From: Methanohalobium evestigatum Z-7303 | Lineage (GTDB): Archaea; Halobacteriota; Methanosarcinia; Methanosarcinales; Methanosarcinaceae | Assembly: GCF_000196655.1 (NCBI RefSeq) | Contig: NC_014253.1 | Coordinates: 310,001 to 374,000, forward strand | Reading direction: 5' to 3' | Length of the DNA: 64,000 bases | Shown: in pieces, positions 1-64,000 of the stretch | Numbering within the stretch: the first letter of the stretch is position 1 | Layout of the letters: each line of letters starts with the position of its first letter | Made by a program: the position numbers and the translations under genes | The notes under the pieces: model-generated | The model's database searches: none | What the model saw: only the letters and a program-made list of their open reading frames with translations | Told to the model about the DNA's origin: nothing

Positions 1-876
1 GGAGGACATGAAGATACAATACCTGTAAACAGAGCTCTTGCAAAAGCAGTTGAAGAAATGGGAGTAGGTATTGGTGTTGGAAGTCAGAGAGCAGCCATCG
101 AAGATCCAGCCCAAGAAGAATCATTCAGGGTAGTTCGTGATGAAGCTCCTAATGCTTTTATTTACGGTAATGTGGGAGCGGCACAGATAAAGGAATACGG
201 TGTAGAGGTTGTTGAAAAACTCGTGGACATGATAGACGCAGATGCCATGGCAGTTCATCTGAATTTTTTGCAGGAAGCAGTTCAACCTGAAGGAGATCGT
301 GATGCATCCGGAACACTGGAAGCAATCTCTGAAATAACTTCTCTTAATATACCGGTTATAGCAAAAGAGACTGGTGCAGGTATATCTCATGAAGATGCAG
401 TTCTTCTAAAAAATGCAGGAGTTTCAGCAATTGATGTTGGTGGTGTTGGTGGAACCAGTTGGTCGGGTGTGGAATTTTATCGTGCAAAGGACAGGAATGA
501 TTTAAGGTCACAGCTTCTTGGTGAAATATTCTGGGACCATGGGATACCTACAGCATCGGATTTAATCGAGTGTGATGTATCCCTGCCTCTTATTGCTACA
601 GGAGGTATAAGATCTGGGTTGGATATAGCCAAATCAGTTACAATGGGTGCAGATGTTGCCAGTGCCGCGTTACCATTTGTTGAACCAGCGTTAAAAAATG
701 AGCAGGAAGTAATTAATACATTATCAAATTTCATCTATCAATTAAAAGTATCCATGTTTCTCTGTGGATGTAAAACAGTAAGCGATTTACGTGATGTTCC
801 GGCAGTAGTAACCGGCTGGACTCGGGAATATCTTTTACAAAGAGGATTTGAAATCGATAAATTATCCATGCGGTAA
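1..876 (+). CDS. fni: Type 2 isopentenyl-diphosphate delta-isomerase (5'-truncated by window)
   Basis: FMN- and NADPH-dependent interconversion of isopentenyl and dimethylallyl diphosphate, feeding archaeal lipid synthesis. The frame is open from base 1 (GGHEDTIPVN, then GVGIGVGSQRAAI), so the true start lies upstream of the window and the ATG at 58 is internal. The glycine-rich VGSQR stretch, the IAKETGAGIS segment, the GVGGTSW phosphate-binding loop and IATGGIRSG match the TIM-barrel FMN-binding core of the family. It ends in TAA. It is followed after 109 bp by an RNase J gene and then a prenyl synthase, the usual methanogen isoprenoid cluster. Family assignment is confident; only the N-terminus is missing. 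Confidence 0.95.
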   Translation, partial: GGHEDTIPVNRALAKAVEEMGVGIGVGSQRAAIEDPAQEESFRVVRDEAPNAFIYGNVGAAQIKEYGVEVVEKLVDMIDADAMAVHLNFLQEAVQPEGDRDASGTLEAISEITSLNIPVIAKETGAGISHEDAVLLKNAGVSAIDVGGVGGTSWSGVEFYRAKDRNDLRSQLLGEIFWDHGIPTASDLIECDVSLPLIATGGIRSGLDIAKSVTMGADVASAALPFVEPALKNEQEVINTLSNFIYQLKVSMFLCGCKTVSDLRDVPAVVTGWTREYLLQRGFEIDKLSMR

Positions 877-985
877 TATGTATTCATTCATTATCAAGGT
901 CATTTGTATTATCAAGAATTAAAAGAAAGTTGGATTACAGTATAAAATAAGAATTTAAAGAGATTAAAAATGAGTAGAGGATAAT

Positions 986-2329
986 ATGACAGATATAGGT
1001 ATAATTGCAGTTGGTGGATACAACGAGATGGGTCGCAATATGACTGCGATTCGAGTAGGTGAGGACATAATCATTCTTGATATGGGACTCAGACTTGACA
1101 GAGTGCAGATTCACGAAGATGTTGAAATCAACAAGATGCACTCTCTTGAACTAATAGAAATGGGCGCGATACCTGATGACACTATCATGAAAGAGATCAA
1201 TGGCACAGTACGTGCGATTGTTTGTACACACGGTCATCTTGATCATATAGGGGCAATACCCAAATTGGCCCATAGGTACGCTGCACCCATAATAAGCACA
1301 CCTTATACTACATCACTTATCAAACAACAGATTGAGTCTGAAGTAAAATTTGGTGTCAAAAACAAAATCGTTACACTAAATGCTGGAGGAATTTATCAGG
1401 TAACTGAAGACATTTCTATAGAATTTATCAGAGCACAGCACAGCATAATTGATTGCGTTTTTGCAGTCATACATACTCCAGATGGGGCTATATTGTATGC
1501 ATGTGATTATAAACTGGACCGCATGCCTACAATGGGCGAACAACCAGATTTTGACCGTTTGAAATCACTTGGTGAAGAAGGCGTACTTGCAATGATTACT
1601 GAAAGTACCAATTCAGGGGTGCCCGGTAAAACTCCATCAGAACGTATAGCACATGACCTTGTCCGGGATGTACTTCTTGGAACAGAAGAATCAGATGTAG
1701 GAATGATAGTAACTACGTTTGCATCTCATATTGCACGTATAAATTCGATAATCAAATTTGCAGCTGAGATGGGAAGGACACCAGTGTTGATTGGTCGGGC
1801 AATGGATAACTATGTTTTAACCGCCAAAAAACTGGGGTATATAGAACTTCCAGATAACATAGAGGTTTATGGTGCGCGTAAAGACGTCGATAAAGCACTT
1901 AAAAAGATTGTAAATAAAGGCAAGGATAAATATCTTCCAATTGTTACAGGTCATCAGGGAGAACCGGGTGCAATACTTCCAAGAATTGCAAATGGAGAAA
2001 CCCCCTACACTATAGAATCAGGTGACAAAGTAATATTTTCTGCAAATGTAATCCCGAGTCCAATGACAGAAGGCAATCGGTATTCACTGGAAACGAAACT
2101 TAAAATGAGAGGAGCCAGACTTTTCACTGATGTACACGTTTCGGGACATGCATGCAAGGAAGATCACTGGGAACTGTTGAGGATTATAAATCCAGAACAT
2201 GTAATACCTGCTCATGGAACAATTAATATGCACAGTTCTTATATAGAAATGGCAGAAGATGCTGGCTATGTGCTCGGTAATACCCTGCACCTTTTAAGAA
2301 ACGGAGAAGAATTATATATAGAGGAATAA
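986..2329 (+). CDS. rnj: RNase J family metallo-beta-lactamase/beta-CASP ribonuclease
   Basis: A 447-residue metallo-beta-lactamase-fold nuclease of the archaeal RNase J group, which degrades RNA 5' to 3'. The zinc motif HGHLDH is at residues 82-87. Further metal or beta-CASP signatures are visible as QHSI, CDYK, the HQGEPGA segment, HVSGHA and a C-terminal PAHG. The start ATG at 986 follows a purine-rich GAGGATA. It lies between fni and idsA in the same direction, a conserved neighbourhood in methanogens. This suggests co-transcription rather than a role in isoprenoid chemistry. Confidence 0.93.
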   Translation: MTDIGIIAVGGYNEMGRNMTAIRVGEDIIILDMGLRLDRVQIHEDVEINKMHSLELIEMGAIPDDTIMKEINGTVRAIVCTHGHLDHIGAIPKLAHRYAAPIISTPYTTSLIKQQIESEVKFGVKNKIVTLNAGGIYQVTEDISIEFIRAQHSIIDCVFAVIHTPDGAILYACDYKLDRMPTMGEQPDFDRLKSLGEEGVLAMITESTNSGVPGKTPSERIAHDLVRDVLLGTEESDVGMIVTTFASHIARINSIIKFAAEMGRTPVLIGRAMDNYVLTAKKLGYIELPDNIEVYGARKDVDKALKKIVNKGKDKYLPIVTGHQGEPGAILPRIANGETPYTIESGDKVIFSANVIPSPMTEGNRYSLETKLKMRGARLFTDVHVSGHACKEDHWELLRIINPEHVIPAHGTINMHSSYIEMAEDAGYVLGNTLHLLRNGEELYIEE

Positions 2330-2353
2330 CGCTCCTCGGACTCAAAAACACTT

Positions 2354-3331
2354 ATGATCAATATGAGCCTAATAGAAGAGATCAAAAACAGGAGTTCAAC
2401 GGTGGACAGGGCGATATAGGAGTATCTCCCTGTCCAGAGCCCAGAAGAGCTTTACAGAGCTTCAAGGTATTTACCTGATGCTGGTGGAAAACGTTTGAGA
2501 CCAGTCAGTACAATTCTTGCAGCGGAATCTGTGGGTTGTTCTGATATTAAATCCATTTTGCCTGCTGCAGTGTCGGTGGAACTGGTTCATAATTTCACAT
2601 TGATTCATGATGATATCATGGATAAAGATGATGTACGCAGAGGTATGCCATCGGTCCATGTGAAATGGAATGAAGCAGGTGCTATCCTTGCGGGTGATAC
2701 ACTTTATTCTAAAGCCTTCGATATATTGTCAGGTGTGGACAATGACCCTGCTCAGATTGTGAAGTGTGTCAATCTTTTATCCAGAACATGTACACAGATA
2801 TGTGAAGGTCAATGGATGGATATTAATTTTGAAGAATCTGATCAGGTATCAGAAGAAGAATATCTTGAAATGATTGAGAAAAAGACCTCCGTTCTTTACG
2901 CTACATCGATTAAAATAGGAGCATTACTTGGTGGAGCTTCTGATGAAGTAGCAGATGCATTGTATGATTTTGGGCGCATGATAGGTGTCAGTTTCCAGAT
3001 ATACGATGATGTACTTGATTTAATAGCACCTGAAGAAACACTTGGTAAAGTAAGAGGAAGTGACTTGAGAGAAGGTAAAATGACCCTTATAGCAATCCAT
3101 GCTTTCAATCAGGGTGTAGAGTTGGATATATTTGGAAAAGGTAATGTCACCCGGGATGAAATTGATAATTCTGTACAGGCACTTGAAAATGCAGGATCTA
3201 TTCAGTATGCTAAAGACCTGGCAATGTCATACCTTGAAAAGGGTAAATCAAAACTTGATGTTCTTGAAGACACCAGAGCCAAAAAATTACTTCTTGATAT
3301 TGCTGATTATATGGTTGAAAGGCCATATTAA
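2354..3331 (+). CDS. idsA: Geranylgeranyl/farnesyl diphosphate synthase with in-frame UAG (probable pyrrolysine)
   Basis: Trans-prenyltransferase making the isoprenoid chains of archaeal ether lipids. Read from ATG 2354, the frame meets one UAG at 2417-2419 (codon 22, in the context RAI-UAG-EYLPVQ) and then runs open to TAA, giving 325 residues, normal for the family. The substrate-binding GGKRLRP segment lies just after the UAG. The first Asp-rich motif DDIMD is near residues 86-90 and the second, DDVLD, near 218-222. The only start available downstream of the UAG (TTG 2495) would cut into GGKRLRP and leave a protein unlikely to work. Relatives usually carry Lys or another polar residue where the UAG sits. 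I therefore annotate one gene with UAG decoded as pyrrolysine. Recent mutation or sequencing error is the alternative. Confidence 0.88.
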
Positions 3332-3371
3332 TTATAAAAAAATATAACTGCTGCGGGTAGATTCCCGCAGT

Positions 3372-6032
3372 TTAATTTTGATTTTCTTCCTTCAGGACAG
3401 CCTGTGCTGAAGCCAGTCTTGCAATTGGAACTCTGTAAGGTGAACAACTCACATAATTCAGTCCTGCTTCATAACTGAAACTGATGGACTCAGGGTCTCC
3501 ACCATGTTCACCACAGATGCCCATTTTGATATCCGGACGTGAACTTCGACCCTTGTCGATTCCTATCTTCATTAATTCACCTACACCTTCCTGGTCAAGC
3601 ACTGCAAATGGGTCGCTTTCGAGTATTCCTTTGTCGATATATAAAGGAAGGAATTTGCCTGCATCATCTCTACTGTATCCAAAGGTAGTTTGAGTCAGGT
3701 CGTTGGTACCGAATGAGAAGAACTCAGCACCTTTTGCAATCTTATCAGCAGTAAGGGCTGCTCTTGGGAGCTCTATCATAGTTCCACAAAGATAATCGAT
3801 ATTTGTGCCCTTCTCATTCATTACCGATTCTGCAGTGTCGGTGACGGTTTTCTTTACAAAATCGAGTTCCTTTTCATTTGATACCAGAGGAATCATTATT
3901 TCTGGTATAACATTTGTACCTTCAGATGAAAGTTCACAGGCGGCTTCTATAATGGCTTTGATTTGCATTTCATAGATTTCTGGATATGTTATACCAAGAC
4001 GGCATCCTCTATGACCAAGCATGGGGTTGGTTTCTTTTAATGTATCTACATTTCTAAGTAAATCATTAACTCTTTTGATTTCTTCCTGCTTGCCACCTTC
4101 TGATTCCAGTTTCTTGATTTTTTCTATTAAATCTTCGTAGTTGGGCAGGAACTCATGCAGTGGTGGGTCGAGTAACCTTATGGTAATGGGATATCCATCC
4201 ATTGCACGGAAAATATCCAGGAAATCATCTTTTTGCATCGGCTGAAGTTTTTGCAGGGCTTTTTCTCTGTCTTCTTTGTTATCAGCCATTATCATTTCAC
4301 GGACGACAGGTATCCTTTCTTCACCAAAGAACATGTGCTCTGTTCTGCAAAGTCCGATGCCTTCAGCACCAAAATCACGGGCGAGTTTAGCGTCTTCAGG
4401 TGTATCAGCATTTGTTCTTACATTGAGTGACCTGATTTCATCAGCCCACTGGAGCATTGTTTCAAGTTCTCCACTGACATTTGGCATTTTAAGTTCTGCT
4501 TCACCCATGTAGATTTTACCTTCAGAACCATCGATAGATATACATTCTCCTTCATTTATGGAATAACCTTTAGCAGTGAAAACCCCTTTATTCATGTCTA
4601 TACTTATTCCGTCACATCCGCACACACAGGGTTTGCCCATACCTCTTGCAACAACGGCTGCATGTGATGTCATTCCACCGCGTACAGTGAGCACTCCTTT
4701 TGCGGCATGCATGCCACCTATATCCTCAGGTGAAGTTTCAGTGCGTACCAGTATTACGTCTTCGTTGTTTTGAGCCATTTCTTCAGCGTGCTCTGCACTA
4801 AACACAACTTTGCCCACAGCTGCACCCGGTGACGCGGCAAGTCCTGATGACAGGAGTTCCAGTTCAGAATCAGGGTCAATCATTGGATGTAATACTTGGT
4901 CAATTTGACTGGGTTTAAGCCTCATAACTGCTTCTTTCTTGTTAATCAGGTTTTCATAAACCATGTCTACAGCAACTTTAAGAGCAGCAGCAGCGGTACG
5001 TTTTGCATTCCTTGTCTGGAGCATGTATAATTTACCTTTTTCAATGGTGAATTCTATATCCTGCATATCCTTGTAATGTTGCTCCAGTTTTTGGGTTATA
5101 TCGTCAAGTTGTTTGTATACATCAGGCATGTTTTCTTTTAAAGCCTGTATGGATTTTGGTGTTCTTATTCCTGCAACTACATCTTCTCCCTGTGCGTTAG
5201 TTAAATATTCACCGTAGAATTCCTTTTCACCGGTTGCAGGGTTTCTGGTAAAGGCTACACCAGTTCCTGAAGTCTCACCCATGTTTCCAAATACCATTGC
5301 CTGAACGTTGACAGCAGTACCCAGTTCATCTGAAATATCGTTTAATTGTCTGTATTTTTTGGCACGTTCATTGTTCCAGGAATTAAATACAGCATTTATA
5401 GCCATTTTAAGCTGTTGTTTTATTTCCTGTGGGAAATCAGAACCGGTTTTTTCCTTGTATACAGATTTGAATTCTTCTACAAGGTCTTTCATTGTGTTTG
5501 TGTCCAGCTCGGTGTCTTCAGTCACTCCAAGTTCATCTTTTTTCTGCTGTATAAGATTTTCAAATTCATTGGTATCAATACCGAGTACGACATCTGAAAA
5601 CATCATTATAAACCGTCGGTAACTGTCATAGGCGAACCACTCATTATCAGTTCTTTTAGCAAGCCCTCTGACAGTTTCATCATTTAAACCGAGGTTTAGT
5701 ACTGTATCCATCATTCCGGGCATGGAAATGGGAGCCCCAGAACGAACAGATGATAATAATGGATTTTCGGGATCACCGAACTTTTTCCCGGTGGATTTTT
5801 CAAGTTTGTCAATATTTTTATCTATTTCGTCCCACATTCCCTCCGGGTAATCATTATTCTTCATGTATAATACGCAAGCTTCGGTGGATATAGTAAAACC
5901 AGGGGGTACAGGAACTCCAAGGTTTGCCATTTCCGCAAGGTTTGCACCTTTACCACCAAGCAAGTGTTTCATTTTGTTGCTACCTTCAGTCTGGTTATCT
6001 CCAAAAAAGTACACAAATTTTTTATCTGTCAC
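3372..6032 (-). CDS. ppdK: Pyruvate, phosphate dikinase
   Basis: Converts pyruvate, ATP and phosphate to phosphoenolpyruvate, AMP and pyrophosphate, used by methanogens for gluconeogenesis. It is 886 residues, standard length. The N-terminal ATP-grasp region has GGKGANLAEM and SVRSGAPISMPGMMDT. The phosphohistidine domain has GGMTSHAAVVARGMG with catalytic His at residue 457. The C-terminal PEP/pyruvate barrel has GLCRTEHMFF, GHRGCRLG, FSFGTNDLTQ and GICGEHGGDP, including the catalytic Cys. It is transcribed toward idsA, with 40 bp between the two stops. The short inverted repeat in that gap (CTGCGGGTAGATTCCCGCAG, 3350-3369) could end transcription from either side. Confidence 0.98.
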   Translation of the reverse strand: MTDKKFVYFFGDNQTEGSNKMKHLLGGKGANLAEMANLGVPVPPGFTISTEACVLYMKNNDYPEGMWDEIDKNIDKLEKSTGKKFGDPENPLLSSVRSGAPISMPGMMDTVLNLGLNDETVRGLAKRTDNEWFAYDSYRRFIMMFSDVVLGIDTNEFENLIQQKKDELGVTEDTELDTNTMKDLVEEFKSVYKEKTGSDFPQEIKQQLKMAINAVFNSWNNERAKKYRQLNDISDELGTAVNVQAMVFGNMGETSGTGVAFTRNPATGEKEFYGEYLTNAQGEDVVAGIRTPKSIQALKENMPDVYKQLDDITQKLEQHYKDMQDIEFTIEKGKLYMLQTRNAKRTAAAALKVAVDMVYENLINKKEAVMRLKPSQIDQVLHPMIDPDSELELLSSGLAASPGAAVGKVVFSAEHAEEMAQNNEDVILVRTETSPEDIGGMHAAKGVLTVRGGMTSHAAVVARGMGKPCVCGCDGISIDMNKGVFTAKGYSINEGECISIDGSEGKIYMGEAELKMPNVSGELETMLQWADEIRSLNVRTNADTPEDAKLARDFGAEGIGLCRTEHMFFGEERIPVVREMIMADNKEDREKALQKLQPMQKDDFLDIFRAMDGYPITIRLLDPPLHEFLPNYEDLIEKIKKLESEGGKQEEIKRVNDLLRNVDTLKETNPMLGHRGCRLGITYPEIYEMQIKAIIEAACELSSEGTNVIPEIMIPLVSNEKELDFVKKTVTDTAESVMNEKGTNIDYLCGTMIELPRAALTADKIAKGAEFFSFGTNDLTQTTFGYSRDDAGKFLPLYIDKGILESDPFAVLDQEGVGELMKIGIDKGRSSRPDIKMGICGEHGGDPESISFSYEAGLNYVSCSPYRVPIARLASAQAVLKEENQN

Positions 6033-6225
6033 TGAATTTCCTCCATGGGAAATATACTCTATTGTACATCTATAAGCTAATTTTTATTATGTTAATAATA
6101 TAGGTTATTTCGCTAAATAGTTTATTTATTTTATATAAGGTTGTGGTTTTATTGTTTTAAAGGAGTTACTGTATTTTTGTTGAGTAAACACTTTTTAGAA
6201 TGGAATATTTAATTTATATATTATT

Positions 6226-6243
6226 TGCGAAACTTTTATATAT
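6226..6243 (+). promoter_or_regulatory. Archaeal BRE/TATA promoter element, distal copy
   Basis: The 18-mer TTGCGAAACTTTTATATA joins a BRE-like GCGAAAC to a TATA box. An identical 18-mer occurs at 6343-6360. This copy is 196 bp upstream of the gar1 ATG, too far to be its main promoter unless there is a long leader. Transcription would be expected to start about 25 bp downstream. Either gar1 has two promoters or a short untranslated RNA is made here. Confidence 0.5.
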
Positions 6244-6342
6244 AAACTAAACTATCTAACAGATAATGGAAGTGGAAGAGATATTTTTTATATTCTTATG
6301 TCTTAAACTTTTTATAACATAATAATGTTACTTTTAAATTGC

Positions 6343-6360
6343 TTGCGAAACTTTTATATA
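6343..6360 (+). promoter_or_regulatory. Archaeal BRE/TATA promoter of gar1-tfb
   Basis: Same 18-mer as at 6226-6243 (BRE-like GCGAAAC followed by TTTTATATA), placed 62 bp upstream of the gar1 ATG at 6422. This is the right distance for a start site near 6385 and a short leader. The rest of 6033-6421 is AT-rich and also holds the ppdK promoter on the other strand. Confidence 0.65.
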
Positions 6361-6421
6361 ATATAGTATCCATTTATAAATAGTAACAAATTGATTTATA
6401 TATCTCTTATCAGAATCAAAT

Positions 6422-6682
6422 ATGAAAAAATTAGGAACGGTCTCGCATCTCTCAAAAAGTCGTAATCTTATAGTTAGAATGGATAAGTTAAAACCTTCAG
6501 ATGCATTCAAAAAGGCACCCAAAATCAATTCCGTTGTTTTGAATAAATCAGTCAAACCTATTGGTGAGATAAATGATATTATCGGTCCAGTTAGCCATCC
6601 ATATGTGATAATAAATGTTTCCAGAAAAGTAACTGATTCTGAATTATTGAATTATGTTAACGAGAGGGTTTACATTAAATAA
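6422..6682 (+). CDS. gar1: H/ACA ribonucleoprotein subunit Gar1
   Basis: Small beta-barrel protein (86 residues) of the H/ACA RNP that guides pseudouridylation of rRNA. The sequence LGTVSHLSKSRNLIVR followed by NSVVLNKSVKPIGEINDIIGPVS is the typical archaeal Gar1 core. It is immediately upstream of tfb in the same direction (73 bp), a pairing commonly seen in Methanosarcinales. Length and composition are normal. Confidence 0.9.
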   Translation: MKKLGTVSHLSKSRNLIVRMDKLKPSDAFKKAPKINSVVLNKSVKPIGEINDIIGPVSHPYVIINVSRKVTDSELLNYVNERVYIK

Positions 6683-6755
6683 CTTTGATATGTTACTGTG
6701 CAGGTTGTTGGTTCTCAAATAAAAATGTATTACTTTGGTATACAGGTGATGTTTA

Positions 6756-7781
6756 ATGGTTGAAGTTGAAAGAGAGAGGTATTCTGATACCTCCGAACGT
6801 GAAAAAATACGTGAAATGATAAAAGCACGTAAGGAAAAAGAAAAGGAAAAGGAAAAATCCTCTGAAACTGAGTCATCAGTTACTAAATGCCCTGAATGTG
6901 GAAGCATCAACCTTGAGCAGGATTATGAGCGTGCAGAACTTGTTTGTTCGGATTGTGGACTTGTGGTGGATGCAGAATTAGTTGATGAAGGTCCTGAATG
7001 GCGAGCATTTGACCATGACCAGAGGATGAAACGCTCCAGAGTAGGAGCTCCAATGACTTATACCATACATGATAAGGGTCTCTCCACAATGATTGACTGG
7101 AGAAACCGTGATTCCTATGGGAAGTCAATCTCATCTAAAAATCGGGCACAATTATACCGGTTAAGAAAATGGCAGCGTAGAATCCGTGTAAGCAATGCTA
7201 CTGAAAGAAATCTGGCTTTTGCGTTATCAGAACTGGACCGTATGGCATCTGCTCTTGGTTTACCAAGAACTGTACGTGAGACAGCAGCAGTAGTCTACCG
7301 GAAAGCAGTGGATAAAAACTTGATACGTGGAAGAAGTATCGAAGGAGTTGCTGCAGCAGCACTTTATGCTGCATGCCGTCAATGCAGTGTACCAAGAACA
7401 CTTGATGAAATCGGTGAAGTGTCAAGAGTTAGCAGGAAAGAGATTGGAAGGACCTATCGTTTCATCTCAAGAGAACTTTCGTTAAAACTCATGCCTACCT
7501 CACCTATCGATTATGTCCCAAGATTTTGTTCAGGCCTCAAATTGAAAGGTGAAGTTCAGTCCAAAGGAGTTGAAATCCTGAGACAGGCATCAGAAAAAGA
7601 GCTGACAAGTGGACGCGGTCCAACAGGTGTTGCAGCTGCTGCAATATATATTGCATCTATTCTGTGCGGGGAAAGAAGAACTCAGCGAGAAGTTGCGGAT
7701 GTGGCAGGTGTAACAGAAGTAACTATACGTAACAGGTATAAAGAACTGTCCGAAGAACTGGATATTGAGATAATACTCTGA
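6756..7781 (+). CDS. tfb: Transcription initiation factor TFB
   Basis: Archaeal TFIIB homologue that bridges TBP at the TATA box and RNA polymerase. It has 341 residues: a charged N-terminal extension rich in Lys/Glu (residues 5-40), a zinc ribbon with Cys 45, 48, 64 and 67, the B-finger/linker ([29 protein letters not shown]), then two cyclin folds. The repeats are recognisable by [17 protein letters not shown] in the first and [16 protein letters not shown] in the second. It probably shares the gar1 promoter. Confidence 0.97.
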
Positions 7782-7907
7782 TTTTGATAAAGGCAATAAC
7801 AAATCAGTATAATTGTTGCCTTTGATTTTTTTCTTGTTTTTTAAATTTATAACAGGATATAATTTAGTTATTTAGGGTACTTTATTAATTATCTCTCTGT
7901 TTTTAGA

Positions 7908-8534
7908 GTGTATGTTATGCTTGAGACCTTTGAAATGCTTCTTATAGGATTAGGTGTTGGATTTACAGGAGCAGTGGTACCTGGACCCATGTTATTTGCA
8001 ACTATTGAAACATCTTTCAAGAAAGGATGGTCGGCAGGTCCTGAAGTGGTACTGGGGCATGCATTGATTGAGTCAGTAATAACATTACTGATTATCTTTG
8101 GTATAAGTTCCTTTATAAACGATGATATTTTTTCAATTATTTCTGTAGTTGGTGGGATTGCTCTTGTGGTTTTTGGAATATTTACTGTTAAAAGCCCTGT
8201 AAATGACCAATATTCTTGCAGTAATTCGTATGAAATGCTGACAAGTCCAATAGTTTCTGGTGTGGTGACATCTGCTTCTAATCCTTATTTCTGGATGTGG
8301 TGGTTTACAGCAGGTAGTGCACTTGTACTTCGTGGATATGAAATAGGATTAATAGCAGCTGTATTTTTTATAGCAGGACACTGGATAGCAGACCTTGGCT
8401 GGTATAGTGCTGTATCATTGTCATTTAGTCGCGGTAAAAAATTAATCTCGTCTGGGATGCACAACTGGATGATGAAAATCTGCGGTGTTTTTCTAATACT
8501 ATTTGGTTTATGGTTTGTTATAGGTTGGAGTTAA
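7908..8534 (+). CDS. LysE/RhtB-family exporter
   Basis: A 208-residue membrane protein of the LysE amino-acid exporter superfamily. The N-terminal helix with GAVVPGPMLFATIETSFKKG contains the family's conserved P-G-P motif. About six hydrophobic segments follow, and the loop SNPYFWMWWFTAGSA matches the second conserved block. The start is GTG 7908 or ATG 7917; neither has a strong Shine-Dalgarno. The stop is 1 bp from the trm5 start, so translation is probably coupled. The substrate cannot be told from sequence. Confidence 0.85.
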   Translation: MYVMLETFEMLLIGLGVGFTGAVVPGPMLFATIETSFKKGWSAGPEVVLGHALIESVITLLIIFGISSFINDDIFSIISVVGGIALVVFGIFTVKSPVNDQYSCSNSYEMLTSPIVSGVVTSASNPYFWMWWFTAGSALVLRGYEIGLIAAVFFIAGHWIADLGWYSAVSLSFSRGKKLISSGMHNWMMKICGVFLILFGLWFVIGWS

Positions 8535-8535
8535 T

Positions 8536-9561
8536 ATGTCTGAAGTTGTAAAGCGGAAAGGTATAAAGGTATCAAAGAAAAAGGGAGAACCTACAAGGCG
8601 CGTACTTATAGAGAAGGGTTTACTTGATGCATCAGCGAAAATATTTTCTTCTAACGGTTTTTTATTCTTGCCGATCCTAAAACAACCCGTTAATTCCGAA
8701 TTTTTTGAAATTAAACAGGTGTCTAATGATTTTATTGTTGGCGATTATGAATTTGAATTAATGGAAAAATCTCCAACTTTTGAGGATTTATTGGGTTATA
8801 TTCCTCATTATGAAATTGTAGGTGATATTGCTATTGTTGATGAAGATGATGAATCTGAAGCCAGAAAAATTGCAGATGCAATTATAAGACTGCACCCAAA
8901 TATAAAAACCGTGGTGGGTACAACTGCGCCAATAGGTGGAGAATACAGAGTCAGAAACGTAAAAGTAATTGCAGGAGAAGACAGGACGGAAACCATACAC
9001 AAAGAACATGGTTGCAGATATGTGGTAGATATAGCAGAAGCTTATTTTACACCCAGATTATCAACAGAACGTGAACGTGTTCTTTCATTAATCAGTTCCA
9101 GAGATTTGGTTGTGGACATGTTTGCAGGTGTGGGACCTTACAGTATATTGATTGCTAAAAAGGTAGATGTTAAAAAGGTAATAGCAATTGATAAAAACCC
9201 GACAGCAGTTCGGTTTTTACGTAGAAACATAGAATTAAATTCTGTAAACAATGTTGTGGCAATAGAGGGTGATGCAGGTGATAAGGAACAGGAATTAGAA
9301 GGTATTGCAGACCATGTGATTATGAATTTGCCTCACAGTGCAGAGGAATTTCTGAATGCAGCTGTCAATATTACGAAACCCGGAGGAATCATTCATTATT
9401 ATGATATAACTCCTGAAGATGACCTTTTTGACAGTTCACTGGAACTTATAAGAAATGCTGCAAACTATAAAGGACGCCAAATCGAAGTTGTTAATAAACG
9501 GGTAGTGAGATCATATGCACCGCATGAATTCAATATATGCATAGAGGTAAAGGTCAATTAA
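8536..9561 (+). CDS. trm5: tRNA (guanine(37)-N1)-methyltransferase Trm5
   Basis: SAM-dependent methyltransferase making m1G37 in tRNA, needed for reading-frame maintenance. It is 341 residues. The N-terminal D1/D2 region carries KTVVGTTAPIGGEYRVRNVKVIAGEDRTETIHKE-type sequence in pieces, followed by a Rossmann fold with the SAM loop VVDMFAGVGPYSI and the signature NLPHSAEEFL (catalytic NLPHSA). It starts 1 bp after the LysE stop. Its last codons (GTCAAT-TAA) are inside the direct repeat duplicated at 24029, so the trm5 end and the following tRNA were copied together. Confidence 0.95.
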   Translation: MSEVVKRKGIKVSKKKGEPTRRVLIEKGLLDASAKIFSSNGFLFLPILKQPVNSEFFEIKQVSNDFIVGDYEFELMEKSPTFEDLLGYIPHYEIVGDIAIVDEDDESEARKIADAIIRLHPNIKTVVGTTAPIGGEYRVRNVKVIAGEDRTETIHKEHGCRYVVDIAEAYFTPRLSTERERVLSLISSRDLVVDMFAGVGPYSILIAKKVDVKKVIAIDKNPTAVRFLRRNIELNSVNNVVAIEGDAGDKEQELEGIADHVIMNLPHSAEEFLNAAVNITKPGGIIHYYDITPEDDLFDSSLELIRNAANYKGRQIEVVNKRVVRSYAPHEFNICIEVKVN

Positions 9562-9689
9562 TCTGGGCGAAATCGTTAAATTGTTACATCGATATTTTGG
9601 TGATGAAAAATCAAAACGCCGCCGTGGCTTAGTGGCAGAGCGGCTGATTCGTAATCAGCAAGTCGGGGGTTCGAATCCCCCCGGCGGCT
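9552..9689 (+). repeat. Direct repeat, left copy (attL-like, contains tRNA-Thr)
   Basis: 138 bp covering the last codons of trm5, the tRNA 5' flank and the whole tRNA-Thr gene. The partner copy is at 24029-24165. The two copies differ at five positions (four substitutions and one A indel), all in the 66 bp before the tRNA. The tRNA genes are identical and similarity stops right after the discriminator base. This marks the left end of an integrated element. Confidence 0.85.
9618..9689 (+). tRNA. tRNA-Thr (anticodon CGT)
   Basis: 72-nt cloverleaf without an encoded CCA. The acceptor arms GCCGCCG and CGGCGGC pair, the anticodon arm is GCTGA-TTCGTAA-TCAGC with anticodon CGT, and the T arm is GGGGG-TTCGAAT-CCCCC. 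The discriminator base is T. An identical gene lies at 24094-24165; the pair bounds the integrated element. Confidence 0.95.
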
Positions 9690-10090
9690 AGTGTTTTTGT
9701 GAGTTCGAATCCTTCTTTTTATATATAACTTAATATTAGTAAATATTGTGTATAATAATTTTCTTTTTTAAAACTTTGGATTGAATTTTCAAATCTTATG
9801 TTGACCTCCTTATAAAGAACAGTTTTAATATTTATTTGTTTAATTTATAAACAAATTAATCCAGAGAGTAGAATAAGTGAAAGTAATTAAATCATTATCA
9901 GTAAAATGCTTTTACTTATAAAATTTATTTTTTAAAAATATAAAGTTTTTATTTTGTGCTATATGTATTTCATTTTTGAAGAACACTTATAATCTCTCTT
10001 GGTGTCGATTTTCTACCACAAGAGATATAAATACAGAAATACAATTATATTAACGTATAGATAAATAAATTAATCGAGGTGATAAAAAAA
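9690..10090. other. Non-coding AT-rich left end of the element
   Basis: 400 bp without a credible gene. At 9702-9711 the sequence GTTCGAATCC repeats the T-arm core of the tRNA just upstream and may be a scar of an earlier attachment site. A GAGGTGAT Shine-Dalgarno at the right edge serves the RHH gene. Confidence 0.4.
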
Positions 10091-10222
10091 GTGAAAAAGA
10101 ATGTATTAATATCGTTTGATGCAGAAACAATTGAAATTTTAGATAAGAAGTTGTCTGATAAAATGATACCTAGAAGCTGGTATCTTAATAATTTGGTAAA
10201 AAAAGACTTAGAACTACTATGA
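10091..10222 (+). CDS. Small ribbon-helix-helix (CopG-like) DNA-binding protein
   Basis: 43 residues from GTG 10091 to TGA, with a good GAGGTGAT Shine-Dalgarno 8 bp upstream. The pattern is a short basic beta strand (KNVLISFDAETIEILDKK) and then helices ending in SWYLNNLVKKDLELL, typical of minimal RHH regulators on archaeal plasmids and viruses. It stands directly before the helicase gene and could control its copy number or expression. The fold is inferred from a very short sequence. Confidence 0.6.
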   Translation: MKKNVLISFDAETIEILDKKLSDKMIPRSWYLNNLVKKDLELL

Positions 10223-10262
10223 TATTTAAAAATATAAATCTATAAGAAAAAAAAACAAAAAG

Positions 10263-11705
10263 GTGATGAAAATTAGTAACTATAATGATAAAAGGAGTGA
10301 AATCCATAAACTCGCTCAAATAATAATAGAACGTTATGATATATTAAATTTAACCCGTAGAGATATGAATCTTTTATTAATATATGATAAAGATGAAGGT
10401 ATATATAAAAATAATCCTAACCTTTTGGATAGGATTATTTATGATGAAGGGGCTAGATTATCTGAATTAAGAGGAAAAGGTAACAACTCACCTTTTACAG
10501 ATTTTGATAATAACAATTCGCCTTTTAAAGATTTTGATAATAGTAATTTAATTAAAGAAGAAGTAGAACGGGTAAAACATGTTATTCAATCCAAGTTAAG
10601 ATGTATTGATAAAAGCCAGATTAATACTGATAAATTTTATCTTCCTGTAAATAATGGCTTACTGGAACTAAAAACTGGTAAATTAAAAAATTTTTCTCCA
10701 GAAATATATTTTACAAAAAAAATTCCAATCGATTATAAAAAGGATACTAATGTCCCTTGTGAATTTTTTAATTTTCTGAAAGATATATTTGAAGGAGATG
10801 AGTGGCAAATATATGTGTTACAAGAATATTTGGGGTATACCCTATATTGTGGTTATCCTTTTGATAAATTCCTATTTCTTCGGGGATTACCTGAAAATGG
10901 TATAAATGTAATTCTTGAGTTAATGAAATCCCTTGTTGGTGATGTGAATTATCATACATTAACGTTCAGTGATTTGTTAAAGGAAAAAAGTGCTGTGCAA
11001 TTAGAATATTATGACAAACTTTTCAATATTTGCGGAGAAATGGGTAAGAATGTTTCACCAAATCCAGAACAATTAGGCAAGCTTGTTGGTGATAATGCAA
11101 TAAAAGTCGATGAAAAATATGAATATGGATTTACATTCAAAAATAGAACAAAATTATTATTTACAGGCGATAAGTTACCAGATGTAAACCGTCTAAGTGC
11201 TGATTTAATTAAAAAATTAATAATATTAGACGTTTTTCCAAAGGAAAAAAGAATACAAAATGATGAGATACCTAATGTACATCAAATTCAAATAATGTGT
11301 GAAAATCCTACTTTCCTTAAGGGTATATTGAGTTGGGCATTAGAAGGTTTACAGAGGTTACTTTATAATAATGGTTTTTCTTATAGCGAGAAAATTGATA
11401 ATAAAATTAATGAAATGTTAACTCTGAAAGAAAACCACATAGATTTGTATGTAGGACAGCGTATTGCTCATAATACAGGTTCATTTTGCCCTTCAGATAT
11501 GGTTTATAGCGATTATATATCCTTTGCATCAGAATTGGGTATAACCCCTTATGGTAAAAGTAAATTTTATTCTGAATTTATAGATGCCTGTATTAAATTT
11601 GGATATAAGTTATATAAAACACAAAAAACTTACAATAATGGTAAGAGGCACCAAAGCTTTGTTAATATTTCCTTAAAAAATATCATATCCTCTTACCCTC
11701 TTTAA
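10263..11705 (+). CDS. D5/P4-family SF3 helicase (replication protein) with degenerate Walker A
   Basis: 480 residues. The C-terminal two thirds resemble the D5_N plus P4-type superfamily 3 helicase domains found in plasmid and virus primase-helicases: EWQIYVLQEYLGYTL, the P-loop position FLFLRGLPENGINVIL (near residue 208), the Walker B-like DKLFNICGEM, and the motif C-like LLFTGDKLPDV. The P-loop lacks the usual GK[ST], so ATP binding is doubtful as read. The N-terminal 130 residues show no recognisable primase motif but contain a tandem NNSPFxDFDN repeat (about 75-95). It is probably the replication initiator/helicase of the element, possibly inactive. Confidence 0.7.
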   Translation: MMKISNYNDKRSEIHKLAQIIIERYDILNLTRRDMNLLLIYDKDEGIYKNNPNLLDRIIYDEGARLSELRGKGNNSPFTDFDNNNSPFKDFDNSNLIKEEVERVKHVIQSKLRCIDKSQINTDKFYLPVNNGLLELKTGKLKNFSPEIYFTKKIPIDYKKDTNVPCEFFNFLKDIFEGDEWQIYVLQEYLGYTLYCGYPFDKFLFLRGLPENGINVILELMKSLVGDVNYHTLTFSDLLKEKSAVQLEYYDKLFNICGEMGKNVSPNPEQLGKLVGDNAIKVDEKYEYGFTFKNRTKLLFTGDKLPDVNRLSADLIKKLIILDVFPKEKRIQNDEIPNVHQIQIMCENPTFLKGILSWALEGLQRLLYNNGFSYSEKIDNKINEMLTLKENHIDLYVGQRIAHNTGSFCPSDMVYSDYISFASELGITPYGKSKFYSEFIDACIKFGYKLYKTQKTYNNGKRHQSFVNISLKNIISSYPL

Positions 11706-12264
11706 TTTTTTTATCGAGGAATTAAAATGACCAATTACATAATATGTCAAATCTCAATTATAAATAACTTGTTAACTTCCCTTGTTACCCATTATCTCAA
11801 AATCTTAATTTATACATTTAACTTTTATTAAAAAATATTTTTATTTATAAAAAGTATTGTTGTAATTTTGAGATTTTGAGATTATCATTATCATTAGAAC
11901 TTGTTATTGTGAATTTGTTTGAGAAAGATAATACCCGTGAAACATTTTTATTTAAATAACTTTGAGGTTATTCAAATGTTTATTTACTAATTGATAACAT
12001 TTAATTAAAGATACCATGTATCTATTATAGTATCACTTCAAAAAAGCTCACAATATTAGTTATAATTTTTTTATAATTCTTCCTATACCTCTCACTAATC
12101 ATTGGTCTAAATAATCAATTATGTGGAATCTGTGAAAACTCTATGGGGAATGACAACGGCCAGTGGAGAATAATAAATCTTAAAAATATAGTTAAATGTA
12201 TTATAGGTGTTATATTTATTATTTGGAATGAAATAATTTTCCTTTTAAATATAAAGGGTGAATA
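11706..12264. other. AT-rich intergenic region with inverted repeats, possible element origin
   Basis: 560 bp without a supported gene. It contains the 11-bp inverted repeat ATCTCAAAATC (near 11796) and GATTTTGAGAT (near 11871), with a further copy of GAGAT directly after it, around a very AT-rich core. Position next to the helicase gene and AT-richness suggest an origin or a repressor site. This is inference only. Confidence 0.3.
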
Positions 12265-13290
12265 ATGATTAAAAGCAAAAGGGGACTTATGAAAATTAAC
12301 CAATATAAAAAGTTTTTAAGTTCAGCTTTGGTTATAATTCTCCTGTTATATTACCCTTTTATGGATTATTATTTATTGGAGAAGGATAATTATGACAGAT
12401 ACCTAAAAGATACTTGTGAGGAGATATTATCTCATTCAGATAACAATACTGAGAAAGTTAAAAACATTATAAAATGGGAACAACATAGAATTATTGATAA
12501 CCCAAATGTAGAATATTTCACTATTTCAAATATACTTTCTTTATTCTTTATTAATCCTTATCGTTTACCTGATAATCCTGGTTGGTACTTGTATATTGGC
12601 AAAGCATCATGTCAAGAACTTGCGTTTGTATTTGAAAATATGGCTAAAAGGACAAATTTAACATATAGAAGAATTTATGCTGATAAATTAATTAAGCCTA
12701 ATGGTGAATCCAATAACCACCGTTGGTCTGAAGTGAAATTAGGTGGTAAATGGACTATAGCAGATGCTGGTTGGAATGGGTTATATCACCCAGATTATAA
12801 TAAATCGTATTTCATTAACAACGGATATAAATTTGGACACGTAGTAATTGTTGATGAGAATTTTAAACCTATTAAAGACTGTACTTCATCATATGTTAAT
12901 AAAACAGGGCATTTGAAAATTGAAGCTACAAAAAATGGAAAACCAGTTGAAAATGCTAATATTTCTATTTATATGATGCATGAAAACAGTTATTATCAGG
13001 TAGTAGGCCATAGTATCGATTATTCTACAAATAGTAATGGTATTTTTGAATTGGATTTGGCTACTTATGGTAATACAAATTATATAATAAAATTAAGTAG
13101 TACTGAATTAAATGGTATTTACCAATATGAAGGTAAAAAAAGCCTATCTTTAAATAACAATGAAAATAAAATCTTAAATGTAAAATTAGATGAAATAAGA
13201 CCTGGTGGAAGTTGTTTTTACCTTATTTTAGGATTAATTTTAATAATTAATTTTTATCTTTACATCTTTAAAGGTAATATAATGAAATGA
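12265..13290 (+). CDS. Membrane-anchored transglutaminase-like protein
   Basis: 341 residues. There is a hydrophobic segment near residues 18-33 and a second at the C-terminus (CFYLILGLILIINFYLYIF), so both ends are probably in the membrane with the middle outside. A transglutaminase-like core is visible: Cys116 in GKASCQELA, His152 in NNHRWSEVKL and Asp167 in WTIADAGWN form the expected catalytic triad. Residues about 215-310 look like a beta-sandwich domain of the carboxypeptidase-regulatory type (IEATKNGKPVENANISIY). It is likely a surface protease or peptide-processing enzyme carried by the element; the target is unknown. The start at 12265 is preceded by AAAGGGTG. Confidence 0.65.
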   Translation: MIKSKRGLMKINQYKKFLSSALVIILLLYYPFMDYYLLEKDNYDRYLKDTCEEILSHSDNNTEKVKNIIKWEQHRIIDNPNVEYFTISNILSLFFINPYRLPDNPGWYLYIGKASCQELAFVFENMAKRTNLTYRRIYADKLIKPNGESNNHRWSEVKLGGKWTIADAGWNGLYHPDYNKSYFINNGYKFGHVVIVDENFKPIKDCTSSYVNKTGHLKIEATKNGKPVENANISIYMMHENSYYQVVGHSIDYSTNSNGIFELDLATYGNTNYIIKLSSTELNGIYQYEGKKSLSLNNNENKILNVKLDEIRPGGSCFYLILGLILIINFYLYIFKGNIMK

Positions 13291-13527
13291 ATAATTTCAT
13301 TTAAAGATAACATGAAAAGCATAAAATTTGTGTAAATTTTCATCCTCACATTTTTAAATTTATTTTATATTTGTAAAGGTAATATCTGAAAATACAACAG
13401 AAGGTATTTAATGTTTTGTTTTACGTAACAATTTATTTAATAATAGTTATCAGGAAGTAACATTACTTATTTTAGAATGTCTTAAACAAAACATTTTTAA
13501 ATAGTTGTTTATTTATTTTCATACATT

Positions 13528-14103
13528 ATGAAATATTCTAAAGAATGGTTAAGAGAAAATGAATTAAAAAAAATTCTTAATAATACTACTATATCGGAAA
13601 AATATGAAATTTGGATATTACTAATGTATACGCCTGCTTTAAGAGTTTCAGAAGCTTTAAATGTCCGTGTAAGAGATTTGGATTTTGAAAATGAATGTAT
13701 TGAGATATATGGTGGTAAGGGTAAAGATGATACTGAAATGCAAAAAGCCCCATGTAATATCTCTGTTCTAAAAAGATTAAAACGATATGCTGAACATTCT
13801 GATTTAAGACCAAAAGAATATATCATGTTTTCACAAAAAAAGAAAAAGGCATCTCGTTTTCATGTTTATAATGTTTTAAATAAACTGTGCAGCCAAGCTG
13901 GAATTGATAAAAAAATAGGAACACATACCTTAAGAAGGTCAAGAGCTGAACATCTCTTAGATAGAGGACTTTCATTAACATATGTAAGCCGTTTTTTAAG
14001 ACATAAAAACCTTGCAACTACAATGGCTTACCTTGATGTGTCAACTACCGATATTCAAAGAGAGATGTCTAAAATAGACGATTCAGTAGAAGAGATTTTA
14101 TAA
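13528..14103 (+). CDS. Compact tyrosine recombinase (catalytic domain only)
   Basis: 191 residues, lacking the usual N-terminal core-binding domain except for a short segment. The catalytic residues are present: Arg39 (ALRVSEAL), His133-x-x-Arg136 (THTLRRSRAEH), His159 (LRHKNLATTM) and Tyr168 (AYLDVS). The family includes small archaeal Xer-like integrases. It could act in excision, dimer resolution or inversion. It differs in size and sequence from the two larger integrases at 22924 and 24266. Confidence 0.85.
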   Translation: MKYSKEWLRENELKKILNNTTISEKYEIWILLMYTPALRVSEALNVRVRDLDFENECIEIYGGKGKDDTEMQKAPCNISVLKRLKRYAEHSDLRPKEYIMFSQKKKKASRFHVYNVLNKLCSQAGIDKKIGTHTLRRSRAEHLLDRGLSLTYVSRFLRHKNLATTMAYLDVSTTDIQREMSKIDDSVEEIL

Positions 14104-14294
14104 TTTATTAATTATTTTAGGCACCTAAAACAGGTTTCAATAAGTTACCTAATATGCTTAAAAATAAATTAATTTTTATACTTGTATAATACTAACAAAT
14201 AATGAAATCTGTTAAAAACCAAATTATTTGTTATGTAAAAACTTTGTATAAATAAATTGGTGGTCTTTAGATATAATTTATTAAGAGGTTTTAT

Positions 14295-14750
14295 ATGAGG
14301 TATTGGTGTTTATCAACATCTATCGATAATTGGAAAGTTTGTAAAGAGAATAATTTATGGGGTATGGATTACCGTTATTATCCTACATTAGCAAAATTCG
14401 TAAATCCAGGTGATAAAGCAGTAATTTACACTTCAAAGAATAAACGTTTTGTAGCTACGGTTAAGTTTACAGGTTCTTATTTTTATGATGATAGCGATAT
14501 TGGTTGGAACTATCTATTTCCATATAGAATAAATTTCGAAATATTACATGAAAATGAAAAATCACCTCAGATAAACTACACTGTTTCAAATGATGGAAAT
14601 GAAGCAAATTGGTTTGGTGATAATTTAATTGATGAAATATCATTTATTGCTGATAAAAGTCGTACATGGAATCAGTATTTCCAAGTATCAATTATCAGAA
14701 TAACTGAAGAAGATTTCAATACAATACAAAATGTTATTATTAACCAATGA
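14295..14750 (+). CDS. EVE domain protein
   Basis: 151 residues, one EVE (PUA/ASCH-superfamily) domain: the N-terminal MRYWCLSTSIDNWKVCKEN, the central VNPGDKAVIYTSKNKRFVATVKFTG and the C-terminal SFIADKSRTWNQYFQ match the pattern. EVE domains bind modified bases in DNA and are common in restriction systems that attack modified phage DNA. Next to it, convergent, is an HNH endonuclease with its own PUA/EVE-like N-terminus. Together they suggest a modification-dependent restriction role. Confidence 0.75.
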   Translation: MRYWCLSTSIDNWKVCKENNLWGMDYRYYPTLAKFVNPGDKAVIYTSKNKRFVATVKFTGSYFYDDSDIGWNYLFPYRINFEILHENEKSPQINYTVSNDGNEANWFGDNLIDEISFIADKSRTWNQYFQVSIIRITEEDFNTIQNVIINQ

Positions 14751-14855
14751 TTGCTATATTTTGGTTTTGTAGGAATTTCAAACGAAAAAATAATGTAACC
14801 TTGACATTTTTGTCAGGGTTGCTTAAAAAGATTTAAGGTAATTTATTTATAGGGA

Positions 14856-16283
14856 TTATAATACTGATTGTTTTTTGGCAATTTTCTTTAACTTATCTTT
14901 ATCATAATCAAGATTCAGTATGTGCATTTTGCGGTGACAATTTGCACACAGTGCAACAACGTTGTCTATGGTGTCATCACCATCCTTTGAAACTCTTATT
15001 ATGTGGTGTGTTTCAAGGTATGGGTTGCCTCCCCTGTCATAAAATGGTGCATTGTTTCCGCATAATTGGCAAACACCTTTGGCCATGCGCTTGGCTAACT
15101 CTGATATATATGGGTCTCTCTTAGGTGTTTCAGTATTAACTTCTCTTCTATCTGGTTTGGTTGAATTCTTTTTTGATTGTCTAACACGCTGTTTCAGTTC
15201 TTCGATAGATAAATCTTTAATTCCTCGAGTTTTTCCTGAAACATGGTTTGATTTGTCTTCATCTACCTCATCATTTTCATTTTCGTTGCTTTCATCATCG
15301 TCAATTGTAATTGTAATTGTACCTACGGTTTCAGTTTCTTCACCTATTGGTAAAAGCATAACATTATATCCTGCTCTATTTTTAAGTTTTTCAAGTACAA
15401 ATTCATCATCATATAACTGATTTAATACAGATGGTAACAGTTTATCCCTTTCAACTTCTTCCATTTCTCCAGTTTCTTTATTCTTTTTAAGCATTGTAGT
15501 TTCAAGACCAAGAAATTCATTTATGAATTTAGTGCTTAAATCAACACCAAATTGATGCCCATTTTCTACCATCCATTCTTTAAATGCTTGTATATTATCT
15601 ATATCAGCAGGTCTTTTCCTATTACCAAGTGTTCTGTTATTTGGTTGTTTGGGCGTAAAATCATTAACTGGATGTTCACTCAATTTATTATCTTCATCTC
15701 TTGATTCTGTATTAGATGGCGATAAAATGTAATTGTAAATATGATTCTTATTATCCTCGCCATTGATTTGGAAGACGTTGCTAGGACTATCTATCGAACT
15801 GTTAATTTCTGGAAATCCCTCAAATAAAACATTATAATGAATCCAATCTACACGTTTCACGTGATAAACATTCAGGTCTTCTCTCGTTTTTAATCTGTTT
15901 AATTCTTTCTCATTGATGTCATACAAATATTTTCTAAACCCATCAGGATGGTATTCATATTCGCCAGTTTTTATTTTACCTATGTTGACGTATTTATTTC
16001 CTATAGGCATTAGAACAATGTCACCTTTTTTGACCTGGTTTAAGAAGCGATTAACAGGGGGTGCTACCCTATCAACATTTATGTCGTACTTTTCAAAGTC
16101 ATTTTTTATTTCCTTCAGGTTGTATCCAATTAAATATGATAAATCTCCTAATGAATAACCTAAGCCTGTAATGCCTTCATTTAAGAACATATCTACCTGA
16201 TATAATTTTGAATTGATGTTAGCCTTTATCACCCAGATGTCTGGTTTTTGGTTATTTTTTGATTCCTTCTTTTTATCGCTCAT
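14856..16283 (-). CDS. PUA/EVE-like HNH endonuclease (probable modification-dependent restriction enzyme)
   Basis: 475 residues. The N-terminal ~140 residues (IWVIKANINSKLYQVDMF, VNRFLNQVKKGDIVLMPI, KYVNIGKIKTGEY) resemble PUA/EVE-type sensing domains. A linker and an acidic stretch (DDDESNENENDEVDED) follow. The C-terminal HNH nuclease has CQLCGNNAPF, LETHHIIRVSKDGDD, NVVALCANCHRKMH with four zinc-binding Cys. This resembles type IV enzymes that cut modified DNA. The HNH assignment is firm; the sensing role of the N-terminus is inferred. Confidence 0.75.
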   Translation of the reverse strand: MSDKKKESKNNQKPDIWVIKANINSKLYQVDMFLNEGITGLGYSLGDLSYLIGYNLKEIKNDFEKYDINVDRVAPPVNRFLNQVKKGDIVLMPIGNKYVNIGKIKTGEYEYHPDGFRKYLYDINEKELNRLKTREDLNVYHVKRVDWIHYNVLFEGFPEINSSIDSPSNVFQINGEDNKNHIYNYILSPSNTESRDEDNKLSEHPVNDFTPKQPNNRTLGNRKRPADIDNIQAFKEWMVENGHQFGVDLSTKFINEFLGLETTMLKKNKETGEMEEVERDKLLPSVLNQLYDDEFVLEKLKNRAGYNVMLLPIGEETETVGTITITIDDDESNENENDEVDEDKSNHVSGKTRGIKDLSIEELKQRVRQSKKNSTKPDRREVNTETPKRDPYISELAKRMAKGVCQLCGNNAPFYDRGGNPYLETHHIIRVSKDGDDTIDNVVALCANCHRKMHILNLDYDKDKLKKIAKKQSVL

Positions 16284-16589
16284 ATAAATCTTTGAAAATA
16301 ATCATTGTAACTTCTATAAATAAATTTGATGTTATTGTATATTTATTGGTTAATCTATTGAAATCTTCAGATATATTTTTGGTAAAATGATAACTTAAAG
16401 ATTAATTTTTTAAGTCCTTTATTAATATATTATATTATAACAGAGAATATATTGGGAATCTACATTAATTAATTATTTTATTATCAATACTATTATTTAC
16501 TATAAAGTTGAAAAGCTAGAAGTTAAAATCCATGTTAAAACTACGTTCTAACATGAAAATAATTTTATATTATAATAAATTATTTTTAT

Positions 16590-17507
16590 ATGATGAAAGA
16601 AAATGACTGTATTTTAAAGTCCAAGGTTCTTAATGCTATACTTTCGGGTAACCATACATGTAAAAGTATTTACTTGATGATAGATTATATGGGTAGTTAT
16701 TCTAGTTTTAGGGTAGCACTTAATTATTATGTTAAAAAGGGTTATGTAAATAAAATAGGTTGTTCTAAGCCATATCAATATAACCTTACAAAGAAAGGTG
16801 TAAAACATGCCTATAATCCATTTTTACATAGAAATAATTTCTACAGTTTTGTAGAAAAGAAAGCAAATGAAAAAGCCATTAAATTACTTGAAGATGATAA
16901 TAGGATAAAAGAGATTGTTCAAAAATTAGTTGATGATACACATGAAGTAAATAATAACTTTGAATATATGGGAAATAGTTTGTTTAATGAAAATAGAAAA
17001 TTAAAAAATGAAATATATCGTTTGAAATTTGATAGAAACCTAAAAATTGAAAAAGTTAAGGTGCAAACCCAAAATGAAATTCTTAATATGTTGGGTTATA
17101 ATAATTTAAATGAGTTATATTCTAACATCAAGGGACATAAAAATAAGTCAAAATTATCTGAAACTGAGTTTAAAAGACGCATGAACCTTATCAAACGGTT
17201 CAATAAACGATATATTACAAAACAATTTTTTGATGAGCTTAAATATTATAAACCTTATTTTTCTCCATCTACATTTGAAATCAAAATATTACCCATATCT
17301 TATGGAAAACAGGTAGTAAAAGATGGTTTTTTCAGAGAATTAAATGCTAATGAAATTTTAAAATTTAAAATGTATGTTATTGTTTCTTCAGATGAAGGTA
17401 AATTTTCTATTATATCTCAAAAAATAGGCAAATTAGCAGATATAAATTTGAAGAATAATACAGGTAAACAACAAAAACGTAAAATAAATCCAAAAGACAG
17501 AAGTTAA
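16590..17507 (+). CDS. Unknown protein with N-terminal winged helix and coiled coil
   Basis: 305 residues, family not recognised. Residues 10-75 look like a winged helix-turn-helix (KVLNAILSGNHTCKSIYLMI, FRVALNYYVKKGYVNKIG, YNLTKKGVKHAY). A charged coiled-coil region follows at about 90-170, then a basic domain and a Lys/Arg-rich tail (KQQKRKINPKDRS). The gene starts only a few bases after an AT-rich TATA-like tract (TTTATATTATAATAAATT), consistent with a leaderless transcript. It could be an element regulator or replication/partition protein. Confidence 0.45.
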   Translation: MMKENDCILKSKVLNAILSGNHTCKSIYLMIDYMGSYSSFRVALNYYVKKGYVNKIGCSKPYQYNLTKKGVKHAYNPFLHRNNFYSFVEKKANEKAIKLLEDDNRIKEIVQKLVDDTHEVNNNFEYMGNSLFNENRKLKNEIYRLKFDRNLKIEKVKVQTQNEILNMLGYNNLNELYSNIKGHKNKSKLSETEFKRRMNLIKRFNKRYITKQFFDELKYYKPYFSPSTFEIKILPISYGKQVVKDGFFRELNANEILKFKMYVIVSSDEGKFSIISQKIGKLADINLKNNTGKQQKRKINPKDRS

Positions 17508-17604
17508 TATTTTTAGCGATTTTAACTTCAAATATGTTCTATAAATATGAACACATTCTATGTACATAGAGAATCGAAAAAATATAATTTATTGGTTCAT
17601 TATT

Positions 17605-19314
17605 TTAATTGGAAATCACTTCTGTCCAATTTGTGACAGTATTTTTTATTGTTTTATACCATTCAATTTCATTTTCAGTACTATTTGTTTGTTCTATAAG
17701 ATACTTTAAATAACTGTGTAATTGATTTGATTCAATATTGTCTTTTTCATTTGCATGATGTAAAAAAGCTTTAAATGAATTCAAATCCATTGGTATAATT
17801 TTAGATTTTCCACCGTAATAACTTATTTCTATATTGTTTAATCCATAAAAGTATGCTAAGGTACCTTCGGAAACATTCTTAGCTATAAATAAGCAAAAAC
17901 TTTCTTTGTCACTTGATTTTGAAAAATCCCCCAGATGTCTTGGAACAGGTTCACTTTCCATATCATATTGTTTTTCTCCATATGATAATGTGACTTCTAC
18001 TATTAAATTAAATTCATTGTAATAACAAGAAATATCAGGGTATTTAGGGGGTGCTGAAAATAAAGGTGACCCATCAGTATCGATTTTGAAGTTTCCATTG
18101 ATATTTCCATCATCAAGGATAACTAATGCTCTCCATGTGTTCCATTCAAATATTAATGGAGGGTCAGCGACCTCACCTTGGATAATAGAATCGTAAACAT
18201 TAATGATATCGTTAAAATCATCAGTTACTTTTAAAGAATTGATTTGTTTGTTTAATACATCATCTATTTTATCTTGTTCAAGTTTGTCTTTTAAATCTTT
18301 TAACTCCTCAATGTGTAAATTTCTTACTTTTTTTATAAACCCTTTAGGTAGTTTTTTGTATAGATACTTGTATAACTCAAATATTTTTTTAGTAGTTTCT
18401 TCTTTATTATCAGTGTATAATATTATATTATTTGCGTCAAACAGATGATTTTTGAACTCATTTTCATTATTAATGTAAACAGGTTCACGGGGAACGTTGT
18501 CAAGTAAAAATTTAACATCATCTTTTTTGTCATGTGTAATTGTTAGTTTTAAGCTATTTACATCAAAAGAGACCAGTTCTGTAGCTTTCAAATAACGTAT
18601 AGCAGCGTCTGCATAATCAATTATATTTCTTCTTTTTGTATTGATGAATTGTCTGTAATCATTATTGTCTGTCTCTCTCGTTTTGAAGTTTTTTTGATTT
18701 ATTTCATCTGCATATATTTTTTCAATAGCTCTTATGTAAGATTCTTGGATATATTCTTTTTTTCTAGTGTAAAATTTTTTTGATTTTTCTAACCTAAAAT
18801 TTTGTATTTCGGTTTTGATTAATTCATAATAGTCTATATGTATTATTTGTAACCCAAAAATTGCAAGTTCATGTTTTGTTAAACCATCTAATTCATATAT
18901 TAATCTAAGAATTTCTAGATAAGGTCTAACATAAAACCTGCCCGAGTTATCAGTATGATACGGTGAAGGTAACTGAAATTTCATCATTTGTCTGATAAAT
19001 ATTTCATTGATTCTTTTGTTTGAAAGTAACCTGGCACCTGCATTTGTAAGTTCTATAGGTTTTAAATTAACAAAACCTAATGCTTTTGGAGCTCTGTTAA
19101 TTCTGTCCCTTGCAGCAAAAGACAAATTATTTTTAATTTTACCCTCAAAAAAATTTGAATTTTTCAATGTTAATGCATAACTTTCTTGGGTTTTAGGATT
19201 CCAATTTTGACCTTCAAAATTATTAACAAGTAATTCAATTTCATCAATCATTTTTATAGGAGTTCTAGGGGATGTAAAAAAAAACAAAGTTTTTGTATTT
19301 CCAATAGAAGTCAT
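17605..19314 (-). CDS. AlwI-type type IIS restriction endonuclease
   Basis: 569 residues. The N-terminus (FFFTSPRTPIKMIDEIELL), SFAARDRINRAPKALGF-like segment, FQLPSPYHTDN and RPYLEILRLIYELDGL match what I know of the AlwI endonuclease family, whose prototype recognises GGATC and cuts outside it. The C-terminal part has PDISCYYNEFNLIVEVTLSYG, a plausible PD-(D/E)XK-type active-site region (PD...EV). The stop is 4 bp from the start region of the methyltransferase gene upstream in the same direction, forming a two-gene operon. Family call from motifs; recognition site not provable here. Confidence 0.8.
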   Translation of the reverse strand: MTSIGNTKTLFFFTSPRTPIKMIDEIELLVNNFEGQNWNPKTQESYALTLKNSNFFEGKIKNNLSFAARDRINRAPKALGFVNLKPIELTNAGARLLSNKRINEIFIRQMMKFQLPSPYHTDNSGRFYVRPYLEILRLIYELDGLTKHELAIFGLQIIHIDYYELIKTEIQNFRLEKSKKFYTRKKEYIQESYIRAIEKIYADEINQKNFKTRETDNNDYRQFINTKRRNIIDYADAAIRYLKATELVSFDVNSLKLTITHDKKDDVKFLLDNVPREPVYINNENEFKNHLFDANNIILYTDNKEETTKKIFELYKYLYKKLPKGFIKKVRNLHIEELKDLKDKLEQDKIDDVLNKQINSLKVTDDFNDIINVYDSIIQGEVADPPLIFEWNTWRALVILDDGNINGNFKIDTDGSPLFSAPPKYPDISCYYNEFNLIVEVTLSYGEKQYDMESEPVPRHLGDFSKSSDKESFCLFIAKNVSEGTLAYFYGLNNIEISYYGGKSKIIPMDLNSFKAFLHHANEKDNIESNQLHSYLKYLIEQTNSTENEIEWYKTIKNTVTNWTEVISN

Positions 19315-19318
19315 TTAA

Positions 19319-20101
19319 TCACCAAAAAATCTTATCACCAGGCATATTTGAAGGTTTTTTTTGATAAATATCATTTTCTGTTTTTAAAAATGAATCAATC
19401 CTTTCAGAACTTGTTTTTAAAGCTTTCTCATCAGTATCATTACCTATAAAATTACAATTTTTCTTAAGTGCAGCAATAGCTGATGACCCGCTACCAACAA
19501 ATGGGTCACATACTGTAAGATTTTCGTTATCTACGCTTCCTGCCAACATAGCTTCGAATAACTCTACAGGTTTCTGGGTAGGATAACATTTATTATATAT
19601 TCGTTTAAATCTCCATACATCGGGTATAGACCGTGATATTAGTTTTTTATTTCCTTTTGTGGCGAAAATTACAAATTCATGTCTTCTTCTAAAATAATGT
19701 CCCATTCCCATGTTGACTTTATCCCATACGATTATATTTTTTACATTAAAATATTCTCTTAGAAGATTACCTAAACTAAGTAATGAATAAGAATCAAACA
19801 TAATATAGATATGGCTATTGTCTTTTAATACCTTATAACATTGGCTTAAAAAGTACCTATAGTTATCTTCAGTGTCATGAAATTCTTGGAACCATTTGTT
19901 ATTGTTTTCATTTTTGTATTCTCCAACAATTCTACCATTTCCAAATTTCATTTTTTGATTCATTCCAGAATATGCGGGGTCAGTAACAATGATGTCAACT
20001 GAATTTTCTGGAAGTCCTTTGATAAAATCCAAAGCATCATCTTGATAAAGTTTTACTTTTCCCTCTTGGGATGTATAATACAATTTTTTATAGTGGTTCA
20101 T
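19319..20101 (-). CDS. DNA adenine/cytosine-N4 methyltransferase of the AlwI-type system
   Basis: 260 residues. Amino-methyltransferase motif IV is TDPAYSG (near residue 40), followed by a target-recognition region, and the SAM loop VCDPFVGSGSSAIAALKKN comes late, which is the beta-class order. DPAY replaces the more common DPPY. It is first in an operon with the restriction endonuclease (4-bp gap) and should protect host DNA. Type IIS systems with asymmetric sites usually need two methyltransferases or a fused one. Only one is visible here. Confidence 0.88.
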   Translation of the reverse strand: MNHYKKLYYTSQEGKVKLYQDDALDFIKGLPENSVDIIVTDPAYSGMNQKMKFGNGRIVGEYKNENNNKWFQEFHDTEDNYRYFLSQCYKVLKDNSHIYIMFDSYSLLSLGNLLREYFNVKNIIVWDKVNMGMGHYFRRRHEFVIFATKGNKKLISRSIPDVWRFKRIYNKCYPTQKPVELFEAMLAGSVDNENLTVCDPFVGSGSSAIAALKKNCNFIGNDTDEKALKTSSERIDSFLKTENDIYQKKPSNMPGDKIFW

Positions 20102-20476
20102 TATATCACGTTTTGTATATATTGATGTATATAGTTTAATGGGAAGTAGCTTTTTAGAAAAATGTATTTGTATGTATTAATTATAGGTTAAATTATCATC
20201 TACTATCCATGTCATTTTACATTTAGTAATTTTGCTAATTCAATTGCAATTATTCTCATATAAATTTGTTCAGTTTAAATATTAATAGTCCCTAGAATGT
20301 TTGGTATTGTATAAATTATCTAATAGTACAATTTTTCATAATGAAAATTCATTTTATTCTTGTTATTTTTGCATTAAATACTGTTATTTTTATTTGAGAA
20401 ATATTTGACAAAAGACAAAATAATATACAGAAAAAATAGTTATAGTAAATAAACCTAAACCAAAATTTTTGATAAA
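20102..20476. other. AT-rich intergenic region
   Basis: 375 bp between the methyltransferase start and the end of the 776-residue membrane protein gene. It should hold the promoter of the restriction-modification operon on the minus strand. I see no gene or strong hairpin. Confidence 0.4.
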
Positions 20477-22807
20477 TCAAATGTAAATATTATTTTTCAT
20501 TTCTTGATAGGCATTATCTATTTTTGATAAATTTGGATAATCTTTATCCATTGCCTTAGAATATAGTTTTTCAAAAGATTTTTCAGATTTTTTTGCAATG
20601 TGTGAGATATTATGATTGTACAACTTTATAGTTATATTTTTTAGTGAGATTATTATAAATTCAGTTATATCATACATATCATGATAAATTACTTCATACC
20701 CAATACGTTCAAATATTTGGTCTAAATCGTTAATACAATTAAATGAGTATTCATTGATAGCTTTTACTTCCACATTTTTAAGATTATTTACTATGTCCAT
20801 TGTATAATCACATTTTTTCTGAGATGCTAATATGGAAATATTTTCCAATAACCTTATTGCTTGTTTAGAATTGTCATATAAACATTTGTCAATGTATTCA
20901 TAGGCCATGTTTTTTACTACTTCTGATATAAAATTAAGAACTTCTCCCTTTTGTGCTTCAGTATTTAAAATTAAATAGTTTAATCCGTATAATAATTCAT
21001 TATTTAGATATTTGACATCATAGTTAGCATTTATAAACCTTTCATTTGTTATTTTTTCACTTGATTCTTTATATTTTTCAATTATTGAAAAAGCAGCTAC
21101 ATTAAAATTGTAATTTAAACAGTCTATTATAATTGAATTTAAATTATAACAAATATATTTAACGTTGTCTTGGTTATCCTCAATCTCTGATATATAAAGG
21201 TCTTTAATTTTTGTTGATATATAAGTGACACCAAGTTCATAATGGGCTTCAATAAATGGTTTTGATATTGGTTTTATCAAATCTATTTTATCATTGGTAC
21301 TTATATTATATTCATCATTTATTGAGAGCATAAGGTTTACAATATATGTTGCAATATCATATTGATTCTGCTTTATTAATCTATCAATAATATATTTAAA
21401 TGTGTCAGTTGACAATGGTTCATTATTTTCGCTTTTTGTATTTTTGTTTTCTATGTTGAGGTTTTCTAAGTCAAAATCTTTAATGGACTTTACTATAATA
21501 AGCATTAAATAAAACATGTCTTTTTTACTTGCTTCAATTATCAAATATTCTAAAGTTTTAATAACATTTAATACATATTTTTTATTATTTTCTGGATTAC
21601 CCAAGTTTCCAGAAATAAAACTTATTCTATTTAAGAGATATGTGATAAAAGTAATACATGAAGGTTTATCAATGGCTTCATAACCAATATTTAATATAGT
21701 TGAATAAAATTGATTAAGCTGATTATCAATTATTTCTTTATTATTATTTTCTATTGTACTAATAATAAACAGAAAATAGTAATCTAGAATTTTTGTGTAA
21801 GTACTAATTTGGTTGTTTTTTATACTGTATAATAACAAATCTTCAAGATGGGTTTCTAATTTAGATTTAATTTGAATTATTTCTTCATCTGTAAAATAAT
21901 CGTTATTAATTATATATTGTTTATAGTCGATAATACTCAAAACACCGAGTTTAACAGTATTGATGTTTTGGTTTCTTATAGAGCTTTTTGTGATATCAAT
22001 TACTTTTTGATATGGATTGTCTTCATTAAAATTTAGGTTAGTTGATATTAAATTATCATTAATTGATTTAGGAGTAATTTTATCTCCAAACCATAATATT
22101 AAATTAGATGACTTAAATAATTTTAAAGTAGAGTTAATATAAAACAACAGATATATGAAAGCAATAAGGTTAATAAAGAACAATCTTATAACGTTTTCTT
22201 CAATAGATGAGTTTATATTAGTTTCAGGTATTCCCTTTAATATATAAAGTCCATATACAATACTACCCAAATAAATAACTATCAATATCCACATATCTGG
22301 TTTTTTACTGAATATATCAATAATTTTTGTCGAATATGATGATGCAGAATATTGTATGCCTACTAAGCTTAATGTGATTACTAGAGCGATAATTGCAGCC
22401 TCGCTCTGCACTAATGAACTTATCATATATTTTGCACTGTTTGCCTTTATGGGTAAAAACTCATCAAAAGGAGTTAATAATGTTGGTAAGTAAATGATAA
22501 ATAAAATTAAAAGTGTCAGAATTGTAATTTGTCTGAGCCATAAATAAAGATTTTTGTCTATTTTTTTTAATATTCTATCAATGAGTAGACCAATAACTGC
22601 TATGAAATAAAATGTGTATGAACTTAATGCAAAAATAGTAATATCAATTGATAGATTAATATTTAATATATTAAAGAGGTGATTTATGGATATAATTGAT
22701 ATAAGATATATAGGTAACATTGCAAGCAGAATGGATATAATATATTTATCCTGAAATGTATCCTTTATATAACTGCAAAACCATTTTTGCATTGCTTTAT
22801 TTTTCAT
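20477..22807 (-). CDS. Large membrane protein with helical cytosolic domain, function unknown
   Basis: 776 residues. About six membrane segments lie in the first 235 residues (for example LLAMLPIYLISIISINHLF, QITILTLLILFIIYLPTLL, AAIIALVITLSLVGIQYS). The loop LVQSEAAIIALVITLSLVGIQ is reminiscent of DUF2254-type membrane proteins. The remaining ~540 residues are Asn/Ile-rich alpha-helical sequence resembling TPR-like solenoids, without catalytic motifs. Its position beside restriction genes makes a membrane-linked defence effector possible. I do not recognise the family with certainty. Confidence 0.5.
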   Translation of the reverse strand: MKNKAMQKWFCSYIKDTFQDKYIISILLAMLPIYLISIISINHLFNILNINLSIDITIFALSSYTFYFIAVIGLLIDRILKKIDKNLYLWLRQITILTLLILFIIYLPTLLTPFDEFLPIKANSAKYMISSLVQSEAAIIALVITLSLVGIQYSASSYSTKIIDIFSKKPDMWILIVIYLGSIVYGLYILKGIPETNINSSIEENVIRLFFINLIAFIYLLFYINSTLKLFKSSNLILWFGDKITPKSINDNLISTNLNFNEDNPYQKVIDITKSSIRNQNINTVKLGVLSIIDYKQYIINNDYFTDEEIIQIKSKLETHLEDLLLYSIKNNQISTYTKILDYYFLFIISTIENNNKEIIDNQLNQFYSTILNIGYEAIDKPSCITFITYLLNRISFISGNLGNPENNKKYVLNVIKTLEYLIIEASKKDMFYLMLIIVKSIKDFDLENLNIENKNTKSENNEPLSTDTFKYIIDRLIKQNQYDIATYIVNLMLSINDEYNISTNDKIDLIKPISKPFIEAHYELGVTYISTKIKDLYISEIEDNQDNVKYICYNLNSIIIDCLNYNFNVAAFSIIEKYKESSEKITNERFINANYDVKYLNNELLYGLNYLILNTEAQKGEVLNFISEVVKNMAYEYIDKCLYDNSKQAIRLLENISILASQKKCDYTMDIVNNLKNVEVKAINEYSFNCINDLDQIFERIGYEVIYHDMYDITEFIIISLKNITIKLYNHNISHIAKKSEKSFEKLYSKAMDKDYPNLSKIDNAYQEMKNNIYI

Positions 22808-22923
22808 AGCAAATTAAATATACTTATAAAAACATAAATTTTTCTAGAAACGATTTTATTAATTAAATAGATACAAATGTAAAAAGTAAAGAGTTAAATT
22901 ATTTTTCACTTATTTTTTACTAA

Positions 22924-23972
22924 TTATTTCCATGTAATATTTTTTAATGCTTCTTTTACTCGTTTTTTAACCAACCTATCTATTTCATCATCAAAATTGT
23001 TAATCTCCATCCCTTTGTTTTCCATATTATTATTTCCAGTGAAACCATTTGCCTTTAGAATTGCATCGTCGATGTCACGTCCAGATAAATGGACATAAAT
23101 ACTTGGCATATTAGAACCCTGAACCCATCCAAAATAATGATTCATTTGAGCTTCTGTTAAATAATTAGCCATATATGTGCACCTTGAATGTCGAAAAAGA
23201 TGTGGATGTATTCTTTTATTAATTCCTGCTTTTTTGGCAATTTTTTTAATCCTCATTCTAATAGAATCATACTGCATAATTTCAATAGATTCTTTCTTTT
23301 TGCTGAGATTAATCCATACAGGAGATTCAGGGTTATTTTTATCTGGATGTTCATTCAACCATTGTTTCAGGTATTCTACACTCCAGACAGCTCGAACTCT
23401 ACGGAATCCAGTTTTTCCATTAACTTTTATAATTCCACCATAATCATCAAATTTGATATCCTTAATTTTAAGGTGCCCAATTTCACCTATGCGTCCGCCA
23501 ATATCCCATAATAGACCTATCAAAGCTTTATCTCTTTTATTTTTGGCAGTGTTAATTAGATTTTTTATTTCTGGCTCTGTTAGCATATCATCGGGTATTT
23601 TTGGGTTTTTCTTTTTTTGGTTGCGTTTATCCATTTTGTTGTCTCTGGTTCTTCTTCATAGAGCCATCTATAAAATTTTTTTAATGTTACTTTATAGTCA
23701 TGTTTTGTCCATTCGCTTTTATTTGACCTTTCAAGTTTCGAAATATATTTCTTCATTTCCCTTTTATCTACTTCATCAAAATCAACATCTATATTTAATG
23801 CAATATTTTTTAAAGTTGAAATGTATTTTAAAACTCTATGTTCTCCTAGACCTTGTGTAAAACATTCATCTGAAAAATCTTGAATGAATATTATATTTCT
23901 ATTAGATATATTTGATTTTTTTAAACTTGCTATTCTCTTTTCGATACTGCATTCATATATACCTTCTCTCAA
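22924..23972 (-). pseudogene. Tyrosine recombinase/integrase of the element, frameshifted
   Basis: Two overlapping frames (23580-23972 and 22924-23634) together encode one XerA-like integrase of about 340 residues. The N-terminal SAM-like domain ends in KKFYRWLYEEEPETTKWINATK; in the second frame the protein continues KKNPKIPDDMLTEPEIKNL, then Arg in GGRIGEIGHLK, HPHLFRHSR, and Tyr in GSNMPSIYVHLS. The shift falls in the A-rich stretch near 23600-23630. The paralogue at 24266-25441 is intact over the same junction, which supports a real one-base indel. Programmed frameshifting or a sequencing error cannot be excluded. Confidence 0.8.
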
Positions 23973-24028
23973 TTTACTCCCACCGTAGAGAAGGCTTCGA
24001 ACCCTTTAACAAACGCTCCCTTGGTATT

Positions 24029-24165
24029 GGTCAATTAATTTGGGCGAAATTGTTAAATTGTAACATCAATATTTTGGTGATGAAAATCAAAACGCCGCCG
24101 TGGCTTAGTGGCAGAGCGGCTGATTCGTAATCAGCAAGTCGGGGGTTCGAATCCCCCCGGCGGCT
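24029..24165 (+). repeat. Direct repeat, right copy (attR-like, contains tRNA-Thr)
   Basis: 137-bp partner of 9552-9689. It begins with GGTCAATTAAT, the trm5 end sequence, although no trm5 gene precedes it here. It is thus a carried-in copy of the trm5-tRNA junction with five differences, all before the tRNA. Confidence 0.85.
24094..24165 (+). tRNA. tRNA-Thr (anticodon CGT), second copy
   Basis: Identical in all 72 bases to the gene at 9618-9689, with the same CGT anticodon loop TTCGTAA. It keeps about 65 bp of the same 5' flank, so it probably has its own promoter and is functional. It sits between two divergent integrase genes. Confidence 0.95.
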
Positions 24166-24265
24166 TCAAACCTGCATTGCGAAGCCCCTCATACCTCGCT
24201 GTTTCTACTCCACCTGCAGATACATAAAAAAATTTATATTTTAATAAAATTGTAGGTGGTTACCT

Positions 24266-25441
24266 ATGGATATTTACGGTCATGATAGAAAACTAGAGAA
24301 TGTGGAAAAGAGAATCCGTGATGCGGATTATTCTGAGGATAATAAGAGCCTGATTTTTGAGTTCGAAAATCGATTGTTTGCAGAAGGACTGGAAACATCC
24401 CGCGTTTTAAAATATATGTCCCAAATGAACATGATCTCCCGATGGTTTGGTAAAAATCTTGCTGATGTGGATGAAAAAGATGTTGAACAATTGGTAGGTA
24501 GTCTCGAAAGATCCAGCAAAAAGTATTCTACAAAACGAGACTATAAAATAACTATCAAGAAATTCTTCAAGTGGTTATACCGCAGCGAAAAATTGGAAAT
24601 GGTAGATTGGATACCTACAAAAAAGAGTCGAGAAAATGATAAACTACCTGAAGATATGTTAACTCCCGATGATATCAAAAAAATGGTAGATGCTGCCGGT
24701 AACGCCCGGGACCGGGCTATCATATATACGTTATACGAGTCCGCTGCACGGATATCAGAACTGGCAAACATGAAAATGAGGGATGTTAAATTCGATGAAG
24801 ATGGAGCTCTTATTCATTTAGACGGCAAGACCGGACCGCGAACAGTGAGAGTTGCTTATAGTGTTCCTGCCCTGGGGACATGGATAGAGATGCACCCTAA
24901 TAAAAATGATAAGGATGCTTATGTCTGGATTAACATAGGTTCACGGTCAAAAGGGCAGCCAATGAAATATTCATCTTTTCAAAGATTAATAAAAAGGACT
25001 GCAAAAAAAGCAAATATTGATAAAAATGTCCATCATCATCTCTTTAGACACAGCAGAGCGACTGAGTTGAGTCAGATTATAGAACAGCCATTGCTAGAAA
25101 AATTCATGGGATGGGTTCATGGATCTGGAATGACGTCAGTGTATTTGCATTTATCAGATGAAGATCTTGATAATGCAATTTGCAATATGTATGGCAGGGA
25201 TAATAGAAAATCCAAAGAACCTGCGTTAAAACCACAATTTTGTCCATTTTGTGATAAACCAATCTCACCTACGTCTCAATTGTGCACGAATTGTGGTAAG
25301 CCATTAAATGCAGAAACAGCTATTGATCTGGATGAGAAACGAAAACAGGTTGCAGATGTCATGCAATTACTAATTAGTGATCCAGAGCTCAATCAACTAG
25401 TACAAGAAAAGATATCTGAAGTCAAAGAAAACGATATTTAA
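24266..25441 (+). CDS. XerA-like tyrosine recombinase with C-terminal zinc ribbon
   Basis: 391 residues. The N-terminal core-binding domain (about 1-120) is followed by the catalytic domain with Arg in YESAARISELANMK, HHHLFRHSRATEL, GWVHGSGMTSVYLHLS (Tyr nucleophile). A zinc ribbon follows at about 328-350 (FCPFCDKPI and LCTNCGKPL). It is homologous to the frameshifted integrase at 22924-23972 and transcribed away from it across the tRNA copy. It is probably the integrase of a second element that lies to the right of the tRNA. Starts ATG 24266, about 100 bp after the tRNA. Confidence 0.9.
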   Translation: MDIYGHDRKLENVEKRIRDADYSEDNKSLIFEFENRLFAEGLETSRVLKYMSQMNMISRWFGKNLADVDEKDVEQLVGSLERSSKKYSTKRDYKITIKKFFKWLYRSEKLEMVDWIPTKKSRENDKLPEDMLTPDDIKKMVDAAGNARDRAIIYTLYESAARISELANMKMRDVKFDEDGALIHLDGKTGPRTVRVAYSVPALGTWIEMHPNKNDKDAYVWINIGSRSKGQPMKYSSFQRLIKRTAKKANIDKNVHHHLFRHSRATELSQIIEQPLLEKFMGWVHGSGMTSVYLHLSDEDLDNAICNMYGRDNRKSKEPALKPQFCPFCDKPISPTSQLCTNCGKPLNAETAIDLDEKRKQVADVMQLLISDPELNQLVQEKISEVKENDI

Positions 25442-25476
25442 TCTATTTTTTTCTATTTTTATTCTGAAAAACGGAT

Positions 25477-27063
25477 ATGAGTTTTAAGATGGATCTGGAG
25501 AAACTCATTGAATCTTGTGGTTACGGTATTCATTCTAAGAGGAGTAAATACGAGTACAATAAAAATTTTGATTCCAATGTTGAGGTTTTCGAATCTACTT
25601 ACATGAATAAAGACCGTAATTACAAAGACATTATAGAACCTGAATTTAGTGTGCACATGGAGCAGCCTGGTTTTGGAAAAACAGAATCTATGATTGATTA
25701 TATAAAATCAAATCCAAATGAAAAACACCTGATATTGGGACCAAGCCACGCATTCCTGGAATAGGTTAAAAAACGGTTAAATGTCAGAACCAAAATTTTC
25801 CGGGGTTTTGAAAAAGGCTGCAAGCGGTTACAAGAAGGAGATGACGAGGCCAGCTATCTGTTCAAAAAAATTGGTCACATTTCACCATCCCTTATTTGCA
25901 AATCACTGAAATGTCGAGGACGCTGTGAGTATCGAAATCAGTTCAAAAAATTGAGAAACAAAACCTATTCTAATTGCCTTTGCATGCCAATTCATTTTCT
26001 GTTTTATGTGGATATAGATTTTAACTCATTTGATAATATATTCATAGAGGAGACAATCAATAATAACAACCTGCGAAAACAATCACAAGTAGACTATTTA
26101 AAAGAGATATTTAAATTGAATAATGGGAACAAAAACATCAAACACCTTCTCAACAATATTCGAGATTGTATATTGGATTATGATTATGAAAAATTTTCAG
26201 AATTACAGAATGATTTCAGTAGTGTAATTTATGAGCACAATCGTTCTATACTAAATGATGACCGTAAAAGAAAGATGGATTTCTGCAATATTAATACAAA
26301 TGAACTATTTTTCCACCTGCTTTTTAACAGAACCTCTAATCCTAATCCACAAACTGCATGTGAATGGTTGATTTTTTATAAACAAATGGAATCTGGTAAA
26401 AATATTGTATATAATTCAGCATCTTTCAGGAAACATCAATTTTTTCATCATTTAAGGATGTTCAGGGAAATATTTCCTCAATATTCTCCAGTAATCAGGT
26501 TATACCATACTGAACACAGTAATCCAAACACACATATCATCCGGATGACCAAAGACCGAGCCATATATAAAAGCTGGATGTTGTCGTATTTTGATGATTA
26601 CAGTGATAGGCTATGGAAATTGGTTAAAAACAAACGATACAATCAAAATAAGGACGTTTGTTTTTTGACTTATAAATATTTGATAGAAAATAAATTGGAC
26701 AAACACGGGCTAACTAAAGAAAACACTATTTTTGGGTCACAGGCATTCTGGTTTGGGGCTGGTCATGGTATAAATACATATGAAGGGTTCGACGTTCTTA
26801 TCGTTTTTGGAGACCATTTAGCAGGGTCACAGCATTACAGAGAGTATTTTTTGGCATATTATCCAAGAGATGATTTACCTAATTTTGATGATGTCGATAA
26901 AGGCATCCCTCAGGATAGACGTTTATTGGAACAGTTCTATGCTTTTCAATTAGATATATATGATGCTGTTCACCGTTTGAGACCTCTCAAAAATAACATT
27001 ACAATTTATTGGTTTGGATTATACATACCTCCCGAGTTGTTGAACGAATTTAGTGTTGTTTAA
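25477..27063 (+). CDS. Helicase-like P-loop protein with in-frame UAG (probable pyrrolysine)
   Basis: One frame of 528 residues from ATG 25477 to TAA 27063, interrupted only by UAG at 25762-25764 (codon 96, context AFLE-UAG-VKKRL). Walker A is EQPGFGKTES (near residue 62), and a Walker B-like IFIEE follows later. A Cys-rich stretch (CKSLKCRGRC, then CLC) between them recalls the Fe-S or zinc clusters of XPD-type helicases. The C-terminal part has GINTYEGFDVLIVFGDH and YDAVHRLRPL, similar to helicase motifs V-VI. It follows the integrase by 35 bp, so it is probably part of the same element. UAG is one base from CAG (Gln), so a nonsense mutation is an alternative to pyrrolysine. The start is ATG 25477 or ATG 25489. 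Confidence 0.65.
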
Positions 27064-27304
27064 AATTTTGAAGTCTCTCATTTTTAAGAAATATAATTAT
27101 ATTTAAATTATTGACTTTTTCTTAGCCTTACCTTTCCCTTGTTGTCTTTTTTATTAACGTTAGAACTTTTGAAATATGTTTATTGTAAGATATGCTAGAC
27201 TTTTCAACATTATACATTAAAATGTTATTTTGAGTTATAACACATCAAAGAGAATAATCATACTCTTTAGATGAAAATTTTAAAAGTCTAAAGAGTTGAA
27301 AAAC

Positions 27305-27445
27305 ATGGAAGAAATGTTAAATAAGAAAAAAGAAACAATAAGAGAATTAGCAGAGCTAGATAGCGAAAAATTAACCAAATTTAGCGATATAGAAAAAGCA
27401 GTAATATTAGCTTGCAGAGAACTAGTTAATAAGGGTGCAGTATAA
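27305..27445 (+). CDS. Small acidic/helical protein, unknown
   Basis: 46 residues from ATG 27305 to TAA 27443-27445. The sequence is charged and helical (KKKETIRELAELDSEKLTKF, then SDIEKAVILACRELVNKGAV) and has the look of a small antitoxin-like or regulatory protein. No toxin gene is adjacent. The reverse-strand frame here is a shadow. Low-to-moderate support. Confidence 0.4.
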   Translation: MEEMLNKKKETIRELAELDSEKLTKFSDIEKAVILACRELVNKGAV

Positions 27446-27505
27446 AGGCACCCATTACAATTATTTCTATTCAACAATACAAACAAAGTTCACTCTTACG
27501 AAGAT

Positions 27506-27566
27506 GGGGCAACAGGGGCACGTGAAAGCCAACGGTTTCTAACCGTTGGATGAAACAGCCCCGTTG
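27506..27566. repeat. Subterminal hairpin at left end of the TnpB element
   Basis: A 9-bp inverted repeat CCAACGGTT-TCT-AACCGTTGG, enclosed by GGGGC and GCCCC arms, lies about 100 bp upstream of the tnpB gene. Such secondary structures mark the ends of IS200/IS605-type elements. The exact IS end cannot be placed. Confidence 0.6.
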
Positions 27567-27668
27567 ATGTCTGATTAATTATAGATTTTATGGGGTAATC
27601 GCTAGCAGTAGATAAATTTTATATAGTTTCTAAACGTATAATCAGTAGCAAGTTAAAGGGTAGAGTCG

Positions 27669-29010
27669 ATGGTTCGTAAAGAAGGTCAAAACTGCAGGAA
27701 TCTGAGACTCAAGATATATCCTACTCCTGAACAGGAGAGGAAACTGGATGATACTCTGGAATGCTGCAGGTCGATCTGGAACCATCTCCTATCACTCCAA
27801 GTCGATTTATACGACAGATTCGGTCTTTCCGTAAAAAGGTCAGATCTGGAAAAAAAACCTGAAAAATCTGGATTATCCTATACATTCTTCCGTAAGACTG
27901 GATGTATTCCAGCGATTATGTTTTGCTTATGACAAGTTTTTTGATGATTTGAAAAAAGGTAGACTGAAGAATACAAAACCTAAAAAAGGGATGTTCGTCA
28001 AGAGAAAAGACGTACCGTGTGGGAACAATTCTTCCGGATTCATAAAGTATGACGGCATATTGCCGAAAGGTCATCCTAAATTCAAGAGCAGAGATGATTT
28101 CACCAGTTTCAGATACAAACAGCATGGTAACGGTTGGAATCTGGATGGGAACTGGTTATACCTATCCAAAATAACCGGTAAATCAAATCCCATAAAGATT
28201 GATATCGATAATCTGCCAGATGGTGAACTGAAGACATGTACCCTCAAGAAGGAGGGTAAACAATGGTTTGTCTATCTGACCGTAGAACTACCGGAAAATC
28301 CTACACCTTCTACTCCTACAAACGCTGTTGGTATCGATTTGGGATTGAAATCTTTCATAACAACTTCAGATGATGATTTTGTTGAACCACCAAGATTCCT
28401 CAGGAAAGCTGAGAAAAGACTTGCTAAGGAACAACGAAAATTGTCCAAGATGGAATTCAGATCCAAGAATTATCAAAAGCAGAAACAAAAAGTGAACAGA
28501 ATTCACAGGAAAGTTGCATCTGCAAGAAACCATTTCTCACATTGTCTTAGCAAACTCTTGGTGGAAAAATACGACCTGGTTGTGTTCGAAGACCTGAAAA
28601 TAAAGAACCTTATAAAAAATAACAGGTTAGCTAAATCCATATCAGACGTGGGCTGGAACAAACTGGTTCAGCACGTAACATACAAAGCTGCTGAGAGAGG
28701 TAAGATTGTAGACAAGGTCAATCCTAATTATACCTCTCAGGTCTGTTCTCATTGTGGAAGAAAGAAGAAAGAAAAACTGAAATTAGAGGACAGAACGTTC
28801 TACTGCAGTAATTGTGGTCTGGAAATTGATAGAGACCTCAACGCTGCGATAAACATACTGACAAAATCATCGTATTATAACCCAAAGTGGCATACCGTGG
28901 GGCTCGCGGGAATCAACGGCTGTGGATATGGTACCTCTACGTCCGGTCTTGGTATCAGTTCGCAAGTACCGTCTATGAATCAGCAGATGCTCAACCTGGT
29001 AATAGGTTAA
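27669..29010 (+). pseudogene. tnpB: TnpB (IS200/IS605, IS1341-type), frameshifted
   Basis: RNA-guided nuclease of transposon origin. The N-terminal frame (27669-27932) gives YPTPEQERKLDDTLECCRSIWN. After an A8 run near 27850-27857 the protein continues in the +1 frame (KNLKNLDYPIHSSVRLDVFQRL) and runs to TAA 29010. The RuvC-like core is complete in the second frame: GIDLGLKSFITT, VVFEDLKIKNL, the zinc ribbon CSHCGRKK...YCSNCG, and the last Asp in IDRDLNAAINIL. No tnpA is next to it. One extra A in the homopolymer explains the shift; slippage could still rescue expression. Confidence 0.85.
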
Positions 29011-29041
29011 GGCTCTTAAAAGAACCCTACGAGTTTAGAGC

Positions 29042-29260
29042 CTGTCCGACAATTCGATACTGTCAATCTATTTTTATTTCTTATTGAAATAAATATAGGT
29101 TAAAAATTAATTTATGTATCAATAGTATTTATCCAATAATCCAAAAACCAGTCACGGATGCTGTCACTTGATATAAGAGAAACAATCAGGACTGATAAAT
29201 TATGTTACTTGGTAGGTCCTTTTGTATAAGATATCCACTTTAATATTAATTGTCGGACAG
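29042..29260. repeat. 13-bp inverted repeat pair bounding 219 bp (possible MITE or IS remnant)
   Basis: CTGTCCGACAATT at 29042-29054 is matched by AATTGTCGGACAG at 29248-29260. The space between holds no gene. The sequence after the right arm (ACAGCCTGT ... GCAGTCAG, 29257-29288) has a partial match at 44170-44201. This may be a small non-autonomous element or decayed IS ends. No target duplication is obvious. Confidence 0.35.
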
Positions 29261-29297
29261 CCTGTTTACTTGTGGGAGAGCAGTCAGCAATATCTCG

Positions 29298-29399
29298 GTT
29301 ATGACCACCTGGACCGGTGTACCTACTACTGATCCAGTATTACTCGCTGGTATATTAGGAATCGCTATTCTATTGTTTATTAGGAAAGAGAAGAAATAA
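29298..29399 (+). pseudogene. C-terminal membrane-anchor fragment of a surface protein
   Basis: The frame open before 29298 ends in TTDPVLLAGILGIAILLFIRKEKK and TAA. It is a short linker, one hydrophobic helix and a basic tail, the usual C-terminal anchor of archaeal S-layer or surface proteins. Nothing of the ectodomain remains upstream, only the inverted-repeat segment. I read it as the 3' remnant of a disrupted gene. Confidence 0.4.
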
Positions 29400-29454
29400 G
29401 TAGTATCAATTAAACATCTGATAAAGACATATCTATTAGGGGTGGGGATTAAAA

Positions 29455-29847
29455 ATGTTTAAACGAATTGACCATGTTGAGATTATACCGACTGATTTTG
29501 AAAAGGCTTTGAACTTTTATCAGGATGTATTAAACTTCAAACTTTGGCAGAGACAGGAAGTGGATATGCCGCCTCTACAACAGATAGCTTATTTGACATT
29601 AGGGGACACCATGCTGGAACTGCTCCAGGTTGAAGGTAACAAAGAATCAATTGTAAATTACTGGGGAATAGGTTACAGGATGATGGCTCTTGAAGTTGAT
29701 GATATGGATGAAGCAGTTGAATATCTTGAGAACCAGAATGTAAAAGTCACTTGGGGTCCCATAGACCTTGGAGGTACTAAGAGAGCAGAAATCCAAGACC
29801 CAGATGGAATTAGTATCGAATTAAGGGAATGGTCTAATAAAAGTTAA
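29455..29847 (+). CDS. VOC (glyoxalase/bleomycin-resistance) family protein
   Basis: 130 residues with two beta-alpha-beta-beta-beta modules: HVEIIPTDFEKALNFYQDVLNFKLW in the first and MALEVDDMDEAVEYLENQN...RAEIQDPDGISIELREW in the second. Metal-ligand positions fit His8, Glu55-type and Glu123-type residues. It could be a methylmalonyl-CoA epimerase-like or glyoxalase-like enzyme; the substrate is not evident. AGGGGTGGGG lies before ATG 29455 as a strong Shine-Dalgarno. Confidence 0.8.
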   Translation: MFKRIDHVEIIPTDFEKALNFYQDVLNFKLWQRQEVDMPPLQQIAYLTLGDTMLELLQVEGNKESIVNYWGIGYRMMALEVDDMDEAVEYLENQNVKVTWGPIDLGGTKRAEIQDPDGISIELREWSNKS

Positions 29848-29955
29848 TTTCGTTGTAAATAACAACTTCATATAGTCTCATATTGGTTTATCGTTTTCTT
29901 AACATACGCGGTTTTTACATATAATATATTTTTAAAATAATAAGGGAGGTTCTAA

Positions 29956-30384
29956 ATACAGACATTTTTACCATATCCAAGTTTTATAGATTCAGCAAAA
30001 TCACTGGATTCCAAAAGATTAGGAAAACAGCGTGTAGAAGCTTATCAGATATTAAAAAACTTAGTTCGTGAACGTGACAGGTGGTACAATCATCCAGCTG
30101 TTCAAATGTGGTTAAACTATGAAGAAGCTTTAAAGCTATATTATGACACGATTTTGATAGAGTGGATCAAAAGAGGATATGAAAACAATATGCCTTTTAT
30201 GTTGGTTAGCAGATATAAACTAGTGTTTCCTGAATGGCTCGGAAGTAAAGATTTCCACGATTCACATAAAAGCAATCTATTGAGAAAAAATTATGGATAT
30301 TACTCCAGGTTCAACTGGAATGTGTCAGACGATTATCAATATGTCTGGCCAAACAGAAAAGGGAATTATCAGGATGATGGATAA
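29956..30384 (+). CDS. Pyrimidine dimer DNA glycosylase (endonuclease V-like), non-canonical start
   Basis: The reading frame QTFLPYPSFIDSAKSLDSKRLGKQRVEAYQILKN-type N-terminus (in pieces: QTFLPYPSF, LDSKRLGKQRVEA, WYNHPAVQMW) matches the Pyr_excise family, which repairs UV-damaged DNA. The family normally begins Met-Gln-Thr-Phe-Leu. Here the codon in the Met position is ATA (29956-29958), 6 bp after a strong GGGAGGT, with a TAA just before it. ATG 30106 would lose the first 50 residues, including the conserved core. Either ATA initiates or the start codon has mutated. The 3' end overlaps the convergent gene at 30369. Length from ATA is 142 residues. Confidence 0.7.
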   Translation: MQTFLPYPSFIDSAKSLDSKRLGKQRVEAYQILKNLVRERDRWYNHPAVQMWLNYEEALKLYYDTILIEWIKRGYENNMPFMLVSRYKLVFPEWLGSKDFHDSHKSNLLRKNYGYYSRFNWNVSDDYQYVWPNRKGNYQDDG

Positions 30385-30668
30385 TAGTACATTACTTCTC
30401 CGTAAATATCTATTGTTTCTTTATCTATATCCTTTTTCTTACCAGAACTTTTTAGATAAGAATATGAGTATGGACCTTCGATTATATTCATGAAGTCCTC
30501 AGGGTCATATCCTCCATAACTTATCGTAGTTATAGTCTCATCATTTGAGTCCTTGGGGAGAGCAGTACCCTGAACAACAGATATTTTTAGAACATTTTCA
30601 ATAATCTCTCCATCGATCCATATGGTAAATGAAAAACCATCACTTACAACTTTTATATTTTTTACCAT
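30369..30668 (-). CDS. Unknown protein, third gene of a nuclease operon
   Basis: 99 residues from ATG 30668, chosen because GGGGGT precedes it by 7 bp; an upstream in-frame ATG at 30707 overlaps the previous stop by 4 bp. The protein begins VKNIKVVSDGFSFTIWIDGE and has a Tyr-rich end (SYSYLKSSGKKK, VMYYYPSS). No family recognised. Its tight coupling to the two upstream genes suggests a shared function. Confidence 0.55.
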   Translation of the reverse strand: MVKNIKVVSDGFSFTIWIDGEIIENVLKISVVQGTALPKDSNDETITTISYGGYDPEDFMNIIEGPYSYSYLKSSGKKKDIDKETIDIYGEVMYYYPSS

Positions 30669-30703
30669 GTTTAATACCCCCTTCATTGAATTTGAACTGA
30701 CCA

Positions 30704-31291
30704 TCAAAAATCATCTGAATCTATTTGAACTAATCTCTCAATGATTTTACCTTTGATATCTGTTGTATTTTTAATATTCCCCAAAGGATAAGCGAAAGAT
30801 TTGATTTCCTTGACATTTTTGAATGATTTGTAAGTCCCGTATACCTCCCCATTTGCATTTGAAATATTGTTGCTCTCATCCTTCCAGAACCATGATTTTG
30901 TCAACCATCCAGCATAGGTAAATCCATCAAAATCATCAGGTCTGATATATCCACCAACTATTAGTGGTGTTCCATCATCCATGAAAACATCATGGCAACC
31001 TGCCACACCATATCTCAAGAATATACTTATGAACAGCACTTTATCGACTGGTTCATATCCTGAAGATTCTTCCGGCACATAAGCTCTGCTGAAATAGGAC
31101 GGATACCAGCCTTCAGGATTTAATATTGACCTACTTATCTCGTATGATGCAGTATTCCCATTAAATGGTGTATAGCCTTCTTCTGCCATCAAGCGGTCGC
31201 AATCTTTTAACAGAACTGCTATATTGTTAAAAAATTGGTTTAAATTATTGCAGGCATCTTCAATCTGTTGTTTAAGGCTCTGATTGTCCAT
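30704..31291 (-). CDS. Unknown protein, second gene of a nuclease operon
   Basis: 195 residues, starting with a helical segment (QQIEDACNNLNQFFNNIAVLL) and continuing with Gly/Tyr/Trp-rich beta-type sequence (YPSYFSRAYVPEE, DDFDGFTYAGWLTKSWFW). No known motif. ATG 31291 follows GGAGGT, which lies within the end of the upstream gene, so translation is coupled (1-bp gap between the genes). The next gene downstream overlaps or nearly abuts. Confidence 0.65.
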   Translation of the reverse strand: MDNQSLKQQIEDACNNLNQFFNNIAVLLKDCDRLMAEEGYTPFNGNTASYEISRSILNPEGWYPSYFSRAYVPEESSGYEPVDKVLFISIFLRYGVAGCHDVFMDDGTPLIVGGYIRPDDFDGFTYAGWLTKSWFWKDESNNISNANGEVYGTYKSFKNVKEIKSFAYPLGNIKNTTDIKGKIIERLVQIDSDDF

Positions 31292-31292
31292 A

Positions 31293-32201
31293 TCATACCT
31301 CCGAATTATACTGATAATCTATGATTAAATTGTCTACAAAAAAATCATATTGATTATTTTTTTCTTCCTTTCCATAAAATACAGGGAAATCTAATGATAT
31401 TGATAAGTTGTAAAAATTGGATTGTCCCTTACCTACTTCGATAATTTTTGAAGCAGAACTATAAGGTAACTGTATACTACCCAGAAATAAATCTCTGAAA
31501 CCGACAAACCTGCTCAAGTTTTTGTGTGCCAAAACATCACGTATATGTTTTAAAACCCGATACTTTCTCAAATTTATGTCATCGGATTTTTCATCTAAAT
31601 ATGAATAAATGAAATTTTCAATTCGCCACCAAGGAAGCCAGTAAAGAGGCAATGAAGAGGTCTCTCTATTAGCCTTTGTATTCGTTTTAGTTAAATATTC
31701 ATTCGCAGATTTAATAAAGGACTTTTCAGGAAACTCATTATCAGCTGATACATATAATAACATTTCAGATAATACATGCACCCTTTTTAAACTGGATAAC
31801 TGGCTGTAGAACGATTTAGTTTCAAGAATCATCAATTCCTTCGCTAACTGATCTGTAATATTATCTATATCATAATCAGCTTCAGAAGATTTGCCTGAAA
31901 GATATTTTGATTCCACGATTACTAAAGAACAGCTGTTATTGGAATGCCAGAGAATAATTAAAACATCAGGTTCAATAAATGATAAATCTGTTTTAAATCT
32001 TGGCCAGAAAAAATAGTTATCACTAATTACTTCTCTAGATTGTGTAAATCCATTTCCTGAAGCAAAATGTGTAGACATTTTCAATAAATAATCCAAAAGG
32101 TCTCTATATTCAAGAAATGAACAACATCCAAAAACATCAGATGTTAGTAAATCTTCAGAATGCATATAAGTAGGTTTCTCATTTATTTCTGAAAATGTCA
32201 T
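31293..32201 (-). CDS. Putative PD-(D/E)XK nuclease-like protein
   Basis: 302 residues. The segment FIEPDVLIILWHSNNSCSLVIVESKYLSG has the spacing of a PD-(D/E)XK active site (Pro-Asp, then Glu-Ser-Lys on the next strand), followed by a helix with Gln (DNITDQLAKEL). The remainder is not recognisable. First gene of a three-gene operon with 30704 and 30369, and downstream of the NERD-helicase gene in the same direction (94-bp gap). Nuclease fold is inferred from one motif. Confidence 0.6.
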   Translation of the reverse strand: MTFSEINEKPTYMHSEDLLTSDVFGCCSFLEYRDLLDYLLKMSTHFASGNGFTQSREVISDNYFFWPRFKTDLSFIEPDVLIILWHSNNSCSLVIVESKYLSGKSSEADYDIDNITDQLAKELMILETKSFYSQLSSLKRVHVLSEMLLYVSADNEFPEKSFIKSANEYLTKTNTKANRETSSLPLYWLPWWRIENFIYSYLDEKSDDINLRKYRVLKHIRDVLAHKNLSRFVGFRDLFLGSIQLPYSSASKIIEVGKGQSNFYNLSISLDFPVFYGKEEKNNQYDFFVDNLIIDYQYNSEV

Positions 32202-32295
32202 TATAAAAATTATCAGACATTTTGCTATATAAATTAAATGAAAATGTGTTATTATAATATATAATGCTAGAAAAATTATATGCCAAATATTTTTA

Positions 32296-34188
32296 TTATC
32301 TACTCAATTTCCTAATTCTCGACCAGATACCTCTTTTTTCAGAAGTAACACCATCTGTAGATTTTTCAGTATCAACATCTTGATTTTCGACTTCAACTTC
32401 ATCATCCATCAAATCATTATAACAGTTCAGCAGTTCATTGAAAATAGTGCCATTTTCAGGATGTGATGATTGTATCATGACTTTTTCAGATGCTCTCGTC
32501 ATCCCAACATACAGAAGTTTAGTGTACTTGGTATTGTCCATCTTGCTGTTCTCGAGTTTATCAACTTCAGCAAGTACACAAACCTTACATTCTACACCTT
32601 TTGATGAATGATAGGTAGTAATCGTCATAAGGTTGTCAGAGATATTTTTGGATACTTCCGCCATTTTCTGAAGGTCCTCATCAAGATAGCGATACAATTT
32701 ATCCCTGAGGTTTTTGAAAGGCAGCAGAACCAGGATGTCTTCAGGGTTGTATTGAGATTCGTAGATTAAGCTTTTCAGATAATCATTTATCTCACGGAAA
32801 TCACCGTTTAGAAAATCGACATTATTCTCGGTATCGTAATTGCAACATATCCCGTCTTTACCTTCATAGAATTTTTCAACTTCACTCCTGGTGTTTGAAT
32901 TCTTCATCAGGTATTCCAGTGCTAGGTTGATATGTGTACTACCCGACCTGTAAGATGTTTTTAACAATTTCGATCTACCACGGATGTGTATCCCAAGGCT
33001 CTTCCAGTTATGGGTCGATGGGTTGTAGATGCTTTGTAACCTGTCACCTGCCAGAAACAGGTTCTCTGTGTATTCTCCCTTGTATTCATGTTTCCTACAA
33101 AGTTTCAGACATAGTTTCAGCCAGATATTGTGGAAATCCTGGTACTCATCGATAAGAACCGCATCGTACATGGACTCAACGTTGTTAATCGCTTTGTATG
33201 GGAGCAGTTCGTCCCAGTAATTATCAGGAGTAGGCTTGGGGATTGTAGTTTCATTCGCAACCTTCATGGCGGTTTTATGGAAACTTGAAATCTCTATATT
33301 TTCGTAATTTACACCCATGTTGTCCAGGTCTTTATGCATGGATTTCAGGATGTTTTTCAATTTAGATTTCAAGGACCTATTGTAGGTTAATATTAATATG
33401 TTCCATTCAGGGTTTTCTCTTGCAAGGTGTACTGCACGTGCTACAAGAATCACCGTCTTACCGCTTCCGGGAACTCCGGATACCATATAATGTCCATAAG
33501 GTATACGTTTGGAGAACTTCTCCTGATCAGTATCAAGAGTCTTTATGATGCTGTTATCCTTTGTATTGTTCCTGTGAAACTCCCAGATTTCTTTTTGTCT
33601 GGAATTCACCTGTATTTCTGGGAAGAAAACGCTCCTTATTCTGTTAAAATCGTGGTCATCGATATATCGTGTATCATCACCGAACAATTCTTCAAAAGTT
33701 AAATCGTTAAGATTATCAGATGTTAAACACCTTGCTGGTGGTTTAAAGATGTAAGGTTCAATCAACTCAAGGTCTTCTGACTGCATATTCGTGAATACAA
33801 GATTCGAATAGACCTGATATTTTAAACTATAATCTTCATCGATTAATTCTGGTTCTTTTTGCAGACGGTTTTTTACAGTATTAAAATATGTATTTGCTTT
33901 GGAGAACGGGTTTTCACGTCTATGGCCGCTTACAAAAACTTCCGCAGGATTTAATTTGCTTATATCTATTTTATCAAGAGACCAGTCTTTTACTTCTATT
34001 ATCGAGATACCTTTGTACTCATCTATTAAAATAAAATCAGGTTCGAGGTTACTAATAGATGGTTGAACATACAGATATGCTTTCCAGTCCACATCGGAAT
34101 ATATCTGCTTGATTTTGTTGGCGACTTTTCTCTCTCCATATCTTAGAGACGACAAATCGGATGGTATAACCGTCAAACCGCTGTTCAA
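32296..34188 (-). CDS. NERD-domain UvrD/Rep-type (SF1) helicase
   Basis: 630 residues. The N-terminal NERD nuclease-like domain has EPDFILIDEYKGISIIEVKDW (about 48-70). The SF1 helicase follows: Walker A SGVPGSGKTVIL, Ia LTYNRSLK, Walker B LIDEYQDF, motif III LAGDRLQSIY, motif IV TSYRSGSTHI, motif V TITTYHSSKGVE and motif VI YVGMTRASE. NERD-helicase proteins are frequent in defence islands and repair contexts. It precedes the three-gene nuclease operon. Confidence 0.85.
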   Translation of the reverse strand: MNSGLTVIPSDLSSLRYGERKVANKIKQIYSDVDWKAYLYVQPSISNLEPDFILIDEYKGISIIEVKDWSLDKIDISKLNPAEVFVSGHRRENPFSKANTYFNTVKNRLQKEPELIDEDYSLKYQVYSNLVFTNMQSEDLELIEPYIFKPPARCLTSDNLNDLTFEELFGDDTRYIDDHDFNRIRSVFFPEIQVNSRQKEIWEFHRNNTKDNSIIKTLDTDQEKFSKRIPYGHYMVSGVPGSGKTVILVARAVHLARENPEWNILILTYNRSLKSKLKNILKSMHKDLDNMGVNYENIEISSFHKTAMKVANETTIPKPTPDNYWDELLPYKAINNVESMYDAVLIDEYQDFHNIWLKLCLKLCRKHEYKGEYTENLFLAGDRLQSIYNPSTHNWKSLGIHIRGRSKLLKTSYRSGSTHINLALEYLMKNSNTRSEVEKFYEGKDGICCNYDTENNVDFLNGDFREINDYLKSLIYESQYNPEDILVLLPFKNLRDKLYRYLDEDLQKMAEVSKNISDNLMTITTYHSSKGVECKVCVLAEVDKLENSKMDNTKYTKLLYVGMTRASEKVMIQSSHPENGTIFNELLNCYNDLMDDEVEVENQDVDTEKSTDGVTSEKRGIWSRIRKLSR

Positions 34189-34270
34189 TTTAATCTACCT
34201 TCTTTTTATCAAGATGGAGATGGATATTGTACCTTTAATTAAAAAATTTATCACTAGGTCGATATATTAA

Positions 34271-34438
34271 CCTCAATTAATTTTAGGATTCTTAGATTAT
34301 CAGAGTACTGATATACTTTCACTAAAAATAATCTCGTACAGATTAGGACATTCGAATACAGCAGTCACGCTGCAGTATTATGCAAGACTTAACTCAGAAA
34401 TCGAACGTGATATGTTATCTAATGTTCCTAAACCTTAA
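34271..34438 (+). pseudogene. C-terminal remnant of a tyrosine recombinase
   Basis: A 55-codon open stretch ends in KIISYRLGHSNTAVTLQYYARL and ...MLSNVPKP-TAA. RLGHSN...T..YY is the C-terminal box of phage-type integrases with the His and Tyr residues. No start or upstream catalytic part remains. It shows that another integrated element once sat here and could be the decayed right boundary of the element that begins at 24166. Confidence 0.6.
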
Positions 34439-35152
34439 ATTAAATAAATTGATTTTAGCAGTGATGTCTATAGTTAATAAAAATCTGACAGATTCCTACT
34501 TTCCCTGAAAATGATGATTTTTGATGTTTCATGTAACATAGAAATTAAATTTGTTTTCATTTTTAAGCACAGACCAAGTACCCCCTAAACTTGGTCTGTG
34601 TTGCTCCCCCCCCCTTTTATTCCCCCTATTTATACAGCTCTTTTCACTCTCCAACCCACTCAAGTTTTACAATCACAAAATTTCTTGTGATTGTATTTTT
34701 TTGTATGGTTTTTTATTTGAGAGTAAATGATGAGTAAGCAAAGTCATTCTAATTGTTAATCGAATCCTGCAAGTACTATTTTATATAATCTTTCTTACTT
34801 ATGAGTATTAATCACATTAACTCTTTAAATTAGTTGTCGGTGAAAAAAATCATATTTTTATCCCAAAATCAGATTCAATTCTTGTTATTCTGAATATAGG
34901 GATCTTACATTTCATCACAACAAGTAATGGTTTTGTAATTTCCAGTTGGAATTGAGAACAACGAGACAAATTTCCAATAATATAATATTTAATACATATC
35001 TATAATTAATAAAAATATTGGCTTTTTAGAAATCCTTAATTTTCAAAGGTTAAAATAATTATTATTTAATTTCAAATTTAATGTGGATATCGTTATAATT
35101 TCATCAATTATGGCTTATGGTATTGATATTAATAGAATTTCTATAGAGTCTT
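34439..35152. other. 714-bp intergenic region with one strong hairpin
   Basis: No supported gene. The only clear structure is the 12-bp hairpin at 34568-34600 followed by nine C residues (described separately). Otherwise AT-rich sequence. Confidence 0.4.
34568..34600. repeat. 12-bp perfect inverted repeat followed by a C9 tract
   Basis: CACAGACCAAGT (34568-34579) pairs with ACTTGGTCTGTG (34589-34600) around a 9-nt loop ACCCCCTAA. Six bases on, at 34606-34614, is an uninterrupted run of nine C, unusual in an AT-rich region. It may be a terminator-like RNA hairpin, a protein-binding palindrome or an IS scar. Confidence 0.5.
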
Positions 35153-36013
35153 TTAATCATCAAAATTATACCATTCCAAATTCCTTTCAATCTCCTCTGG
35201 TATTTTAAAGCGTAACGTTAATATTTGTCCAAAAATGGGTAATCCATATAATAAACTCCAGAACATATCCTGTGCAATTAAAAAAGCAAAAACAGCTACA
35301 ACTCCTTTCCAAACAACGTTTTTCTTTACATAAGCATATCTCTTCACCATGTCGCTGTTGGCAATTGCTTTACTATCCAGCATTGCGTAAAGTGGTGCAA
35401 GTGGATTTAGGTAAGTAGATACCCAGTAAAAAATTCGCGATTTCTTTAAAGATTTGAATTTGCTTTTGCAGTCATTGTATGCAGGTCGATATTCATCAGG
35501 CAAGTTAGAATCCTGTAATACACTTTTTAGAACAAGTAACGTCTCTTGGTATCCTTCTTTTAATGCCTTTTCAGGGTCATCTGGATTATTAAGTGTAAGT
35601 ATATTATCCAATTCGTCCAGCACTCTGGCATCCAGAACAGGTACATCTTCTTCCCGCCATTTACTTTTAATTCTACATTTGGCTACACCATTCTGGAAAT
35701 CGTCAAAATTAGGATGTGCATGCGGAAAAGTAACTCTGTCCTGGATAAGGTGAGCAAGGCATCCAATTTCAAAAGCACTGACTCCATCACCTTTTAGTAC
35801 CATTTTCCTCATGTTAACCAAAATTTGATAGATTCGCTGGTTTGTTTCTTTATGGTGAGGAAAAGATATAGGTACGCCCATGAGTCCCTCATCCTTGAAT
35901 CCTACCTTGTCAGGATATACGCATCCTTCAAGTATAGAATTAACATGGTCCCCATCCAGACCCAGGTCTTCGGCTATTACTTTTGTGCACTCCCTATGAG
36001 ATTTCCACTTCAA
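35153..36013 (-). CDS. Zinc-dependent phospholipase C/S1-P1 nuclease-like membrane protein
   Basis: 286 residues. The N-terminal region shows the His/Asp pattern of the zinc PLC/P1 nuclease fold: WKSHRECTK, VYPDKVG, PHHKETNQ, and CLAHLIQDRVTFPHAHP with its HxxxD plus later His. A hydrophobic segment near 235-262 (VVAVFAFLIAQDMFWSLLY) probably anchors it. Starts at TTG 36013 after a GGGGTG. Function is unknown: lipid hydrolysis or nuclease action are both possible. Confidence 0.6.
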   Translation of the reverse strand: MKWKSHRECTKVIAEDLGLDGDHVNSILEGCVYPDKVGFKDEGLMGVPISFPHHKETNQRIYQILVNMRKMVLKGDGVSAFEIGCLAHLIQDRVTFPHAHPNFDDFQNGVAKCRIKSKWREEDVPVLDARVLDELDNILTLNNPDDPEKALKEGYQETLLVLKSVLQDSNLPDEYRPAYNDCKSKFKSLKKSRIFYWVSTYLNPLAPLYAMLDSKAIANSDMVKRYAYVKKNVVWKGVVAVFAFLIAQDMFWSLLYGLPIFGQILTLRFKIPEEIERNLEWYNFDD

Positions 36014-36100
36014 ATCCTAACACCCCCCAAATTAATCCCATGGCTCGAATATTATAATTAATCTATAGACCCAATAAAATGAATATATTCAGTTAAGGTT

Positions 36101-39100
36101 TCATTGGCAATACAATCTGAATCCGCAATTCTCACATATCCTGTGGTCACCGGTTTTCTCAAACCCGTTTTCATAATCGTGAGCTATCCATTTAGCCGTC
36201 TCTACCATATTCTGAATGGCATTATTGTCGAGTGGTTTGGTCATCCTGTCTATTATACTCTCATATACGCCAGCACCATTGAGTTCAAAAGACCTTGGTT
36301 TTTCTTTTCCCAGCATTTCCAGTGTGACCCGTCTGACAGTGTATTCAGGATAAAGGTAATTGAACCCGTATGCGTACAGCAACAACTGTCTGGCCCTATC
36401 CTCAGTAGGAGGGTCGGTTTTTCCTGCTTTATAATCTATAACCTCAACATCCGTATCACACCCGGATAAAAAGTCCACTCTGTCGATAAATCCTTTAAAA
36501 TAGAAACCTCCAATGGGTACTGAAAACCTTTTCTCAACGGCGAAATTATAATGTATTTTATCTTTATGCCTCTCCCAGAAAGTATCAAAAAGAGTATATG
36601 TTTTTTTGAGGTCAATCATCTTCCAGTCAGGTTTTTCGGCCAGTTCATATACGATATTGTAGAGCTGGTCTTTGGTCTCCACTTTTCTCTTTACACCAAT
36701 CTCAAGAACTTTATGTACGAAACTCCCGATATTTGCAGCTTCACCCAACTTTTCAGAACTTCTATCAGGCATTCTGAGCAGTTCCTGAAGTTCATATTTT
36801 TTCGGACATTCTTCATAAGTTTTAATTGATGAATAACTAAACGACAGGTTGTCAGGTTTAAATTTGGGACTGCATTTACTGCTTTTACAAGAATCCAAAA
36901 TTTCAGACGCTTCCGGTAATGGATTTATTTTTGACCAGTTAGATTTTATCTCTTCCAGATAATCCCTGTCTTCCTTATTCACCAGTTCCTGATAGACAAG
37001 CAGGTGCTTCAACGGTTCTGTAATATTACCAGAACCCATCGAATCCATCAGGAGTTCTCTTCTCCGCTGTTTCTCACGTTCAATATCATCATCCATTACC
37101 AGTTCTTTAGCCTTGTTTTCAGTGTCTCTGTAGAATGTGACATCATCCAGAGTATCGCAGTCTTCAAAACTCTCATCGAAACCGATATCGTACAGGAAAT
37201 CTGATGGACCAGAATCACTGCCGTTGTACTCATCCGAAAACGTCAGTACGAGATGATTTTTGGCTCTTGTAAACGCTACATAACAAAGCCTTCGCTCTTC
37301 TTCGATTTTGAGTTGTTTCTTCCTGGCATCAATCGCTTTATTCAATTCCTTTTCAGAACTGAAATCGCTTTCAAAGATATCCCTATACTGTTCCATCAGT
37401 TCATAGGGTATTAGAGGTTCCTTACCTCCTCTTTTCAGCGGGAACCTGTTATCAGCCATGTTAATAACAAAAACAGTATCAAATTCCAGACCTTTGGCAG
37501 AATGGATAGTCATCAGGTTAACCGCATTATCATCTGTTATATTCGCAGCAGATGGATTTCCGTCCATCTCATCCAGAATCTCCAGGTAAGCTATAAAACC
37601 CGAAAGGTCGCGGTCGTGCATCTGTTCGAAAGTTTCGGCATTTTCGTAAAGTTTTCTAAGGTTCAGCAGCGCTTCTCTGTTCCTGATAGTGTCAGAACCT
37701 GAGAACTGCCTGACCAATCCTGTATAATCATATATCTCCAGTAATAGGTCCGAGATATCGTAAATTGTTTTTTCAAAAAGTTTAGCTATGGACTGTTTAA
37801 CACTATTGATGATTTCCAGTCCTCTGTCACTGATACCCAGTTCGTCAAGATGGTGATAGATGACATCCTGAAATGTAGTTCTGTTGTTCTTGATGTATTC
37901 GGCGATTTTTATTGAATCGCTCCTGTCGAGGGAATTGTTGTAGTGGAACAACCTCCACCAGCTTTCAGTCCCCCTGGGAGTTGGATGAGTGAAATTATTC
38001 AACACATATAGATAAGCCAGTGCAGTTTTGATTTCCGGGAGTTTCAGGAAATCTGTATTTTCCTTTACTGATACAGGAAATCCCCGTCTCTGGAGAGTAT
38101 CTTTGACTACTCTGCCCTGAGAATGCGTTCTGTAGAGTACTGCTATGTCCTCAAGCGGTGTACCCTCCTCCGCACACCAATCGACCATTTCGGCAATCTT
38201 CCTTGCTTCCTCTTTATCATCTAAGGTTTCCTGGATAACGACATTATCTCCTTCATTATCTTCATGGTTTTTTAGCAGTATGCATTCTGATTTTCTGTCA
38301 TCGGAATAGTTGTTTTGTATCAGTTCATGAGATACTCTCAGGATTTTGTTAGTTGACCTGTAGCTTACATCAATTGCCACGATGTCATCTTCATGGATAT
38401 CGTACTGTTTCTTGAATTCCTCGATATTGTCTGTATAGGCACCCCGGAAAGCGTAGATAGACTGGTTCGGGTCTGCAACGATAGTAACGTTCTGTTCTCT
38501 TGCAGTCAGGCGTTTTATCAATTCGAACTGTAGATAATTGGTATCCTGGAATTCATCCACAACGATGTATCTGTATGTATCGTTCAACTCCTCTGTACCA
38601 TAAGTATCAAGGTATTGCAGTGCAATATAATTCAGGTCTCCGTAATCAAGTGCATTGATACTGGATTTCTTATCTTCATAGCTCTTCCATGCATCGATGA
38701 AATCCTGATACTTGCGGTATTCATCGTAAACATTTATGAATTCCTGCCAGGATTTCTTCTCCTCTTTCAGAGCTTTTTGTTCGCTTTTATCTTTTAGGTG
38801 GAATGTGTTGAGATTTACTTTGTAGTCATGGTACAGCTGTTCCCACTCACCCTCGCTACTGAATTTATAAAGTATCTCTTTTTTGCCATCGATATAATCC
38901 TCGAAATCCTTCATGGACAAGTTCAGGTCTTTAGCTTTTGAAATTGAACTTGAGTAATGAGCTGCCTTCTTTGAATCAATTCCCAGTTCCCTGTGAAGAT
39001 AAATCGCCATATCCATATCTTCATAGATTGTAAAATTTTCAGACACTCCGCATTCATCGGGATGTTCTCTTAAAAGCTCAGCGCAAAAAGAGTGAAATGT

Positions 39101-39358
39101 ACTGACATTTACATCTCTCCTCCTACCTACTAATTCCTGAACTTTCTGCTGCATATTTTTTGCAGCATCCCTTGAAAAAGTAAGAGCAAGAATTTCTTCG
39201 GGCGGAACCCCCAGATACTCTATCATGTATGCGATTTTGGTTGTTATCGTGGTTGTTTTTCCTGTACCTGCACCAGCCAGAACCAGCAGCGGTCCTTCGC
39301 TGTGTTCTACTGCCTGTCTCTGTTTCGGTTTTAGTGTAGCAAGGTTTGAATCCAGCAA
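36101..39358 (-). CDS. UvrD/PcrA-type helicase fused to an Fe-S RecB/Cas4-like nuclease
   Basis: 1085 residues. The SF1A helicase has KPKQRQAVEH (Q motif), Walker A LAGAGTGKTTTI, Walker B VVDEFQDTNYLQ, ADPNQSIYAFRGA, DVSYRST, MTIHSAKGLEFDTVFV and VAFTRAKN. The C-terminal nuclease has SSIKTYEECPKKYEL, VEVIDYKAGKTDPPTEDRARQLLLYAY (D..xxK and QxxxY) and ends CENCGFRLYCQ. The Cys of EECP plus the three C-terminal Cys form the 4Fe-4S staple of AddB/Cas4-type nucleases. Starts at TTG 39358 after GAGGGT. A RecBCD/AddAB-like end-processing enzyme in one polypeptide, for repair or defence. Confidence 0.9.
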   Translation of the reverse strand: MLDSNLATLKPKQRQAVEHSEGPLLVLAGAGTGKTTTITTKIAYMIEYLGVPPEEILALTFSRDAAKNMQQKVQELVGRRRDVNVSTFHSFCAELLREHPDECGVSENFTIYEDMDMAIYLHRELGIDSKKAAHYSSSISKAKDLNLSMKDFEDYIDGKKEILYKFSSEGEWEQLYHDYKVNLNTFHLKDKSEQKALKEEKKSWQEFINVYDEYRKYQDFIDAWKSYEDKKSSINALDYGDLNYIALQYLDTYGTEELNDTYRYIVVDEFQDTNYLQFELIKRLTAREQNVTIVADPNQSIYAFRGAYTDNIEEFKKQYDIHEDDIVAIDVSYRSTNKILRVSHELIQNNYSDDRKSECILLKNHEDNEGDNVVIQETLDDKEEARKIAEMVDWCAEEGTPLEDIAVLYRTHSQGRVVKDTLQRRGFPVSVKENTDFLKLPEIKTALAYLYVLNNFTHPTPRGTESWWRLFHYNNSLDRSDSIKIAEYIKNNRTTFQDVIYHHLDELGISDRGLEIINSVKQSIAKLFEKTIYDISDLLLEIYDYTGLVRQFSGSDTIRNREALLNLRKLYENAETFEQMHDRDLSGFIAYLEILDEMDGNPSAANITDDNAVNLMTIHSAKGLEFDTVFVINMADNRFPLKRGGKEPLIPYELMEQYRDIFESDFSSEKELNKAIDARKKQLKIEEERRLCYVAFTRAKNHLVLTFSDEYNGSDSGPSDFLYDIGFDESFEDCDTLDDVTFYRDTENKAKELVMDDDIEREKQRRRELLMDSMGSGNITEPLKHLLVYQELVNKEDRDYLEEIKSNWSKINPLPEASEILDSCKSSKCSPKFKPDNLSFSYSSIKTYEECPKKYELQELLRMPDRSSEKLGEAANIGSFVHKVLEIGVKRKVETKDQLYNIVYELAEKPDWKMIDLKKTYTLFDTFWERHKDKIHYNFAVEKRFSVPIGGFYFKGFIDRVDFLSGCDTDVEVIDYKAGKTDPPTEDRARQLLLYAYGFNYLYPEYTVRRVTLEMLGKEKPRSFELNGAGVYESIIDRMTKPLDNNAIQNMVETAKWIAHDYENGFEKTGDHRICENCGFRLYCQ

Positions 39359-39417
39359 TATATACCCTCGATTTTGGTGTCAGTACATTTATCGCTATAA
39401 CTGATTAATAATTGTTT

Positions 39418-40092
39418 TCAGGTTTTGAATGTGATTTTCACATAACTACCGATTTTTCTCCCTGTTTCTATCTGACCGTCAAGCTGTTTTGTCAGGATAC
39501 CCACAAGGTTCATACAACACAGTTCATTATCATTAAGGTCAAGGATTTCAGGCAATCTGCAGTCACCGTCATTCACTGTCAGAACACAATTGCTTTGTTC
39601 AGTATGCAGTTTTATCCCTACTGTACTGTTTCCGCATGATTCGGAATTGAGGCAATTATAAGCCAGCTCACCTGCTATAATGCCCAGTGGTATTGCGGTG
39701 TCTATAGGCAAATCAATATCTTCAATGTTCAAGTCAAAATTTACTTTCTCTAAAGTATGGCTGTATGTATCCGCCAGATAATCAATGATTTCTTGTATAT
39801 AATTTGGCAGATTGATATCATGATTGGTATTTGGAAGGTTTTCATGTGCGATAGATATCATCTTGATTTTATCCTGAACCTTTTCGTAAACTTCTATCGC
39901 TTTCTCGTCCTGCAAACGGTCGACCTGCAGACCTATGATGCTTGAAATGATTTGCAGACTGTTATTTACTCTGTGGGAGACCTCGCATCCTTCCATCTGT
40001 TTATTATTAATATCTGAATCGCGGTTTTGACCTTCCAGTTTAATCCATGTCAGTTTGTCTCCATCCTTGAAATCTAGGCTTATTTTGTTAAT
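39418..40092 (-). CDS. HisKA_2/HWE-type histidine kinase, short, possibly with AUU start
   Basis: The kinase core is EVSHRVNNSLQIISSIIGLQ (phosphoacceptor His), then the GIIAGELAYNCLNSESCG N-box region and LTVNDGDCRLPEILDL. The ATP-binding glycine motif is partly degenerate. From ATG 39996 it is 192 residues, but there is no Shine-Dalgarno there. The frame stays open to an ATT at 40090-40092 that sits 8 bp after a strong AAGGAGG, giving 224 residues with a plausible N-terminus (NKISLDFKDGDKLTWIKLEG). I chose the longer form as likely. No sensor domain is present, so it may depend on a partner. A response regulator is not visible nearby. Confidence 0.65.
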   Translation of the reverse strand: MNKISLDFKDGDKLTWIKLEGQNRDSDINNKQMEGCEVSHRVNNSLQIISSIIGLQVDRLQDEKAIEVYEKVQDKIKMISIAHENLPNTNHDINLPNYIQEIIDYLADTYSHTLEKVNFDLNIEDIDLPIDTAIPLGIIAGELAYNCLNSESCGNSTVGIKLHTEQSNCVLTVNDGDCRLPEILDLNDNELCCMNLVGILTKQLDGQIETGRKIGSYVKITFKT

Positions 40093-40139
40093 AGTTCACT
40101 CCTCCTTGACGGTTTTATATATTCTAAACAATGTGATTT

Positions 40140-40436
40140 TCAGTTACCCATGTCTGTATACCCTTTTTTCCTGAGCCTTTTGTTAATAGACCCATCCTTG
40201 TTCTTCATTTTAACCAGTTTTCTACCGTACTTATCTCTACCCACCTCCTCAACAGTAACCTGATTTTTGCTTCTACCTGTAATGCCGGCAGCTACTCTCT
40301 TAGCTTTCTGTCCACCTTTTTGTCCGGATTCTGGAGCTCTGACATTTTGCAGTCTGAATCTGGTACCGTCAGAAAATGTGCCTGAATCTCCATCAGTCCA
40401 ATGGACTTTCTTTTTGTGCTTGTTTTTCCTACTCAT
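40140..40436 (-). CDS. Staphylococcal nuclease-like (SNase/TNase) small protein
   Basis: 98 residues, very basic. The segments DGDSGTFSDGTRFRLQNVRAPE, VTVEEVGRDKYGRKLVKM and INKRLRKKGY match the SNase OB-fold: the calcium-binding Asp region, Arg of VRAPE and the DKYGR loop. It lacks the longer N- and C-terminal parts of secreted nucleases and has no signal peptide, so it acts inside the cell. A GGAGG-like Shine-Dalgarno precedes ATG 40436. Confidence 0.75.
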   Translation of the reverse strand: MSRKNKHKKKVHWTDGDSGTFSDGTRFRLQNVRAPESGQKGGQKAKRVAAGITGRSKNQVTVEEVGRDKYGRKLVKMKNKDGSINKRLRKKGYTDMGN

Positions 40437-40617
40437 GTCAAGTTTTCCTCCTTATTTTTGAACAATCTTATTAATTTGTGAACCCTAAACGTTCACTATA
40501 ATATCCTAACTATATAAAACTTTGGATATTTTTAATTTGAATACCTTTCTCGTATTCTAATGAAAACTTGTATATACAGAAACATATTTATTATAGACTA
40601 ACATCCAGTAACATATA

Positions 40618-41217
40618 ATGACAAACAGGACTCTAATAACTACAATATTTGATGTAGAACCGGTAATACTCTGCATAACTAAATTTTCACCGTCTAAAGT
40701 TATACTCTTAACAGAAGAGGATGCAGCTGATAAAAAAGTAGAATCAATAGAGACCATAGAAAAAACGTTCGGGTCGATGATTGAAATTAAAAGGAAATAC
40801 ACATCACTTTACGACCATGTACAGGTTGCTAGTGATGTAGCTGATTTAATAGATGAAGAACATGATAAAGGAAATCAGATTATAACCAATGTATCAGGCA
40901 GTAGAAAAACGCAAGCATTCGGTGCATTATATGGAGCATATGCACGAAAAGATATGGTAAAAAGAGTAGTTTATGTTACCGAAGAAGATCATGAAATAAT
41001 AGATTTCCCTATTTTAAGTTTTAATATCTCAACAACTAAAAAGTCAATACTTGAACAGATACAATCCGGTACCTCATCTGTAGGTGATATTGCACAAAAG
41101 CTGGATATATCAAAGGGAATGACATATAATCATCTCCGGGAACTTAAATCATTAGGATATATCACAGATGAGGATGGGTACAAAATAACGGATTCAGGTA
41201 AGCTTGCTGGTATTTAA
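40618..41217 (+). CDS. CARF-wHTH regulator (Csa3/HFX_2341-like)
   Basis: 199 residues. The N-terminal Rossmann-like CARF domain has TTIFDVEPVILCITKFSP, ILLTEEDAADKK and ITNVSGSRKTQAFGALYGAYAR, the strand-loop that would bind a cyclic oligoadenylate. The C-terminal winged helix has ILEQIQSGTSSVGDIAQKLDISKGMTYNHLRELKSLGYI, in two halves. Relatives regulate CRISPR-Cas genes. No array or cas gene is visible in the window, so this is an orphan. It is divergent from the SNase and helicase-nuclease genes, which it might control. Confidence 0.75.
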   Translation: MTNRTLITTIFDVEPVILCITKFSPSKVILLTEEDAADKKVESIETIEKTFGSMIEIKRKYTSLYDHVQVASDVADLIDEEHDKGNQIITNVSGSRKTQAFGALYGAYARKDMVKRVVYVTEEDHEIIDFPILSFNISTTKKSILEQIQSGTSSVGDIAQKLDISKGMTYNHLRELKSLGYITDEDGYKITDSGKLAGI

Positions 41218-41550
41218 TGCTTTTTATATCTTCAAGAGTTTAAATCATCAAAATTAACATGATTTATGCCCTTTTAAAACTCATTTTGAAATTTTCATTG
41301 TGACATGAAACATTGAAAATAATTTAGAGACAGTAGGTATTATTTACCTTGACATTTTATCTCAAAATGTAAAGGAAATTGCTAATTTCCGTTAAAAATT
41401 AAAAGTAAATGTATCAATCATGGCTCATTTAACTTTATTTTTTAATAAAAAATAAAGGTTTTTTATTTAAATAATTCACCAACTGATTAATTACTTTTAC
41501 TTTAGTGGGGGCTTCCGCAAGCAACATAATGTTGTTATCTTTGTTACTCA
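41218..41550. other. Intergenic region with convergent terminator-like hairpin
   Basis: 333 bp between the convergent ends of the CARF and AIM24 genes. A CTTTATTTTT/AAAAATAAAG inverted repeat followed by T6 lies near 41432-41465 and could terminate the plus-strand transcript. A short palindrome CAACATAATGTTG is at about 41522. No gene seen. Confidence 0.45.
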
Positions 41551-42252
41551 TTATTGGTTACTTACTGTATTGTAGTATATTTCTTCGTATGGTTGAACTA
41601 CAACGAACCCTTCACCTTCAAATTTCATCTGTATTGATTCACCACTTTCACGACCAATGAATGTCTTGAAAGATACATCAGTATTTATATCAGGATTAAG
41701 GTTTCCTGACCATGCAACAGTTGTATCTGGGTCTGTATAAATCGGTTTATCTTTACTAACTTTAAATGTAAGAGGATCATAATGAGTAGTAATTGCAACC
41801 ATCCCTTCACCCTCAATTTTAACATTGAAAAGTCCGCCTGAAACTGCTCCAGCAATACTTTTCATGGAATGTACATCCCAGTCAAGCCCATCCTCGAAAG
41901 CTAGAAGGTCATTTGAATTGACAGTAATCGATTCTCCTTTTAAATCGATGATAGAAATCTTTTTACCATCTTCTGCAAAGTATGCCTGACCAGTACCCTG
42001 GGCTTTCATCAGTTCCATTTCTTCTCCTGTCAGTTTACTTTTCAGAAGTTTACCAATACCATGTTCAGTAATACCCTCTCTTTCAAATTTGATATCACCA
42101 TGATATGCGATCATTGAACCGGTTTTAGCCCATATTTTATCATCTTCAAGGTTTGCTATTAGAATTCTTCCACGTTCTAATCCGAATTTTTCTTCTGAAT
42201 GGTCGGATTGTTTAGTCTGTTCTAAAAATTCATTTACAGTATAGTTGGTCAT
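41551..42252 (-). CDS. AIM24 family protein
   Basis: 233 residues from ATG 42252, chosen over TTG 42270 because AGGAG stands 8 bp before it. The fold is the AIM24/TRAP-like double beta-propeller-like sandwich: ILIANLEDDKIWAKTGSMIAYHGDIKFER, GQAYFAEDGKKISIIDLKGE, DWDVHSMKSIAGAVSGGLFNVKIEGEG (each in short conserved pieces) and the C-terminal MKFEGEGFVVVQPYEE. The biochemical role of the family in prokaryotes is not established. It is in the same direction as the DUF4139 gene 114 bp upstream. Confidence 0.85.
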   Translation of the reverse strand: MTNYTVNEFLEQTKQSDHSEEKFGLERGRILIANLEDDKIWAKTGSMIAYHGDIKFEREGITEHGIGKLLKSKLTGEEMELMKAQGTGQAYFAEDGKKISIIDLKGESITVNSNDLLAFEDGLDWDVHSMKSIAGAVSGGLFNVKIEGEGMVAITTHYDPLTFKVSKDKPIYTDPDTTVAWSGNLNPDINTDVSFKTFIGRESGESIQMKFEGEGFVVVQPYEEIYYNTVSNQ

Positions 42253-42366
42253 TATGACTTCTCCTAACAATTGATTATATTTCAGTCCAAATTTTTAAAT
42301 CTATGCTTGAGTGTATATTGGTTATGCATGTTATATAAAAAATTGATAAAAGGGAGGTTAACCTGT

Positions 42367-43809
42367 TTATCTCTCCACTGATACACTACCACTTGCAGAT
42401 TCAGAGCCTTTTACCACAGCAGTACTGCTTGTCTCTGTTCCTTCAACTCTGGAATCAAATTTCTGTTCAATGGATTTGAAATTAATATTCTTCTCACTGT
42501 TGGCATCAACTTCTATTTTCCAGATTGCTTTATCAACAAGTGTTTCAGCAGGTTCGATATTAGTATCGATTATCTCTCCATTTATCCATTGATGTTCTAC
42601 AGTAACTTCTCTTGTTTCATCTGCGTGGTTTGTAATGGTGATGTTGATCTCTCTTGTGATATTGTTCTGGTTCATCTGTGCATCTAAAACTTTTGTACTA
42701 CCTTCGATATCATATGATTTTCCAAGGTCTATTTCTACATCATTACCTTCTGCAGTTCTTTCTATGAAATCACTACCTACCATGACTTCCGAACCATTAT
42801 GATTTCGATATATGCTTATTCTGCCCTCTGGAAGGTCTTTCATATTGTTATCAAATGTTAGTTGTTTAGATACAGTTCTGGAATGGTCGCTGTGAGCTGA
42901 ACTCTTATAGACGTGATTAACATCTGTGTCAACATTATCATTCATGTAATTGATTGATTTTTGACTGTAAGAATCAATGGTATACATTCCCAGATTGTAT
43001 AGATTTACTCTTCCTATTGTCTGGAGATCACCTACTGCAGTAGATTTGAATGCTTCAGCGCCTGAACCCATAGAATCCCCGTATTCAGGTAAAATAACTC
43101 TACCGCTTCTAACATCACCAGATATCAGGTTTACTTGCCCATCGAATGTTTTACCGCTTGGGTTTTGTATTACAATATCTCCTTCGAACTCGCTCTCAGA
43201 TTGGGGTCCATCATTTAGCATGAGTTCATATGAAGGATTCCATGTCACACCTTCCATCCTATATTTAAGTTTAAACTCGTAATCACCTTCGGTCTGAGCT
43301 TTTATTTTTGCTTTGACGTCAGGGCTATTACCATTTTCTGTAATCATGCGGTTGATATTTTCTCTGTTTATATAGGATATTCCTTCATCGGTATCCATTA
43401 CAATGTTCATTCCCTCAGTACGAACCAATTTTCCTGTAATGTTTTGATCTGAAGAGAAGACAACGGTTATTTCTTCACCAATATTTTCCTCAAAGCCATT
43501 AGCTGTGTTTAGTTTGATTTCTGTAACTTCTACATTTTCTGAGTTTATAGGCTCAAGCTCGATATTTGATTCTGATAAACGGAGTTTATCAAAATCAAGT
43601 GAACTGGTAGTATTGATGGTTATCCACTGTGTACCGTCTTCCAAATCAACAGACATTTGTTTCTCTACAACTGCTCCCTGATGGGAATCATAGATCATAT
43701 AATCCTCAACTTTTTCATCTGAAGCACCGTAAACCTGTAGTGGTATTGATATTGCCAGTAATGCTATTAATGCAACGCTTATTATTGATTTTTTAATATT
43801 GCCTTTCAT
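42367..43809 (-). CDS. Secreted DUF4139-like protein
   Basis: 480 residues. A clear signal peptide (KSIISVALIALLAISIPLQVYGA) opens the protein. The central KLKYRMEGVTWNPSYELML and the following beta-rich region (GDIVIQNPSGKTFDGQVNLISGDV in part) are typical of DUF4139 proteins. Residues near 355-455 contain a second beta domain with NITREINITITNHADETREVTVEHQW. The C-terminus is Ser/Gly-rich without a clear anchor. Function unknown; an exported structural or adhesion-type protein is plausible. Confidence 0.7.
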   Translation of the reverse strand: MKGNIKKSIISVALIALLAISIPLQVYGASDEKVEDYMIYDSHQGAVVEKQMSVDLEDGTQWITINTTSSLDFDKLRLSESNIELEPINSENVEVTEIKLNTANGFEENIGEEITVVFSSDQNITGKLVRTEGMNIVMDTDEGISYINRENINRMITENGNSPDVKAKIKAQTEGDYEFKLKYRMEGVTWNPSYELMLNDGPQSESEFEGDIVIQNPSGKTFDGQVNLISGDVRSGRVILPEYGDSMGSGAEAFKSTAVGDLQTIGRVNLYNLGMYTIDSYSQKSINYMNDNVDTDVNHVYKSSAHSDHSRTVSKQLTFDNNMKDLPEGRISIYRNHNGSEVMVGSDFIERTAEGNDVEIDLGKSYDIEGSTKVLDAQMNQNNITREINITITNHADETREVTVEHQWINGEIIDTNIEPAETLVDKAIWKIEVDANSEKNINFKSIEQKFDSRVEGTETSSTAVVKGSESASGSVSVER

Positions 43810-43860
43810 ATGTATCCCGATATAAAATTCATGTAGTTAACTATAAAAAAATAGTTATTT

Positions 43861-43880
43861 TGTTAGGTTGATACCTAACA
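43861..43880. promoter_or_regulatory. 8-bp palindrome upstream of the DUF4139 gene
   Basis: TGTTAGGT and ACCTAACA are separated by TGAT, 52 bp before the ATG at 43809. It is placed where a repressor site or leader hairpin would act on that gene. No matching copy was noticed elsewhere in the window. Confidence 0.4.
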
Positions 43881-44325
43881 CTGTTTTTAGGTAATTTCAT
43901 TTAATTATGGAAAAAATCATCAAATAAAAGAGGAAAAAACCGATTTCGCAGATAAAAACGGAGGTTTATATAGGGGTATTATTGGGGGAAGGCAGATGGG
44001 AATAAGGTGTTCGATAAATACTTCCCACATAAAAAAAGATTTGTTTAGCATATCAATAACTGGATCGATATGTACATCTCATACCATAATTATATCCGAA
44101 AACATCAAACTCTTAGATCACATACCCTATATCAATGGGAAATATGCATTAACTGAACAGTACCTGTCTGACAGCCTGTAAATTCGTGAAAGCAGTCAGT
44201 TTCAGGAAAAGATGATCGAATAATATGGATTAAGGGTTTTAATTAAAGAACCAGAAAATCCTGATACTACATTCTGGTTAACAAATTTTATAGGGACAGA
44301 TTTTTTATTGTGAATACTGATAATC
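43881..44325. other. Intergenic region, no firm gene
   Basis: A 61-codon ATG frame at 43996-44181 exists but has no Shine-Dalgarno, no recognisable domain and ends inside sequence partly repeated at 29257-29288 (ACAGCCTGT ... GCAGTCAG at 44170-44201). I treat it as possible IS or gene debris. Confidence 0.3.
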
Positions 44326-45156
44326 ATGTTTATGGACATTAATATCAGGACGATTTTGGCAGGTATTGGAGGGGTAACAGGTATAGGAGCAGTAATCTCT
44401 TTCTTGCAAACCGAATTGTTCAGTTCACCAGTTACAACGTCCATTGCATTGATAGCAGTTGGAATTCTGATTCTTGCAATCACACACCGAACAGAGGATA
44501 AAGCCATCAGGAATATAGGAGTAATAATCTGCTCGTTTTCTATTATCGCATCTGTTCTATATGGAGTTATATCATTAACAAGCGGGACCCTTACAGTAAC
44601 ACTTTCACTGGCTATTCTGACAACCGGCTTCCTTACAGCAGCCTACATCTCACAGACAGAGCGAAAGATTTTGACACAAAAGAAACTGTCTGTACTTTCG
44701 GTAATTTTCTTGTGTTTGTTCGCATTTACTGCAGTTGTTGATGCAGTAGTGAGTGAGCCTGAATATAATCTCGAACTAGAAGAAACCATTACTGAGGTTG
44801 AATCTACTGATTATCGGAGTAATTATATAGTAGGTACACTTACTGTTTCCAATCCATCCTTCCTTCCGCTTGATACTGAAAGACAGAGTTATCGGGCATG
44901 TTTGACAGGAGTAGATTTTGGCAATGATACGGAAGATGCCGAAGAGATTGAAAGAGTACTTGTAGATATGAGGTTACAGACAGAACGAATACCTGATCCT
45001 CTCTTTTTCTCAACAAAAGTAGATGTATTATTTGGCGCTGGATTCGCTGACCGACTTGAAGAAGTCGGTGTGTCTGTGACGGATATACCTGTTGTTGGAG
45101 ACACACGATGTCCTGATTCTACCGAACAACCACAGCTCACAATTATCACTGCTTAA
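44326..45156 (+). CDS. Membrane protein with C-terminal extracytoplasmic domain, unknown
   Basis: 276 residues. Five hydrophobic helices occupy about residues 6-150 (for example TILAGIGGVTGIGAVISFL, SIALIAVGILILAI, LSVIFLCLFAFTAVVDAVV). The rest is a soluble domain beginning YNLELEETITEVES, with two Cys (RACLTG and DTRCPDS) that could form a disulphide outside the cell. Family not recognised. The next gene is also a membrane protein in the same direction. Confidence 0.6.
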   Translation: MFMDINIRTILAGIGGVTGIGAVISFLQTELFSSPVTTSIALIAVGILILAITHRTEDKAIRNIGVIICSFSIIASVLYGVISLTSGTLTVTLSLAILTTGFLTAAYISQTERKILTQKKLSVLSVIFLCLFAFTAVVDAVVSEPEYNLELEETITEVESTDYRSNYIVGTLTVSNPSFLPLDTERQSYRACLTGVDFGNDTEDAEEIERVLVDMRLQTERIPDPLFFSTKVDVLFGAGFADRLEEVGVSVTDIPVVGDTRCPDSTEQPQLTIITA

Positions 45157-45254
45157 TCTAAAAAATAATTTAGTTTCAGAGTTCTGTTACTGTAGTGTAT
45201 CATTAGCAAATATATAAAAAAACTTTTTAAAAACTGATTTTTTAACAACATATA

Positions 45255-45740
45255 ATGTCATCTCTACTGTTATTTATTAATCAGGTTGCTGGATGGTTTT
45301 TATTTGCCATTATTCTTATAATACCAGGTATCATTGCAGCTACCTTTTGGACACCTTTTTTGGTATCAGAGCGGTTGAGAGCACTGTTTAGAAAACTTCC
45401 ACCAACAAATTCGGTGTTTTCTTCTTATATTATTGCAGGCATATCTGCTTCACTACCATATATTATCGGTTTCCTGGTTATTCTTGCAGTAGGGGATGTG
45501 GATAATACTCAGGTTAGCAACAGTCTAATTACTATGTCACTGTTGCTTTTCATGGTTTATACCATAGGGTTACCTTTTATCGGTGTTATATTATTGCCTA
45601 GAATTGGTGTTGATTGGGACCCGCACAATTACAGTGTGTCTACATGGATATTGCTTGCAGCAGGTGGTGCATGGTACGCGATACTCTTCACCATACCTCT
45701 TGCAGCTTTTGCATTTCTGCTTGCATTACCAACCGGTTGA
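45255..45740 (+). CDS. Four-helix membrane protein, unknown
   Basis: 161 residues, about four transmembrane segments (LFAIILIIPGIIAATF, YIIAGISASLPYIIGFLVILAV, LLLFMVYTIGLPFIGVILL, WILLAAGGAWYAILFTIPLAAFAFLLAL in part). A TATA-like AATATATAAAAAAAC lies about 45 bp upstream of ATG 45255. No family recognised. Confidence 0.6.
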   Translation: MSSLLLFINQVAGWFLFAIILIIPGIIAATFWTPFLVSERLRALFRKLPPTNSVFSSYIIAGISASLPYIIGFLVILAVGDVDNTQVSNSLITMSLLLFMVYTIGLPFIGVILLPRIGVDWDPHNYSVSTWILLAAGGAWYAILFTIPLAAFAFLLALPTG

Positions 45741-45762
45741 TTATGTTCGTTTAATGACATGT

Positions 45763-46047
45763 TTATTCTCCAAATTCTGCTTTTCTTTTTGGCCTTCTTA
45801 TAAAGTAGTAAAGTAATGCACCTATAAAATGAGTGAAAACGATAATAATGACCCATACTAATTTATCGTTGTCCTGACTGGGTTCCCTAGTAGCACAGTC
45901 TACAAGTACCCATAACCAGAATGCAAACAACAATGCAAATATAATAGCTATCAGTACATTAATTGGATATCCAAGAATTATCCCGTATACACTTATTAAA
46001 ATACCTAGTATTATAGGAATCAAAAATTTATATGTTAATTTTTCCAT
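45763..46047 (-). CDS. PLDc_N-like small membrane protein
   Basis: 94 residues from ATG 46047, preferred because GAGGT lies 9 bp before it; ATG 46056 is also in frame. Three hydrophobic segments. The motif FWLWVLVDCATREPSQDNDKLVWV followed by FIGALLYYFIRRPKR matches the phospholipase D N-terminal membrane domain family found alone in many small proteins. Role unknown. Confidence 0.7.
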   Translation of the reverse strand: MEKLTYKFLIPIILGILISVYGIILGYPINVLIAIIFALLFAFWLWVLVDCATREPSQDNDKLVWVIIIVFTHFIGALLYYFIRRPKRKAEFGE

Positions 46048-46254
46048 ATTAAACATACCTCAGATATTTTTCCTTTAAAATTTAATTAATCATATTGTGT
46101 ACTTTTTAAATGATAACGATAGGTTCCAATGATATTAAACATGAGTTAATAGGCTCAAATAATGAATCTAAAATTATACCTCCACATCTATAGAAAAATA
46201 TTTTGACTATAAACTGTATCTTAAATTTAATAGTTATTTATAAAGATGAAGAAA

Positions 46255-47608
46255 ACCACGATGTCTTTAGCATCGTGGTATGATAAATAGTCAAAAAAAG
46301 ATAAGTATTTTGCTAAATGATTGTATGATGAATGTATTTAACCCAGAAGAACCATCTCCGTACTGATAAACAGACGTATGAGACCTTGAAGAGGTTGACC
46401 AAACTGTCCAAGAACCTGTACAATTTTACATTGTATACGATTAGACAGTACTTCTTCAACTACGGGAAATATCTCAATAAGAATACCGCTTATCATACGG
46501 TCAAAGAGAACGAAAATTACAGATTAATGCCATCTCAGGTAGCCCAGAATACTGTGGAAACTGTAGATGGCAGTATGAAATCGTTCTTCAAACTTCTGGA
46601 TAAGAAAAGAAAAGGAGAATATGAAAAACCAGTTTCACTTCCAAAGTATCTGGATAAAGACGGAAACTTCATATGTACATTCAAGAAAGATCAACTGAAG
46701 GTTATCGACGATAAAATCAGACTATCATTGGGTCCTGAATATGGTAGAACATATGGTACCAGATTCTTGTATTTCAAGATACCTGACAATATAATAGGTC
46801 AATACATCAATCAGGTCAGGATCGTACCGAAATACAAGGGTAGATGGTTCGAGATAGAATACGTATATCATGAAGACGGGGAGATTGCTGAACTTGATTA
46901 TAATAGCCATCTATCGATAGATCTTGGAGTGGACAATTTTGCAACCTGCGTGACGACCAGTGGGACTGCATTCATATTAGACGGCAGGGGTATCAAATCT
47001 TATAACCGTTGGTGGAACAAGGAGAAGAGCAGGTTGCAGTCAGTCTACGACAAACAGAATGTAGATGATGGAATCAAGATGGATAGGTTCTCTAATAAAA
47101 GGTTCTGGAAGATAAACGATTTCATGAACCAGTGCGTTAATCATATCGTTAAACACTGTCTGGAAAATAGAATCGGCAACATCGTGATTGGAGAGATGAA
47201 AGAAATCAAACAGGAACAGAATATCGGCAAGAAAAATAACCAGAACTTCCAGACGATACCATTTGCCAGGTTCAAACAGAAATTAGTTTCAAAATGCGAG
47301 TACCACGGTATAAACTACCATGAAGTGAATGAAGCTTACACTAGCAAGGTTGATGCACTGGCTTTAGAACCTATCAGGAAACATAATAAATATCTCGGTA
47401 AGAGACATAAGAGAGGAATCTTCCAGTCATCTACAGGTAGACTGATTAACGCCGATATCAACGGTGCACTGAATATCTTAAGAAAGGTAATCGGTGATTC
47501 CCTTGCAGGGATAGTCGATAGTGGGGACGTGAACTCCCCGGGAAGAATAAGACTTTCAAGGTAGACTTCTTCCGAAGCCGCTGAGTCTTTAGCTCAGCGG
47601 TAGTTCAC
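46255..47608 (+). mobile_element. IS200/IS605-family element, tnpB-only, intact copy
   Basis: Left hairpin at 46255-46279 (arms ACCACGATG/CATCGTGGT, loop TCTTTAG) and right hairpin at 47577-47601 (arms CCGCTGAG/CTCAGCGG, loop TCTTTAG) flank an intact tnpB. The right end reads GGTAGTTCAC and ends at 47608; the related copy at 48647 ends with the same ten bases. The left boundary lies a little upstream of 46255 and is not placed. The 3' end of tnpB plus the right hairpin should form the TnpB guide RNA, with its guide copied from the bases after 47608. Confidence 0.75.
46332..47564 (+). CDS. tnpB: TnpB RNA-guided nuclease (IS200/IS605)
   Basis: 410 residues, intact. The N-terminus KNHLRTDKQTYETLKRLTKLSKNLYNF is typical, followed by MPSQVAQNTVETVD. 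RuvC residues: Asp in LSIDLGVDNFATC, Glu in IVIGEMKEIKQ, Asp in INADINGALNILR. It lacks the C-terminal CxxC zinc ribbon and carries TSKVDALALEPIRKHNKYLGKR instead, as in a known archaeal subgroup. The gene ends in UAG (47562-47564). If UAG is read as pyrrolysine the protein would extend 12 residues to a second UAG in the right hairpin. Confidence 0.9.
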   Translation: MYLTQKNHLRTDKQTYETLKRLTKLSKNLYNFTLYTIRQYFFNYGKYLNKNTAYHTVKENENYRLMPSQVAQNTVETVDGSMKSFFKLLDKKRKGEYEKPVSLPKYLDKDGNFICTFKKDQLKVIDDKIRLSLGPEYGRTYGTRFLYFKIPDNIIGQYINQVRIVPKYKGRWFEIEYVYHEDGEIAELDYNSHLSIDLGVDNFATCVTTSGTAFILDGRGIKSYNRWWNKEKSRLQSVYDKQNVDDGIKMDRFSNKRFWKINDFMNQCVNHIVKHCLENRIGNIVIGEMKEIKQEQNIGKKNNQNFQTIPFARFKQKLVSKCEYHGINYHEVNEAYTSKVDALALEPIRKHNKYLGKRHKRGIFQSSTGRLINADINGALNILRKVIGDSLAGIVDSGDVNSPGRIRLSR

Positions 47609-47654
47609 TAATATCAGAAACTATTACATATTAACTAAAGGAAGTACCAAATAC

Positions 47655-47885
47655 GTGAAACATACTCCTATTATCATCTCAGTTCTTGCTTTTTTTGCAA
47701 CGTTAGCAGCTATTTACTTGATAGGAACAATCTTAAAAATTGAGTGGCTAATATTCTACTCATTCACAGGTGCTCCTTCCGGAGGATTCCTAATTGAAGC
47801 AAATATATCATGGATACCGATTATATTAGCATTTATCATGAGTTACATAGGCTGGAAGATTGGAAATAGCAAATTTACAGCATGA
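47655..47885 (+). CDS. Small membrane protein, unknown
   Basis: 76 residues from GTG 47655 (AAAGGAAG 10 bp before). Two hydrophobic helices (IIISVLAFFATLAAIYLIGTI and WIPIILAFIMSYIGWKIG). Its upstream region was replaced by the IS insertion that ends 46 bp before the start. No family recognised. Confidence 0.5.
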   Translation: MKHTPIIISVLAFFATLAAIYLIGTILKIEWLIFYSFTGAPSGGFLIEANISWIPIILAFIMSYIGWKIGNSKFTA

Positions 47886-48155
47886 ACCATGTTGCTATTT
47901 CTACAAATCTCCTCTCTTTATTTGATGAATAGATTTCGAACCGACTTTTTCTGTAGGTTTTTAACCGGTTGAAATCATGGAGAATCAGTTGGACTGTAGT
48001 ATAACTAGCTGATGAGTAGAGAACCAATCCTCTACTATTAATTAACCTATAAGCTAAAGTAAATATTTTTATTAAAGAGACCTTTAATACATATAAAGTT
48101 TATAGGCTTTAATATATAATTAAAATATTTAAAATGATGGCTGTGGGTGAATTGA

Positions 48156-48590
48156 TTGAATAAAAATGAAAACAGAGTACTTGCTGGATTGTTTTTGATT
48201 ATTATGGGTACATTCCTTAAATGGCATGAATTTATGGAATATTACAGGGCTTATGGACCATCTGGCATAGGCGAGGTTAGCCAAAGAGTTTCAGGTACTG
48301 TTGCAGGTTATGATCTCACAGCAGGTAAATTCATTTTTGCATTATCACTGATACTTGTTGTTCTGGTATTCCTGCCAAAACCTGCATTATATCATAAAAG
48401 GTTGCTTTCAGCAGAATTTTTTCTTACATCTGTAATTGCCGGTCTGTTTTTTATTGGGGGACTAATTCCTGTATTTACACCAACTCAAAATATAGGACCA
48501 GGAATAGGTTTAGCAGTTTTACTTGCAGGATGTGTTATCACACTTGTATATATTAAAAAAGATTTAAACAGTTTTAATTCTGATATCTAA
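48156..48590 (+). CDS. Four-helix membrane protein, partner of a truncated ABC ATPase gene
   Basis: 144 residues from TTG 48156, with GGGTGA upstream. Four hydrophobic segments (VLAGLFLIIMGTFLKW, FIFALSLILVVLVFLP, FFLTSVIAGLFFIGGLIPVF, IGLAVLLAGCVITLVYI). Eleven bases after its stop begins the remnant of an ABC ATPase gene, which suggests it was part of a transporter operon before the IS insertion. Confidence 0.55.
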   Translation: MNKNENRVLAGLFLIIMGTFLKWHEFMEYYRAYGPSGIGEVSQRVSGTVAGYDLTAGKFIFALSLILVVLVFLPKPALYHKRLLSAEFFLTSVIAGLFFIGGLIPVFTPTQNIGPGIGLAVLLAGCVITLVYIKKDLNSFNSDI

Positions 48591-48600
48591 TAGATGGCTG

Positions 48601-48646
48601 ATGGATATGACACTTGAGATTAACAATCTTGGAAAAACTTTTGGAG
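48601..48646 (+). pseudogene. 5' remnant of an ABC transporter ATPase gene, cut by an IS
   Basis: ATG 48601 opens MDMTLEINNLGKTFGG, the usual first strand of an ABC ATPase (EINNLxKTFG, before the Walker A). The frame is broken exactly at the right end of the IS200/IS605 element at 48647. No continuation is present beyond the other end of that element (after about 50490), so the rest was deleted or lies elsewhere. Confidence 0.6.
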
Positions 48647-48679
48647 GTGAACTACCACTTGGCTAAAGACCAAGTGGCT

Positions 48680-49929
48680 TCAGAAGGAGTTTACTCCGAA
48701 GAACCTTATCCTTCTTGGATGGTTCACACATCCACTATCGGTTATCTCTATGAGAGAATCACCGACTACTTTTCTTAATATGTTCAATGCTCCATTGACA
48801 TCGGCATTTAGTAATTTACCAGTAGAAGACTGGAACAATCCTCTTTTTACCCTTTTACCCATGTATTTTTGGTGTTTTTCAATGGGTTCTAATGCAAGAG
48901 CATCGGTTTTACTGGTATATGCCTCGTCAACTTCTATACAATTGATACCGTAGTATTCACATTTAGACCGAAGTTTCTGCTTGAATTTGCCAAAGGGTAT
49001 AGTTTGAAAAGTCTGGTTATTCTTTTTACCCATGTTGGAGTTCTGTTTAATGTCTTTCAGTTCTCCGATTATGATGTTGCCGATGTTATTATCTATACAA
49101 TGTTTTATGATATAGTTAACACTCTGATTCATGAAATCGTTAATCTTGTTTTTCCTTTTCTCGAATAACCAGTTCAGTTTTTTGACCTGATTTTATACCC
49201 TGTTTATCATATACAGACTGCAACCCACTTTTGACTTTGTTCCACCAACGGTTATAAGATTTCAAACCCCTGCCTTCCTATGATGAAGGCAGTCCCATTG
49301 GTATCTACACTGGTTGCAAAATTGTTTACTCCCAAATCAATAGATAGATGTTTATTGTAGTCTAAATCGACTTTTTCACCATTATCTCGGTAAACATACT
49401 CTATCTCAAACCACTGTCCGTTGTACTTCGGGATTATCCTTACTTCTTTTATGTGTTTACCGATTATGTTTTCAGGTAACTTGAAGTACAGGTATCTCAC
49501 ACCATAGTTTTTATAGAAATTCTTACCCATAGATAACCTGATGTCGTTACCATCGTTGATTTTGAACATATCTTTTGGGAATATACATACAAATTTAGAG
49601 TCTTTAGGTAAGTATTCAGGCATCTTTACAGGTCGGTTGTAGTTACCTCTTTTTCTCTCGCCCAGAACCCTGAAAAACGATTTCATGTTTCTATCTACTA
49701 CTTTCATGGTTTGCTGTGCAACCTGTGAAGGCATCATCTTGTAATTCTCATTATCTTTTACCAGATGATAAGCGGATTCATGATTGAGATATTTTGAATT
49801 GTCAAAATAGTATTGTCTTGTAGTGTACAGTGTAAAATTGTACAGATTTTTAGACAATTTAGTAATCCTTTTCAGGACTTCATACTTCTGTTTATCCGCT
49901 TTAACATGGTTTTTCTGGGTGAGATGCAT
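48680..49929 (-). pseudogene. tnpB: TnpB, broken by frameshifts
   Basis: Two frames (49252-49929 and 48680-49132) are closely similar to the intact TnpB at 46332-47564. The first ends just after GTAFIIGRQGFEIL where the intact copy continues SYNRWWNK. The linking part (RWWNK, LQSVYDKQ) is present at about 49130-49250 in other frames with at least two shifts. The C-terminal half keeps IIIGELKDIKQ and LNADVNGALNILRK. It is non-functional as read. Confidence 0.85.
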
Positions 49930-49986
49930 TTTATTATATATATTATAATCAAATTCATTTAAAATTTTTGTTGGTTATTATGGGTT

Positions 49987-50384
49987 ATGAATTACGATAG
50001 AAACAATCACAGCAAGTATTTGTTAATGTATTATATCATATTTATTTGTCAATATCGCAGAAATGCATTAATGGGATTTGAAGATAGTTTAAAAGATATT
50101 TAAATTACAATTGCATCAAAATCAGATTTTGATATTGTAGAAATGGAATGCGACAAAGACCATATACATATTTTAGTGAAATCCAAACCAAAAATTAGTA
50201 TATTATCAGTTATTAGAAAATTGAAGCAAGAATCAACATACCTTATGTGGAAAAACCACAAAAAAACATCTAAAAATGTATTACTGGAATGAAAATACTC
50301 TATGGAGTGATGGATACTTCTGTTGCACAATAGGAAACGTAAGCAAAAAAAACAATTACAGAATATATACGCAGTCAAGGTTAA
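49987..50384 (+). pseudogene. tnpA: TnpA (Y1 HUH transposase), decayed
   Basis: The frame begins with NNHSKYLLMYYIIFICQYRR, has a TAA after LKDI, then continues DFDIVEMECDKDHIHILVKSKP with the HUH motif (HIH), and RKLKQESTYLMW. Two frameshifts later come LWSDGYFCCTIGNV and TITEYIRSQG-TAA. All are in the order of IS200/IS605 TnpA. Because the stop is TAA, it cannot be rescued by UAG decoding. Confidence 0.8.
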
Positions 50385-50551
50385 TATTCAAATTAGACGG
50401 TATTCATCCCTTTGTTTCATTTCAAAGAAATGAAACTCGCATTAAATCTACGATTTGATGCGATGCTAAAGACATAAGGGTTTTCTACCTTCTGTTATTA
50501 TAAAAAATTACATATGCAGAATTATTGGACATATTCATGGATTCTGCAATT

Positions 50552-50770
50552 TTATTTTTGTGACAAATTCCCTGCAATCACTGCAGATCCAGTGATTATA
50601 GATGCTGAAAGTAAAATATAGTTCCCAACAACCTGATAATTTGCAGAGTTTGCTACATATTCTACCATATAGGTTGCTAGGAAAAGGGCAATAATTGAAA
50701 AAACGAGCATTGATGCAGCAGATAATATATTTCCAAGTGTTTTTTGTAGAACATTTTCTGTATCATTCAT
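50552..50770 (-). CDS. Small two-helix membrane protein, unknown
   Basis: 72 residues from ATG 50770 (GGTGATT just upstream), preferred over the in-frame ATG 50836. Hydrophobic helices SAASMLVFSIIALFLATYMV and VVGNYILLSASIITGSAVIAG. No family recognised; located between an IS and the signalling genes. Confidence 0.5.
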   Translation of the reverse strand: MNDTENVLQKTLGNILSAASMLVFSIIALFLATYMVEYVANSANYQVVGNYILLSASIITGSAVIAGNLSQK

Positions 50771-50920
50771 GTAATCACCATAAAATTTGCTACTGTTCAA
50801 ATTTTTATCTAAAGTATAATTTAATTTTTCTATCACATTTATTACAACATTTTTAGTGTTGTACTATCAATAGATTTATAGGATGACCTTCAATTAAAAA
50901 GTAAGGTATTATTTATGTTT

Positions 50921-51088
50921 TTAAATATATGGTGAATAAAAAAATACAGTTAGGCTTGCTTCTGGGTCAGTAAAATCCACAATGATGTCAAGTATTACAA
51001 TCAACAGAGCAAGAATTATTGTAATTGAAATGATGGTATTTTTCTTACTAAAGTCTTCCAATACTTTAGAATAAATATTAAAGCCCAT
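50921..51088 (-). CDS. Short membrane peptide resembling the N-terminus of a sensor kinase
   Basis: 55 residues from ATG 51088 to TAA. One hydrophobic helix, IISITIILALLIVILDIIV, followed by DFTDPEASLTVFFYSPY. This resembles the first helix and loop of N-terminal membrane modules in methanogen sensor kinases (pattern DYLTGPEISFSIFY). It may be a gene remnant or a genuine small protein. Confidence 0.4.
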   Translation of the reverse strand: MGFNIYSKVLEDFSKKNTIISITIILALLIVILDIIVDFTDPEASLTVFFYSPYI

Positions 51089-51188
51089 ATACTACTCTCA
51101 AATATTTAATGATTAATAATTATGGTAGTTTCATTATTTAACTTTGTCTAAATATATATTAAAATTAATGTAAATTTATTTATTGACT

Positions 51189-52688
51189 TTATTCAGTGGA
51201 TTTAACAAGTGTAAACCAGAACACAGACCCTTTTCCTTCGGGGTTGTCATCAACTCCCACATATCCACCATGCAAATCAACAACCATTTTTACGATAGCA
51301 AGTCCAAAACCAGTACCTTTTATGCCTTTTTTATCTTTCCTTGAGAACCTGTCAAAAAGGTGGGGCTTGTCTTCGTCGGGAACACCCTCTCCAAAATCAG
51401 CAACGTTTATTCTCCAGAAATTGCCTTTATCAGTAAGATAGATTTTAATTGTACTGTTTTCAGGGCTGTATTTAATGGCATTTGATAGTAAGTTAGCAAT
51501 TGCCTGTTCAATCATCGGGTTGATTCTGCACAGGTGTTCATTCTCTGCTAAGACCTCTGTTTTAAGGTTTTTATTAATTAACTGGAATTGGAAATCATCA
51601 ACAATTTTTCTGATTATCTCTACGATGTCCCTGTTTTCAAATTCAATATTTTCAGTGTTTTCAAGTTTAGCAAACTCTGAAGCGTTTTCAAGCAGTTCTA
51701 TAATTTTATCATTGCTTGATTGAATCTTTTTGAGCATCTGAATTTTGCTGGTATCACTTTCTTTGTTAATCAACAATTTTGCGTAGCCGCTTATAATACT
51801 AGCAGGATTCAGGAGGTCGTGTCTTATGATATCAGTAAAAGTGTCTTTAAATTCATTGGATTTTTCATATTGATCTATAATTTCCTTGGATTCCCTGAAC
51901 AATGTAAAATATGATAGTGGCAGTAGTGTAACAATCAATATGAGTATGAAACTAAACATGTAAATATTGATAGTTCCTAGTCCTTCATCTAATAAATCCT
52001 CATCGTAACTGGCTACAAGATAATATTCTCTACCTTCAAGTTTAGAAGCATATATTTTTTTGTCCTTAGAATTATTATATTCTTCCAGTTTTTCGGTTTT
52101 CACAATGTTATAATCAATACAATTAGTTTTATGATTGCATTCATATTTTTCAAAAAAATCTGTAGTATTAAAAAGGCAGACTTCATATCCAAGTAATGAA
52201 TCATTGGACATTATTGGTTTTTTTATGTAGAGAATGGTTTGGTCGTCTTCGTTAATCACATCAAATTTTTTATCGGTTTCATAATATCTATTAAAAAACG
52301 TTAGATTACCGTAATGAGCAACCCTTGTGTTGTTGAATGTTGTTCTTTTAGAAGCTAATATATCATCGTAAGCCAATGAACCATATAATGAATATTTAGG
52401 TTGGGTACAATCTCTTAGCTCTTTCAGAGACAAATTACCCTGATGATAAGAAAGTAATTTTTTTCTGAGCATCAATCGATTTGTTAATGCGATGACTTTT
52501 CCTTCATAGGAACCTATTGTATATTCCATATCATTGAAATTCAATCGAATATCATGTTCTATGTCATCTTTTTTATTCTGCACAACAGTCTGTTCAATCG
52601 GGACATAAAATGCAATAGATGATACTATTAGAACAGTTAATATAAATACTATTACGTATTTTTTAAATTTATAAGCAAGTGGGTTCAT
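51189..52688 (-). CDS. Membrane sensor histidine kinase with extracytoplasmic sensor
   Basis: 499 residues. Helix 1 at about 10-30 (YVIVFILTVLIVSSIAFYV), an outer sensor domain with Cys pair (ECNHKTNC), helix 2 at about 236-260 (MFSFILILIVTLLPLSYF). Then HisKA with IIRHDLLNPASIISGYAKLL (phospho-His), N-box QAIANLLSNAIKYSPENS, G1 VADFGEGVPD and G2 GTGFGLAIVKMV. No HAMP is evident. It sits with CheW and a chemoreceptor upstream in the same direction. The partner regulator is not in the window. Confidence 0.9.
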   Translation of the reverse strand: MNPLAYKFKKYVIVFILTVLIVSSIAFYVPIEQTVVQNKKDDIEHDIRLNFNDMEYTIGSYEGKVIALTNRLMLRKKLLSYHQGNLSLKELRDCTQPKYSLYGSLAYDDILASKRTTFNNTRVAHYGNLTFFNRYYETDKKFDVINEDDQTILYIKKPIMSNDSLLGYEVCLFNTTDFFEKYECNHKTNCIDYNIVKTEKLEEYNNSKDKKIYASKLEGREYYLVASYDEDLLDEGLGTINIYMFSFILILIVTLLPLSYFTLFRESKEIIDQYEKSNEFKDTFTDIIRHDLLNPASIISGYAKLLINKESDTSKIQMLKKIQSSNDKIIELLENASEFAKLENTENIEFENRDIVEIIRKIVDDFQFQLINKNLKTEVLAENEHLCRINPMIEQAIANLLSNAIKYSPENSTIKIYLTDKGNFWRINVADFGEGVPDEDKPHLFDRFSRKDKKGIKGTGFGLAIVKMVVDLHGGYVGVDDNPEGKGSVFWFTLVKSTE

Positions 52689-52738
52689 AACTGATTAACC
52701 ACTCATTAATCAAAATCTGAAAGGGTTAAACTTATTGT

Positions 52739-53254
52739 TTAACCCCTGGCAGCACTGACTTCAGATACATCTGCCAACTGCTTGATGGTCAGTACATTTT
52801 CAAGGTCAAGGAGGATTAATAACCTGTCATCCAGTTTGCCTACACCTTTTATGAAATCAGAGTTTATTTTAGACGTTATCATATCTGGGGCAGGTTCTAC
52901 ATTTGATTTTGCAATGCTTAATACTTCACTGACAGAATCAACCGTCATGCCAAGGATATTGCCACCGATTTCAACAACAATTATCCTGTTGTCATCATCC
53001 TCTTCTTTAATTGGTAACTCGAGTATTTTCTCAAGGTTTATAACAACTATGATATTGCCGCGTATATTTATGACGCCTTTTACATAGTCAGGAGCCTGTG
53101 GTATACGTGTACCCTGATGCATCCGTATAATTTCCTGCACCTGCATTATGTCCACACCGAACTCTTCGCCGCCAAGCTGGAAAACAACCAGCTGCATGGA
53201 TTCATTTTCTTGACCATCTATATATGCATCTGTTTCTACAGTTTCTTGAGCCAT
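52739..53254 (-). CDS. cheW: Chemotaxis adaptor CheW
   Basis: 171 residues. LVVFQLGGEEFGVDIMQVQEIIR, PDYVKGVINIRGNIIVVINLEK (each a conserved CheW block) and KGVGKLDDRLLILLDLENVL identify the CheW fold, which couples chemoreceptors to CheA. It follows the mcp gene by 31 bp in the same operon. CheA is not in the window. Confidence 0.95.
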   Translation of the reverse strand: MAQETVETDAYIDGQENESMQLVVFQLGGEEFGVDIMQVQEIIRMHQGTRIPQAPDYVKGVINIRGNIIVVINLEKILELPIKEEDDDNRIIVVEIGGNILGMTVDSVSEVLSIAKSNVEPAPDMITSKINSDFIKGVGKLDDRLLILLDLENVLTIKQLADVSEVSAARG

Positions 53255-53285
53255 AAAATCGTCTCCTATAAAGGCATATCATGGA

Positions 53286-55451
53286 TTATTTACTGTTCTT
53301 GTCCTTCTTATCAGAAGAATCAACTTTGAAAGACTTTACAGATTGGTTCAGTTCTTCAGCCATCTGATTCAAATCCTGAGCGGATTTGGATAACTCTTGC
53401 ATGGAAGATGTCTGTTCTTCAACAGATGCAGATGCTTCTTCAGTACTGGATGAAGATTCTTCAGCAATAGATGACACTTCTTCAACAGATGAGGTAACCT
53501 CTTCAACAGATGCAGATAATTCTTCAGCAGATGATGCAATATCCTGCACCATATTATCAGCTTCACTGGTTTTTCCGACGACATTTGACATGGAATTTAC
53601 AGTTTCATCAAGCGCCTGTGAACCGTTTTCGATTTCCTGTGAACTATTTTCCATCGAACTTACAGCTTCGCCTGTGCTGTTTTGTATTTCCTGTATCAAA
53701 TCACCGATTTGCTGGGCTGAATTGCTGGATTCTTCGGCAAGTTTACGGACTTCATCAGCAACGACAGCAAACCCACGACCCTGTTCACCGGCTCTTGCAG
53801 CTTCTATGGCTGCATTGAGAGCAAGGAGATTGGTCTGGTCTGCTATGTTTGTAATCATGCTGACAATCTCACCGATCTTTTTGGACTTATTATCTAACTC
53901 TCTGACAACTTCAGATGTTTGTTCAGAGGTTGTCTGGATGTTTTCCATTTTACTTTTGAGTTCTTTGGACTGTTCACCAACCTCATTCACCAGTTTATTG
54001 ACTTCAGTAACAGTTTCAGAGGTTTTCTGTGCATTACTTGAAACATCCTGTATGCTCGTGGACATATCGTTCATGGTGCTTGATACTTCCTGTATCTTGG
54101 TGGACTGATTTTGAGCACCATTTGTAATCTCGGTTATCGTGTCAGAAATCTGGTTTGCAGAAGATGTCAATTGTTCTGATGAAGCAGATAGTTCTTCGGA
54201 TGTAGAAGAAACCTGGGAAGCACTTTCTTTTATATTTTCTACGAGGTTTTTGAGGTTATCCTGCATCTCTTCTATAGTATCAGCAAATTCTTTAAGATCT
54301 CCTTTTGTATCTACATTTATCGATTGTGTAAGGTCACCATCTGCAATAGCTTCAGCAACTCTTTTGGTTTCATTAAGGGGTTCGACAATAGCATCAAGTG
54401 TGTTATTTATACCTTTAATGACATTTCTGAATCCCACAATATCGTAATTGTCAGGGTTGCCTCTTGTACTGAGTTTCCCATTAAGTGCGTCATCTACAAG
54501 TCCTTCTACTTCTGAAACTGCCTGGTTTTCCTCGGTAATATCGATGACATATTCCAGACCACCGACTATTTCACCTTTATTATCTTTAATAGGCGCCCCT
54601 GTGTAGCGTATAGGCAGCTCACCAGATGGCAGTTTAGCAACAGTATCATCTGTAAAAGTACCGTCTTTTTGCATTGCTTTGGCGACCTGACAGTTCTCGG
54701 TGTTGCAGTGTCCAGTGTTGAATAGATTGTAACACTTTTTACCCTCGCATTCTTCAGTTGTTTTGCCAACTGCCTCGGCACCTGCATTGTTCATGAATTG
54801 TACATTCATGTTTTTGTCAATAACCATCACGGGAGTAGGGACATTGTTCAAATATTCTGCTTTCTGTTTAGCTTCGTCAAGAGCTTTCTTTGTATCTGTA
54901 ATATCAACCACGTATTCGACAGCACCATTGATATTACCATCAGAATCTTTCAAAGGAGCTCCAGTGTATTGAATTGGAATATGTTTACCTTTAGGGTCGC
55001 ATATCGTTTCACCGGTTCCAACAGAACCTGTTCTCATTGCCTGGTCGCATCGACATTCACCAGTATTACAATGTGGAGTCTTAAAAAGTTCGTAGCACTT
55101 CTTGCCTATGCATTCCTCTTGACCCATGTCGAGGACTTCTGCACCCGATGAATTGAGAAATGTCACAGTAAACTCTTTATCAATCGTCATTATCGGTGTT
55201 GGCAGCAGTTCTATTATTTCAGCTTTTGACTCAGTGTCACTGACCTTTTTTGTGAGATTATCAAGCATCGAGTTAACTGAATGTGCTGTTTCCCGATCTA
55301 CTCCGTTCTGGGTATCAAGCCTGGCATCAAGTTTTCCATCCTGTATATTGTTGGCGACCTTTACTACGTCCTGTTTTGTTTCATTATCATTTCCAAATAG
55401 ATTGAACAATTTGGATTCCTCCGTGGTTTTTCCGTTGAATGGATTGATCAT
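53286..55451 (-). CDS. Cytosolic methyl-accepting chemotaxis protein with two Cys-rich PAS domains
   Basis: 721 residues, no membrane segment. Two PAS domains at about 79-200 and 202-315 each contain a Cys cluster ([16 protein letters not shown] with NTGECRC, and [16 protein letters not shown] with NTENC). A HAMP-like linker near 340-410 follows ([19 protein letters not shown]). The signalling hairpin tip is [34 protein letters not shown] in conserved blocks. A long Ser/Glu-rich coiled coil closes it. The paired Cys clusters suggest redox, metal or haem sensing. Transcribed with cheW. Confidence 0.92.
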
Positions 55452-55752
55452 TTACGATTTTTTATTTAGTATCGACAATGACCAAAGCTTCATCATAATG
55501 ATCATCCTCATTATTATGATTAACCTAAATATATTTAGAAGTTGATTATATAAAGGTTCTCAAAAGTTCTATCAGTGTTAACAGTGGAATATAATTAAAG
55601 ATGTTAAATGTTAATCCACGTATTCATCTCGAAAGTAACGTATGTTACTTATATTATGAACATAAAAAATTATTTCATGTATGTTTATGTTCATATCAGT
55701 TTATAAATTGGACATGAATTATATTTATTTGTTCATAATTATATATCATCAA

Positions 55753-55942
55753 GAGATATAAAAACGGATTTATAATATCTCCCTCAAAAAACAGAAAAAA
55801 CGGATAGCTCCATTGTTGGATGGGCTTACTCCTCTTGCCCATAAAACAAGTTGGATGGTTAAAAAACAGAAAAACGGAAACTTAAGACTACCCCCATAGT
55901 CTGATGTATATACCTTAAGAAGCAGGGTAAAACCCTGTTTTT
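55753..55942 (+). ncRNA. Candidate structured RNA with intrinsic-type terminator
   Basis: Within a 563-bp gene-free stretch four hairpins follow each other on one strand: GAGATAT/ATATCTC (55753-55781), ATGGGC/GCCCAT (55820-55842), AGACTA/TAGTCT inside CTTAAG/CTTAAG (55881-55919), and CAGGGT-AAA-ACCCTG followed by T5 (55923-55942). Between them AAAAAACAGAAAAACGGA and GTTGGATGG are each repeated. A TATA-like ATAATTATATATC lies just upstream. This looks like a small RNA gene ending in a terminator. A leader of the minus-strand mcp gene is an alternative. No known riboswitch recognised. Confidence 0.45.
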
Positions 55943-56014
55943 CTACTTTTCTTGATTTGTAATTTCATTTATTAAAAATTAGAATGATATCCCGGTACAT
56001 TAAGAAAAAAATGC

Positions 56015-57115
56015 TTAATCTGCTTTTTTGACAGTTATCCAGAACATAGAACCCTTACCCTCCGGGTTATCTTCAACACCAATATTACCGCCGTGAAGCT
56101 CCACTACATTCTTGACGATGGAAAGCCCTATGCCCTTACCCAGAGATTTTTCACCACTGCCTCTTTTGAATCTGTCGAACAAGCGTTCTTTTTCATCGTC
56201 CGGGATGCCGGGACCTGAATCTATTACCCGGATTTTCCAGTAATCATTATCATCAACTATATCTACAATTATTTCACTGTTTTCCGGACTGTATTTTATA
56301 GAATTGGATATTAGATTAGAGAATGCCTGTTCTATAATCGAATTTACATAAGCGTAATAACCGCCCTGATTTACAAAAACAATATTCATGTTTTTATCAG
56401 TCAACTTGTCCTGCAAACTATCGATAACATTTTCAATTATATGGCCCAAATCAAGATGCTCATACTCGATATGATCCATGCATTCAACTCGTGCAAGGTC
56501 GCCGGCTTTTTCAATCAAATCGATAGCCCGGTTATTGTTGTTTATAATCTTTTCAATAATCTCAAGTTTTTTAGGGTCGGTTTCATTTTTGTAGAGTATT
56601 TCTGCAAACCCTTTTGAAATGCCGACAGGATTTTTAAGGTCGTGTCTTAAGATGTCAGAAAACATCTCCCGTGTTTCATTTAATTTTTCCAGTTCAATTT
56701 CTGAGAGTTTTCTTTTCGTTATATTTAGATGGTATGCAAGTACTGGTCTGGGTTTTTCATCTTTAAGGGGAATAACCTTCATTATGTACCAGCGTCTCTT
56801 GTTCGGTGCATGGCAGGGGTATTCCAGTTCAAAATATTCTCTCTTGCCATGTATAACATTCCTTATGCCCTCCGCAGCAATTGGTGCTTCTTCTGAATTT
56901 TCACCGGTTGCCTCATCACATACTGTAAGATAATTTGTCTCCTCACTGCAGTGTTCTGGTGGCAGATCATTATCTCTTGCGAAATCTCTCCAGCTATCGT
57001 TTACATAAAGGATAGTGCCATCGGTATCAATAACTACAAAGTTGTCAGGTAGGTCTTTGATTATATTGTCTTTTAAATCAGGCAATTCAGGTTTGTATGT
57101 TATCTCATAATTCAT
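56015..57115 (-). CDS. PAS-domain soluble histidine kinase
   Basis: 366 residues, no membrane segment. PAS at about 20-135 (DNFVVIDTDGTILYVNDSWRDFA, ending YHLNITKRKLSEIE), HisKA with FSDILRHDLKNPVGISKGFAEIL, HATPase with QAFSNLISNSIKYSPENS, RVIDSGPGIPDDEKERLFDRF and GIGLSIVKNVVELHGG. Very similar in its kinase half to 51189-52688. A single-gene unit, with a gene-free region on both sides. Confidence 0.92.
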   Translation of the reverse strand: MNYEITYKPELPDLKDNIIKDLPDNFVVIDTDGTILYVNDSWRDFARDNDLPPEHCSEETNYLTVCDEATGENSEEAPIAAEGIRNVIHGKREYFELEYPCHAPNKRRWYIMKVIPLKDEKPRPVLAYHLNITKRKLSEIELEKLNETREMFSDILRHDLKNPVGISKGFAEILYKNETDPKKLEIIEKIINNNNRAIDLIEKAGDLARVECMDHIEYEHLDLGHIIENVIDSLQDKLTDKNMNIVFVNQGGYYAYVNSIIEQAFSNLISNSIKYSPENSEIIVDIVDDNDYWKIRVIDSGPGIPDDEKERLFDRFKRGSGEKSLGKGIGLSIVKNVVELHGGNIGVEDNPEGKGSMFWITVKKAD

Positions 57116-57327
57116 TTCTATTAAATATTAACTCTGATTAATTATATTATATTGTTGGTATAAAATTAATTAATATGGTATAGTGATTAATTTACTTTAC
57201 CTGTAACAATAATAATTAATCGTGTAAAATTTATAGAAGGAAATCATATATTTCTATTTATGTGGTATTATGGGGAGTGTGAATTTTCGAAAAAATATAA
57301 CAAAAATATATTTAGTTGAACCAGCTA

Positions 57328-57673
57328 ATGGGGAACTTTAAATATATGTGTAAAAGGTAAACAATCTAAAACAAACGACGACGGAATTCTGGCTACAGAC
57401 TATTTTGGCAATAAACTGAAAGTCAAACCAGAAGTCAGTGATGCATCTGTATATATCAAATCACCGAAATCTAATTGGATATATATCGGCAGAAATATAG
57501 AACATGAATCCGGCTGTAACGAGCTGGGTACGCAAATTATACAGGACAAATTACCTGCTGAGACAGTATACGAATATAATACTTTCAGAAGGAAAACAAA
57601 GAAATTAACCTCTCTTGCGGTGATAGTTAAAGAAAAAGTTAGTGAAAGTGTAAATGAAATGATTAAAGTATGA
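57328..57673 (+). pseudogene. Small unknown ORF with a probable one-base frameshift near its start
   Basis: ATG 57328 reads MGNFKYMCKR and stops. One base later an open frame continues KGKQSKTNDDGILATDYFGN and runs about 110 codons to TGA 57673, without any start of its own. Removing one A from the AAAA at 57352-57355 joins both. The product would be about 114 residues, basic at the end, with no recognised domain. Sequencing error, decay or non-standard start are all possible. Confidence 0.4.
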
Positions 57674-57848
57674 ATTAGCTCGTTTTATCTTTCAATTTTA
57701 CTACTTATCAATATTTAAAGTGAAACAGCCAAGAAAAATATCGGTTTATTTTCATCTCATAGTACATTATTTTATTAGTTTTAAAGACTCATCGCAAGTT
57801 TGATGTATCAGTTACTATATAAATTAATATATATATAGGGGCTTCTAT

Positions 57849-60800
57849 TTGCAAAATTACAGTGAACTATTAAGTACAACTGAATTATTAAATTCAGTTT
57901 TTGAATCCATAAAAGAAGGCGTTTGCCTTCATGAAATAATCTATGACTCTAATAATAATCCTGTGGATTACAGGATTATAGATACCAATCCTGCGTATGA
58001 ATCTATTATCGGTTTGAAAAGAGAAGACGTTTCTGGAAAGAAAGCCTCAGATATTTATGGTACAATTGAACCACCATACCTGCATCTCTATGCAAAAACA
58101 GCAGAAACGGGTGAAAAAGCATACTTTGAAACATTTTTCCCTCCACTTAACAAACATTTCAGTATTTCAGTAATATCCCCTGGAAGAGGAATGTTTATCA
58201 CAATATTTACCGACATCACGGGTCAGAAAAACATAGATAAAGAACTGGAAGCCATTTATGAAAACAGTCCTGTAGTGTCTATGGTAGTTGATTCTGATAG
58301 AAGAATTATTAAAATGAACAAAAGTGCCGAACAGTTCGCAGGAGCAATTTCTGATGAAGTTAAAGGAATGAAGGGTGGTGACGCTTTAAGGTGTCTACAT
58401 TCACTGGACGATCCTGATGGCTGCGGGTTTGGACCACACTGTAAATAGTGCACTGTGAGGAAAACTGTTCTTGACACGTTGGAAACTGGTAAAAGCCACT
58501 ACAATGTAGAAGCAAGTTTGCCGTTTATGATTGGTGGATGTATAAATCACCTTACCTTTCTCCTATCCACTTCACCCATCAAAGTTGAAAACGAGTCTAA
58601 AGTTTTAGTAAATTTCCTGGATATCAGCGAACGCAAAAAAGTTCAGGAAGATTTGCGAAAAGAAAAGAAGTTTTTTGAAAGAGTAGCAGAAACGAGTCCG
58701 ATTTCTATAACGCATTTAGACAAATCCGGAAACATTATATATGCTAACCATACCGCTGAGAAAGTTCTGGGTTTGTCTAAAAATGATATTAATAGAAGAA
58801 CTTATGATGATGTAAAATGGAAGATCACGGATTATGATGGAAATGATTTTCCACAGGATGAACTACCATTTGAACTGGTTAAAAAATATCATCAACCTGT
58901 ATACGATGTTCAGCATGCGATTGAATGGAAAAACGGCAAAAGGATATATTTGTCTATAAATGCTGCACCTATATTTGATAAATATGGTAATTTTGACGGC
59001 ATGATAGCAGCCATCGAAGATATAACAAAGCAGAAGAATACTGAATCCAACCTCGAACATGCTTTATATAATTCACATGAAAGAGAAAAAGAAATTAATG
59101 AACTTTTGAATGCAACCCGTACTATTCTGGAGGTAAATGATTTCAACACAGCAGCGAGGTACATCTTTGATTCATGTTCCAGACTTTTAGGAGCAAAAGC
59201 AGGATATGTATCCCTATTATCTGATACAGGAGATGAGAATGAAATTCTGTTTTTGGAGGATGGAGGAATGCCGTGTTCTGTTGATATTGATCTTCCAATT
59301 CCAGTAAGAGGTTTAAGTGCTGAAGTATCCCGTACTGGTGATGTGGTTTATGATAATGATTTCATGAACAGTAATAGGGTTAAATATATGCCGGAATGTC
59401 ATATGAATTTGCCTAATGTCCTTATATCTCCATTAACTGTGGATGGAAAAACATTAGGTTTTATGGGGTTTGCCTATAAAGAAGGGGGATTTACGGATAA
59501 TGATGCTCAACTTGCTAAAACGTTTGGTGAATACGCTGCAATAGCTTTGAAGAACAGCAAGGCGTTTCAAGCACTGGAGAAAAGCGAAGAGCGATATCGT
59601 TCTATATTTGAAACTGCTGCGAGTTTGATAACCTCTGTAGATGAAAACGGAACTATAGTTGATTGTAATAACCAGATAAAAAATATTCTCGGATATGAAA
59701 AGGAAGAGGTTATAGGTCAATCAATGACAAAAATAATTCATCCTGATTATGTTAACAAAAGTTTTGAAATACTCCATGAAATCCTCAACTACGGGTTTTC
59801 TTACAACAAAGAATACAAAATGGTCAGAAAAGACGGTGAACTTATTGATGTTCTTATAAATTCATCAGGTGTAGACAAAATCAACGGCAATTACAGCAGG
59901 ACGATTTGTATAATCAATGACATCACCAAAAGTAAAGAATTTGAACATGAGTTGAAGAAAAGTGAGGAAAAGTTCAGGAAAGTTACAGAACAGGCTGCTG
60001 ACGTTATCATAGCTTACGATTTTGACGGTAACATACTTTATGTAAACAACCTTGCCTGTGAAAAACTTGGATACACAAAAAATGAATTGTTGTCGATGAA
60101 TATTACAGATATCGACCCTGAAAATAATATCGAAACCTACAGAAAATACTGGTATGGTCTGTCACAGAATAATTCTGTACATATAGAAACATCCCGCAAA
60201 AGGAAAGATGGAAGCGTCTATCCTGCAGAATTAAGGATGACCCTTATAGATTTAAACGGAAAACCCGTTATTCTGGGGTTCTCCCGAGATATGACTGTCC
60301 AGAAAGAAGCCGAAGAGAACCTGATTAATGCCAAACTCGAAGCAGAGGCGGCAAGTCAGGCAAAAAGCGATATACTGGCAAATGTTAACCATGAGCTCAG
60401 AACACCTCTCACTTCCATAATAGGGTTTTCTGATGTCCTGCTTAAAGGCAAAGCAGGTGACTTAAATGAAAGCCAGAAAATGTATTTGTCCAGGGTGCAT
60501 AACAATGGTAAACACCTGCTTGACCTGATTACCGATATACTCGATTTATCAAAAATAGAATCCGGTAAATCCGGGCTTAATTATGAAAGAATATCCATCA
60601 TCGAACTTGTTAACGATTTAAAAGAGTATATACAACCTTTTGTTTCTAACAAAGTTCTGATACTGCATAGCCGTGTTGATTCTGGTCTAAACTACATATA
60701 CGCGGATTACATAAAAATCAAACAGATTTTATCCAATCTTTTGTATAATGCTGTAAAATTTACAGAGGAAGGGTCGATAACACTGGAAGTTAGCCAAAAC

Positions 60801-61040
60801 GAGGATGACGTTCAGTTCTCAGTCATCGATACCGGTATAGGAATACCAAAAGGTAGTCATGAAGCTATATTTGATTCATTCAAACAGCTGGACTCCGGAC
60901 CAGCCAGAAAATATCAGGGCACAGGACTTGGTCTTGCACTGGTTAACAAACTTGTGAATATGCATGGAGGACAAATATGGGTTGAAAGTGAAATTAAAAA
61001 GGGCAGCAGGTTTACTTTTACTATACCTGATAACAGATAA
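57849..61040 (+). CDS. Multi-PAS/GAF sensor histidine kinase with in-frame UAG (probable pyrrolysine)
   Basis: One frame of 1063 residues from TTG 57849 (AGGGGC upstream) to TAA, broken only by UAG at 58446-58448 (codon 200). Domain order: PAS (about 10-125), PAS (about 130-260) with the Cys motif CGFGPHCK-UAG-CTVR, PAS (about 273-400), GAF (about 420-570), PAS (about 580-700), PAS (about 705-825), HisKA with His848 (NVNHELRTP), HATPase (about 950-1060: NLLYNAVKF, DTGIGIP, GTGLGLAL). The UAG falls inside a conserved C-x-C-type motif in the middle of a PAS domain, where relatives have an ordinary residue. The next start is an internal ATG at 58563 or so, which would leave half a PAS domain. 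I therefore read UAG as sense, most likely pyrrolysine. Confidence 0.88.
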
Positions 61041-61066
61041 TGTATTTTTTCTTGCAATTAATTTGA

Positions 61067-61098
61067 TGTCAGGTACCTCTGTTTCTGGTAACCTGACA
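61067..61098. terminator. Hairpin downstream of the sensor kinase gene
   Basis: TGTCAGGTACC and GGTAACCTGACA pair with one bulged base around a 9-nt loop, 27 bp after the kinase stop. It could stop or protect the 3' end of the transcript. The remaining bases to 61319 show no gene. Confidence 0.4.
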
Positions 61099-61319
61099 AT
61101 TAACAACGTTTGTTGTCATGTTGGTTTTTTCTGTAAACTAACAGTTTTCAATCCTCTGTTTTTAGGATTTTATATCCTTGAGTTTGCACAAAAAGTTAAC
61201 CAGTTGCCCAAAAAATGCTAAATTTATTTGTTGTTTTCGATTAGAAAAAAAGTTCCAGAATTATGCAAAGTTTTTTATTATCAAGTATTCTATTTAAAAA
61301 TAAAAATTAGGTGATAAAA

Positions 61320-61736
61320 TTGGATAAACGAAAACTAATCATTGGAGCAATACTGGTAATAACATTTATCTTTAGTATAAGTGCAACAACAGCAGATGAT
61401 ATAAATTCAATAGGTCAAAAAGCAACAAAAGGATTTGAAGGATTTGAAAATTTACCACATGGTAACCCTGAATATACCAGATCTTTAAGTGTAACTGATA
61501 TTAACAACGATGGTATAAAGGATATCGTAGTCTATAAACACGGTGTGAACTATTTGTATGAAGGTACTGAGACAGGCAAGTTTGAAGGATATAAAATACA
61601 CGATAATTCTGATCATACTAATTCATTGTCTGTGTGTGATATAAATAGAGATGGAAACAATGATATCATGGCCGGTAATGATGGAATAAATTACTGGTAT
61701 GAAGGTGATGGAACCGGAGAGTTCACGAGAAATGTC
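61320..61736 (+). pseudogene. FG-GAP/VCBS-repeat secreted protein, 5' part (interrupted by iscB element)
   Basis: Start TTG 61320 is preferred because AGGTGAT stands 6 bp upstream; GTG 61311 is in frame. A signal peptide (LIIGAILVITFIFSISATTA) is followed by FG-GAP-like repeats with calcium-loop motifs: VTDINNDGIKDIVVYKHG and VCDINRDGNNDIMAGNDG, each followed by YWYEG-type strands. The frame ends in foreign sequence after GDGTGEFTR, where the IS begins. The 3' part resumes at about 63343. Confidence 0.8.
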
Positions 61737-61754
61737 GCAAGGAAGCCCACTGTT

Positions 61755-63071
61755 TTAACAGTGGGAGGAATTGCGACCGTCGGTATTTGTATTTTTGTTC
61801 AGGTTTAATCTGTCTAGTTGATAGGTATATCCATCAAATCTCTGCACAAGTTTGAAATATTTATGATTTATACCCTGTGCAATCTTTTTAGTACCATTTT
61901 TGATGTCGAAATATCCATTACTTCTGCATGCTACAGCACCTTTCCATGTGCCTTTATACTTCCCTTTCTCAACTATCGCTTTTATGATGTCTCCTGATTG
62001 AAAACCAAATATGTATTTGATTCTTGGTGCAGGTTTTCTCGGAAAACCGTATTTGTCCAGTTTACATCTTTTGTAGCTACCTCTACCTTTAGCATGTATA
62101 TGCAGGACGCTGTTAGTTTTGAATCTGAGTTCATCCGGTGTGGATTCTCCTACACAGCATGCATCAAAGTGATGGTCTTTCGGCAGGTTCAGTTTTATCC
62201 TATTCATCTTGGTTAGAGCACCTGTACCGCATTCTATCGGTAGCCCTGTGTTTTTCAGTACATCAAGGACTTTATCTTTGGTAGCGTTGATTACAGCAGC
62301 ATCTTTCATAGGCTTTTTAGCTTTCTCATACACTTCAGGATGACCGAATTCTTCAGCAGTCAGGTTACTTTTTCTCTGGTTACAATCATGGCATGCGATT
62401 GTCAGATTGGATACTCTATTAGAACCACCTCTGCTTCTCGGTACGATATGTTCTATTTCTAACTGTACATCCTGTTTACCGCAATAAGCACAGGTTCTCT
62501 GGAACTTTTCCAGCAGATATTCCCTGACATTGTAGCCCTGCAAAGTTCCTTGCTGGTATTCAACACCTTTGATTTCAGGGTTCTGCATCAGTTGAGTATC
62601 AAAGTTAACATTTTCATAAGACAAACAGTTGATTGGAACCAGTTCTCTCAATCTTGTTATCCATGTCTGGATATTATCAACTCTGCTCTGTAGAGACGGC
62701 GGAAGCCATCCTTCAGGTTTTTTCCTGTTATCAAATCTGGGTTTCCTGTATCTCAGGTTTTGTGATCTTCTTCTGCGTCTGAAATTCCTCCTATCGTCTA
62801 ATTTCTTTTTAATATCAGTTCTGTGATGGACTTGATCCAACCAGATTACATCTTTGTTGTTCTTCAGTATGGCTAATCCAGTGTATCTTGAGCCATAATC
62901 TATCTTTAGTCTGAAATCATCTTTTACGTCATCAGATTTCAGTTCTTTCAGTCTTATTGTAAATGGATACTTTTTGTGTATAGTAGCCTTTCCAGCTTTC
63001 AGCAGAATTCTAGCTTTGGCTGGATGGCACGGTGTTAAAGGTTTTTTATTTTTGTTCAATACGAATACCAT
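61755..63071 (-). CDS. iscB: IscB RNA-guided nuclease (RuvC-HNH)
   Basis: 438 residues, intact. The N-terminal PLMP domain reads PLTPCHPAKARILLKAGKA. RuvC-I has Asp58 in LKIDYGSRYTGLA. An Arg-rich bridge helix at about 93-110 (RRNFRRRRRSQNLRYRK). RuvC-II Glu153 in LSYENVNFD. HNH with YCGKQ, EIEHIVPRSRGGSNRVSN and CHDCNQRKSN (about 194-236). RuvC-III HHFDACCVGE. ATG 63071 follows AAAGGAGT. All catalytic residues are present, so it should be active with its omega-RNA. The stop codon lies in the loop of the right-end hairpin. Confidence 0.95.
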   Translation of the reverse strand: MVFVLNKNKKPLTPCHPAKARILLKAGKATIHKKYPFTIRLKELKSDDVKDDFRLKIDYGSRYTGLAILKNNKDVIWLDQVHHRTDIKKKLDDRRNFRRRRRSQNLRYRKPRFDNRKKPEGWLPPSLQSRVDNIQTWITRLRELVPINCLSYENVNFDTQLMQNPEIKGVEYQQGTLQGYNVREYLLEKFQRTCAYCGKQDVQLEIEHIVPRSRGGSNRVSNLTIACHDCNQRKSNLTAEEFGHPEVYEKAKKPMKDAAVINATKDKVLDVLKNTGLPIECGTGALTKMNRIKLNLPKDHHFDACCVGESTPDELRFKTNSVLHIHAKGRGSYKRCKLDKYGFPRKPAPRIKYIFGFQSGDIIKAIVEKGKYKGTWKGAVACRSNGYFDIKNGTKKIAQGINHKYFKLVQRFDGYTYQLDRLNLNKNTNTDGRNSSHC

Positions 63072-63074
63072 GGA

Positions 63075-63335
63075 TATTACTCCTTTCTCTGCTTGATGCA
63101 GGTTACGCGGCTTATCAGCCGTCTCCCTTCGACAAAGTTATCCCGGTTTGTTATGCATGCACACTGTCCCTACCTCTAAGGACTGTTTAATGCTATGCGA
63201 TAGACCAACGGACTAAGGAAGCATCCGAGGGTATCATAGCCGGGATAACGTAGTTCCCTTTTGGTTGAGGGAACTCAGTCTGGTCAATCAGGGCTTGCCT
63301 CATCGACAAGCCCACCTCTTTAGAGGTGGGTTATT
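63075..63335 (-). ncRNA. Predicted omega-RNA (HEARO-type) of the IscB element
   Basis: The 5' non-coding region of iscB is rich in pairing. GTTATCCCGG (63137-63146) matches CCGGGATAAC (63240-63249) as a 10-bp long-range stem. AGTTCCCT/AGGGAACT (63252-63259 and 63268-63275) and CGGCT/AGCCG (near 63108-63122) form local hairpins, and the element-end hairpin closes the 5' side. IscB omega-RNAs occupy this position, with the guide at the RNA 5' end copied from the flank beyond 63343. Exact ends are inferred. Confidence 0.75.
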
Positions 63336-63342
63336 GACTTTA

Positions 63343-64000
63343 CATGAGATACACAGGAACACAAAAACACACTTTCAATAACAACAGCAGACATTAATAA
63401 TGATGGTAATCTAGATTTTGTTTCTGGTAACAAGGGTCAAAAAAATTATTGGTATGAAGGTAATGGCAAAGGAAATTTTACTGCTCATGTCGTGCACGAG
63501 AATACTAAAAATACGTACTCCGTAAGAATTGAAGATATCGATAATTATGGAAATCTGGATATTGTAACTGGTAACAACGGAGATAAAAACTACTGGTATG
63601 AAAACAATGGCGAAGGAAATTTCATCGCTCATGAAATAAATGGGAATGCCACAAATACGATTGATATAATTATTTCTGATTTTAATAAAGAAAATAATCT
63701 GGTTTTTATAACCATAAATAAACATCATGCATTTAAAATATATTTTGTTGACGAAACTGGTAAATTCAATTCTTATATGAGGATTAGCCCTCAATTTGCA
63801 AATAACGATGAAGTTTCAAGTTTTGATGATAGTAGTTCAGCTTCTCAGACACATTTCCAATACGAAGTAGCAATGGAAGATGTGATGTCGGAAAGAATGG
63901 AAAAGATGGAACAAGTTGTTCAACGAGCATCTCAAAAGGCTGATGAACAAGAACGATGTGATAAGGAATTTATTCAAGATCTTCTACAATCAGTAAAACA
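63343..64000 (+). pseudogene. FG-GAP/VCBS-repeat protein, 3' part (continues past window)
   Basis: Resumes with HEIHRNTK and then, after an apparent one-base shift in an A run near 63363-63367, TLSITTADINNDGNLDFVSGN. Two further repeats follow (IEDIDNYGNLDIVTGNNG, ISDFNKENNLVFIT). From about 63830 the sequence becomes a coiled coil (MSERMEKMEQVVQRASQKA). It is open to the last base. Together with 61320-61736 it formed one exported repeat protein; the IS and the shift make it a pseudogene as read. Confidence 0.75.

Follow-up and report, generated by a model that had tools for sequence, protein, structure and literature searches.

The idsA gene of Methanohalobium evestigatum Z-7303 carries an in-frame TAG at codon 22. 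Our preferred reading, which was given a probability of about 0.8, is that this is a live, single-copy geranylgeranyl diphosphate (GGPP) synthase gene in which the TAG arose by one C-to-T change, with the UAG being read as pyrrolysine and full-length IdsA being made. The genome has two replicons and totals 2,406,232 bp; the window, which is the whole stretch of 64,000 nucleotides that was analysed, covers bases 310001-374000 of the larger one (2,242,317 bp). The gene, its TAG and its substrate-binding segment were located as follows.

Window 2354..3331, + strand: idsA, geranylgeranyl (short-chain, all-E) diphosphate synthase, identified by profile and structure matches; 325 codons with one in-frame TAG
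Window 2417..2419, + strand: the in-frame TAG, codon 22 of idsA; CAG (Gln) in the sister species
Window 2483..2503, + strand: GGKRLRP substrate-binding segment, residues 44-50 of IdsA, 3' of the TAG and containing TTG 2495

The reading frame extended from the ATG at 2354 to a TAA at 3329-3331 and was otherwise open over its 325 codons; the position of the UAG at codon 22, ahead of GGKRLRP, was as described in the first-pass annotation. Orthologues aligned from residue 1-5 through to the end of the protein, being 65-72% identical in most of the family's other genera, and because this identity flanked the TAG on both sides a chance fusion of two open reading frames was ruled out. An in-frame UAG with conserved coding sequence on either side, one of the marks of a pyrrolysine protein, was therefore present. 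Another mark, a UAG position that is kept in relatives, was not seen: the sister species had CAG, and no TAG was found in idsA among the other 103 family matches of the 104 surveyed, so that the TAG was carried by one genome only. Conservation of the UAG among relatives is a trait of the catalytic methyltransferases and is not needed for neutral cases. One related metagenome-assembled genome (MAG) had a TAA in frame within idsA (G023:C1:289347-290315), and in another MAG, from the same genus as that one, a TAG was observed inside the second, GFPS-like synthase (G010:C36:6211-6780).

The identity of the enzyme was supported by several lines of analysis. The idsA product matched PF00348 (4.5e-74) and contained HDDIMDKDD, QIYDDVLD and GGKRLRP with their key residues conserved; it thus had the domain, both Asp-rich motifs and the substrate-binding segment of a polyprenyl synthetase. 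The best structural match of the IdsA model (mean pLDDT 93) was 5JFQ, an archaeal GGPP synthase, with a TM score of 0.91. The NCBIfam equivalog cut-offs were missed (IdsA_Meth, 361 of 468 bits; gerfarn_diphsyn, 381 of 560; GGPP_syn, 294 of 500), and the C20 product is provisionally assigned through orthology to Methanosarcina mazei MM_1767 and by elimination.

The first-pass annotation had suggested a search for another prenyl synthase, and a Pfam search of the genome revealed two PF00348 polyprenyl synthetases only, idsA and one other. The latter (C1:229335-229955, by domain) was 33% identical to IdsA and its best NCBIfam model was GFPS_Meth, for which it scored 377 bits (cut-off, 600); it belongs to the geranylfarnesyl (C25)/methanophenazine branch. 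No second IdsA was found elsewhere in the genome. A GFPS-type synthase accompanied idsA in nearly all relatives in the family. In M. mazei, MM_0789 has been assigned to the synthesis of C25 geranylfarnesyl diphosphate, a precursor for methanophenazine, and MM_1767 is the probable source of the C20 compound for lipids (PMC3017947); like the analysed genome, M. mazei has two enzymes with divided labour, although its MM_1767, as in the rest of the family, has no TAG. An IdsA-type gene was detected in 86 of 86 good-quality genomes, with one match each at E <1e-60. Since the only other PF00348 protein was of the GFPS type and every good-quality genome had an idsA, idsA was taken to be the only candidate GGPP synthase of the genome and is presumably essential.

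Two genes lie upstream of idsA on the same strand.

Window 58..876, + strand: probable FMN-dependent (type 2) isopentenyl-diphosphate isomerase, C-terminal part (PF01070); named from family and context
Window 986..2329, + strand: RNase J family beta-CASP ribonuclease, ending 24 bases before idsA

Elsewhere in the window, two genes for tRNA-Thr, both with anticodon CGT, were located within 15 kb of each other (window 9618-9689 and 24094-24165).

The history of the TAG was examined by comparison with the sister species, a Methanohalobium MAG (NZ_JAHENT01). The two idsA products were 97% identical over 325 amino acids, and the sister gene had CAG (glutamine) at codon 22. The two genes differed synonymously at 29 codons and non-synonymously at 10, the TAG being included in the 10; judged by outgroups, at least four of the other nine amino-acid differences arose on the sister branch. 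Over codons 23-325, dN was 0.014 and dS was 0.149 (dN/dS ~0.1), which shows that the gene downstream of the TAG has been under purifying selection. Since the sister has glutamine at codon 22, the TAG appears to reflect one recent C-to-T change from CAG in one lineage rather than an old functional pyrrolysine, and would have been acquired after the two species split. When about 45,000 codons were aligned between the two genomes, the idsA TAG was the sole stop that broke a recognised gene of the analysed genome; a second TAG match fell in a poorly conserved open reading frame that is probably not a gene. The reverse scan, for stops in the sister, yielded one TAG, in Trm5b, and one TGA, in an uncharacterised open reading frame. 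Interruptions among recognised genes were therefore TAG only, in small numbers. The sister Trm5b gene (tRNA guanine-37 methyltransferase; L059:12505-13527) is interrupted in frame by TAG at codon 302 (of 341); the analysed genome (orthologue at window 8536-9561) has CTG there. Each species thus has one private TAG in a housekeeping gene, idsA or Trm5b, 6 kb apart; a Trm5-like paralogue is present elsewhere in both genomes.

Among homologues with >50% identity, the codon 22 column was variable, comprising E 13, D 11, Q 6, G 4, N 4, A 2, S 2, P 2, R 1, H 1 and K 1. The expectation that homologues would commonly have lysine or a polar residue here held for polar residues, mostly Glu, Asp and Gln, but not for lysine, which occurred once. 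In the IdsA model the first helix spanned residues 4-24, which places residue 22 near the helix end, and pLDDT was ~96 at residues 21-30. Because the column is so variable, a long side chain at residue 22 is plausible.

The genes for pyrrolysine synthesis and decoding were identified at two loci.

C1:298792-299508: PylS gene
C1:300257-300328: tRNA-Pyl, anticodon CTA
C1:894226-897159: PylD, PylC and PylB genes

With pylT, pylS, pylB, pylC and pylD all present, the genome has the full set expected of a pyrrolysine-encoding organism, and the tRNA-Pyl and PylS genes lie 12 kb upstream of idsA. The separation of pylTS from pylBCD agrees with the description of M. evestigatum as an exception in this respect (PMC9499178). 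Two mtmB copies in the genome had an in-frame TAG. A third MtmB homologue (C1:1469862-1471208) had none, and may be compared with the non-pyrrolysine MtmB homologue in PMC13044021. The aRF1 gene was present and intact; termination at UAG is still possible, and UAG may on this account be ambiguous rather than strictly reassigned.

Stop codon usage was determined for open reading frames of at least 150 amino acids in 454 contiguous kb, about one fifth of the genome. The 336 long open reading frames ended in TAA (229), TGA (103) or TAG (4). In two relatives, by comparison, the share of open reading frames with TAG as their stop was 13% (G005) and 16% (G006); the Fisher test for TAG vs TGA gave p 6e-6. 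TAG use was also low, at 1.5-3.6%, in three other sampled relatives, and scarcity of TAG as a stop is thus not in itself unique to Methanohalobium. Of the four TAG-ended frames, the one at window 57849-61040 encodes a PAS/GAF sensor histidine kinase of 1063 codons; its TAG is at codon 200, the frame continues for 863 codons and it is open only when TAG is read. In another, the frame continued for 87 codons past the TAG. The remaining two looked terminal in the 454 kb scanned. One (C1:308984-309787) has its TAG at C1:309773-309775, followed four codons on by a TAA; the sister has TAA at the TAG position, and readthrough there could be harmless. The other is a TnpB-like transposase with a second TAG 13 codons later. 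A small number of TAGs, that at C1:309773-309775 included, still resemble genuine stops, so UAG may be ambiguous and part of the IdsA product may be cut at residue 21.

Over the same 454 kb, TAG was both rare as a stop and present inside genes, the pattern of a largely reassigned genome. Other internal TAGs were also recorded, many TAGs close to the start of a reading frame being left out of the count as artefacts of upstream extension. A 528-codon open reading frame (window 25477-27063) had TAG at codon 96 and matched nothing in Pfam or NCBIfam. A TnpB-like transposase gene (C1:245976-247292) had TAG at codon 75 where a 95% identical sister copy had CAG, the same change as in idsA. In the open reading frame at C1:431289-431723, the TAG at codon 27 was also TAG in the sister; this may be a conserved pyrrolysine or an upstream artefact. 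The best reading of codon usage is that TAG would be mostly a sense codon, for pyrrolysine, in Methanohalobium, and that the idsA TAG would have been gained by near-neutral drift.

A structural signal in the mRNA was also considered, since the idsA TAG falls within a conspicuous secondary structure.

Window 2401..2442, + strand: very stable hairpin spanning the idsA TAG, which lies at the apical base pair and loop

The minimum free energy of this hairpin was -23.0 kcal/mol, and an equally stable one was found in 1 of 35,968 coding 46-nt windows in 454 kb. The sister idsA formed the same hairpin (-20.7) around its CAG; folding of five other relatives did not reveal the hairpin, and nothing comparable was found at five other internal TAGs. 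Its presence around a sense codon in the sister and its absence from those five TAGs, together with the melting of the hairpin during decoding, led us to reject it as a pyrrolysine signal. No PYLIS-like element was apparent 3' of the UAG, as the 110 nt from the TAG folded no better than shuffled sequences (z -0.36). In archaea, pyrrolysine insertion needs no mRNA signal and is governed by competition between Pyl-tRNA and the release factor (reviews including PMC9499178).

Together, the sole GGPP synthase candidate, the complete pyl set and the near absence of TAG as a stop make readthrough the best explanation and support the proposal of the first-pass annotation. In the mechanism envisaged, the ribosome would decode the idsA UAG with PylS-charged tRNA-Pyl, without a special mRNA signal, and would produce full-length IdsA whose N-terminal helix contains pyrrolysine, along with some product terminated at residue 21. 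The TAG would be tolerated because codon 22 accepts many residues and Methanohalobium has hardly any need of UAG as a stop. That pyrrolysine is inserted, how efficiently the codon is read through and that growth depends on this are matters that we infer from the genome.

Other explanations were weighed against this one. The base may have been miscalled in sequencing, or the TAG may have arisen by mutation in the sequenced culture alone, the natural gene having CAG; the sister codon and the confinement of the TAG to one of 104 genomes are consistent with such an event. Errors or random damage would be expected to generate TAA and TGA as well, but comparison of recognised genes with the sister gave TAG alone. 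Similar internal TAGs also occurred in the sister and elsewhere in the analysed genome, whose assembly is near-closed (2 contigs, 99.89% complete), all of which makes this explanation unlikely. Less likely again is decoding of the UAG mainly by near-cognate tRNAs (Gln, Lys, Tyr) in place of tRNA-Pyl. The two modes of decoding look the same in the sequence and the ancestral residue was probably Gln or Glu; against this, the genome has a dedicated CUA tRNA together with its synthetase 12 kb upstream of the gene, mtmB needs the same decoding, and a cognate tRNA should outcompete near-cognates.

It is also conceivable that idsA is an early pseudogene, or encodes a 21-residue peptide only, with C20 chains being supplied by the second PF00348 protein. 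The 303 intact codons 3' of the TAG, with their dN/dS of ~0.1, and the geranylfarnesyl (C25, methanophenazine) type of that second synthase, which is found beside idsA in nearly all relatives, render this very improbable. The least probable explanation is a restart downstream of the TAG that would yield a shortened active enzyme. The first helix may be partly dispensable, given that MAG orthologues G071 and G053 matched only from residue 21 or 24, but under translation table 11 the sole restart in the frame is TTG 2495 (codon 48), which lies inside GGKRLRP, where G44, G45 and K46 are invariant. No in-frame ATG, GTG, TTG, CTG, ATT, ATC or ATA was found between the TAG and codon 48. Automated annotation of idsA is likely to be in error, giving either a pseudogene or a truncated open reading frame with a TTG start.

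Readthrough of idsA as pyrrolysine would resemble that of mtmB, mtbB and mttB of the Methanosarcinaceae, which also have an in-frame UAG and use the same tRNA-Pyl and PylS. In those genes, however, pyrrolysine is conserved and catalytic, whereas the idsA TAG occurs in one species, in a variable column where no catalytic role is expected. A closer parallel is the citrate synthase gene Mmah_0479 of Methanohalophilus mahii, which has a single UAG and was first called a pseudogene, and for which pyrrolysine was proposed by the authors (PMC3017947). Like idsA, it encodes a needed housekeeping enzyme in the same archaeal family; unlike idsA, it serves an amino-acid precursor pathway and not membrane lipids, and its pyrrolysine is a proposal. 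A needed housekeeping gene with an internal UAG is thus already known from this family, and idsA is a further strong case. Genome-wide predictions of pyrrolysine genes have included M. evestigatum among the genomes screened and discussed neutral gain of UAG, in a main text where the words 'geranyl' and 'polyprenyl' are absent (PMC3639795). According to its authors, the method is unable to predict genes whose homologues all lack pyrrolysine, and a single-lineage case like idsA would therefore be missed. The appeal of the idsA case is that the enzyme is single-copy and stands at the root of membrane lipids, and that the sister keeps the likely ancestral codon.

An archaeal 'Pyl code', in which all TAG codons specify pyrrolysine, was reportedly described in 2025. 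Methanohalobium resembles it in that TAG is scarce as a stop and appears to be sense in ordinary genes. Whether Methanohalobium has in effect reassigned UAG genome-wide is evenly balanced in our estimation; if so, TAGs would be drifting into essential genes unrelated to methylamines (idsA, Trm5b), lipids and growth on any substrate would need pyrrolysine, and the pyl genes could no longer be lost. Lipid synthesis would be tied to pyrrolysine supply and, if the preferred reading is true, pyrrolysine is required by an essential enzyme that has no part in methylamine metabolism. The gene would then offer a test of pyl essentiality on methanol, and of whether UAG is sense or ambiguous in Methanohalobium. 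It would also illustrate the drift of a codon from stop to sense, in which use as a stop drops first and neutral TAGs then enter ordinary genes.

What the first reader, a model, noticed from the sequence alone, without database searches (positions are those of the whole stretch)
57849..61040. UAG inside a conserved Cys motif of a PAS domain in a sensor kinase
The context CGFGPHCK-UAG-CTVR places the unusual residue between two Cys of a motif that I know from many PAS sensor proteins. Pyrrolysine here could be incidental, or could add a reactive imine at a likely ligand or redox site. The kinase would then sense only when UAG is decoded, which itself responds to methylamine growth in some organisms.
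Basis: partly seen in the sequence, partly recalled or inferred. Interest (0 to 1): 0.8.

Follow-up and report, generated by a model that had tools for sequence, protein, structure and literature searches.

The report
Incidental pyrrolysine codon in sensor kinase
A signalling protein of a salt-loving methane-making archaeon has a "stop" codon in its middle, which this organism almost certainly reads as the rare amino acid pyrrolysine; related proteins carry many different residues at that spot, so it is most likely a harmless mutation and not a special sensing device.

Summary
An in-frame TAG (58446-58448) is codon 200 of a 1063-codon PAS/GAF sensor histidine kinase (57849-61040), inside HC-K-[TAG]-C. 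The genome fits Methanohalobium evestigatum and holds pylS, tRNA-Pyl(CUA), pylD and two TAG-containing mtmB genes.

TAG is nearly absent as a terminator: 3 of 298 sampled coding segments, against 17% of intergenic stop triplets. The same window holds a control. The only idsA gene found (isoprenyl diphosphate synthase, needed for archaeal lipids) has TAG at codon 19, where a 97%-identical sister-species gene has CAG (Gln), and there is no usable start after it. TAG is therefore read as sense here, probably constitutively, and the kinase should be one full-length protein with Pyl200.

The functional reading is not supported. In 39 PAS homologues the four Cys (182, 192, 198, 201) are invariant, but position 200 is among the most variable columns (E, D, S, G, N, R, Y, K, L, H, V). 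No other genome of 185 in the order has TAG there within this motif. No stable mRNA structure follows. Homologous kinases carry TAG elsewhere.

Best explanation: neutral appearance of pyrrolysine at a tolerant site, a documented phenomenon. New member of a known kind. The invariant four-Cys PAS site is the more interesting feature.

The parts
57849..61040 (+). Sensor histidine kinase, 1063 aa with TAG read as sense; PAS domains, GAF, PAS domains, HisKA, HATPase_c; start TTG preceded by AGGGG
58446..58448 (+). In-frame TAG, codon 200, predicted pyrrolysine
58236..58634 (+). Second PAS domain (residues 130-262) with the four-Cys motif C-x9-C-x5-C-x2-C
58392..58394 (+). Cys182, invariant in 39 of 39 homologues
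58422..58424 (+). Cys192, invariant in 39 of 39 homologues
58440..58442 (+). Cys198, invariant in 39 of 39 homologues
58449..58451 (+). Cys201, invariant in 39 of 39 homologues, directly after the TAG
59139..59549 (+). GAF_2 domain
60360..60566 (+). HisKA phospho-acceptor domain (H-box NHELRTP present)
   Evidence: sequence
60705..61031 (+). HATPase_c kinase domain with intact N, G1, F and G2 boxes
   Evidence: sequence
2363..3331 (+). Control gene: idsA, short-chain isoprenyl diphosphate synthase, in-frame TAG at codon 19 (2417-2419); sister species has CAG

Best explanation
The kinase is one full-length sensor histidine kinase in which UAG 200 is decoded as pyrrolysine by the organism's standing Pyl machinery. 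The TAG arose by mutation at a tolerant, freely variable position between two invariant Cys of the second PAS domain. It persists because UAG is hardly a stop in this genome. The four invariant Cys probably form a metal, Fe-S or redox site (inferred) that senses a signal; Pyl is a passenger there. Shown: the codon, the machinery, avoidance of TAG as terminator, TAG in the only idsA found, variability of the column. Inferred: actual incorporation of Pyl, constancy of decoding, and neutrality.
For: Machinery: PylS at C1:298792-299508, tRNA-Pyl CTA beside it, PylD, two mtmB copies each with one TAG. TAG ends 3 of 298 coding segments by the automatic count (one of the three is this gene itself), against 17.2% of intergenic stop triplets, P about 1e-20. 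idsA, matched once in the genome, has TAG at codon 19; the 97%-identical sister gene has CAG; homology covers residues 1-322 in relatives, and no in-frame ATG, GTG or TTG lies between the TAG and the GGKRLRP motif. Column 200 has entropy 2.76 bits, the four Cys 0. The kinase domains stay intact after the TAG. The PAS domain departs from near-invariant columns at only 2 of 27, an ordinary number. No TAG at this site elsewhere in the order: two other pattern hits are non-homologous chance matches. No notable mRNA structure after the TAG, z = 0.46. Precedents: PMC4153887 (low TAG stop use goes with stable in-frame ambers, including a lipid-synthesis enzyme); PMC3639795 (drift, and a histidine kinase cluster with UAG).
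Against: No proteomics or expression data. No close orthologue of this gene was found in the sister species, so the ancestral codon at 200 is unknown. A fresh loss-of-function mutation would look the same at this one gene. The idea of constant decoding rests on the inferred essentiality of idsA.
Confidence: 0.82

Rival explanations
1. The TAG is a recent nonsense mutation that makes a pseudogene or a truncated 199-aa PAS protein.
For: The organism has several paralogues that could cover the function; one sister-species paralogue carries an in-frame TAA in the same domain. The TTG start is weak.
Against: 863 downstream codons have no further stop or frameshift and keep all kinase motifs. TAG is nearly unused as terminator and is read in idsA. 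Conserved columns are kept as in other homologues.
Confidence: 0.08
2. Pyl200 has a chemical role: its imine sits at the four-Cys site and reacts with a ligand such as an amine or redox species.
For: The residue lies inside the C-x-x-C pair of an invariant four-Cys motif.
Against: Homologues with the same four Cys have E, D, S, G, N, R, Y, K, L, H or V at this place; no other genome in the order has TAG there; in a homologue from another genus the TAG is at a different variable site.
Confidence: 0.04
3. Conditional decoding: on methylamines full kinase is made, otherwise only the N-terminal part, so the TAG works as a regulatory switch.
For: Methanol methyltransferase MtaB is present, so the organism may live without methylamines. 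Such carbon-source dependence is reported for Acetohalobium (cited in PMC8211752).
Against: TAG in the only idsA would make every other growth condition impossible if decoding stopped; TAG avoidance as terminator fits constant decoding, as argued for other archaea in PMC4153887.
Confidence: 0.04
4. Two separate proteins: an N-terminal PAS protein and a kinase started internally.
For: An SD-like GGAGG precedes ATG at codon 474.
Against: TAG cuts the PAS domain in its middle; no start with an SD-like sequence lies near behind it, and codon 474 is inside the GAF domain.
Confidence: 0.02

Closest known systems
Neutral pyrrolysine in Methanosarcinaceae proteins (tRNA-His guanylyltransferase, Heinemann et al. 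2009, as cited in PMC4153887)
   Same: In-frame TAG at a non-conserved site in a non-methyltransferase protein of a Pyl-using methanogen; homologues have ordinary residues.
   Different: Another protein; there the product was studied in the laboratory (my recollection), here only sequence.
Predicted Pyl-containing proteins of 'Ca. Methanomethylophilus alvus' (PMC4153887)
   Same: Low TAG stop frequency (1.6% there) with in-frame ambers in varied genes, one of them for archaeal lipid synthesis.
   Different: Different order of methanogens and different genes.
Histidine kinase cluster 16 of Have et al. 2013 (PMC3639795)
   Same: Sensory transduction histidine kinase with in-frame UAG in Methanosarcinaceae.
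   Different: Listed for M. acetivorans, M. mahii and M. barkeri; the present gene is not named in the text I read, and I did not see the supplementary list.
MtmB, MtbB, MttB methylamine methyltransferases
   Same: UAG decoded as Pyl by the same machinery in the same genome.
   Different: There Pyl is conserved and catalytic (established knowledge); here the column is freely variable.

Membership tests
Pyrrolysine-containing protein | In-frame TAG with homology on both sides | tested here: met
Pyrrolysine-containing protein | Genome encodes tRNA-Pyl, PylS and Pyl synthesis | tested here: met
   (PylB and PylC not searched; PMC9499178 reports pylBCD for M. evestigatum)
Pyrrolysine-containing protein | TAG is avoided as terminator | tested here: met
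Pyrrolysine-containing protein | Pyl residue shown by mass | not testable with these tools
   needs protein
Protein with functional Pyl (as MtmB, MtbB, MttB) | Pyl position conserved as TAG or restricted in homologues | tested here: not met
Programmed recoding site with a PYLIS-like structure | Stable mRNA structure after the UAG | tested here: not met
   z = 0.46
Sensor histidine kinase | HisKA with H-box and HATPase_c | tested here: met
   motifs visible
PAS domain binding a cofactor through Cys | Bound heme, Fe-S cluster or metal | not testable with these tools
   four invariant Cys; no solved relative by sequence; the single-sequence model is too poor to use

The most novel reading that the evidence does not exclude
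Pyl200 sits beside a four-Cys cofactor site and its electrophilic imine tunes the sensor, for instance by reacting with amines or by lying near a cluster, in this one lineage only.
Probability: 0.04. Interest if true: 0.75.

Novelty: new member of a known kind. Interest (0 to 1): 0.27.

Why it matters
It adds two clear cases (this kinase and idsA) showing that in this methanogen UAG behaves as an ordinary, rare sense codon. Genes of this kind are easily mis-annotated as pseudogenes or truncated proteins. The idsA case makes a sharp test: if TAG decoding were conditional, the cell could not make its membrane lipids. The invariant four-Cys PAS site is an uncharacterised sensor feature.

Tried and rejected
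Structure prediction of the PAS domain alone: mean pLDDT 40.6, not used. Sequence search of solved structures: nothing relevant. Search of genome contigs with the domain: one Methanohalobium metagenome relative and one spurious hit. Pattern search for the motif with TAG in 185 genomes: two further hits are in frames full of stops and are not homologous. Several 'internal' TAGs it listed lie upstream of the likely start and were rejected. Literature on a pervasive Pyl code in archaea: I recall recent work, but did not find it in the library.

Full report
Observation. The frame 57849-61040 (+) reads as one 1063-residue protein with one TAG, codon 200, at 58446-58448. Pfam gives PAS domains on both sides, GAF_2, HisKA and HATPase_c. 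The H-box and the N, G1, F and G2 motifs can be read in the translation. Homologues and paralogues align across the codon without a gap.

Organism. The window lies in a 2,242,317-base contig with a second contig of 163,915 bases. From memory these sizes fit Methanohalobium evestigatum Z-7303; a Methanohalobium MAG is the relative found by name. PMC9499178 says that this species has pylTS and pylBCD in two clusters, which fits what I find: PylS and tRNA-Pyl at about 0.30 Mb and PylD at 0.89 Mb. Two mtmB copies have one TAG each and a third has none. A methanol methyltransferase MtaB is present.

Is TAG a stop here? In 384 kb (the window and sixteen 20-kb stretches) 298 coding segments end with TAA 204 times and TGA 91 times; three were scored TAG. 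One of the three is this kinase, one is an isopentenyl-phosphate-kinase-like gene with TAG three codons before the next stop, and one is a TnpB-like transposase (the two names are my reading of the sequences). By chance 17.2% would be expected from intergenic triplets (P about 1e-20). PMC4153887 and PMC3941956 describe low TAG stop use as a sign of adaptation to the Pyl system and of constant Pyl decoding in archaea.

A control inside the window. The gene at 2363-3331 is idsA-like (IdsA_Meth E 6e-108 and geranylfarnesyl diphosphate synthase E 1e-113, both below the curated equivalog cut-offs). Only one match was found in this genome at the threshold used. Its codon 19 is TAG; the sister species, 97% identical, has CAG; other relatives have E, G, R or Q there. 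The protein aligns from residue 1 in relatives, and no ATG, GTG or TTG follows in frame before the GGKRLRP motif. Since archaeal lipids need this enzyme (established knowledge), TAG has to be read, and presumably in all growth conditions. This is the strongest argument that the kinase TAG is read too, and against a switch.

Is Pyl200 special? In 39 distinct homologous domains the four Cys (182, 192, 198, 201) never vary. Position 200 has E 17, D 5, S 3, G 3, N 2, R 2 and single Y, K, L, H, V among those listed; its entropy of 2.76 bits is among the highest dozen of 133 columns. In three paralogues of the same genome the residue is D, E or N. A search of 185 genomes of the order for the motif with TAG in this place gave only this gene plus two chance matches. 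A homologue in another genus has its TAG at a different variable position, aligned with residue 150. The RNA after the TAG folds no better than shuffled sequence. So the residue looks incidental.

Is it a pseudogene? The domain departs from near-invariant columns at 2 of 27, fewer than many intact homologues, and the downstream 863 codons are clean. A very recent null mutation cannot be excluded for this gene alone, since no close orthologue was seen in the sister genome (one search shows no hit above about 66% identity there). Two separate proteins are unlikely: the TAG is in mid-domain and no start with a Shine-Dalgarno-like sequence lies near behind it.

Comparison with known cases. Neutral appearance of Pyl is described for tRNA-His guanylyltransferase (Heinemann 2009, cited in PMC4153887) and discussed as drift in PMC3639795, which also lists a histidine kinase cluster with UAG. 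The present gene is a further member of that kind. It works like any sensor kinase; whether the four-Cys PAS domain binds heme, Fe-S or metal is open. I could not get a usable structure.

Limits. No protein data; the stop-codon count uses a simple codon-usage classifier on one sixth of the genome; the species name is inferred.

Noticed in passing
window 2363-3331: idsA-like isoprenyl diphosphate synthase, apparently single-copy, with in-frame TAG at codon 19 where the sister species has CAG; strong natural control for TAG being sense in this organism.
   Followed up: yes
L080, L081, L082, L083, L084, L085 (four species of one related genus): Sensor kinases with a TAG at the same site of the HATPase_c domain (ENGC[VI]-TAG-[VLI]) in two paralogue groups; a TAG conserved across species is a better candidate for a functional Pyl than the present one.
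   Followed up: partly
L077 (G008:C1:135500-139500): Homologous kinase in another genus with a TAG in the same PAS domain at a different, variable position (context MMLLDK-TAG-RRIRK).
   Followed up: partly
window 46502-47600 and L104 18090-19377: TnpB-like transposase genes end in two in-frame TAG codons 13 codons apart (RLSR*TS.EA.ESLAQR*); if TAG is always sense these proteins are extended, in L104 in frame into the next gene.
   Followed up: no
window 58392-58451: PAS domain motif of four invariant Cys (C182, C192, C198, C201) in 39 of 39 homologues of methanogens and relatives; likely an uncharacterised cofactor or redox site.
   Followed up: partly
L036 (G001:C74): Sister-species paralogue of this kinase carries an in-frame TAA in the same PAS domain, at a position that is Glu in nearly all others.
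   Followed up: no
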